A program made the translations under genes and the position numbers. The notes beneath the pieces were generated by a model. The model did not search any database, was not told the DNA's origin, and saw only the letters and a list, made by a program, of their open reading frames with translations. This document shows positions 1 through 34,423 of a stretch of 34,423 bases of DNA, piece by piece. Source of the stretch: Pseudomonadota bacterium (GTDB taxonomy: Bacteria > Pseudomonadota > Gammaproteobacteria > Burkholderiales > JAKAFK01); assembly GCA_021817985.1 (NCBI GenBank), contig JAKAFK010000042.1, forward strand, positions 1 to 34,423. The letters run 5' to 3'. Position 1 is the stretch's first letter, and each line of letters opens with the position of its first letter.

Positions 1-2
1 GC

Positions 3-1130
3 GTGAGCGCTCTCCTGCTGGGGGCGGCCGCGCTGCTGGGTGGTTGCGGCCTGTTCGGTTCTTCCTACAAGCCCCCGAAGCCGGCGCCGCTGCCCGTTTT
101 CAAGTCCGTTGCCCAGGTTCGTCCGGTATGGTCTGCCGAGGTCGGCAGCGCCGGCGCCGATGCCTTCTCGCCGGCGATCGCGGGCGATGCAGTCTATGCG
201 GCGGGGGAAAACGGGCGTGTGTACCGTTTCGATGCCGGTTCCGGGCGAAAAATCTGGTCCGTGGACACCGGCATCCGTCTGTCGGCCGGCGTCGGCGCCG
301 GGGACCATTGCGTGGTGGTGGCGACCAATCGGGGCAGGGTGCTTGCCTATAGCGATGCCGGCAAGCCGCTCTGGAAAGCGCAGGTGTCCAGTTCGGTTTT
401 GAGCCCCCCCGCCGTATCCGGCGGCCTGGTCATCGTGCGATCGGCGGACGGGCGCATCACCGCGCTGAACGCCGCCGACGGCAAGGAAAAGTGGTTTTAT
501 CAGCAGCCCCTGCCTTCGCTTACGTTGCGTAGCTTTGCGGGCGTCCTCGCCTTGCGCGGGGCGGTCTTTGCCGGGTTCCCCGGCGGCCAGTTGGTGGCCT
601 TGGCACTGGAGAACGGCAACACCGGCTGGTCGGCGACCGTGGCGGAGCCCAAGGGCGGCACTGCGCTCGAACGCATTGCCGATGTGACCAGCCTGCCGGC
701 GACCGATGGCCAGGAGATCTGCGCCGTCGCCTACAACGGGCGCGTTGCCTGCTTCGACATTCGGTCGGGCAACCTGCTCTGGGCGAAGCCGATGTCGAGT
801 ACCGCGGGGCTGGCGATGGGCGCCCACAACCTCTACGTGAGCGAGCAAGACGGCACCGTTGCCGCCTTGGACAAGTCGACCGGGGTGAGCCTCTGGAGCC
901 AGCCGGCGCTGCATCAGCGTGCGCTCACGGCGCCCCTTCTGGTCGGCCCCTACGTGGCAGTGGGCGATTATCAGGGCTACGTCCATTTCCTGTCGCGCGA
1001 TGATGGGGCCTTCGCTGCCCGGGTTGCGACGGACGGAAGCCCGATCGTCGCACCGCTGGTTCCCTGGGGTGAAAAGGGCTGTCTGGCGCAGACGAGAAGC
1101 GGGACGCTGACCGCGTTCCGCGTGCAGTAG
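3..1130 (+). CDS. bamB: Outer membrane protein assembly factor BamB (5' end possibly cut)
   Basis: BamB is a periplasm-facing outer-membrane lipoprotein, a beta-propeller accessory of the BamA complex that inserts beta-barrel proteins. The reading frame opens at a GTG on base 3, so the true start may lie before the window. A short hydrophobic stretch ends in a lipobox-like LLGGC, giving a candidate acylated Cys near residue 15. The body carries repeated PQQ-propeller blades of the type AxxGxxxW (for example [54 protein letters not shown]). The visible length of 375 residues is normal for BamB. der follows after 46 bases on the same strand, the usual betaproteobacterial order. Family assignment is secure; only the N-terminus is uncertain. 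Confidence 0.93.
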
Positions 1131-1176
1131 GCCGCCCGTCGATGCGTCCATCCCGAAGGCGTTGCCGGAGGTCCGC

Positions 1177-2580
1177 GTGAAGCCGACTGTCGTGCTCATC
1201 GGCCGGCCCAATGTCGGCAAGTCGACCCTGTTCAACCGGCTGACCCGTACCCGCGCGGCCATCGTCGCGGACATGCCGGGCCTCACGCGCGACCGGCACT
1301 ATGGCCACGGGCGTGTGGGCGATCGTCCCTATTTGGTGGTGGATACGGGGGGGCTGGAGCCTGCGGCCGATGCCGGCATCCTGGCCGAGATGGCGCGGCA
1401 GACGCGGCAGGCGGTCGACGAGGCGGATGCGGTCGTCTTTCTGGTGGATGCCCGCGACGGGCTGACCCCTCATGACCGGCTGATCGCCGATGAGTTGCGC
1501 CGCAGCGGACGTCCGGTCACGCTCGTCGTGAACAAGGCCGAGGGTCTGCCGAGAGCGATCGTGGCCGCCGAATTCCATGAACTCGGGCTGGGGGAGCCGT
1601 GGCCGATTTCGGCGGCGCATGGCGAGGGGGTGCGCGAGCTCATGGAGCTGGTCCTCGCCCCCCTGCCGCTGGAGAGCGCGCCAGCCGAAGAGGGAACGGC
1701 CCCGAAGATCGCCGTGGTGGGCCGCCCCAACGCCGGGAAATCCACCTTGGTCAACAGCCTGCTCGGCGCCGAGCGCGTCATCGCGTTTGACCAGCCGGGC
1801 ACCACGCGCGACAGCATTCACATTGACTTCGAGCACGACGGCCGGCCGTATACCCTGATCGATACGGCAGGGCTGCGCCGGCGGGGGAAGGTGTTCGAGG
1901 CGGTGGAGAAGTTCTCGGTCATCAAGACGCTGCAGGCGATTGAAGAAGCCAACGTCGCGGTGCTGGTGCTCGATGCCAAGGAAGGCGTGTCCGAGCAGGA
2001 TGCCCACATTGCAGACTTCATCGTCGAGGCGGGGCGTGCGCTCGTGGTTGCGGTGAACAAATGGGACGCGCTCGACGGGGCCGGCCGGGAACGCTTCAAG
2101 CAAGAGACGGCGCGGACGCTCAAGTTCCTGGAGTTCGCCCGCTTTCATCATATTTCCGCGCTGGCGGGCACGGGCGTTCCCGCCCTGCTGCGTTCCATCG
2201 ATGAGGCTTATGCGAGCGCGCACGCGAAGCTGCCGACGCCGCAACTGACCCGCCTCCTGGCCGCGGCGGTGGCGGTGCAGGCGCCACCCAAGGGCACGAT
2301 GTTCCGTCCGAAGCTGCGCTATGCGCATCAGGGCGGCAGCAATCCGCCGTTGATCGTCATTCACGGCAATGCGCTGGACCAGGTTTCCGACAGCTATCGA
2401 CGCTATCTCGAGCGGACGTTCCGCGACGCGTTCAAGTTGCGAGGGACGCCCCTGAAGGTGCAGTTCAAGGGGGGGCACAATCCATTTGCGACCAAGAAGC
2501 CGCCGCCCCTGACGCCGCGCCAAGAGCGCAAGGCCCGGCGCGAGCGCCGGTACGGACGCAAGACGTTCGGCCGAAGTTAA
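1177..2580 (+). CDS. der: Ribosome biogenesis GTPase Der (EngA)
   Basis: Der is an essential tandem GTPase that acts in assembly of the 50S ribosomal subunit. Two G domains are visible. The first has GRPNVGKST (residues 9-17), DTGGL and NKAE; the second has GRPNAGKST (from residue 182), [11 protein letters not shown] and NKWD. A KH-like C-terminal domain and a very basic tail ([14 protein letters not shown]) follow. I start at GTG 1177 because GGAGG at 1167-1171 sits five bases upstream and the protein then begins [16 protein letters not shown], like other Der proteins. A TTG at 1162 in the same frame would add five residues and destroy that spacing. The product has 467 residues, normal for the family. 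Confidence 0.97.
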
Positions 2581-2832
2581 ATATCGGTGAGGGCTTCGGC
2601 GGCGCTTGCAATTGGCGAAGGGGCCCCCATATCGGAATAGGGATGCAAAAATCGCCTAAACTTAAGGTTCGGACGGGCCCGAGAAGGTATGGAGTGTCCG
2701 TGAGACTATACTGCTGAGAGCATCCGCCCCAACACCCCTCGCGCGGGCATCTCGCCGCTCGGTGCGGTGTCGTCGGACAGGATCCGGGATGTCGTCTGTG
2801 AACGGCTCACAAAATAATAGTATGGAGAAATC
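2581..2832 (+). promoter_or_regulatory. der-hfq intergenic region with candidate hfq promoters
   Basis: This 252-base gap separates der from hfq and is clearly more AT-rich towards its 3' end. Two weak sigma70-like candidates are visible. One is TTGCAA (2606-2611) with CATATC (2628-2633), spacing 16. The other is a TATACT -10 box at 2707-2712 without a good -35. The heptamer ATATCGG occurs at 2581 and again at 2630. A ribosome binding site GGAGA (2824-2828) lies four bases before the hfq ATG. No RNA gene or convincing terminator was recognised. The promoter calls are weak inference. Confidence 0.3.
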
Positions 2833-3072
2833 ATGAGTGCGAAAGGGCAATTGTTACAAGACCCGTTTTTGAATGCGTTGAGAAAAGAGCATATTCCTGT
2901 TTCCATCTATCTGGTGAACGGCATCAAGCTGCAAGGCCAGGTTGAATCGTTTGACCAGTACGTCGTGCTCCTCAAGAACACCGTGACCCAGATGGTATAC
3001 AAGCATGCCATCTCCACCGTCGTGCCCTCGCGTCCGGTGAGCCTCTCCTTCGAACCGTCGTCGGACGCTTGA
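2833..3072 (+). CDS. hfq: RNA-binding protein Hfq
   Basis: Hfq is a hexameric Sm-like RNA chaperone that pairs small RNAs with mRNAs and affects mRNA turnover. The 79-residue protein shows the standard core: [31 protein letters not shown] (Sm1, written here as a family landmark in parts: proximal-face QDPFLN and the glycine-rich turn NGIKLQG), FDQYVVLL, and the Sm2 motif [14 protein letters not shown]. The C-terminal tail is only about ten residues, as in betaproteobacteria and unlike the long tail of E. coli Hfq. The ATG is preceded by GGAGA at good spacing. The stop codon TGA overlaps the hflX start by one base, so hfq and hflX are probably translated from one message. Confidence 0.98.
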
Positions 3073-4247
3073 TGTTTGATCGTCCGGGCAGTGGTGATGC
3101 TGCCATACTGGTGGGTTTGGACTTCGGCGAGCCGGATTATGCCGATGGCCTCCAGGAGTTGCATGAACTGGCCGCCAGCGCGGGCCTCAAGGTGCTGGCC
3201 AGCGTCGGTGGCCGGCGGGTCAGGCCCGATCCCGCCTGCTTTGCGGGATCGGGAAAGGTGGAGGAGATCGCTCGCGCCGCCGCGGAGCGGGAGGTGGACG
3301 TGGTGGTGTTCAATCACGAACTCACGCCGGTCCAGGAACGTAATCTGGAGCAGCGGCTGCGCTGCCGTGTGGTCGACCGGACGAGCCTGATTCTCGACAT
3401 TTTTGCTCAGCGCGCCCGTAGCCACGAGGGGAAGCTGCAAGTCGAACTCGCGCAGCTGGAACACCTGTCGACGCGCCTCGTGCGGGGGTGGACCCACCTC
3501 GAGCGGCAGAAAGGGGGTATCGGCCTGCGGGGGCCCGGGGAGACGCAGCTCGAGACGGACCGGCGGCTGCTCGGCCGGCGCGTCAAGGTGCTGCGCGAGA
3601 AGCTGAGTCAGCTTCGGCGACAGCGCGCGGTGCAGCGGCGCTCCCGCGCCCGCGGGGACGTGTGCACGGTCTCGTTGGTTGGCTATACCAATGCGGGCAA
3701 GTCGACGCTCTTCAACCGGCTGACCCATGCCTCAGCGTTTTGCGCCGACCAGTTGTTCGCCACGCTCGATACCATGACCCGACGGGTGTTCATCGAGACG
3801 CGCCCGCTCGTGCTTTCCGATACTGTGGGATTCATCAAGTCCTTGCCGCATACGCTGGTCGAGGCCTTCCGTGCCACCCTGGAGGAGACCGTCTACGCCG
3901 ATCTCCTGCTGCACGTGGTCGACATGGGCGCTCCCGGGCACGAGGAGAGAATCGAGGAAGTGAACAAGGTGCTGGCCGAGATTGGCGCCGATCACATCCC
4001 GCAACTCATCGTCCACAACAAAATCGATGTCAAGGGGCTCTTGCCGGGTGTCGACCGGGACGAGTATGGTAAAATCGAGCGGGTGAGAGTGAGCGCCAGG
4101 ACTGGGGAGGGGATCGACTTGCTGCGCGAGGCCCTGAAGGACAGCGCCCGGCCCGTCCTGCGCCCAGACCCGCGGGAGACGCACGCGGGCCGAGCGAAAC
4201 CGCCTGTCTCGGCCTCGGAACTGGGGCTTGAGCTTGGAAATGGATAG
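3072..4247 (+). CDS. hflX: GTPase HflX
   Basis: HflX is a ribosome-associated GTPase that binds the 50S subunit and can split stalled ribosomes, for example after heat stress. The 391-residue product has the N-terminal HflX domain, a basic coiled linker (GGIGLRGPGETQLETDRR then KLSQLRRQRAVQRR), and a G domain with GYTNAGKST (from residue 204), the switch LFATLDTMTR, DTVGF, HNKID and SARTGEG. I choose ATG 3072, which overlaps the hfq stop (TGATG); a TTG three bases earlier is possible. No strong ribosome binding site is visible, consistent with translational coupling to hfq. hflK starts three bases after the stop. Confidence 0.97.
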   Translation: MFDRPGSGDAAILVGLDFGEPDYADGLQELHELAASAGLKVLASVGGRRVRPDPACFAGSGKVEEIARAAAEREVDVVVFNHELTPVQERNLEQRLRCRVVDRTSLILDIFAQRARSHEGKLQVELAQLEHLSTRLVRGWTHLERQKGGIGLRGPGETQLETDRRLLGRRVKVLREKLSQLRRQRAVQRRSRARGDVCTVSLVGYTNAGKSTLFNRLTHASAFCADQLFATLDTMTRRVFIETRPLVLSDTVGFIKSLPHTLVEAFRATLEETVYADLLLHVVDMGAPGHEERIEEVNKVLAEIGADHIPQLIVHNKIDVKGLLPGVDRDEYGKIERVRVSARTGEGIDLLREALKDSARPVLRPDPRETHAGRAKPPVSASELGLELGNG

Positions 4248-4250
4248 CGC

Positions 4251-5426
4251 ATGGGGAATGAACCACAATGGGGTCGACGGGGCAACGACGGACCGCCTGA
4301 TCTGGATGTGCTATGGAAAAAACTCAATGAAAGGCTGAGCGCGCTCTTCGGCCGCAAGCGCTTGCCGGCGAGCGGCCCTGTCAATCCCCTGCCGGCGCTG
4401 GCGCTGGTCGTGGGCCTGCTCTTGCTCGTCTGGCTCGCCAGCGGCTTCTATATCGTGAACGCCGGCGAGCGCGGCGTCGTGCTTCGCTTCGGTCGGTACG
4501 CCGAAACCAGCCAACCGGGCGCTCATTGGCATTTTCCCTACCCGATCGAGACGAAATATGTGGTGAATGTGGATCGGGTCCATACGGCCGAAGTGGGCTT
4601 CCGAGAGAGCACGCAAAACGTGGTGCCGCAGGAGGCGCTGATGCTGACGGCGGACCAGAACCTAGTGAACGTGCCGTTCGCCGTGCAGTATGTGGTGACC
4701 GATCCGCGAGCCTATCTTTTCAACGACCGTTCTCCCCGGGAGGCCGTCGGCCAAGTGGCCGCGGCCGTGATGCGCGCCCAAGTCGGCAGGCTCAAGGCCG
4801 ATGCGTTGCTGGCCGACGGCGGCCGCCTGCTCGCACCGGCGGCGCAAAAGCGGATGCAAGACGTGCTCGACCGCTATCGGACGGGCATCGCGATCCGCGC
4901 CGTCCAGATCCAGGGCGTTTCGTTGCCGGCTCCCGTCAAGAGCGCCTTTGCGGATGTCCTCAAGGCCGCCCAAGACCGCGAGCGTGCGATCGATGCTGCG
5001 CAGGCGTATGCGAGCCAGGTGGTTGCCCAGGCGCAAGCCAAGGCGATGACGCTGGTCGAGCAAGCCAAAGGCTACCGCAGCCAAGTGGTCGACGATGCGC
5101 AAGGGGATGTCAGCCGCTTCAATCAGGTGCTGGGCCAGTACGAGAAGGCGCCTGCGGTGACCCGCGAACGCATGTATCTGGATACCATGCAGGAAGTGCT
5201 CACCCATACGACCAAGGTGCTGGTGGATGAGAAGAACGGGGGCAATACCTTGTATCTGCCGCTCGACAAGCTGATCCCGAGCGCGCCGGCCGCGCTGCCC
5301 CAGCCGGCGGTGCCCGTCGCGCCGCCGGCGGTCTCGACGACGGTGGCCCCGCCGCCTACCACTGCCGTCCCCATCTTGCGATCGCGCGATGCGTTCCGCA
5401 GCCGCGAGCGGGAGCCGCGGCCATGA
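4251..5426 (+). CDS. hflK: FtsH protease activity modulator HflK
   Basis: HflK is a membrane-anchored SPFH-family protein. With HflC it forms a large periplasmic cage around the FtsH protease and limits access of membrane substrates. The 391-residue protein has a Gly/Trp-poor cytoplasmic N-terminus, one membrane helix at about residues 44-66 (LALVVGLLLLVWLASGFYIV), and then the SPFH domain starting NAGERGVVLRFGRY. A long Ala/Gln-rich coiled coil follows (about 240-290), and a Pro/Ala/Val-rich tail. The N-terminus is less glycine-rich than in E. coli HflK. The stop overlaps the hflC start in an ATGA junction, matching the one-to-one assembly of the two proteins. Confidence 0.96.
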   Translation: MGNEPQWGRRGNDGPPDLDVLWKKLNERLSALFGRKRLPASGPVNPLPALALVVGLLLLVWLASGFYIVNAGERGVVLRFGRYAETSQPGAHWHFPYPIETKYVVNVDRVHTAEVGFRESTQNVVPQEALMLTADQNLVNVPFAVQYVVTDPRAYLFNDRSPREAVGQVAAAVMRAQVGRLKADALLADGGRLLAPAAQKRMQDVLDRYRTGIAIRAVQIQGVSLPAPVKSAFADVLKAAQDRERAIDAAQAYASQVVAQAQAKAMTLVEQAKGYRSQVVDDAQGDVSRFNQVLGQYEKAPAVTRERMYLDTMQEVLTHTTKVLVDEKNGGNTLYLPLDKLIPSAPAALPQPAVPVAPPAVSTTVAPPPTTAVPILRSRDAFRSREREPRP

Positions 5427-6286
5427 AGCGCTTTTGGGAGGCGCTCGGCGCGCTCGTGGTGGTTTCGATTGTCTTGGGCGCGAGCTTCTTTACCCTCAAC
5501 CAGGGGCAGGACGCGCTGGTTCTCCAATTGGGGCGGATCGTGCGCACGGTCACCGTGCCGGGACTCTATGTCGAGGTGCCGTTGCTCCAACGGGTGCGCT
5601 ACTTCGACACCCGACTGCAGACGCTGGAAGTGGCCCAACAACCCTTCACGACGGCGGATGACAAGGCGCTCCTCATTGACTACTTCATCAAATGGCGCGT
5701 GGTCGATCCTCGCACGTATTACCTGACCCTGGCAGGGGAGGATGAACGTGCCCGCGCGCGATTGGCGCAAGTGGTCAACAGTGTCTTGCACGGCGTCGTG
5801 GGCAAGCAGACGCTTGCCGGCATGATCTCCGGCGATCGGACCGGCCTGCTGGACCCGGTGCGTGCCCAGGCGGATCGGGAGGCGGCGCGGCTTGGCCTCG
5901 CGGTGACGGACATTCGCTTCAAGGGGCTGGGTTTCCCGCCGGATGTGAGCGCTGCCGTCTACCGCCGGATGGCAGGACAGCGCGAGCGGGTGGCCGCCAC
6001 GCTGCGCGCCCAAGGCAAGGTGCAGGCCACCCAGATCCAGGCGGAGGCCAATAAGCGCAGCGAGGTCATTCTGGCCAAGGCCTACCAGCAGGCGCAGACG
6101 ATCGAAGGACAGGGAGACGCGCGCGCTGCCGCCATCTATGCGCGCGCCTATGGCAAGAACCCCCGCTTTTACGCCTTTTACCGCAGCCTTCAAGCCTATC
6201 GGCAGAGTTTCAGCCACAAGAGCGATGTCTTGGTGCTTCGGCCCGACAGCGAATTTTTCCGGTACTTCCAGCACCCGGGCCGATAG
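5423..6286 (+). CDS. hflC: FtsH protease activity modulator HflC
   Basis: HflC is the SPFH partner of HflK in the FtsH-HflKC complex of the inner membrane. The 287-residue protein has an N-terminal signal-anchor helix (about residues 9-26, LVVVSIVLGASFF), then NQGQDALVLQLGRI, the SPFH core with DDKALLIDYFIKWRVVDP, and the helical stretch QAEANKRSEVILAKAYQQAQTIEGQGDA given here in pieces: EANKRSEVILAKA and GQGDARAAAIYA. The conserved end YGKNPRFYAFYRSLQAY and FFRYF are present. The start ATG lies inside the hflK stop (ATGA), a clear sign of translational coupling. Length is normal for the family. Confidence 0.96.
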   Translation: MKRFWEALGALVVVSIVLGASFFTLNQGQDALVLQLGRIVRTVTVPGLYVEVPLLQRVRYFDTRLQTLEVAQQPFTTADDKALLIDYFIKWRVVDPRTYYLTLAGEDERARARLAQVVNSVLHGVVGKQTLAGMISGDRTGLLDPVRAQADREAARLGLAVTDIRFKGLGFPPDVSAAVYRRMAGQRERVAATLRAQGKVQATQIQAEANKRSEVILAKAYQQAQTIEGQGDARAAAIYARAYGKNPRFYAFYRSLQAYRQSFSHKSDVLVLRPDSEFFRYFQHPGR

Positions 6287-6296
6287 GAAGATCGCC

Positions 6297-6485
6297 GTGA
6301 ACCGTCCCAATCTGCTCGCGGCCTTCGGGCTGATGCTGGTGTTCGAGGGCGTTCTGCCTTTCGCCGCCCCGCGGGCTTGGCGGGAGGCATTCCGCAAGGC
6401 GACGGCGCTTTCGGATTTCCAGGTTCGCTTCCTCGGTCTCGCCTCGATGGGCGCAGGCCTGCTATTCTTCTCGCTGTTGAAGTAG
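6297..6485 (+). CDS. DUF2065 family small inner-membrane protein (YjeT-like)
   Basis: This 62-residue protein begins VNRPNLLAAFGLMLVFEGVLPF and ends FLGLASMGAGLLFFSLL, so it has two hydrophobic helices joined by a short positively charged loop (PRAWREAFRKA). This is the DUF2065/YjeT pattern, and such genes regularly follow hflC. The GTG at 6297 is preceded by AGGAAG (6285-6290) six bases upstream, overlapping the hflC stop region, so this start is well supported. Its molecular role is not established. Position next to hflKC suggests, by inference only, a link to membrane protein quality control. Confidence 0.85.
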   Translation: MNRPNLLAAFGLMLVFEGVLPFAAPRAWREAFRKATALSDFQVRFLGLASMGAGLLFFSLLK

Positions 6486-6548
6486 CCCCATGGCCGAGTC
6501 CACCCATTCAGTCCGTATACCCCGGCGTTGAGGCCAGGAGCCGAATTC

Positions 6549-7763
6549 ATGCACAACTGGTTGCTGCCCGAATATATCGAAGATGTCCTGCCGCGCGACG
6601 CTGCCCGCATCGAGTCCATGCGTGCCGCCATCCTGGAGCTGTTCCGGGTGCACGGGTACGAGCTCGTCATGCCGCCGCTCATGGAATACATGGCCTCGCT
6701 CCTGTCGGGCACCGGGCGGGACATGGAGCTGCAGACCTTCAAGGTGGTGGACCAACTGAGCGGGCGGTTGATGGGCGTGCGGGCGGACATCACGCCGCAG
6801 GTCGCGCGCATCGATGCGCATCTGCTCAACCGGCAGGGGGTGACGCGCCTGTGCTATGCCGGAGCCGTCATGCATGCGCTGCCGTCGGGGCCGAACAGTG
6901 CGCGCGAATGCCTGCAGGTCGGGGCAGAGCTTTATGGCGATGCGAGCGTGGAAAGCGATATCGAGATTCAGCGCCTGATGCTGAAGGCGCTCGCGACTGC
7001 CGGGCAGCCTGCGGTTCAGCTCGATCTCGGGCATGTCGCCATCTTCCGGGCGTTGATCGAGCGCGAGGGGGTGGCCCCCGAGCTCGAGGCGGAGCTTTTT
7101 CAGGCGCTGCAGGGGAAGGACCTGCCCAGCCTGCGCGCGATGACCCGCGGGCTCGATGCAGCCACCCGGCGCTCGCTCGAGTGTCTGCCCGGCTTGTATG
7201 GGGGGGGCGAGGTGCTGGCCGAGGCGCGTCGTTGTTTGCCCGCGTATCCGGAAATCGGGCGCGCGCTGGACGATCTGGAAGCGATCCACGCGCGCCTCGG
7301 GTCCGAGGTGGCCGGCGTGGGCTTTGACCTCGCGGACTTGCGCGGGTACCACTATCACACCGGGGTGGTCTTTGCCGCCTATGCGAGCGCATTCCCCCAG
7401 GCCATCGCGCTGGGCGGGCGCTACGACGAGATTGGCCGGGCTTTTGGCCGCGCCCGCCCAGCGACCGGCTTCAGCATGGATTTGCGCCAGGTTGCGCGGA
7501 TGGCCCCGTTCGCGGAGCGGCCGGCGGGCATTCTCGTGCCGGAGACGGCGAAGGCTCATCTCCAGGGGAGGCAGCTGGACGAAGCCGTTGACCGGCTGCG
7601 CGCAAAGGGCGAGGTCGTGGTCATGGAATTGCCTGGACACCGGGACACCCGTGGCGAACTCAACTGCGACCGGCAGTTGAGTTTCCGGGGCGGCGAGTGG
7701 GTGCTAGACGGCCTCGAGCCGGATGCTCAGGGCGGCGACCGGAGCGGGCGCGCCGGTGGATAA
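6549..7763 (+). CDS. hisZ: ATP phosphoribosyltransferase regulatory subunit HisZ
   Basis: HisZ is a catalytically inactive histidyl-tRNA synthetase paralogue. It pairs with the short form of HisG to form the first enzyme of histidine synthesis and carries feedback control. The protein begins MHNWLLPEYIEDVLPRDAA and has class II synthetase-like features: LMGVRADITPQVARIDA, TRLCYAG, and GGRYDEIGRAFGRARPATGFS near the end. The ATG at 6549 has AGGAG eight bases upstream, so I reject an upstream in-frame TTG at 6528. The product has 404 residues, a little longer than usual because the tail continues past CDRQLSFRGGEW. In the betaproteobacterial order it lies between hflC and purA; hisG is not in the window. 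Confidence 0.94.
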   Translation: MHNWLLPEYIEDVLPRDAARIESMRAAILELFRVHGYELVMPPLMEYMASLLSGTGRDMELQTFKVVDQLSGRLMGVRADITPQVARIDAHLLNRQGVTRLCYAGAVMHALPSGPNSARECLQVGAELYGDASVESDIEIQRLMLKALATAGQPAVQLDLGHVAIFRALIEREGVAPELEAELFQALQGKDLPSLRAMTRGLDAATRRSLECLPGLYGGGEVLAEARRCLPAYPEIGRALDDLEAIHARLGSEVAGVGFDLADLRGYHYHTGVVFAAYASAFPQAIALGGRYDEIGRAFGRARPATGFSMDLRQVARMAPFAERPAGILVPETAKAHLQGRQLDEAVDRLRAKGEVVVMELPGHRDTRGELNCDRQLSFRGGEWVLDGLEPDAQGGDRSGRAGG

Positions 7764-9098
<1,335 letters not shown>

Positions 9099-9103
9099 AA
9101 AAG

Positions 9104-9133
9104 CAATGGGGACGGCATATGCCGTCCCCATTG
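9104..9133. terminator. Perfect 30-nt palindrome between purA and tRNA-Leu
   Basis: The two arms CAATGGGGACGGCAT and its exact reverse complement meet at a central ATAT. The element starts five bases after the purA stop and ends eight bases before the tRNA 3' end, so it lies between convergent transcription units. Read on the minus strand the hairpin is followed by CTTTT, which makes it a better terminator for the tRNA than for purA. There is no T-run on the plus strand side. It could instead be a dispersed palindromic (REP-like) repeat; a genome-wide copy count would decide. Confidence 0.6.
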
Positions 9134-9141
9134 GACTTGTC

Positions 9142-9228
9142 TGGTGCCGAGAAGAGGACTCGAACCTCCACGGTGTTGCCACCGCTAGGACCTGAACCTA
9201 GTGCGTCTACCAATTCCGCCATCTCGGC
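9142..9228 (-). tRNA. tRNA-Leu (anticodon CAG)
   Basis: On the minus strand an 87-nt leucine tRNA is readable from GCCGAGA to TCTCGGC-A-CCA, giving a perfect seven-pair acceptor stem with an encoded CCA end. The D region contains GGCGGAATTGGTAGACGCA, the anticodon stem-loop is CTAGG-TTCAGGT-CCTAG with anticodon CAG, and a long variable arm typical of class II tRNAs (GCGGTGGCAACACCGT) precedes the TTCGAGT T-loop. It should read CUG codons, the dominant leucine codon in this GC-rich DNA. It is divergent from rnr and convergent with purA. Confidence 0.96.
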
Positions 9229-9243
9229 CAACCGCAGACCGAA

Positions 9244-9273
9244 ATACTAATATTAAGACGAGGTCATTGTCAA
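9244..9273 (-). promoter_or_regulatory. sigma70-type promoter of tRNA-Leu(CAG)
   Basis: On the minus strand a consensus TTGACA (9273-9268) is followed after 18 bases by TAGTAT (9249-9244). Transcription would begin near 9237, about nine bases before the mature tRNA. The -35 box overlaps the first base of the rnr start codon, so tRNA transcription and rnr translation initiation share DNA. Confidence 0.6.
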
Positions 9274-11630
9274 TGAAGACCGAGGCCAACATGAAGACCA
9301 AGGCCACCACGAAAGCCAAACGCCCATCGAAGAAGGGCCCAACGCCCCTGCGACTGCGCGATCCCCATCTCGAGCGCGAGCGGGAGAAGTACGCGCATCC
9401 GCTGCCGAGTCGTGAATTCATCCTGGCGGTGCTCGCCGAGCAGGGGGTGCCGCTCGCCGAGGCGCGGTTGGCGCAACTGCTCGACATCACGGAGGCCGAA
9501 GTCGACTTCTTCAACCGCCGGTTGCGGGCCATGGAGCGCGAGGGGCAGATCATGCGCAACCGCAAGAACGCCCTGTGCGTGGTTGAGAAGCTCGATCTCA
9601 TCAGGGGCCTGGTCCAGGGGCATCCGGACGGTTTCGGGTTCGTGGTCCCGGAGGACGCAAGCCCGGATCTGTTCTTGTCCCCGCGGGAGATGCGCAAGGT
9701 GCTCCACGGCGATCGCGTGATGGCCAGGGAAGTGGGCGCGGACCGCCGCGGCCGCAGGGAGGGCGTCATCGTCGAGGTGCTGGAGCACGTCAACCGGAAG
9801 CTGGTGGGGCGCTTGCTGATGGAACACGGGATCACGTTCGTGGTCGCGGAAAACAAGCGGATCAGCCAGGACATTCTGATCCCGCCGGGGGCCGAGGCCG
9901 GTGCCCGGTCCGGTCAGGTCGTGGAAGTCGAGATCATCGAACAACCGAGTGCGTACGCCAAGCCGATCGGGCGTGTCGCGGAGGTGCTGGGCACTTATGG
10001 CGATCCCGGCATGGAGATCGAGATCGCGCTGCGCAGTCACGAGCTCCCCTACATGTTTTCCGGGGAGGCGGAAGCGCGTGCCCGGAAGCTGCCCAAGAAG
10101 GTGCGCAAGAAGGACCTCGTCGGCCGGGAAGATCTGCGCCACCTGCCGTTTGTCACGATCGACAGCGAGACCGCACGAGACTTTGACGATGCCGTGTATT
10201 GCGAAGCGGCCGGCAAGGGGTTCCGCCTGTTCGTCGCGATCGCCGACGTGAGCCATTACGTGGAGCCGGGTGATGCATTGGACCGCGAGGCGGGTGAGCG
10301 GGGCAACTCCGTGTACTTCCCGCGACGCGTGATCCCGATGTTGCCCGAAGCGCTTTCCAACGGGCTGTGCTCGCTCAATCCCGAGGTGGAGCGGCTGTGC
10401 ATGGTCTGCGAAATGGAGATCAGTGCCAAGGGTACGGTCAAGAAGTACCGATTCTATCCAGCAGTCATATTTTCCCATGCGCGTCTGACCTATACCCAGG
10501 TGGCGCAGGCGCTGGAAGATCCGAGCGTCGATGCGCTGGGCGCCCTGGGCCCGGCCATCGGCCGGTTGCATCGTCTGTACGGAGTGCTCCTGAAGGCGCG
10601 CTGGGTGCGCGGGGCCATCGACTTCGAGACGCCCGAGACCCAGATGGTGTTCAATGATCAGGGGAAAATCGAGCGCATCGTGGCCGTTCGCCGCAACGAT
10701 GCCCACCGCCTGATCGAGGAATGCATGCTGGCGGCCAACGTATGCGCATCCGACTTCTTGCGGCGCCACGAGCATCCGACCCTCTACCGCATTCACGAGG
10801 GACCGACGCCGGAGAAGCTCAAGGCGCTGCGTGAATTCCTGCGGGAATTCGGCTTCAGCCTCGGGGGCGCGGACAGTCCTCATGCCAAGGATTATGCGCA
10901 GCTATTGGAAAGGATCAGGGACCGGCCGGATGCGCAACTACTGCAGACCGTGATGCTGCGTTCCTTGCAGCAGGCGGTGTACAGCCCCGACAACGTGGGC
11001 CATTTCGGGCTGGCTTACGAGTCCTACACGCACTTCACCTCGCCGATCCGGCGCTATCCGGATCTGCTCGTTCACCGTGCCATCAAGGCGGTGCTGCGCG
11101 GGGAGATCTACGCGCCGGGGGATTGGCACGGGCTGGGCGCACAATGCTCGATGACCGAGCGACGCGCGGACGAAGCCACGCGCGACGTCGAGGCGTGGCT
11201 CAAATGCTATTTCATGCAGGACAAGATCAACGAATGCTTCGAAGGGACCGTGAGCGCGGTGACGGCTTTCGGGATTTTCGTGGCGTTGGACGATATTTAT
11301 ATTGAAGGCCTGGTGCATGTTTCGGAGCTCGGGGACGATTATTTCCATTTCGAGGCGGCCAAGCACCAGTTGGTGGGCGAGCGGACCGGCAAGCGTTTCC
11401 GGCTGGGCGACCGGATCCGCGTCAAGGTGGTCCGGGTGAATCTCGATACGACGCGGATCGACTTCGTGCCGGCGCCGACCAGCAAATTGAGCAAACCCGC
11501 GACCCGCTCGGGCAAGGCGGCCGAGGCCGGGACGCCTTCGCGGCGGGAGGCGCCGCTTGCGGCGAACGCGGGCGCCGCGCCGAAACCGGCGGCGCGGGCA
11601 ACGGGAAGGCGCAAGGCGGCGCGCTCGTGA
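9273..11630 (+). CDS. rnr: Ribonuclease R (3'-5' exoribonuclease)
   Basis: RNase R degrades structured RNA from the 3' end and contributes to rRNA and mRNA turnover and stress survival. The 785-residue protein has a Lys-rich N-terminus, a winged-helix-like region (SREFILAVLAEQGVPL), cold-shock-type OB folds, and an RNB catalytic domain with the metal-binding motif IDSETARDFDDAVY (Asp297, Asp303, Asp305, Asp306). An S1 domain (NECFEGTVSAVTAFGIFVAL) and a basic Ala/Lys/Arg tail follow. I choose ATG 9273 with GAGG nine bases upstream; the frame is open further upstream but only through the tRNA gene. rlmB follows after 33 bases, the usual rnr-rlmB pair. Confidence 0.95.
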   Translation: MKTEANMKTKATTKAKRPSKKGPTPLRLRDPHLEREREKYAHPLPSREFILAVLAEQGVPLAEARLAQLLDITEAEVDFFNRRLRAMEREGQIMRNRKNALCVVEKLDLIRGLVQGHPDGFGFVVPEDASPDLFLSPREMRKVLHGDRVMAREVGADRRGRREGVIVEVLEHVNRKLVGRLLMEHGITFVVAENKRISQDILIPPGAEAGARSGQVVEVEIIEQPSAYAKPIGRVAEVLGTYGDPGMEIEIALRSHELPYMFSGEAEARARKLPKKVRKKDLVGREDLRHLPFVTIDSETARDFDDAVYCEAAGKGFRLFVAIADVSHYVEPGDALDREAGERGNSVYFPRRVIPMLPEALSNGLCSLNPEVERLCMVCEMEISAKGTVKKYRFYPAVIFSHARLTYTQVAQALEDPSVDALGALGPAIGRLHRLYGVLLKARWVRGAIDFETPETQMVFNDQGKIERIVAVRRNDAHRLIEECMLAANVCASDFLRRHEHPTLYRIHEGPTPEKLKALREFLREFGFSLGGADSPHAKDYAQLLERIRDRPDAQLLQTVMLRSLQQAVYSPDNVGHFGLAYESYTHFTSPIRRYPDLLVHRAIKAVLRGEIYAPGDWHGLGAQCSMTERRADEATRDVEAWLKCYFMQDKINECFEGTVSAVTAFGIFVALDDIYIEGLVHVSELGDDYFHFEAAKHQLVGERTGKRFRLGDRIRVKVVRVNLDTTRIDFVPAPTSKLSKPATRSGKAAEAGTPSRREAPLAANAGAAPKPAARATGRRKAARS

Positions 11631-11663
11631 GCGGGCGAGCACGGGACGGAGCGCGCGCCTGAC

Positions 11664-12419
11664 ATGGCATCGGCACGTCTCATCTACGGCTTTCACGCGG
11701 TGACGAGCCGCATTCGCAGCCAGCCCGACAGCGTGATCGAGATCCTCGTCGCGGCGGAGCGGCATGATCAGCGCGCGAGCGCCTTGCTGGAGTTCGCCCA
11801 GTCGCACGGCCTGCGGGTCGTCAGCGTCGAAGCGGTTCGCCTGGATGCGCTGACCGGGCACGCGGTGCACCAGGGGGTCGTTGCCCGGGTGGAGTCCGTG
11901 CCCGTTGCGCGGCACATCGACGATGTGCTCGAATCGCTCGCCGAACCGGCATTGCTCCTGGTTCTGGATGGTATCCAGGATCCGCACAATCTGGGCGCTT
12001 GCCTGCGTGTTGCCGATGCCTTTGGCGTGCATGCCGTGATTGCGCCCAAGGACCGGGCGGTCGGATTGAACCAGACGGTGGCGAAGGTCGCCTGCGGTGC
12101 CGCCGAGACGGTGCCTTATCTGCCCGTGACCAACCTGGCGCGCACCTTGCGCGCACTCAAGGAACGCGGAATCTGGGTGGTGGGCACGGCGCAGGACGCT
12201 CCGCAGGAGATCGCCTCGGCACGGCTCGACGGGGCGCTGGCCTGGGTGCTCGGGGCAGAAGGCGCCGGCATGCGGCGCCTGACGCGCGAACTGTGCGACT
12301 TCACCGTGCGCATCCCCATGTTGGGGGCCGTGGAAAGCCTCAATGTCTCGGTTTCCGCCGGCGTCTGCCTGTATGAGAGCCGCCGCCAGCGGGGCTGCGC
12401 TATTGGTCCATCCACTTGA
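11664..12419 (+). CDS. rlmB: 23S rRNA (guanosine-2'-O-)-methyltransferase RlmB
   Basis: RlmB methylates the 2'-O of a P-loop guanosine in 23S rRNA (G2251 in E. coli numbering). The 251-residue SPOUT protein shows an N-terminal substrate-binding domain beginning LIYGFHAV. All three SpoU motifs are present: [38 protein letters not shown] and [18 protein letters not shown], which build the trefoil knot that binds S-adenosylmethionine. It follows rnr on the same strand. Its last 20 bases overlap the 3' end of the convergent minus-strand gene, an unusual tail-to-tail overlap. Confidence 0.95.
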
Positions 12420-13212
12420 GCATGTTGAGGTAAGCCTGCTCATTGCCGGGGACGAAGCTTGCGACCTTCATGCGGGCGAGGATCTTTCGGCCGACGTCAC
12501 TGTCGTTGAGCTTGAGCAAGGCTTCGCGGAGTTTTTGCACGTCGGCGGCCGGGAGGGAAGGTGAGGCGAGCACGGACCAGAACGGCAGGGGCTTGGCTTT
12601 GAAGAGCACGCGCCCGCCGCTTTTCAGCCATTTCCGTGCCGGGAATGGGCCTACGGCCGCGACATCGGCGAAGTGGTTTTTGATGATATACGGCAGCGCC
12701 GCCTGATAGTGTGCATACAGGATATTCTGGGTCGCCGGATTGATGCGCATGTCGCGCAGCGTAGCCAGTGCCACCTGGGCGATCATGGTGTTGCGATCCG
12801 GCATGGCGATCCGCGTGCCTTCGATATCGCCAGGTTTCTTGAGCCGCGAGGTCGCCGGGACGATGAAGCTGACCACGAATTGTCCCTTGGCCATGGCCAC
12901 CAGCTGATAATGCTCGTCGCGCATGGCGTGCGCCGCGACGTTGCTGGGGCGGCAGAACATGAGGTCGTAACGCTTCTCGCGCACGTCCGAAGACGCGATG
13001 GAGATGCTCTGCGAGGATTCGACCCGCACCGGCTCTTTCAGGACTGAGGACAGGTACGCGGCGAAGCCTTTATAGCGGGACTGAATCCGGTAATACGCGC
13101 TTTGCTGGGCGACCCCTTCGTTGACCCCGAGGAGGAGGCTGTTGCCGAACGCGGGAAGCGTCCCGCCAATGCTGACCGCGAGAAAGACAGCGATTCCTAA
13201 AATTCGCTTCAC
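12400..13212 (-). CDS. PhnD-like periplasmic substrate-binding protein (orphan)
   Basis: This 270-residue secreted protein starts with a signal peptide ([23 protein letters not shown]) and continues [10 protein letters not shown]. Features of the phosphate/phosphonate PhnD-type binding fold follow: [47 protein letters not shown], and a C-terminal [22 protein letters not shown]. PhnD proteins bind phosphonates, phosphite or phosphate for ABC import, but many paralogues have other ligands. No permease or ATPase gene lies nearby, so the ligand and transporter are unknown. The GTG start at 13212 has a very strong AGGAGGAGG-type site (13221-13230) eight bases upstream. The stop lies inside the convergent rlmB end. 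Confidence 0.8.
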
Positions 13213-13543
13213 CGGCTTACCCTCCTCCTTTGATTATTATCTCGACCCCGTGTCACCAACGCGGCCCGCGTGGGTAGGCCGGCTGACGAACGTATTTTGC
13301 ATGCCCCTAGCATAACACGGGTGAGCGCGGGAGCACATGGACTTCGCTTTAGGGCATTGGGGCGGCGTTCGCAGCGGCCAGTGGCATGTCCGCCGCCAAG
13401 CCTCATGCGGCCGCATGGCCTGTTCTTCCGACGAAAAAGTTCTGCGACTTCTGTGCGATCAAGCATTGAGTGGCGGATAGCCATGAGATAAACTGCGCTT
13501 ATCTGACGATCAATAATATGAATGGCATGCGCAGGAGGGATCC
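13213..13543. other. Intergenic stretch upstream of the PhnD-like gene and of a small ORF
   Basis: These 331 bases separate divergent units. The left edge holds the strong ribosome binding site of the PhnD-like gene (13221-13230). Near the right edge the DNA becomes AT-rich, with an inverted repeat GATAA-ACTGCGC-TTATC at about 13488-13504 and an AT-rich CAATAATATGAATGG. A promoter for the following plus-strand genes probably lies here, but no convincing -35/-10 pair could be named. I see no RNA gene or conserved coding sequence in it. Confidence 0.35.
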
Positions 13544-13648
13544 GTGGCGGTGCTGATCGGGGGAGGAGAACGGGTAGCGCGAACACTCGCGTGGGCGGCC
13601 GCTGCCTTGCTCTTCCTTAGCGAATGTTCGCCGAAGGCGAATACATAG
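13544..13648 (+). CDS. Possible 34-residue membrane-targeted peptide
   Basis: A GTG at 13544 is preceded by a strong AGGAGGGA site (13533-13540). The frame encodes 34 residues: a short Gly/Arg start (GGGERVAR), a hydrophobic run TLAWAAAALLFL, then SECSPKANT and stop. The layout resembles a tiny lipoprotein of the entericidin size class, but Glu precedes the Cys, which is poor for a lipobox. A TTCGCC-GAA-GGCGAA hairpin (13627-13641) covers its 3' end. It lies 65 bases before the DUF2934 gene on the same strand. It could be a leader peptide or chance; evidence is the ribosome binding site plus the hydrophobic pattern only. Confidence 0.3.
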   Translation: MAVLIGGGERVARTLAWAAAALLFLSECSPKANT

Positions 13649-13713
13649 CCGCCCTGACCGTGACGGCTTCGACCCGAGATTCGAACGGTCATCCAAAACA
13701 AGGGGAGACATCG

Positions 13714-13947
13714 ATGAAGGCACTTGAATCGAAGCACGCGCTGAAACAGCTATCCCAAGCGCCGGCCAAAGGCCGGCGGGCGACTCGCGAGGAGGCGCAC
13801 ACACCCGAGCAACGCCACCGGATGATCGCGGAGGCTGCCTATTATCGCGCGCAGCAGCGAGGCTTCGATGGCGGCGATATGCTGAGGGATTGGCTCGACG
13901 CCGAGGCCGAGATCGATCAGGTACTGCCTCAGGCGGCGACCCATTAG
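13714..13947 (+). CDS. DUF2934 domain protein
   Basis: This small protein of 77 residues begins MKALESKHALKQLSQAP and contains the DUF2934 signature HRMIAEAAYYRAQQRGFDGG, then DMLRDWLDAEAEID. Such proteins are short, soluble and of unknown function, common in proteobacteria, with the motif usually at the C-terminal half as here. The ATG at 13714 has AGGGGAG (13701-13707) at good spacing; an upstream in-frame ATG at 13624 lacks this support and would overlap the small upstream ORF. A GATCCCC/GGGGATC hairpin lies downstream (13986-14010) without a T-run. Confidence 0.75.
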   Translation: MKALESKHALKQLSQAPAKGRRATREEAHTPEQRHRMIAEAAYYRAQQRGFDGGDMLRDWLDAEAEIDQVLPQAATH

Positions 13948-14104
13948 ACCGGACGCCGTCGATCGCGCTCGCCACGCGCTTTCCTGATCCCCATGCGCAT
14001 CACGGGGATCGGGAGGCGCGTCGGGAGGATGGCATGTCTGACGCACCCGTGCGCGAGGCTTTCAGTCCAAACATCACATGGCCCAGCGCGTTCCCGGTGC
14101 CGTT

Positions 14105-14683
14105 CTAGCAGACCAGTTCCACGTCGGGAAGATGGGCGAGAACCTGGTCATAGGTTCCATAGCGCTCGAGCACGTCCACGACTGAAGGCAGGGGTTCTGC
14201 CCAGACTCCCGGGAGGTCGCGTTCCCCAGGAGAACCGGTCGAAAACGCGAGGGCCTCTCTGGGGGGAGAGAACTGCGCGTTTACCCCGGCCTTGTTTCCT
14301 CTCGCGTCGATCCGATACCAGCCGAACGCTTTGAGATAGACGGCATTCAGGCCATGCAGGCAGTAGGGCGAGCCGCCCTCGCCCACCGATAGCCGCTGAT
14401 AGCAAAGGCCGGCTGGCACGCCATTGGCGCGCAGCAAGGCGGCCAGCAAGTGGCTTTTTGCATAGCAGTAACCTGTCTTGTGGCGTAGAACCTCAGAAGC
14501 CCTGCACGTCACCGGGTTGCGCTTGAAGTCGGCGCTGTGGCGAATCTCGTCCCTGACGAATTCGAAAGACAGGCGCACAAGGTCACTTTCCGATCCTGCG
14601 TGTGCGGCCAGGTCTCGGGCGCACGCCTGGACTTCGGAAACATCAAAGTCGATGTACGTGCTTGCGGCAAGATAGCGCTGCAT
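14105..14683 (-). CDS. Transglutaminase-like (cysteine protease fold) protein
   Basis: The 192-residue protein carries a transglutaminase-like core. It has Cys73 in KTGYCYAKSHLLAALLRANGVPAG, split here as GYCYAKSHLLAALLRANG, His110 in YCLHGLNAVY, and Asp126 in WYRIDARGN, which gives the expected Cys-His-Asp triad. The upstream helix FEFVRDEIRHSADF is also typical of the family. No signal peptide or membrane helix is seen, so it is probably cytoplasmic. Bacterial members act as proteases or amide-processing enzymes; the substrate cannot be told. The ATG has AGGA about nine bases upstream. It lies 235 bases downstream of the qor-like gene on the same strand, a gap in which I find no other gene. 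Confidence 0.8.
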   Translation of the reverse strand: MQRYLAASTYIDFDVSEVQACARDLAAHAGSESDLVRLSFEFVRDEIRHSADFKRNPVTCRASEVLRHKTGYCYAKSHLLAALLRANGVPAGLCYQRLSVGEGGSPYCLHGLNAVYLKAFGWYRIDARGNKAGVNAQFSPPREALAFSTGSPGERDLPGVWAEPLPSVVDVLERYGTYDQVLAHLPDVELVC

Positions 14684-14918
14684 AGGGTGATCCTAAAAGG
14701 GTTTCTCTCCCGAGCCTTGTGCCCGGCGTCCTGCGGCACCCCGTGTGCCGATGCCGACGTCGGCTACGCGTGGCGCATCGAACCGCGAGGGTTCCGGAGC
14801 GCGCGATCGAGCCTGCTGCCGGACCCTAGGCATATGCGGGACGCCTTCCTTGTCCGTCTCTTGTCGGACCCGTGCCAATCGCGCAGGCCGATACAGGCGC
14901 GGACGGTCTTGCCCGCAT

Positions 14919-15929
14919 TCACGGACGCAACAGCATCGTGCCGCTCGTCTCGCCCGCTTCCAGGCGACGCTGCGCTTCGCCTGCCTGGCCCAGCGGGAGC
15001 ACCATTTCGACGTTTGCCTTCAGGCCGCTTCGCAGGCGTTCGATGGTGGCTCGTGCACCTTCGCGATAGCGCGCCGAATCGGACATGAAGCGGAATACGC
15101 TGGGTCGAGCGAGGGCGACCGAACGCGCCGGCCCGAGCAGCGACAAATCGATCGGGCCGGGCTCGCCCGCGACCTGGCCGATGCTCGCGATCGTCCCGAA
15201 TGGGCGGATGGCCTCCAGGGTGCGCTTCAGGATCTGGCCGCCGATGCCATCGATCGCGAAGTCGACGCCGCGGCCGGCGGTGAGCCTCTGCACGGCGGCC
15301 ACGAAATCCTGTTCGCGATACAGAACCGCTTCGTCGAGCCCTTGTTGTCTCGCGAACTCCGCCTTTGCCGCGGAGCCCACCGTGCCGATGACCCGGGCGC
15401 CCAATGCCTTGGCCCATTGTACCAGCACGAGCCCGAGTCCTCCGGCCGCCGCATGAACCAGTATGGTGTCGCCGGCCTGAACCCGGTAGACGCATGAGAA
15501 CAGCATGTGGGCGGTCATGCCGCGCAGCAGCAGGCTCGCAATGGCATCGTCCTCGATGTCCTCGGGCAACGCAAGCACGCTGTTGGCCGGTATGTTGCGG
15601 GCGCTTGCGTAGCTGCCGACCGGTAGGCCGGCGTAGGCCACTCGCTGTCCACCGTACGACGGATCGACGCCCGGCCCGACGGCTTCGACGACGCCGGCGG
15701 CCTCGACCCCAAGCACGGCTGGCAGCGCCGGCAAAGGGTAGACGCCGGTCCGATGGTAGATGTCGACGAAGTTGACGCCGATGGCGGTATGGCGGATCCG
15801 AACTTCCCCGGCGGCCGGGGGGGCGAGCGGGGCCTCTTGCAGGCGGAGCCGGGAGGCATCGCCATACGCTTCGATCATGACTTGCAGCGCATGCAGGGCG
15901 GGACGCTCAAACGCAGAGCGGGAAGCCAT
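14919..15929 (-). CDS. Zinc-independent NADPH:quinone oxidoreductase (MDR family)
   Basis: This medium-chain dehydrogenase/reductase has 336 residues. The N-terminal GroES-like domain includes IRHTAIGVNFVDIYHRTGVY and LPAVLGVEAAGVVEAVGPGV. The Rossmann fold carries the nucleotide-binding motif HAAAGGLGLVLVQWAKALGA, and a later VDFAIDGIGG. The cysteine/histidine zinc ligands of alcohol dehydrogenases are missing, so it belongs to the quinone reductase (QOR) group that reduces quinones or enones with NADPH. I choose ATG 15929 because GGAG lies seven bases upstream; ATG 15935 is too close to that site. A LysR regulator is transcribed divergently from the adjacent 100-base gap, which suggests it controls this gene. 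Confidence 0.88.
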   Translation of the reverse strand: MASRSAFERPALHALQVMIEAYGDASRLRLQEAPLAPPAAGEVRIRHTAIGVNFVDIYHRTGVYPLPALPAVLGVEAAGVVEAVGPGVDPSYGGQRVAYAGLPVGSYASARNIPANSVLALPEDIEDDAIASLLLRGMTAHMLFSCVYRVQAGDTILVHAAAGGLGLVLVQWAKALGARVIGTVGSAAKAEFARQQGLDEAVLYREQDFVAAVQRLTAGRGVDFAIDGIGGQILKRTLEAIRPFGTIASIGQVAGEPGPIDLSLLGPARSVALARPSVFRFMSDSARYREGARATIERLRSGLKANVEMVLPLGQAGEAQRRLEAGETSGTMLLRP

Positions 15930-16029
15930 GTTCATTCTCCTGGGTGTGGGTCTTGAAAGGACACCTTACATTGCGCACAATCAACCATCAATTCCTCACC
16001 GATGGACGGTGACTGTGAAAAAAAACACA
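15930..16029. promoter_or_regulatory. Divergent control region between quinone reductase and LysR genes
   Basis: The 100-base gap is AT-richer than its surroundings and must hold both promoters. TTGCGCACAA (15971-15980) is a near-palindrome of the TTG-N4-CAA kind, a plausible LysR-type binding half-site pair. The qor ribosome binding site lies at its left edge. No consensus -10 could be assigned with confidence on either strand. Confidence 0.35.
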
Positions 16030-16932
16030 ATGGATGCGGCGCGGGAGACGCGCTCGCTTCACTGGGACGACATCCGGTATTTCGGGGTCCTGGCGCGGGT
16101 GGGGAGCCTCTCGGGGGCGGCGCGCACGCTCGGGGTGGAGCATTCCACCGTGGCAAGGCGTGTCGAGGCGCTGGAGCAGGCGCTGGGGATCAGGCTGTTC
16201 GATCGTCTGCCGAAAGCCTGGGTGCTCACGGCGGAAGGCGAAACGCTGGCAACACAAGCCGGCCGCCTGGACGACGAAGCACAGGCATTCTCCCGCGCGG
16301 CGTTCGGTGTCTCGTCCCTGCAAGGGAGCGTTCGCCTCTCGGCACCGCCCGTGCTGTCCAGCCATTTGCTCGTGCCCCGCCTGGCCCGGATGCGATCGCG
16401 TTGGGTGAACATCGACCTGGAGGTCGTGGGCGAGGCGCGCGATGCGAATCTTGCGCGCGGAGAGGCCGATCTGGCGGTTCGCATGTCCAGGCCGACCGCG
16501 CCGGGGCTCGCCGCGCGCTGCATCGGCGAGATGCGCTATGGCCTCTATGCGGTCCACGGATACGCGAGTCGGCCGGCGAAACAATGGGAGTTCTTGGGCT
16601 ACGACGACACCCTGAGCCAGGTTCCGCAGCAGCGCTGGCTCGCCCAGATTGCCGGAAGCCGTCGTTTCGTCTTCAGGAGCAACGACTTGGGCGCCCTGCT
16701 CAATGCCGCGCGCGCCGGCCTGGGGATTGCTGCGCTTCCCCATTTCCTGGCCGCCAACGACGGCGCATTGTCTTTGTTGCCGGACCGGGTCGGCTCGCCG
16801 GCTCGGCCGCTGTGGCTCGTGATGCATCCGGACATGAAGCGTTCGCCGCGCGTACGGGTGATCGCCGACGTGCTCGTCGACCTGGTGCACGAGGCGCAAG
16901 AGCTCCTGTCGGGCGGCCTTCAAGCCGTTTGA
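16030..16932 (+). CDS. LysR family transcriptional regulator
   Basis: The 300-residue protein has the LysR plan. The N-terminal winged helix-turn-helix reads DDIRYFGVLARVGSLSGAAR then LGVEHSTVARRVEALEQALG and LFDRLPKAWVLTAEGE. The C-terminal effector-binding domain starts near residue 90 (GSVRLSAPPVLSSHLLVPRL) and includes GEADLAVRMSRP and ARAGLGIAALPHFLA. This subfamily is close to regulators that act on divergent oxidoreductase genes. I take ATG 16030; in-frame GTG codons at 16015 and 16009 could add five to seven residues (VKKNT), and no strong ribosome binding site decides between them. The effector is unknown. Confidence 0.87.
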   Translation: MDAARETRSLHWDDIRYFGVLARVGSLSGAARTLGVEHSTVARRVEALEQALGIRLFDRLPKAWVLTAEGETLATQAGRLDDEAQAFSRAAFGVSSLQGSVRLSAPPVLSSHLLVPRLARMRSRWVNIDLEVVGEARDANLARGEADLAVRMSRPTAPGLAARCIGEMRYGLYAVHGYASRPAKQWEFLGYDDTLSQVPQQRWLAQIAGSRRFVFRSNDLGALLNAARAGLGIAALPHFLAANDGALSLLPDRVGSPARPLWLVMHPDMKRSPRVRVIADVLVDLVHEAQELLSGGLQAV

Positions 16933-17028
16933 CCGGCCGGCCAGCGCTCTGCACGCCCCAGCACCGCGCCCTGATCGCCTCGCCTGTTGGGCTCAAACGC
17001 GCACGCTATCCGCACAGCCATGTTTTTC

Positions 17029-17057
17029 TTGATTTAGTTTGTGTGTGGCGGTAAAAT
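17029..17057 (+). promoter_or_regulatory. sigma70 promoter of the rpsF-priB-rpsR-rplI operon
   Basis: TTGATT (17029-17034) and TAAAAT (17052-17057) are separated by exactly 17 bases and lie in the only AT-rich patch of the 193-base gap before rpsF. Transcription would start near 17064, leaving a leader of about 62 bases with a strong AAAAGGAG site before the rpsF ATG. Confidence 0.68.
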
Positions 17058-17125
17058 TGAACGCTTTTTCTACCTTGCCTTACCGACAGCGCATGCGGAA
17101 GGCTTTAAACCCAAAAGGAGCGTTC

Positions 17126-17506
17126 ATGCGACATTACGAAATCGTTTTCATTGTCCACCCGGACCAGAGCGAGCAGGTTGGGGCGATGATCGACCGCTAT
17201 CGAGGGACGATCGGTTCCAAGGGCGGAAAGATTCATCGGCTGGAAGACTGGGGGCGGCGGCAACTGGCGTATCCCATCCAGAAAATCCACAAGGCCCACT
17301 ACGTGCTCATGAACATCGAGTGCGACCAGGAAACCCTGGAAGAGCTCGAGCATGCGTTCAAGTTCAACGACGCGGTGCTGCGTCATCTCACGGTGAAGAT
17401 GACGGAAGCCGTCACGGCGCCCTCGCCCATGATGAGGGAAGAGAAGCCCCGGCCGTCTGCCGAAGAGCAGCCGAAGGCGCAAGCGCCCCGGGAAACCGCG
17501 GCCTAG
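17126..17506 (+). CDS. rpsF: 30S ribosomal protein S6
   Basis: S6 binds S18 and the central domain of 16S rRNA in the 30S platform. The 126-residue protein reads [17 protein letters not shown] at the start, then [19 protein letters not shown] and [12 protein letters not shown], all standard S6 landmarks, and ends in an acidic/proline/alanine-rich tail. The ATG at 17126 follows AAAAGGAG by five bases. The first base of the priB start GTG is the last base of its TAG stop, so the two genes are translationally coupled. First gene of the rpsF-priB-rpsR-rplI operon. Confidence 0.97.
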
Positions 17507-17814
17507 TGGTCGACTGCAATCGCCTGGTGCTGTGCGGCCGCATTGCGCAGCGCGATGCCCTTCGCTACACCCCGGCCGGTATCCCCATTGTGGATTTCCG
17601 GCTTGCCCATGCCTCGGAGCAGGCGGCATCGTGGGGAGCGCGCCGGGCGGAATGCGAACTGCCGTGCGTAGCGGCCGACCGCTGGGCGCTGGTCGCTGAC
17701 CGGCTGCAGATCGGCGACCGGCTGCGCGTGGAAGGTTTCCTGACCCGTCGGCACCACCGCAGCCAGCAGCTGATACTGGAAGTCAACCGAATTGAAACTG
17801 ATTTCGAAGAGTGA
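17506..17814 (+). CDS. priB: Primosomal replication protein PriB
   Basis: PriB is a single-stranded-DNA-binding OB-fold protein that stimulates the PriA helicase during replication restart. The 102-residue product reads NRLVLCGRIAQRDALRYTPAGIPIVDF in pieces (CGRIAQRDALRYTPAGIPIV), followed by HASEQ, CVAADRWALVADRLQIGDRL and GFLTRRHHRSQQLILEVN, as in PriB. It starts at GTG 17506, overlapping the rpsF stop by one base (TAGTG), with no separate strong ribosome binding site. The position between rpsF and rpsR is diagnostic for proteobacteria with PriB. dnaB lies 0.9 kb downstream. Confidence 0.92.
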   Translation: MVDCNRLVLCGRIAQRDALRYTPAGIPIVDFRLAHASEQAASWGARRAECELPCVAADRWALVADRLQIGDRLRVEGFLTRRHHRSQQLILEVNRIETDFEE

Positions 17815-17824
17815 GGTATAAAAG

Positions 17825-18061
17825 ATGTCACGTCCATCGCGTCAAGTGTTTAGACGTAGGAAATATTGCCGTTTTACCGCCGAGGGAATCAAACAGATCG
17901 ACTACAAGGACGTCGATCTTCTGAAGGACTTCATCAGCGAGAACGGGAAGATCATTCCGTCCCGCATCACGGGGACCAAGTCGCGCTATCAACGGCAGCT
18001 CAACACGGCCATCAAGCGTGCCCGTTTCCTGGCGCTCTTGCCGTATACCGACCTGCACTAA
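17825..18061 (+). CDS. rpsR: 30S ribosomal protein S18
   Basis: S18 pairs with S6 on the 30S platform. The 78-residue sequence has the family hallmark [20 protein letters not shown], then [19 protein letters not shown] and [20 protein letters not shown], nearly identical to other proteobacterial S18. The ATG is preceded by GAGGT, which overlaps the priB stop. It is third in the operon. One Cys (in RRKYCRF) keeps the usual single-Cys position. Confidence 0.98.
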
Positions 18062-18073
18062 AAGGAGCGAGAC

Positions 18074-18523
18074 ATGCAAATCATCCTGATGGAGAAGGTC
18101 GTCAACCTGGGCCAGCTTGGGGACGTCGTCAAAGTCAAAGACGGCTACGCGCGCAACTACCTGATCCCTAACGGGAAGGCCAAGCGTGCCACGAAGGACA
18201 ACCTGGCCGAGTTCGAACAGCGCCGTGCGGAGCTGGAAAAGGGCCAGGCGGAACAGTTGGCGGCGGCGCAGGCCCATGCCGAGAAACTCGAGGGCTTGCT
18301 GGTTCAGATCACGCAAAAGGCGGGCGTCGACGGACGGCTGTTCGGCTCCGTCACCAATGCCGATATTTCCGAAGCGCTGAAAGCCCAAGGATTTGACATC
18401 GCCAAAGCACAGGTCCGGATGCCTCAGGGCCCGCTCAAGCAGATCGGCGATTATCCCATTACCGTCTCGTTGCATACCGACGTCACGGCCCAGATCACGG
18501 TGTCCGTGCTGGGCGAAGGCTGA
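18074..18523 (+). CDS. rplI: 50S ribosomal protein L9
   Basis: L9 binds 23S rRNA near the L1 stalk and spans to neighbouring ribosomes through a long helix. The 149-residue product starts [19 protein letters not shown] and has [20 protein letters not shown], the long Ala/Glu/Gln-rich connecting helix (about residues 45-75), and a C-terminal domain with [17 protein letters not shown] and [21 protein letters not shown] lies seven to eight bases upstream of the ATG. It ends the ribosomal part of the operon; a GC-rich hairpin follows before dnaB. Confidence 0.98.
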
Positions 18524-18531
18524 TCCGGCCC

Positions 18532-18568
18532 GCGCCCCCGGAAGTCTGGAGACAAGCTTCCGGGGCGC
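18532..18568 (+). terminator. GC-rich hairpin after rplI (possible partial terminator)
   Basis: GCGCCCCCGGAAG (18532-18544) pairs with CTTCCGGGGCGC (18557-18568) with one bulged C and a 12-base loop, starting nine bases after the rplI stop. There is no T-run behind it, so it is not a classical intrinsic terminator. It may protect the rplI message end, or attenuate transcription into dnaB. Confidence 0.4.
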
Positions 18569-18718
18569 TCGCTCAGCCCCTCCGGTCCCATGCCCGCGCC
18601 GCGGGCGTTCCTGCAGAAGGCGCCGGGATGCCGTCGTGCACCGGCGGTTAGCTCCTCCCGCGCAGTTGCTTCTTTCGTATTTTGAACAATGGGTTGCTCG
18701 ATTGCTTCGCGCGGCCCC

Positions 18719-18746
18719 TTGCCGCTCGGGCCGCAGATGATAAGAT
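18719..18746 (+). promoter_or_regulatory. Candidate dnaB promoter
   Basis: TTGCCG (18719-18724) and TAAGAT (18741-18746) are 16 bases apart. Transcription would start near 18753, downstream of the first in-frame ATG at 18747 and upstream of the ATG at 18768. This favours 18768 as the dnaB start. The match is moderate and unsupported by other evidence. Confidence 0.4.
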
Positions 18747-18767
18747 ATGCCTTGCGATGGCATCGAC

Positions 18768-20207
18768 ATGTCGGCATCGCAACCGGCTTCTAAACCCGAC
18801 TTCTCTTGGCAAGACATCCCCATGCAAGGTGACGCCCTCATACAGGGAGATCGCGAGCTCGACACCCTCAAGCTGCCGCCTCATTCCGTCGAGGCCGAGC
18901 AATCCGTGCTGGGGGGCTTGTTGCTGGAGAATACGGCATGGGAGCGGATTGCCGATCTCATTTCGGAGGCGGATTTTTACCGCCACGATCACCGCCTCAT
19001 CTACCGCCACGTCTCCAAGCTCGTCTCGGAGACCGTGCCCGCCGACGTCATCACCGTTGCCGAATCGCTGGAACGCAGCGGCGAACTGTCGAAGGTCGGA
19101 GGTCTCGCGTACTTGGCATCGCTTGCCCAGAATACGCCGGGTGCGGCGAATATTCGGCGCTATGCGGAGATCGTGCGGGAGCGTGCGATCCTTCGGCGCC
19201 TTGCGGAAGTGGGTACGGAGATTGCCGACCTGGCCTATAACCCGACCGGGAAAAGCGCGAGCGACCTGCTCGACCACGCCGAAGCCCGAGTCTTCGAGAT
19301 CGCCGAGGAAGGCGCCCGTTCGAAGCAAGGGTTCGTCGGCATCGCGAATTTGCTCACGCAGGTGGTGGAGCGCATCGACGAACTCTATCGGCGCGACAAT
19401 CCAAGCGGGATCACAGGCATTCCGACCGGTTTCACGGATCTCGACGAAAAGACATCGGGACTGCAGACCGGCGACCTCGTCATCGTCGCGGGTCGCCCGA
19501 GCATGGGCAAGACCGCCTTTTCGCTCAATATTGCCGAGAATGTCGCGATCGAGACCGGCATGCCGGTCGCCGTCTTCAGCATGGAGATGGGCGGCACCCA
19601 GCTCGCGATGCGCATGCTGGGCTCGGTGGGGCGCCTCGACCAGCACAAGGTGCGTACCGGGCGCCTGGAGGACGAGGATTGGGAGAAGTTGACCTACGCG
19701 GTCGGCAAGCTCACGGATGCGCCGATCCACATCGACGAATCGCCTGGCCTCACCGTGCTCGAAGTGCGCGCCCGCGCACGGCGCCTGCATCGGCAGTATG
19801 GTAAGCTTGGACTCATCGTGATCGACTACCTGCAGCTGATGTCGGCATCGTCCCAGGGCGAGAACCGTGCGACCGAGATCTCGGAAATATCCCGGGCGCT
19901 CAAGGCGCTGGCCAAGGAACTCGACTGTCCGGTGATCGCCCTCTCGCAGTTGAATCGCAGCCTGGAGCAGCGCCCGAACAAGCGCCCGGTGATGTCGGAC
20001 TTACGGGAATCGGGGGCCATCGAACAGGACGCCGACGTTATCCTGTTCATCTACCGGGACGAAGTCTACAATCCCGATTCGCCGGACAAGGGGACGGCCG
20101 AGATCATCATCGGCAAGCAGCGCAACGGGCCGATCGCCACCGTTCGAGCCACTTTCCTGGGGCCTTATACGCGGTTCGAGAACCATGCCCAGGCAGGACA
20201 GTACTGA
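18768..20207 (+). CDS. dnaB: Replicative DNA helicase DnaB
   Basis: DnaB is the hexameric 5'-3' helicase of the replication fork. The 479-residue protein has the N-terminal primase-interacting domain (LPPHSVEAEQSVLGGLLL) and a RecA-type ATPase core. The Walker A motif is GRPSMGKT (residues 242-249), Walker B is LIVIDYLQLM, and ALSQLNRSLEQRPNKRPVMS and DLRESGAIEQDADVILFIYR follow. No intein interrupts it. The start is uncertain: ATG 18747, 18768 and 18822 are all in frame and none has a good ribosome binding site. I take 18768 because a candidate promoter would place transcription start after 18747. alr follows after 39 bases. Confidence 0.95.
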   Translation: MSASQPASKPDFSWQDIPMQGDALIQGDRELDTLKLPPHSVEAEQSVLGGLLLENTAWERIADLISEADFYRHDHRLIYRHVSKLVSETVPADVITVAESLERSGELSKVGGLAYLASLAQNTPGAANIRRYAEIVRERAILRRLAEVGTEIADLAYNPTGKSASDLLDHAEARVFEIAEEGARSKQGFVGIANLLTQVVERIDELYRRDNPSGITGIPTGFTDLDEKTSGLQTGDLVIVAGRPSMGKTAFSLNIAENVAIETGMPVAVFSMEMGGTQLAMRMLGSVGRLDQHKVRTGRLEDEDWEKLTYAVGKLTDAPIHIDESPGLTVLEVRARARRLHRQYGKLGLIVIDYLQLMSASSQGENRATEISEISRALKALAKELDCPVIALSQLNRSLEQRPNKRPVMSDLRESGAIEQDADVILFIYRDEVYNPDSPDKGTAEIIIGKQRNGPIATVRATFLGPYTRFENHAQAGQY

Positions 20208-20246
20208 TTCTGCGCCTTTTGCGCCGGTCCCCCGTGCCGCTTTCCC

Positions 20247-21317
20247 ATGACTCGCCCGCTTGAAGCACGCATCAGCGCATCGGCGCTTGCGCATAATCTC
20301 GCGCTCGCCAGGCAGCGCGCGCCGGGCGCGCGCGTGATGGCGGTCATCAAGGCCAATGGATATGGCCATGGGCTGTTGCGGGTCGCCCAGGCCCTCGGGG
20401 CGGCGGACGGTTTTGCGGTCTTGACGGTCGACGAGGCACTCGCCTTGCGCGCACAGGGCGTGGCGCAGCCCATTCTGTTGCTGGAAGGGCTTTTTTCCGG
20501 TACCGAGCTCGCGGCCGCGCGCGCGCATGCGCTCAGCCTGGTGGTCCACAGCGCAGCGCAGCTCGAGGCCCTTGAGACCTGTGGGCCCGGCGCTGCGCTC
20601 GAGGTCTTCTGCAAGATCAACACCGGCATGAATCGGCTCGGGTTCATGCCGGAGGCGCTACCCGGCGTGGTCAAACGCCTCACGGGCGCGGCCGCCGTCA
20701 AGCGCATCACGCTGATGACCCATTTTGCCTGTGCGGATGAGGCGGGCGGCATCGACCCGCAACTGGAACGGTTTGCGCACGCCACCGCCCCGTATCGCTT
20801 GCCGCGAAGTCTCGCCAACTCGGCAGCGCTCATGAGCGACCCGCGAACGCATGGGGAGTGGGTGCGTCCGGGAATCATGCTCTATGGCGTATCGCCCTTC
20901 GCCGGACGGGCGGGCGTCGAGCTCGGGCTGCGCCCGGCCATGACGCTTGTCAGCCGCGTCATCGCCGTGCAGGCTGTCCAGGCGGGGGAGCGGGTGGGGT
21001 ATGGGGGCAGCTTTGAAGTGCCGCACGCGATGCGCCTGGGGGTCGTCGCCTGCGGCTATGCAGACGGCTATCCGCGGCACGCGGGTACTGGAACGCCGGC
21101 GCTCGTCGATGGCCGGCGCACCCGGCTCATCGGACGCGTGTCGATGGACATGCTGTGCGTGGATCTGACTGACCTGCCGTCGGCAGGGGTGGGAAGCGCC
21201 GTGACCTTATGGGGCGAAGGGTTGCCGGTTGAAGAAGTGGCGGTCGCGGCGGGGACGATAGGCTATGAGTTGCTGTGTGCGCTCGCCCCGCGGGTGGGCG
21301 TGGTCGATGTGAGCTGA
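20247..21317 (+). CDS. alr: Alanine racemase
   Basis: Alanine racemase makes D-alanine for peptidoglycan with pyridoxal phosphate. The 356-residue protein has the cofactor-binding Lys35 in AVIKANGYGHG, the motif KINTGMNRLGF, MTHFACAD, WVRPGIMLYGVSP, the second catalytic residue Tyr252 in ERVGYGGSF, and GYADGYPRH plus GRVSMDM near the end. Length is typical. Codon use and composition match the neighbours. It sits between dnaB and radA on the same strand, with 39 and 29 base gaps, so the three genes may share a transcript. Confidence 0.96.
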   Translation: MTRPLEARISASALAHNLALARQRAPGARVMAVIKANGYGHGLLRVAQALGAADGFAVLTVDEALALRAQGVAQPILLLEGLFSGTELAAARAHALSLVVHSAAQLEALETCGPGAALEVFCKINTGMNRLGFMPEALPGVVKRLTGAAAVKRITLMTHFACADEAGGIDPQLERFAHATAPYRLPRSLANSAALMSDPRTHGEWVRPGIMLYGVSPFAGRAGVELGLRPAMTLVSRVIAVQAVQAGERVGYGGSFEVPHAMRLGVVACGYADGYPRHAGTGTPALVDGRRTRLIGRVSMDMLCVDLTDLPSAGVGSAVTLWGEGLPVEEVAVAAGTIGYELLCALAPRVGVVDVS

Positions 21318-21346
21318 CTGTTTCGAGGGGGCGCTGCGGGACGCGT

Positions 21347-22705
21347 ATGGCCAGACAAAAATCCGTTTTCGCCTGTGGCGCGTGTGGCGGGCAGAGCAGC
21401 AAGTGGGTCGGTCGCTGCCCGCATTGCGGCGCCTGGAATTCGCTCGTCGAGGCGGCGTCCTCCCATCAGCCGGCCCGTTTCGGCGGGCTTGCCGCGCCGA
21501 GCGCTGTGCAGAGCCTGGCCGAGGTCGAAGCCGATGAGGTGCCGCGGCTTGAAACCGGCATCGGTGAATTGGACCGTGTGCTGGGCGGGGGACTGGTGCA
21601 AGGGGGGGTGACCCTGATCGGTGGGGACCCCGGGATCGGCAAATCCACCTTGCTCCTGCAGGCGCTGGCCCGTCTTGGGCGAGAGCGGCCGGTGCTGTAT
21701 GTCACCGGAGAGGAATCGGCCGCCCAGGTGGCGTTGCGCGCCAAGCGTCTTGCGCTGGACGTGGGCCCCGTCCGCTTGCTGGCCGAGATCCAAGTCGAGA
21801 ACATCTTGGCGGTCATCGCCGCGGAAAGCCCGCAGATCGTCGTCATCGACAGCATCCAGACCGTGTATTCGGAGCTGCTGCCCTCGGCCCCCGGCAGCGT
21901 CGCCCAAGTGCGCGAATGCGCCGCGCAGCTGACGCGGACGGCCAAAAGCCGCGGCATATCGGTCATCCTCGTAGGCCATGTGACCAAGGAGGGCGCCCTG
22001 GCCGGCCCGCGCGTGCTCGAGCACATCGTGGATACGGTCCTTTACTTCGAAGGCGATGCCAGTTCCAGCTTCCGGCTCGTCCGGGCCTTCAAGAACCGCT
22101 TTGGGCCCATCAATGAACTGGGCGTGTTCGCCATGACCGACAAGGGGCTGCGGGCGGTGAGCAACCCTTCCGCGTTGTTCTTGTCCCATCACGACGCGCA
22201 GGTCGCGGGCAGTTGCGTCATGGTGACGCAGGAGGGCACGCGTCCTTTGCTGGTCGAGGTCCAAGCCCTCGTCGATCCCTCGCACGCCCCTGTGCCGCGA
22301 CGCTTGTCCGTGGGCCTCGAGCAAAACCGGCTGGCGATGCTGCTGGCGGTCTTGCACCGCCATGCCGGCATTGCCTGCTTCGATCAGGACGTTTTCGTCA
22401 ACGCGGTGGGGGGGGTGCGCATCACGGAGCCTGCAGCCGATCTGGCCGTCTTGCTCGCGATTGTCTCGAGCCTCAGGGACCGGGCCTTGCCGACGAAGCT
22501 GCTGGCCTTCGGCGAAGTCGGGCTCGCCGGCGAGATACGGCCCGTCCAGCGCGGCGCGGATCGTCTGCGCGAGGCGGCCAAGCTGGGCTTTACCCATGCC
22601 ATCATTCCGAAGCCCAACCAACCCAGGAACGATATTCCCGGCTTGACCGTTTACCCGGTGGGCCGCCTGGAGGAGGCGGTTGCCTATTGCCGGGACGCAT
22701 CATAG
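21347..22705 (+). CDS. radA: DNA repair protein RadA
   Basis: RadA is a RecA-like, DnaB-like helicase that extends strand exchange in recombination repair. The 452-residue protein has an N-terminal C4 zinc finger (Cys10, 13, 24, 27: CGAC...CPHC), the Walker A motif GDPGIGKS (residues 93-100), the RadA-specific KNRFGPINELGVF, and a C-terminal Lon-like domain without protease function (VFVNAVGGVRITEPAADLAV, GEVGLAGEIRPV). The ATG at 21347 gives the canonical start MARQKSVFACGACG; upstream in-frame codons lie in alr and are not used. The gene is complete. Confidence 0.96.
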   Translation: MARQKSVFACGACGGQSSKWVGRCPHCGAWNSLVEAASSHQPARFGGLAAPSAVQSLAEVEADEVPRLETGIGELDRVLGGGLVQGGVTLIGGDPGIGKSTLLLQALARLGRERPVLYVTGEESAAQVALRAKRLALDVGPVRLLAEIQVENILAVIAAESPQIVVIDSIQTVYSELLPSAPGSVAQVRECAAQLTRTAKSRGISVILVGHVTKEGALAGPRVLEHIVDTVLYFEGDASSSFRLVRAFKNRFGPINELGVFAMTDKGLRAVSNPSALFLSHHDAQVAGSCVMVTQEGTRPLLVEVQALVDPSHAPVPRRLSVGLEQNRLAMLLAVLHRHAGIACFDQDVFVNAVGGVRITEPAADLAVLLAIVSSLRDRALPTKLLAFGEVGLAGEIRPVQRGADRLREAAKLGFTHAIIPKPNQPRNDIPGLTVYPVGRLEEAVAYCRDAS

Positions 22706-22832
22706 AATGGGCACGCGGATCGCGCCGTCGCGGGGCGCGACAAGCGGGCATCTGCGGCTCGGAACGAACAGGCCCCTGACTGCAAGCATCTGGGCTTGTG
22801 CCGGGCGGGAGCCAGAACAAGGACAAGGGGTG

Positions 22833-23585
22833 ATGGGCCGTTTGCAATTTGCAGGCGCAAGCGATATCGGACGGTTGCGCGGCCGCAACGAGGATGCGTT
22901 GGGCTTCGTACCCGAGTTGGGCCTTGCCGTGGTGGCCGATGGGGTTGGCGGCAATGCGGCCGGGGATGTGGCGAGCGCTATTGCGGTCGACATGGCCATC
23001 GCCGCCTTCCGCCGGGAACCAGGCGGCGTCGGGCGCGAGCAGCGGCTGTCGCGCCTGAAGCGCGCGGTGGAAGCGGCCAATACGGAGATCTTCTCGCGGG
23101 CCACGGAAGTGTCCGAATACTACGGCATGGGCTCGACGATCGTGGCTGCGGCGTTTGCCGATGAGGTCGCAGCCATTGCCAGCGTCGGGGACTCCCGGGT
23201 CTACCGGCTTCGCCAAGGGCAATTGACGCAGTTGACGGTGGATCATACCGTCGTCCAGGAAGAGATCGACCGCGGATGGCTGGACGCCACCGTCGCCGCA
23301 ACCTCCCCGTCCTGGGGTGTCTTGACGCGGGCGCTTGGCGTGGAACCCGAAGTGGCAGTCGACGTGCGCGAAGACTCCGCCTATCCGGGAGACCTTTTCC
23401 TGTTGTGCACGGATGGGTTGTCCGACGTGCTGGAGGCGGGGGAAGTCGAGCAGATGGCCAGCCGTCAAGAGGACCTGGCGGAACTCGCGCGAGACCTTGT
23501 GTTCAGAGCGAATGAAAAAGGCGGGTTTGACAACATCTCCGTGCTCTTGGTGGGCATCGGCCCTATTGCGGGCGGGCGGTGGTGA
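22833..23585 (+). CDS. PP2C-family Ser/Thr protein phosphatase (copy 1)
   Basis: This 250-residue protein is a compact PP2C-type phosphatase that should remove phosphate from Ser/Thr with two metal ions. The metal-binding and catalytic landmarks are RGRNEDA (Glu20, Asp21), VADGVGGN (Asp36), SVGDSRVYR, LLCTDGLSD (Asp194) and GGFDNISVLLV (Asp233). It has no membrane helix or extra domain. The ATG at 22833 has AAGGGG just upstream; the open frame further upstream overlaps radA and lacks support. An FHA gene follows after 54 bases. With the kinase at 24820-26388 it probably forms a reversible phosphorylation system, and it is related to the phosphatase at 26767-27594. Confidence 0.92.
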   Translation: MGRLQFAGASDIGRLRGRNEDALGFVPELGLAVVADGVGGNAAGDVASAIAVDMAIAAFRREPGGVGREQRLSRLKRAVEAANTEIFSRATEVSEYYGMGSTIVAAAFADEVAAIASVGDSRVYRLRQGQLTQLTVDHTVVQEEIDRGWLDATVAATSPSWGVLTRALGVEPEVAVDVREDSAYPGDLFLLCTDGLSDVLEAGEVEQMASRQEDLAELARDLVFRANEKGGFDNISVLLVGIGPIAGGRW

Positions 23586-23639
23586 TCGGAAAGCGCCCAG
23601 CCGGCCTGCGGGCATGGCGGGGCACGCATAGGGGCGGTG

Positions 23640-24368
23640 ATGCCTAAGTTGCTGATATACACGGACGGCGCGCTTGAGCGGGAGATCGATCTCACGCAAG
23701 AGCGCGTGCGCATCGGGCGCAAGTCGCACAATGACGTCAGGCTCTCCCAGCCGGGGGTGAGCGGGGAGCACGCCCTGGTGATCACGGTTCGCGACGAGTC
23801 CTTCATCGAAGACCTGAACAGCACCAATGGCGTGCGGGTGAACGGTCGTCTGGTCAAGAAATGTGCCTTGAAGGACGGGGATTCCATCGCAATCGGCGAC
23901 TATGTCCTGAAATACGTCGCCCAACGCACGCCCCACACGGGGGACACGGCCGCCGCGTGTGCTCGCACCGATTCCGATACGCTGCTGTCGTTTGGCGAAT
24001 TTCTCGAAGGCACGAGCCTGACGCAGACGCGGGCGATGAATGCCGCACCCGCCGCCGAGATCAGCGGCGCGCGTGCCGACGCCGAAATCGGCGGGTCATC
24101 GCCTTCCCGGGCCGCGCTCCAGATTCTGACCGGTCCCAGCGCAGGCAAGGAGTTGGACCTGTCGAAGAGTCTGACGACCCTGGGCAAGCCGGGGCAGCAG
24201 GTCGCGGTCATCACCCGCCGCGCCTCGGACTACTTCTTCACCCATGTGGACGGGGCTGAGGCGCCGCGGTTGAACGGCATGGCCGTGGGAAGCCAGTCGC
24301 TGCTGCTGAAAAACAGGGACATCATCGAGCTGGCGGGCATCCGCCTGGAATTCTTCCTGAAGACCTGA
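23640..24368 (+). CDS. FHA domain protein (copy 1), with a second FHA-like domain
   Basis: FHA domains bind phosphothreonine peptides. In this 242-residue protein the N-terminal FHA domain (about residues 1-95) has all key residues: Gly26-Arg27 in VRIGRKSHNDV, Ser41 and His44 in SGEHALV, and NSTNG at 60-64. A linker of about 60 residues follows. The C-terminal domain (about 160-242) has an FHA-like pattern but lacks the GR and SxxH residues: LQILTGPSAGKELDL, then VAVITRRASDYFFTHV and LKNRDIIELAGIRLEFF. The ATG 23640 has AGGGG five bases upstream; GTG 23637 is possible. It forms a pair with the upstream phosphatase and is convergent with the lipoprotein gene. Confidence 0.9.
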   Translation: MPKLLIYTDGALEREIDLTQERVRIGRKSHNDVRLSQPGVSGEHALVITVRDESFIEDLNSTNGVRVNGRLVKKCALKDGDSIAIGDYVLKYVAQRTPHTGDTAAACARTDSDTLLSFGEFLEGTSLTQTRAMNAAPAAEISGARADAEIGGSSPSRAALQILTGPSAGKELDLSKSLTTLGKPGQQVAVITRRASDYFFTHVDGAEAPRLNGMAVGSQSLLLKNRDIIELAGIRLEFFLKT

Positions 24369-24400
24369 TCGTACGTTCCGCTGACGCACCGCCTGACGGA

Positions 24401-24808
24401 CTAGCGCTTCGCGGCGGGCAGCTTCGCCTTGACGCTGCTGAAAATGGGTCCCCAGATCGGATGCCCGGCCTCCGCCGTCGACAGCTCGAAGTTGGGGTCG
24501 ATGGCCAGAGCCTGTTCGAATTCCTTCCGGCATGCGCCCTGATGATTGGACGTGCAGTCGATGAAGGCCAGATACTTGTGCGCGGTAATCTGTTCCTTCT
24601 TGGAGGGCAGACCGAGCGCGAGCGCATGGCTGAGCGACTGGGCGGAGCGCTTGTAGTGGCCATTCTCGTAGTCATGAACGCCGACGGCAAGCGCCTGCTC
24701 GGCTTGCTTGGCCGGCGATGGCCCGCCCGTTCCATGCATGGGCATCAGAGCGCAGCTTCCGAGAGTCAGCAGGGCGCTCACGGCGAGCGCGCGGGACACA
24801 CTTCGCAC
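24401..24808 (-). CDS. TPR-like lipoprotein, TssQ family-like
   Basis: The 135-residue protein has a lipoprotein signal (LAVSALLTLGSCALMP, acylated Cys near residue 19). Its TPR-like helical body reads KQAEQALAVGVHDYENGHYK, AQSLSHALALGLPSKKEQI, AHKYLAFIDCTSN and CRKEFEQALAIDPNFEL, then a conserved end AEAGHPIWGPIFSSVK. This end and the HKYLAF block resemble what I recall of the TssQ family of T6SS-associated lipoproteins; this is memory, not a search. No T6SS gene is in view. GTG 24808 is the likely start, with AGGAA nine bases upstream; GTG 24799 is possible. It lies 11 bases after the kinase stop, clearly in one operon with it. Confidence 0.75.
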   Translation of the reverse strand: MRSVSRALAVSALLTLGSCALMPMHGTGGPSPAKQAEQALAVGVHDYENGHYKRSAQSLSHALALGLPSKKEQITAHKYLAFIDCTSNHQGACRKEFEQALAIDPNFELSTAEAGHPIWGPIFSSVKAKLPAAKR

Positions 24809-24819
24809 TTAAAATATTC

Positions 24820-26388
<1,569 letters not shown>

Positions 26389-26421
26389 TGAAATCGCGGT
26401 GAAAATTGGACGAAAATGCGG

Positions 26422-26449
26422 GAAATAGGCTGACGGCTGCGGAAGTCAA
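26422..26449 (-). promoter_or_regulatory. Candidate promoter of the kinase-lipoprotein operon
   Basis: On the minus strand TTGACT (26449-26444) and TATTTC (26427-26422) are separated by 16 bases. Transcription would start near 26415, about 27 bases before the kinase ATG, in an AT-rich leader without a recognisable ribosome binding site. The -35 match is good and the -10 match weak. Confidence 0.4.
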
Positions 26450-26647
26450 CACATTAGTTTTTTCGATAAGGAATGTCAAGGGCGCCGGTACACCTTCGCC
26501 CGGGCCTGCATATGCCCCCGTGCAGGAAGTTCTGTGGGCCTCGCATCTGCGCATGACCTGCGGCCTCCTTTTTCTCGGAATGACATTGACATTATCTGTG
26601 CCAACGCGGACGATAGACCTTGGCTCGCGGCCGATGTCAACCAGAAC

Positions 26648-26676
26648 TTGGAGAATGCCTCCAATGCAGATAGAAT
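26648..26676 (+). promoter_or_regulatory. Candidate sigma70 promoter of the second phosphatase-FHA pair
   Basis: TTGGAG (26648-26653) and TAGAAT (26671-26676) are exactly 17 bases apart. Transcription would begin near 26683 and the leader would reach the ATG at 26767. An inverted repeat (26663-26689) lies across the -10 box. A separate TTGACA at 26586-26591 lacks a good -10 at normal spacing. The rest of the 378-base divergent gap between kinase and phosphatase shows no coding or RNA signal that I recognise. Confidence 0.5.
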
Positions 26677-26689
26677 CTGTATCCGCATT
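26663..26689. repeat. Inverted repeat across the -10 box (possible operator)
   Basis: AATGCAGATA (26663-26672) and TATCCGCATT (26680-26689) are inverted copies with one mismatch, separated by GAATCTG. A shorter alternative pairing CAGAT-AGA-ATCTG lies inside the same stretch. The repeat covers the predicted -10 box and transcription start of the downstream phosphatase gene, the placement expected of a repressor operator. It might instead be an RNA hairpin if transcription starts upstream. No regulator can be named. Confidence 0.5.
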
Positions 26690-26766
26690 TGCGCCGCGAG
26701 GATGCTTGCTCGCCGGGTGAGGCACGGGTGAGTCCCGGTATGATAACTGAAGGACGCGTATGACAA

Positions 26767-27594
26767 ATGGCTGTGCGCAGTAAGATCGAAATTGCCAGCG
26801 CAACCGATGCGGGTCTTGTACGTTCCTTTAACGAGGATAGCCTAGCATATGACGAGGCGCTTGGACTTTGCGTGCTCGCCGACGGCATGGGGGGCTACAA
26901 GGCGGGGGATGTCGCCAGTAGCATGGCTACCCGGCTGGTTCTGGAGGAATTCGCCGCGATCACGCGCCACGAGGGGGACGCGGGGGGGGAGGAGGACGGG
27001 TTGTCTGCCCCGGGCGCGGCCCTGAAACGCGCCATCGAGCGGGCCAATGGCGCCATTCACCGTGCGGCGCAGTCCGACAAGAGCTGCCAAGGCATGGGGG
27101 CGACGGTGGCCGCCGTCATTTTCCATGGCCCGCGCGCCGCAGTTGCGCATGTCGGCGATTCCCGGGTGTACCGGTATCGCGACGGCGATCTCGCCTTGTT
27201 GACCCATGACCATTCGCTGCTGCAGGAACAAGTGGGGCTCGGTCTCATCACGCCCGAAGATGCCAAGCTCTCGCACAATCGCAATCTCGTCACGCGGGCA
27301 CTCGGGGTCGGCCACCAGGTGAAGGTGGATGTGCGCGAAGAGGGGGCGCAGGTCGGCGACATCTATCTGCTGTGCTCGGATGGCCTCAACGACATGGTCG
27401 ACGATGCCGATATCGGGCTCGTGCTGGCCGAGCTCAACGCCAACCTGCCCTTGGCGGCCAGCCAACTGGTGCAAATCGCCAACGACAATGGGGGCCACGA
27501 CAACGTTTCGGTGCTCATCGCGCAAGTCGGTGCCCGCCCTCGCCCCGCCCGCGGATGGTGGAGGCAATTGTTTTCCTCTTTCGGCATCGCGTGA
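26767..27594 (+). CDS. PP2C-family Ser/Thr protein phosphatase (copy 2)
   Basis: A 275-residue PP2C phosphatase, homologous to the one at 22833-23585 but distinct in detail. Landmarks are RSFNEDS (Glu23, Asp24), LADGMGGYKAGDVAS (Asp39), HVGDSRVYRYRDGDLALLTH, LLCSDGLND (Asp205) and GGHDNVSVLIAQV (Asp245). A Glu/Asp/Gly-rich insert near residues 66-80 is absent from copy 1, and it ends in a short Arg/Trp-containing tail (RPARGWWRQLFSSF). GAAGGA lies 13 bases before the ATG, a rather long distance. The second FHA gene follows after 16 bases. It should oppose the divergent kinase. Confidence 0.93.
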   Translation: MAVRSKIEIASATDAGLVRSFNEDSLAYDEALGLCVLADGMGGYKAGDVASSMATRLVLEEFAAITRHEGDAGGEEDGLSAPGAALKRAIERANGAIHRAAQSDKSCQGMGATVAAVIFHGPRAAVAHVGDSRVYRYRDGDLALLTHDHSLLQEQVGLGLITPEDAKLSHNRNLVTRALGVGHQVKVDVREEGAQVGDIYLLCSDGLNDMVDDADIGLVLAELNANLPLAASQLVQIANDNGGHDNVSVLIAQVGARPRPARGWWRQLFSSFGIA

Positions 27595-27610
27595 TGCGGG
27601 ATACTCCCCG

Positions 27611-28297
27611 ATGGCCAAACTGATTCTGAGCGGCGGCAGCGTCTCCGGACACTATTTCATCGACAACCCGCGCTTTTCGATCGGGCGCAGCGAGACCAAC
27701 GATGTCGTGCTAGACGATGCGGGCGCGAGCAAGCTGCATGCGCTCATCCTCACGGTCGGCAACGACCAGATCCTGGAAGACCAAGGCAGCACGAATGGCA
27801 CCTGGGTCAATGGGACGCAAGTCAACCGCCACATTCTGCAGAACAATGACGTGATCCGGATCGCGGGCTTCCAGCTCAAGTATGTCAATCAGCGCGCGCT
27901 GCGCGAAATGGATTTCGACAAGACCATGGTGCTTGAGACGGTAGGCATCGGGCACCGCTCGCTGGGGCCAGGCTTCGAGGCGCCGGGGCTGCATACGGCC
28001 GCGGCCGAGGCGCGCGCCCGGCGCGCCAACTTCCCGCTGGGCGTCGTGCGGATCACGCAAGGGCCGGCGACCGGCGAGGAAGTGGTGCTCAGCCGGGTGG
28101 TGAAGGCATTCGGCCCGCCGGGAGTCCAGCAGGCCGTGATCACCCGCCGGCCGCATGGCTATTATCTGACGCATGTGGTAGGCAGGCGCCACCCGAAGGT
28201 GAACGGGCGGTCGGTGGGCGCCAAACCCTATGCCCTGCAGGACCAGGATGTGGTGGAGATCGCCGACGCCGTGCTGGTCTTCGCACTGAAAGCTTAG
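27611..28297 (+). CDS. FHA domain protein (copy 2), with a second FHA-like domain
   Basis: This 228-residue protein has the same two-part plan as the FHA protein at 23640-24368. The N-terminal FHA domain has Gly25-Arg26 in FSIGRSETNDVVL, Ser40 and His43 in SKLHALIL, and STNG at 60-63, so it should bind phosphothreonine. The linker holds FDKTMVLETV, a Thr-containing segment of a kind that could itself be a kinase target (inference). The C-terminal domain matches copy 1 in VVRITQGPATGEEVVLS, QQAVITRRPHGYYLTHV and LQDQDVVEIADAVLVFAL, and lacks FHA ligand residues. It is paired with the upstream phosphatase and convergent with the dehydrogenase gene 18 bases away. Confidence 0.92.
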   Translation: MAKLILSGGSVSGHYFIDNPRFSIGRSETNDVVLDDAGASKLHALILTVGNDQILEDQGSTNGTWVNGTQVNRHILQNNDVIRIAGFQLKYVNQRALREMDFDKTMVLETVGIGHRSLGPGFEAPGLHTAAAEARARRANFPLGVVRITQGPATGEEVVLSRVVKAFGPPGVQQAVITRRPHGYYLTHVVGRRHPKVNGRSVGAKPYALQDQDVVEIADAVLVFALKA

Positions 28298-28315
28298 ACC
28301 CGGACCCTCAAGCGG

Positions 28316-29053
28316 CTAGCAGGCGAGCACTTGCCCGGTCGTCCCGGCGCTATCGCGTCCCATGAGGTAGAGATAGGTCGACATCAGATCTTCCGGCTTG
28401 CGCATGGTGTCCTTGAGTTCGGCCGGATGGGTCCGAAGGCGCAGCGGGGAGTCGACAGGTCCCGGGATCAGGGCGTTGATCCGGACGTTCGAGTAGATTT
28501 CGAGCTCTTGTGCCCAAATGGTCACCATCGCCTCGAGACCGCATTTGGAAACCGCATAAGGGCCCCAGTAGGCCGAAGGGGCATGGCCGTGGGTTTCCCC
28601 GGTCACGACCACGGATGCGTCGGGCGCCTTCTTGAGCAGCGGCATGCAGGCTTGCGTCAGCGCGAAGGGCGCCATCAGGTTGACGCGCAGCGTGGCGAGC
28701 CAAGACTCGAGGTTCTGGTGTTCGAGCGGGGTCAGGCTGGTGAAGTGGGCCGCGTTGTGCAAGATGCCGTCGAGGCGGCCGATCTGGCTGGAAATGGCCT
28801 GAGCCAGTGCGGCGAAATCCTTGCCCTCGGCCTTCTCCAGGTCCAGCGGAAAGATGGCCGGTTGGGGGTAGCCGGCTTGCTCCATTTCATCGTAGACCGC
28901 CTCGAGCTTCTGGACTTTGCGGCCGTGCAGGATGACGGTCGCCCCATGGGCCGCGAAGGTTAACGCCGCGATGCGCCCGATGCCCTGGCCTGCGCCGGTC
29001 ACCAGGATGACGCGGCCCGAGAGCAGGTCGGCGGGTGCCTGATAATTGTCCAT
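28316..29053 (-). CDS. YciK-like short-chain dehydrogenase/reductase
   Basis: The 245-residue protein follows E. coli YciK closely in plan: YQAPADLLSGRVILVTGAGQ then GIGRIAALTFAAHGATVIL (cofactor loop), DLEKAEG, GRLDGILHNAAHF, and Tyr166-Lys170 in WGPYAVSKCGLEAM. The Ser that normally precedes Tyr by 13 residues is replaced: the stretch reads VVVTGETHGH, with Glu153 and Thr154 at that place. Thr154 might substitute, or activity may be altered. YciK's substrate is unknown. I take ATG 29053; a TTG at 29071 in frame would add six residues. It lies 60 bases after hpnE on the same strand. Confidence 0.87.
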   Translation of the reverse strand: MDNYQAPADLLSGRVILVTGAGQGIGRIAALTFAAHGATVILHGRKVQKLEAVYDEMEQAGYPQPAIFPLDLEKAEGKDFAALAQAISSQIGRLDGILHNAAHFTSLTPLEHQNLESWLATLRVNLMAPFALTQACMPLLKKAPDASVVVTGETHGHAPSAYWGPYAVSKCGLEAMVTIWAQELEIYSNVRINALIPGPVDSPLRLRTHPAELKDTMRKPEDLMSTYLYLMGRDSAGTTGQVLAC

Positions 29054-29112
29054 CCCGAGATCATTCCTCAAAACGTGCGGCGCTCACCGGTAACCTGGGC
29101 GGGCCGCCATGG

Positions 29113-30438
29113 CTAGTCGTTCAATGCGTGGTGCGCGCATTGTACCCCACTTCGCACGGCGGCTTCGAGTGTTCCGGGGTATTCCCCGGCGGTATAGTCG
29201 CCCGCGAGGTAAAAGCGCGGCAGCCCGGTTTCCTGCGCCGGACGCCGCACCCCTACGGTGCACGAGAAGGTTGCGCGCTTCTCCGCGATGACCTTGTGCC
29301 AGCGCGGCTGCGGGAGTCCCCCGAGATGCGTTGCGATCTCCCGATGGACGAGGCCTGCGAGCGTCTCGTGGTCCAGCGTTTCGTGGGCGCCGCGGGCGCT
29401 GATCACGGCCGCCAGGAGCCCCGGATGGGGCCCCGTGTGCGCGCGATCGAACAGCCAGTGGATGGGGCTGCCGACGAACCCCAGCATGGGGCGCGGCAGG
29501 TGAACGGAGGGCGCGTACTGAAGGTAGATGGTATAGATGGGCTCGAAGGAGAGCGCGCGCACGCCCCCGATGGCCTCGTCCATGCCCGGCAGCGTGGCCG
29601 CGAGGCCCGGCATGCGATAGGGGGGCACGGCCAGAATGACGTGGCTTGCGGTCACGGTCTGCCTGTCGCACAGGATGCGGAAGGCGCCGTCGACGGCCTC
29701 AATCCGACGTACCGGGGTGCTGACCGAGACCTCTCCGCCGCGGGCGGCGACATATTGGGCGGCGCGGTCGGGAAAGAGCGCGCTCAAGTCCACGCGCGGC
29801 AGAATAAGGTCGCACGCCGTACGATGGCCCGCCAGCCCGTCCCGCAAAACGGTCAGGAATACCCGGGCGGAGGCGCTCGGGACGGGGGTGTTGAGGGCGG
29901 CCACGCACAGCGGCTCCCATAGGATTTCGGCAATCTTGCCGAGTTGGCCATGGCGGGCGAGGAGCGCGCCCACGCTGGCATCCTCCGGCAACCGGAACCG
30001 GCACCTTTGCATCTGGCGGATGAATCGGATCGCCGCCAGACGTTCCCTGAGCGGCAGCGTGCGGGCCCCCAGCAGAGCGCCCAGCAAATGGAATGGCGCG
30101 GGCAGCGGCCATGCGCGCAACGGCGCTTCTCCGGCCATCGACAGCTCGAAGGGGAGCCTCAAGTAGCCGGGATGGGTGCGGCGGGCGTTTTGCCGGGTCC
30201 CCCATACCGTATCGATGAGGCGCAGGGTTTCAGCGTAGGCGCCGATCAGGATATGCTGGCCGTTGTCCAGGGTCAGGTCCTGCAGGTCTGTGGCGCGCGC
30301 ACGTCCGCCCAGCCGCCTGCCGGCCTCGAGCACATGAACGGTGCGGCCCGCCGCGGCCAACGTCACCGCGGCTGCCATGCCGGCGTATCCGCCGCCGACG
30401 ATCGCCACCGGCGCACCGGCGAGGCGTGCGCCGCTCAA
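29113..30438 (-). CDS. hpnE: Hydroxysqualene dehydroxylase HpnE
   Basis: HpnE is an FAD-dependent enzyme of the amine-oxidase/phytoene-desaturase fold that reduces hydroxysqualene to squalene, the last step of the HpnCDE route. The 441-residue product has the dinucleotide motif VAIVGGGYAGMAAAVTLAAAG, then VLEAGRRLGGRARA, LDNGQHILIGAYAETLRLI, and a C-terminal FAD motif RFYLAGDYTAGEYPGTLEAA. The first codon is a TTG (30438-30436) that overlaps the hpnD stop by two bases; a GTG at 30408, at VAIVGGG, is the alternative, and neither has a clear ribosome binding site. Third gene of hpnC-hpnD-hpnE. Confidence 0.92.
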   Translation of the reverse strand: MSGARLAGAPVAIVGGGYAGMAAAVTLAAAGRTVHVLEAGRRLGGRARATDLQDLTLDNGQHILIGAYAETLRLIDTVWGTRQNARRTHPGYLRLPFELSMAGEAPLRAWPLPAPFHLLGALLGARTLPLRERLAAIRFIRQMQRCRFRLPEDASVGALLARHGQLGKIAEILWEPLCVAALNTPVPSASARVFLTVLRDGLAGHRTACDLILPRVDLSALFPDRAAQYVAARGGEVSVSTPVRRIEAVDGAFRILCDRQTVTASHVILAVPPYRMPGLAATLPGMDEAIGGVRALSFEPIYTIYLQYAPSVHLPRPMLGFVGSPIHWLFDRAHTGPHPGLLAAVISARGAHETLDHETLAGLVHREIATHLGGLPQPRWHKVIAEKRATFSCTVGVRRPAQETGLPRFYLAGDYTAGEYPGTLEAAVRSGVQCAHHALND

Positions 30439-31268
30439 TTGCGCGCCCAGGTTTTCCAGGCGATCCAGAGCTTGCGCACGGGCGTGAGCGATACGCGCCG
30501 GGTGAGCACCTGGCCTGCATCCTGGCCGATTTCGTCGAGCAGCGTACGGTAGATCGCAGCCATGACGATCCCCGGACGCTGGGCCTTGCGATCCACGGCA
30601 GGCAGGATGGACAGCGCACGCGTGTAGTAGCCGAGGGCGCGCTCGATCTGGAAGGCCATCAGACGCCCGAAATTATCCGAGTTCCGGCCTTCGGTGATGT
30701 CTTGCGGGTCGACGGAGAATCGACCCAGCTCATCGAGAGGCAGGTATAGCCGACCGCGCCTCGCGTCCTCGCCGACATCGCGGATGATGTTGGTGAGCTG
30801 AAAGGCCATGCCCAGGTCATGGGCGTACCTGAGCGTCCGGTGATCCTGGTAGCCGAAGATCGATGCCGAGAGATGGCCGACCACCGAGGCGACGCGATAA
30901 CAATACAGCTGCAGCGCCTTGAAGTCGGGGTAGCGCTCCTGGCGCAGATCCATTTCCATGCCGTCGACGATCTCCGTGAAGGGCTCGAGGGCGAGCCCGA
31001 AATCCCTGATCGCCGGGGAGAGGGCCTGTGTGACGGGGTGTTGGGCATGGCCCTGGAACGTGGCTTCGATCTCGCCGCGCCACCAATCGAGCTTGACTCT
31101 CGCCACGCCGGCGTCATGGCATTCGTCGACCACGTCGTCGACCTCGCGGCAGAAGGCATAGAGGGCGGTAATGGCGCGTCGCTGCTCGGGCGGCAGGAAC
31201 AGGAAGCTATAGTAGAAGCTGGAACCGCTCCGGGCGGCTTTGTCCTGGCAGTATTGTTCGGGCGTCAC
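30435..31268 (-). CDS. hpnD: Presqualene diphosphate synthase HpnD
   Basis: HpnD condenses two farnesyl diphosphates to presqualene diphosphate. The 277-residue trans-prenyltransferase has the first Asp-rich motif REVDDVVDE, the helix LDWWRGEI, LYCYRVASVVGHL, and the second Asp-rich motif AFQLTNIIRDVGEDARRGR followed by LYLPLDEL, all typical of the squalene/phytoene synthase family. The GTG at 31268 has GAGGA about nine bases upstream. hpnC ends 36 bases upstream and the stop overlaps the hpnE start, so the three genes form one operon. Confidence 0.94.
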   Translation of the reverse strand: MTPEQYCQDKAARSGSSFYYSFLFLPPEQRRAITALYAFCREVDDVVDECHDAGVARVKLDWWRGEIEATFQGHAQHPVTQALSPAIRDFGLALEPFTEIVDGMEMDLRQERYPDFKALQLYCYRVASVVGHLSASIFGYQDHRTLRYAHDLGMAFQLTNIIRDVGEDARRGRLYLPLDELGRFSVDPQDITEGRNSDNFGRLMAFQIERALGYYTRALSILPAVDRKAQRPGIVMAAIYRTLLDEIGQDAGQVLTRRVSLTPVRKLWIAWKTWARN

Positions 31269-31304
31269 GGGCGCTGGTCCTCAGGATGGCTTGAAACTCG
31301 GCGC

Positions 31305-32129
31305 CTAGCGCGCGATCGCCGCACGATACGTCATGTAGAGCCAGTCCGGCGCGGAGAGCACGGGCCGTCGGACAAAGACGTTGCCGTCGCTGCGGTGGAG
31401 CTTGCGCAGGATCGCTTCGCCGCCCATGATGATGAGGCGCATCTCGAGGCCCACACGGCCGTGCAGGGCCTTGCCCAGCGGGGCGCCGGCCTGCAGCAGC
31501 CGCCGTGCGCGCTCGATCTGCTGATGGATGAAAGGCTTCCAGGCGGGGCCTGGCCGCCCTTGCGCGAGATCGGCCTCGCTGAGCGCATAGCGCGCCAGTT
31601 CGTCCTGCGGCAGATAGATGCGATTCTTTTCCATGTCCACGGCGATGTCCTGCAGAAAGTTGATGATCTGGAGGCTCGAACAGATGGCATCGGAATAGGC
31701 GAGGTTGCGCGGGCTGGCTTCGCCATAGAGATGAAGCAGCAGGCGCCCGATGGGATTGGCGGATCGCCGGCAGTAGTCCATCACCTCGCCGAAATGGGCG
31801 TAGCGGTTCTTTGTGACGTCCTGGGCAAAGGCATCCAGCAGATCATAGAAGAGGGCCAAAGGCAGCGCGTGCCGGCTCACGACCGCCGCCAAGTCCTGAA
31901 AAAGCGGGGCCTGTGGCGCCGTGCCTTCGGCGATCCGATCCAGTTCCTGGCCGAACGCCGCGAGCCGCGCGAGGCGTTCGGCGGCCGGCCAGTCGCCCTC
32001 GTCGGCAAAGTCGTCCGCCCGGCGCGCGAAGGTGTAGATGAGGCTGATCGGGTAGCGCAGACGCCTGGGCAGGAGGATCGAGGCGACCGGGAAATTTTCG
32101 TAATGGTCAATGGCGTACGGCGTGGGCAT
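31305..32129 (-). CDS. hpnC: Hydroxysqualene synthase HpnC
   Basis: HpnC converts presqualene diphosphate to hydroxysqualene. This 274-residue squalene-synthase-fold protein begins YAIDHYENFPVASILLPRRL and has IYTFARRADDFADEGDW (first Asp-rich motif RADDFADE), YCRRSANPIGRLLLHLYG, and SLQIINFLQDIAVDMEKNRI followed by YLPQDELARY (second Asp-rich motif). The spacing of the motifs differs from HpnD, as in other HpnC/HpnD pairs. I take ATG 32129; the frame stays open far upstream through the tRNA region, which I regard as chance. A TATAAT box lies about 80 bases upstream on the minus strand. Confidence 0.93.
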   Translation of the reverse strand: MPTPYAIDHYENFPVASILLPRRLRYPISLIYTFARRADDFADEGDWPAAERLARLAAFGQELDRIAEGTAPQAPLFQDLAAVVSRHALPLALFYDLLDAFAQDVTKNRYAHFGEVMDYCRRSANPIGRLLLHLYGEASPRNLAYSDAICSSLQIINFLQDIAVDMEKNRIYLPQDELARYALSEADLAQGRPGPAWKPFIHQQIERARRLLQAGAPLGKALHGRVGLEMRLIIMGGEAILRKLHRSDGNVFVRRPVLSAPDWLYMTYRAAIAR

Positions 32130-32208
32130 AAACGCGGGAGCCGGCGGGCGTGAAGGATTGAGTCGGATCGAGCGGTGTTGGCTCGACGAGAACGAAAGCC
32201 TGGAAGAA

Positions 32209-32214
32209 ATTATA
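32209..32214 (-). promoter_or_regulatory. Candidate -10 box of the hpnCDE operon
   Basis: A perfect TATAAT lies on the minus strand about 80 bases before the hpnC start, in a GC-rich context where it stands out. No recognisable -35 box lies at 16-18 bases, so the promoter may need an activator or be weak. If used, the leader would be about 70 bases. Confidence 0.4.
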
Positions 32215-32300
32215 CACCATTGAAGGCTCGCGGCGAGGTCAGTGCAACCCGCTGAAACTAGAGGGCAATCCGCCAGCGGCATCGGGAAGGTGGCGTTTTG

Positions 32301-32309
32301 TGATAGAAT
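32301..32309 (+). promoter_or_regulatory. Extended -10 promoter of tRNA-Leu(TAG)
   Basis: TGATAGAAT fits the extended -10 form TGn-TAGAAT, with the hexamer at 32304-32309. No good -35 is visible, which extended -10 promoters tolerate. Transcription would start near 32316. The roughly 44-base leader contains a near-perfect palindrome with arms AGGCGA and TCGCCT (32323-32342). Confidence 0.45.
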
Positions 32310-32359
32310 CCGCCAGCCCTCGAGGCGAACCGCGGGTCGCCTGGCGGCCCGCGCGATGG

Positions 32360-32445
32360 GCGAAAGTGGCGGAATTGGTAGACGCACTGGATTTAGGTTC
32401 CAGCGGGTAACCCCCGTGAGGGTTCGAGTCCCTCCTTTCGCACCA
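32360..32445 (+). tRNA. tRNA-Leu (anticodon TAG)
   Basis: An 86-nt class II tRNA reads from GCGAAAG to CTTTCGC-A-CCA, with a perfect seven-pair acceptor stem and an encoded CCA. The D region has GGCGGAATTGGTAGACGCA, identical to that of the other leucine tRNA in the window. The anticodon stem-loop is CTGGA-TTTAGGT-TCCAG with anticodon TAG, and a long variable arm (GCGGGTAACCCCCGT) precedes GGTTCGAGTCC. It should read CUA and other CUN codons. It lies between divergent hpnC and the tig leader. Confidence 0.96.
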
Positions 32446-32476
32446 GCCACACTCTCTTGAGTTGCGTTACGCGGTC

Positions 32477-32509
32477 GGCCTCGCCGCGCGCGCCTTGGGC
32501 GTCGAGGCC
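32477..32509 (+). terminator. GC-rich hairpin downstream of tRNA-Leu(TAG)
   Basis: GGCCTCG (32477-32483) pairs with CGAGGCC (32503-32509), and inside the loop CGCC-TTG-GGCG forms a second short stem. It begins 31 bases after the tRNA. There is no T-run, so termination is uncertain; it may mark a processing or transcript-end structure before the tig promoter. Confidence 0.3.
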
Positions 32510-32543
32510 TCGTCCGTGGCCTGGCCAAATTCGCGAATCTTCG

Positions 32544-32552
32544 TGCTATCAT
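32544..32552 (+). promoter_or_regulatory. Candidate extended -10 promoter of tig-clpP
   Basis: TGCTATCAT fits TGn-TATCAT, with the hexamer at 32547-32552 in an AT-richer patch. A -35 at normal spacing is not evident. Transcription would start near 32559, giving a leader of about 275 bases before tig. Confidence 0.45.
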
Positions 32553-32558
32553 GCCAAG

Positions 32559-32834
32559 TTGAGGATTTTTCTGGCGGATGTTCGCTGCGCCGCGGTGAAA
32601 TGCGCCGCTCCCGAACCCGTCGGGAGCGTCGTTTCACGACGCGCGAGGTGCGGCCCATGGGGCTTTTCTTGCCCGGTCAAGAGCGCTTGGCGAGGATGGG
32701 GGCGCCGTTTGCGCGCCCCGGGGGAACACGGTGGCGCAGCGTAGGCTGTCAACTTGATTGTCATCGAGCGGGGCTTGCCCTCTTGTCCGACAGCGGGCAG
32801 GGGTGTGCGGGCCGGTTGCTTTTAAGGAATCGTA
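32559..32834 (+). other. Long structured leader upstream of tig
   Basis: No gene is seen in this stretch, but it holds several hairpins. GCTCCCGA-ACCCG-TCGGGAGC (32607-32627) is a perfect eight-pair stem, enclosed by GTGAAA (32595-32600) and TTTCAC (32632-32637). GGGC-TTTTCTT-GCCC-like pairing occurs at about 32660-32674, and GGGGCGC (32699-32705) pairs with GCGCCCC (32713-32719). The tig ribosome binding site AAGGA (32824-32828) lies outside these stems. No known riboswitch class is recognised. Confidence 0.4.
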
Positions 32835-34118
32835 ATGCAGACTGTATCGGAAAATGGAAATCCGCTGGAACGGCGCTTGAAGGTGGTGCTCCCGCACGGG
32901 GCGATCGCGGCGGAGGTGGAAGGGCGCCTGAAGCGCCTGGGGCGGACCGTCAAGCTGCACGGATTTCGCCCCGGCAAGGTGCCGATGAGGATTCTTCAGC
33001 AGCATTATGGGCCGCAGGTGCAGCGGGAAGTGCTTGAGGATGCGCTGAAGAACGAATTCAGCGGCGCGGTCCGGGAGCAGTCGCTCAAGGTCGCCGGTTT
33101 GCCGCGGTTCGAGCTGGAAGCCCCTGCGGAGGGTGCGGACCAGTATGAGTTCACGGCCGTGTTCGAGGTCTATCCCGAGGTTCAGGTGGGTGATCTTGCG
33201 CATCTGGCGATCGAGCGGCTCGCGGCGAGCGTCGAGGACAGCAATGTCGACAAGACCATCGAGGTGCTGCGCCGCCAGCGAGCAAGCTATGCCGCCGCGG
33301 ATCGTCCTGCGGCGCAGGGCGATCGGGTCACCATCAGCTACCGCGGCACGATCGGCGGGGAGGGGTTTGCCGGGGGCGAGGCGCAGAACGTGCCCGTCAT
33401 GCTGGGCGACGGCCGTTTCCTGAAAGCTTTCGAGGACGCGCTGATCGGCGTTTCCGCGGGTGCGCACCGCTCATTTGAATTAACCTTTCCGGCGGATTAT
33501 CATGGCAAGGAAGTGGCCGGCAAGACGGCCACTTTCGAAATCACCGTGCACCAGGTCGAGGAGGCGCTACTGCCGCCGGTCGACGAGGCCTTTGCACAGG
33601 CTCTGGGCGTCGAGGACGGCGACATCGGGCGGTTGCGTGCCGAGGTGCGGGGAAATCTCGAACGCGAACTCAGCAGGCGGATCCACGAGCGACTGCGTGA
33701 TCAGGTCATGCAAGGCCTGCTCGATGCGACTGCCGTGGAAGTGCCCAAGACCCTCGTTCAGGCGGAAATCGCCCGCATGACGCACGGTTCCGGGCAGGAG
33801 TCGGCGGCGCATGCGGTGAGCGAGGCGCTCGTCCCGGAGGCCCGGCGGCGCGTGGCGCTGGGGCTGATCCTGTCGGAGCTGGTCAGGGCCCAGCACCTGG
33901 AGGCCAAGCCGGATCAAGTGCGGGCGCTGGTGGAAGACCTTGCCGAGGCCTACGAGAAACCCGAGGAAGTGGTCAAGTGGTATTATCAGAACCCGGCCCA
34001 GCTGAAGGAAATCGAGTTGCGCGCCCTCGAGGACAATGTCGTCGCGTGGGTGTTGCAGAATGCTAAAGTGGAAGAAAGAGCGAGCACTTTTGACGAATTG
34101 ATGGGAAACGCTAAATGA
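32835..34118 (+). CDS. tig: Trigger factor
   Basis: Trigger factor is the ribosome-bound chaperone and peptidyl-prolyl isomerase that first meets nascent chains. The 427-residue protein has the N-terminal ribosome-binding domain with the signature GFRPGKVP (residues 43-50), a central FKBP-type domain (about 150-240: [37 protein letters not shown]), and a helical C-terminal cradle ([15 protein letters not shown] onward). The ATG at 32835 follows AAGGA by six bases. The stop overlaps the clpP start (ATGA), linking chaperone and protease translation, as in the common tig-clpP-clpX-lon order. Confidence 0.97.
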
Positions 34119-34423
34119 TCGCACGCGACCGGCTGGATCCCGCAGCCTTGGGGCTCGTCCCCATGGTGATCGAACAAAGTGGGCGTGGAGAGCGCGCCTA
34201 CGACATCTACTCGCGCCTGCTGAAGGAGCGCGTGATTTTTCTGGTGGGGCAGATCGACGAGATGTCCGCCAACCTGGTGGTCGCCCAACTGCTCTTCCTG
34301 GAGTCGGAGAATCCCGACAAGGACATTTCCCTGTACATCAATTCCCCTGGGGGGCTGGTTTCGGCGGGGATGGCGATCTATGACACCATGCAGTTCATCA
34401 AGCCCGACGTGAGCACGCTGTGC
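34115..34423 (+). CDS. clpP: ATP-dependent Clp protease proteolytic subunit (3' end outside window)
   Basis: The first 103 codons of clpP are present and the frame is open to the window edge. The product reads [79 protein letters not shown] and [13 protein letters not shown], which is standard ClpP. The N-terminus before MVIEQSG is a normal short propeptide region. The catalytic Ser motif (GQAASMG type), His and Asp lie downstream and cannot be checked. The ATG overlaps the tig stop by four bases. Confidence 0.95.

What the first reader, a model, noticed from the sequence alone, without database searches (positions are those of the whole stretch)
22833..28297. Two phosphatase-FHA gene pairs flank a divergent kinase-lipoprotein pair
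The sequence shows PP2C-FHA (plus), lipoprotein and kinase (minus), then PP2C-FHA (plus). Both FHA proteins share the same two-domain plan, so the pairs look like an old duplication around one kinase. Kinase, phosphatase and FHA reader together are known from PpkA/PppA/Fha control of type VI secretion and from mycobacterial Pkn systems, but two eraser-reader pairs for one writer is unusual. I infer a signalling device in which a periplasmic PEGA domain and an outer-membrane lipoprotein sense the envelope and two outputs are read separately.
Basis: partly seen in the sequence, partly recalled or inferred. Interest (0 to 1): 0.7.

Follow-up and report, generated by a model that had tools for sequence, protein, structure and literature searches.

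The report
Envelope-sensing kinase with two reader pairs
A conserved gene cluster of betaproteobacteria pairs an inner-membrane protein kinase and a probable outer-membrane lipoprotein with two phosphatase-reader pairs, and its sensor half also appears on a different enzyme and beside protein-injection machines, so it looks like a reusable way of reporting the state of the cell envelope.

Summary
The arrangement is not peculiar to this genome: the full two-pair locus, between alr-radA and an SDR gene with hpnEDC, was found in 15 of 300 sampled genomes of the order, in five families. It enlarges a core, <FHAb <PP2Cb | KinPEGA> Lipo>, that also occurs alone. PP2Ca is missing in five genomes that keep the rest, so two erasers are dispensable. 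The pairs are old, separate lineages; whether they are each other's closest relatives is unresolved.

The strongest result lies outside the claim. The lipoprotein (NCBIfam 'TssQ family, T6SS-associated') and a PWGEV-type PEGA domain are nearly inseparable: both in 91 of 300 genomes, one alone in 4. The PEGA protein is a kinase here, cyclase-like in the syntenic locus of other families, or a T6SS kinase. Eleven of the 15 full-locus genomes have no T6SS sheath gene.

Best explanation: the lipoprotein touches the periplasmic PEGA domain and sets kinase activity; the kinase phosphorylates a conserved linker Thr (FHAb T105) of GarA-like FHA proteins; PP2Cs reset it. Contact, signal and phosphorylation are inferred. 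New variant of a known kind.

The parts
22833..23585 (+). PP2Ca, PP2C Ser/Thr phosphatase; the seven motif residues checked are present
23640..24368 (+). FHAa, two-domain FHA protein (canonical FHA1, degenerate FHA-like domain 2)
23979..23981 (+). FHAa Thr114 (DSDTLL), candidate phosphosite; looser form of the linker motif
   Evidence: aligned column Thr in 22, Ser in 2 of 26 FHAa rows
24401..24808 (-). TssQ-family TPR-like lipoprotein, lipobox Cys19 invariant in alignment A3, GTG start
24820..26388 (-). Ser/Thr kinase with one predicted TM and a C-terminal PEGA domain
24826..25017 (-). PWGEV-type PEGA domain (kinase residues 458-521)
25324..25380 (-). predicted transmembrane segment between kinase and PEGA (residues about 337-355)
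   Evidence: hydropathy only, peak 1.69
25897..25899 (-). activation-loop Thr164 of the kinase
   Evidence: Thr in 45 of 46 A-type kinases, Ser in 1
26767..27594 (+). PP2Cb, PP2C Ser/Thr phosphatase, divergent from the kinase
27611..28297 (+). FHAb, two-domain FHA protein; FHA1 folds like GarA/OdhI
27923..27925 (+). FHAb Thr105 in DFDKTMVL, at the start of the disordered linker; candidate kinase target
   Evidence: Thr in 48 of 48 FHAb rows
21275..22705 (+). radA, conserved flank (alr 20247-21317 before it)
28316..29071 (-). YciK-like SDR, followed by hpnE, hpnD, hpnC (to 32552): conserved other flank

Best explanation
The locus is a trans-envelope Ser/Thr kinase switch, built like the PpkA-PppA-Fha pathway of type VI secretion but used apart from it. 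A TPR-like lipoprotein, probably on the outer membrane, contacts the PEGA domain that the inner-membrane kinase displays in the periplasm. That contact reports spacing or stress of the envelope and sets kinase activity. The active kinase autophosphorylates its activation loop, the FHA1 domain docks there (as GarA does on PknB), and the kinase phosphorylates a conserved Thr in the linker behind FHA1 (T105 in FHAb). The phospho-linker is then bound by an FHA1 domain, in cis or trans, which changes what the second, FHA-like domain can bind. PP2Cb resets the switch. PP2Ca-FHAa, downstream of radA, is an optional second branch with a drifted linker site. Shown here: gene content, intact catalytic residues, conserved linkage of lipoprotein and PEGA, topology by hydropathy, the conserved Thr, the predicted FHA1 fold. 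Inferred: outer-membrane location, contact, signal, phosphorylation, docking, separate outputs.
For: Lipoprotein and PWGEV-type PEGA: 91 of 300 genomes have both, 4 have one; PEGA within 600 bp of the lipoprotein in 86 of 95 G-set loci, 85 of them upstream on the same strand, and in 78 of 80 named loci (the two sets overlap). One TM between enzyme and PEGA in 80 of 81 kinase and 74 of 75 cyclase-type proteins (both sets). Kinase Lys, HRD Asp and DFG Asp are invariant in groups A, A0, B and D, and seven PP2C motif residues in groups a, b, D and d. Linker Thr: 48 of 48 FHAb, 25 of 28 cassette FHA, 22 Thr plus 2 Ser of 26 FHAa, at the start of a stretch with pLDDT under 50, residues 101-136. FHA1 is closest to GarA chains, among them GarA bound to PknB (ranks 1-6). 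Full locus in 15 of 300 genomes, five families. Precedent: TssW binds the periplasmic domain of PpkA, and PpkA phosphorylates Fha (PMC12607579: abstract, passages and section 6).
Against: I found no phosphorylation or binding data for this locus. FHAa occurs without kinase or lipoprotein in G035, so it need not belong to this kinase. In this genome a kinase-HDOD protein on contig C10, which has no PP2C or FHA match on its contig, could also use the pairs. Only 2 of 26 FHAa rows match the strict acidic linker motif, against 35 of 48 FHAb and 21 of 28 cassette rows. The pThr-contacting Arg of FHA1 is lost in 13 of 48 FHAb proteins, though not in the window. Co-occurrence counts are inflated by relatedness, and the PEGA model came from domains in loci fetched for their lipoprotein or FHA gene. 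In nine of 95 loci no PEGA domain lies within 600 bp; all nine are in genomes with a VipB match. The window's TM score is the weakest of the eight printed.
Confidence: 0.55

Rival explanations
1. The two pairs serve different kinases: PP2Cb-FHAb belongs to the divergent PEGA kinase, while PP2Ca-FHAa is a neighbour of radA that reads another kinase, in this genome perhaps the kinase-HDOD protein.
For: PP2Cb-FHAb stays divergent from KinPEGA-Lipo also where pair a was not seen (5 G-set and 18 named loci of class A:b+none; the sets overlap and some contigs end nearby). FHAa sits between radA and SDR without kinase in G035, whose genome has a separate Kin-PP2C-FHA cassette (L042, L043). The genome has a kinase without PP2C or FHA match on its contig. 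FHAa linker drifted.
Against: In 22 G-set loci FHAa is the direct, convergent neighbour of the lipoprotein gene (15 with PP2Ca, 7 without).
Confidence: 0.3
2. It is a relic or outlying part of a type VI secretion regulator (PpkA-PppA-Fha with its lipoprotein) whose machine was lost or lies elsewhere.
For: NCBIfam names the lipoprotein T6SS-associated; the lipoprotein sits between PEGA kinase and TagH in T6SS loci L158, L172, L179 (domains of L158).
Against: No VipA or VipB match in this genome. VipB in 4 of the 15 genomes with the full locus, each on another contig, and in 0 of 13 cyclase-type genomes tested. No T6SS_FHA_C match on either FHA protein. T6SS kinases and PP2Cs lie on long separate branches.
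Confidence: 0.08
3. The arrangement is fortuitous: separate envelope and housekeeping genes carried along in a stable chromosomal stretch, without one pathway.
For: Flanks alr-radA and SDR-hpnEDC recur around different contents, so synteny alone may keep neighbours together.
Against: KinPEGA-Lipo with divergent PP2Cb-FHAb also occurs in loci where no radA or hpn gene was seen, and lipoprotein with PEGA also in T6SS and other loci.
Confidence: 0.07

Closest known systems
PpkA-PppA-Fha threonine phosphorylation pathway of T6SS, with TssW (Acidovorax citrulli)
   Same: Membrane kinase with periplasmic C-terminal domain, PP2C-type phosphatase, FHA protein, and an outer-membrane protein encoded beside the kinase that binds its periplasmic domain (PMC12607579)
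   Different: No T6SS gene among the neighbours identified and no sheath gene found in the genome; FHA proteins without T6SS_FHA_C domain; two phosphatase-FHA pairs; kinase far from the T6SS kinases of these loci
GarA/OdhI with PknB/PknG (actinobacteria)
   Same: FHA1 sequence and fold nearest GarA/OdhI; a conserved Thr outside the FHA domain in a disordered stretch
   Different: Thr is behind the FHA domain, not in an N-terminal ETTS motif; a second FHA-like domain follows; target unknown
NCBIfam NF038027 TssQ_fam lipoprotein
   Same: 108.9 bits against a cut-off of 65
   Different: 8 of 85 classified G-set loci hold T6SS markers within the stretch fetched. TssQ is also the name of a Bacteroidota T6SS component (PMC10781749, search listing only); its relation to NF038027 was not tested
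Kin-PP2C-FHA co-directional cassette of the same order
   Same: Same three enzyme types, same two-domain FHA plan and linker Thr
   Different: No lipoprotein or PEGA match recorded in these loci, genes in one direction; separate FHA clade

Membership tests
T6SS threonine phosphorylation pathway (PpkA-PppA-Fha) | kinase, PP2C and FHA genes together | tested here: met
T6SS threonine phosphorylation pathway (PpkA-PppA-Fha) | T6SS core genes in the genome | tested here: not met
   no VipA or VipB match in G000; assembly 96% complete; other core genes not searched
T6SS threonine phosphorylation pathway (PpkA-PppA-Fha) | FHA protein with T6SS_FHA_C domain (TagH) | tested here: not met
   no such match; TIGR03354 40.1 and 33.6 bits against 120.25
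TssQ_fam lipoprotein (NF038027) | score over the curated cut-off | tested here: met
   108.9 against 65 bits
TssQ_fam lipoprotein (NF038027) | association with T6SS, as the name says | tested here: not met
   for this window: no sheath gene in the genome; other members do lie in T6SS loci
TssW (A. citrulli) | sequence homology | not tested
   I had no TssW sequence; only gene position and behaviour agree (PMC12607579)
GarA/OdhI | canonical FHA domain with pThr-binding residues | tested here: met
   R26, S40, H43, N67 in window FHAb; fold
GarA/OdhI | N-terminal ETTS phosphorylation motif | tested here: not met
   FHAb begins with the FHA domain; its conserved Thr lies behind it; OdhI model 46.5 bits against 200
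GarA/OdhI | regulates 2-oxoglutarate dehydrogenase | not testable with these tools
   -
PknB-type kinase with PASTA repeats | periplasmic PASTA repeats | tested here: not met
   PEGA instead; NF033483 344.7 bits against 450
TagQRST | TagR, TagS and TagT beside the kinase | tested here: inconclusive
   none among the flanking genes identified; neither genome nor rest of window was searched for them

The most novel reading that the evidence does not exclude
The TPR-like lipoprotein and the PWGEV-type PEGA domain are one portable trans-envelope sensor. Evolution has attached it to three different outputs (a free-standing kinase with GarA-like two-domain FHA readers, a class III cyclase-like enzyme followed by a kinase with a C-terminal anchor, and the T6SS kinase), so that different pathways read the same envelope signal. 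The 'T6SS-associated' lipoprotein family is then mainly not a T6SS family.
Probability: 0.55. Interest if true: 0.75.

Novelty: new variant of a known kind. Interest (0 to 1): 0.6.

Why it matters
What bacterial membrane kinases sense is mostly unknown. A lipoprotein that is nearly inseparable from one periplasmic domain, across kinase, cyclase-like and T6SS contexts, names a candidate activating partner and makes the question testable in harmless isolates. It also warns that an automatic name ('T6SS-associated') misleads for most of the loci classified here. The invariant linker Thr gives a single residue by which to test whether these FHA proteins are kinase-driven switches.

Tried and rejected
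Rejected: membership in a T6SS (no VipA or VipB match). Left open: a tandem duplication of the pairs; trees conflict. On the quick PP2C tree (67 rows) the tree with PP2Ca+PP2Cb held together was 18.6 log units better than the free one (p 0.787); on the careful tree (57 rows) it was 9.5 units worse (p 0.273). Rows dropped as long branches: L188, L188 and L236, L070, L236, L051, L052, L038 and L050; near-duplicates and sequences under 196 residues were dropped in all these trees.

Led nowhere: a plasmid search with a T6SS-locus lipoprotein (3 records, no annotated feature under the match); paper searches for PEGA domain with kinase, phosphatase and FHA domain (0 papers), with type VI secretion (0), with adenylate cyclase (0), with FHA (0); with lipoprotein and kinase 4 papers, judged from the listing only; FHA domain, PP2C, Betaproteobacteria, kinase, hopanoid, at least four of the five terms (0); TssQ searches gave 5 and 2 papers, listing only. 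Promoter-terminator scan: 3 promoter-like sites (shuffles 0.9), 4 terminator-like (shuffles 3.7). Foldseek gave the lipoprotein only weak TPR matches (best E 0.012).

Own errors: four genomes without the lipoprotein (G110, G115, G126, G150) were put in by mistake; they are left out of all counts. G-set and named loci overlap (some contigs have the same length, e.g. L192 and G045:C70), so their counts are not added together. Ten of the 95 G-set lipoprotein loci were not classified.
Full report
Observation. All six genes are present and intact at the stated place. The kinase has Pkinase and PEGA domains; both phosphatases are Stp1-like PP2Cs just under the NCBIfam cut-off (223.7 and 228.6 against 230 bits); each FHA protein has a canonical FHA domain. 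The lipoprotein belongs to NF038027 (TssQ_fam). Flanks are alr and radA on one side, a YciK-like SDR and hpnE, hpnD, hpnC on the other.

Is it more than one genome's accident? FHAa was sought in 60 relatives (39 with a match at E <= 1e-8) and the lipoprotein family in 300 genomes of the order, the own genome included (92 with a match, 91 over the cut-off). Regions around the matches were fetched and annotated with models built from them. One search counts 95 G-set loci with the lipoprotein; one search classified 85 of them: full two-pair locus with radA 15 (15 genomes; families f1 2, f15 3, f29 1, f45 1, f50 8); the same without PP2Ca 5 (f15); KinPEGA-Lipo-FHAa beside radA without pair b in the stretch 2 (f47; in G047 pair b lies beside SDR-hpn on another contig); KinPEGA-Lipo with pair b only 5; KinPEGA-Lipo alone 3; CycPEGA-Lipo with or without a following kinase 35, of which 11 have radA in the stretch; T6SS loci 8; other PEGA-Lipo 9; other 3. 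Ends of contigs hide neighbours in some loci (for example L111). Named relatives with the full locus include Sulfuricella denitrificans (L246) and a Hydrogenophilales bin (L251); Sulfuricella sp. T08 (L249) has it without PP2Ca; Thiobacillus and Azoarcus loci show the one-pair form, and so, on contigs that end nearby, do Azonexus and Sulfuriferula.

The pairs. Within 23 loci FHAa and FHAb are 35.5-43.6% identical, and within 18 loci PP2Ca and PP2Cb 40.2-47.5%. Window FHAb is 50-58% and PP2Cb 54-66% identical to four compared orthologues; FHAa (40-54%) and PP2Ca (42-51%) less so, which suggests that pair a changes faster. FHAb is one clade (100/99), FHAa with the radA-linked G035 protein one clade (100/98), cassette FHAs one clade (93/88); this tree has no outgroup, so it cannot say which two are sisters. 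Rooted on T6SS PP2Cs, PP2Cb joins the cassette PP2Cs (96/90) to the exclusion of PP2Ca; the outgroup is distant, and the AU tests allow PP2Ca+PP2Cb. Hence: old, separate lineages; sisterhood unresolved.

The sensor. The lipoprotein has an invariant lipobox Cys, two further invariant Cys (85, 93) and a conserved EAGHPxWGP end; AlphaFold gives two TPR-like hairpins (mean pLDDT 88.5). The residue after Cys19 is Ala; by the Lol rule, recalled, that allows outer-membrane sorting. The PEGA domains next to it form a subfamily with PWGEV and SPPL motifs. Across 300 genomes both occur in 91, lipoprotein alone in 1 (G128, below the cut-off), PEGA alone in 3, neither in 205 (Fisher p 3e-72, inflated by relatedness and by how the model was built). 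The best PEGA match lies within 600 bp of the lipoprotein in 85 of 94 genomes; six of the nine others have it 1.3-10.5 kb away on the same contig, three have no lipoprotein. Of 113 PEGA-subfamily matches in all, 87 lie within 600 bp of a lipoprotein; the rest are mostly weaker second matches elsewhere.

The swap. In a second set of families the locus, in part syntenic with the window's, holds CycPEGA > Lipo > Kin >. The PEGA-bearing protein has a class III cyclase-like domain (Pfam Guanylate_cyc, over the cut-off in 3 of 4 proteins scanned, narrowly), one TM and PEGA (74 of 75). The kinase that follows has no PEGA; 57 of 61 have a hydrophobic segment behind the kinase domain. Kinases of both forms group together, without a starred branch (87), and apart from T6SS kinases (99, starred). 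So the periplasmic half stays with the lipoprotein while the cytoplasmic enzyme changes. Whether the cyclase is active was not tested.

T6SS. In L158, L172 and L179 the order is KinPEGA, Lipo, TagH, PP2C, TssA, TssB, TssC (L158 domains). The window genome has no VipA or VipB match. Of the 56 lipoprotein genomes among the 60 given, VipB is present in 4 of the 15 with the full locus (G029, G205, G265, G294, each on another contig), 0 of 5 f15 genomes without PP2Ca, 1 of 2 f47 genomes (G090), 0 of 5 one-pair genomes, 0 of 13 cyclase-type genomes, and 14 of 16 others, mostly T6SS-type loci or large genomes. In A. citrulli the outer-membrane protein TssW, encoded between ppkA and fha, binds PpkA in pull-downs and its periplasmic domain in two-hybrid tests; extra PpkA restores Hcp secretion in its absence but not the position of the apparatus (PMC12607579, section 6). 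The gene position matches our T6SS loci; homology of TssW to this family was not tested.

The switch. Behind FHA1, in an otherwise variable linker, the FHAb consensus is D-F-[DE]-[RK]-T-[ML]: Thr in 48 of 48 rows (35 match the strict pattern); cassette FHA Thr in 25 of 28 (21 strict); FHAa Thr in 22 and Ser in 2 of 26 (2 strict). AlphaFold leaves residues 101-136 disordered between two beta domains (mean pLDDT 81.3, pTM 0.46, so the relative placing of the domains is not reliable). FHA1 matches GarA and OdhI best. In GarA/OdhI the phosphorylated Thr lies in a conserved ETTS motif (PMC8546545, passages); that it is bound by the protein's own FHA domain I take from the title of a paper in its reference list (Nott 2009) and from recall. 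Kinase activation-loop Thr164 is conserved in 45 of 46 A-type kinases. That these form a dock-and-phosphorylate cycle is inference.

Other kinases at home. The genome also has a kinase-HDOD protein on C10, a contig without PP2C or FHA match; a kinase-PP2C pair on C12 without FHA, nearest to T6SS-type kinases by BLAST (35-39% identity); and an FHA domain on a T2SSE-type ATPase beside a secretin gene on C177. So both two-domain FHA proteins have this kinase as their only neighbouring kinase, but not as the only possible writer.

Verdict. Real and conserved, with intact active sites; a new variant of the PpkA-type design, with a sensor pair that recurs on different outputs. I know of no experiment on this locus; searches of the held open-access papers returned nothing on PEGA domains with kinase-phosphatase-FHA, T6SS, cyclase or FHA, and the four papers were judged from the listing.

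Noticed in passing
L110, L112, L115, L126, L150, L161 and other B-type loci: Class III cyclase-like domain, one TM and PWGEV-type PEGA in one protein, followed by the lipoprotein and a kinase with a C-terminal hydrophobic segment; several lie between radA and SDR-hpn genes as in the window.
   Followed up: partly
L272:6547-8997 (+), own genome contig C10: Kinase fused to an HDOD domain; no PP2C or FHA match on that contig.
   Followed up: partly
L274:6959-8644 (+), own genome contig C177: FHA domain fused to a T2SSE-type ATPase in a gene string with RcpC/CpaB-like and secretin genes (Flp-type pilus).
   Followed up: partly
L043:8298-11569 (G035): FHAa sits between radA and the SDR gene with no kinase, lipoprotein or PP2C recognised, as if the rest of the locus had been lost or never gained.
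   Followed up: partly
L164, L165, L170, L185 (family f23): Two neighbouring lipoprotein matches beside one PEGA protein.
   Followed up: no
L037, L040, L042, L046, L054, L060 and others: Widespread co-directional kinase-PP2C-FHA cassette with the same FHA plan and linker Thr motif.
   Followed up: partly
L262, L264: Metagenome bins titled Bordetella parapertussis hold cyclase-type loci; the label is probably a misassignment.
   Followed up: no
L114:5203-5493 (G062): A second FHAb fragment lies beside a split or duplicated SDR gene, suggesting a partial local duplication.
   Followed up: no
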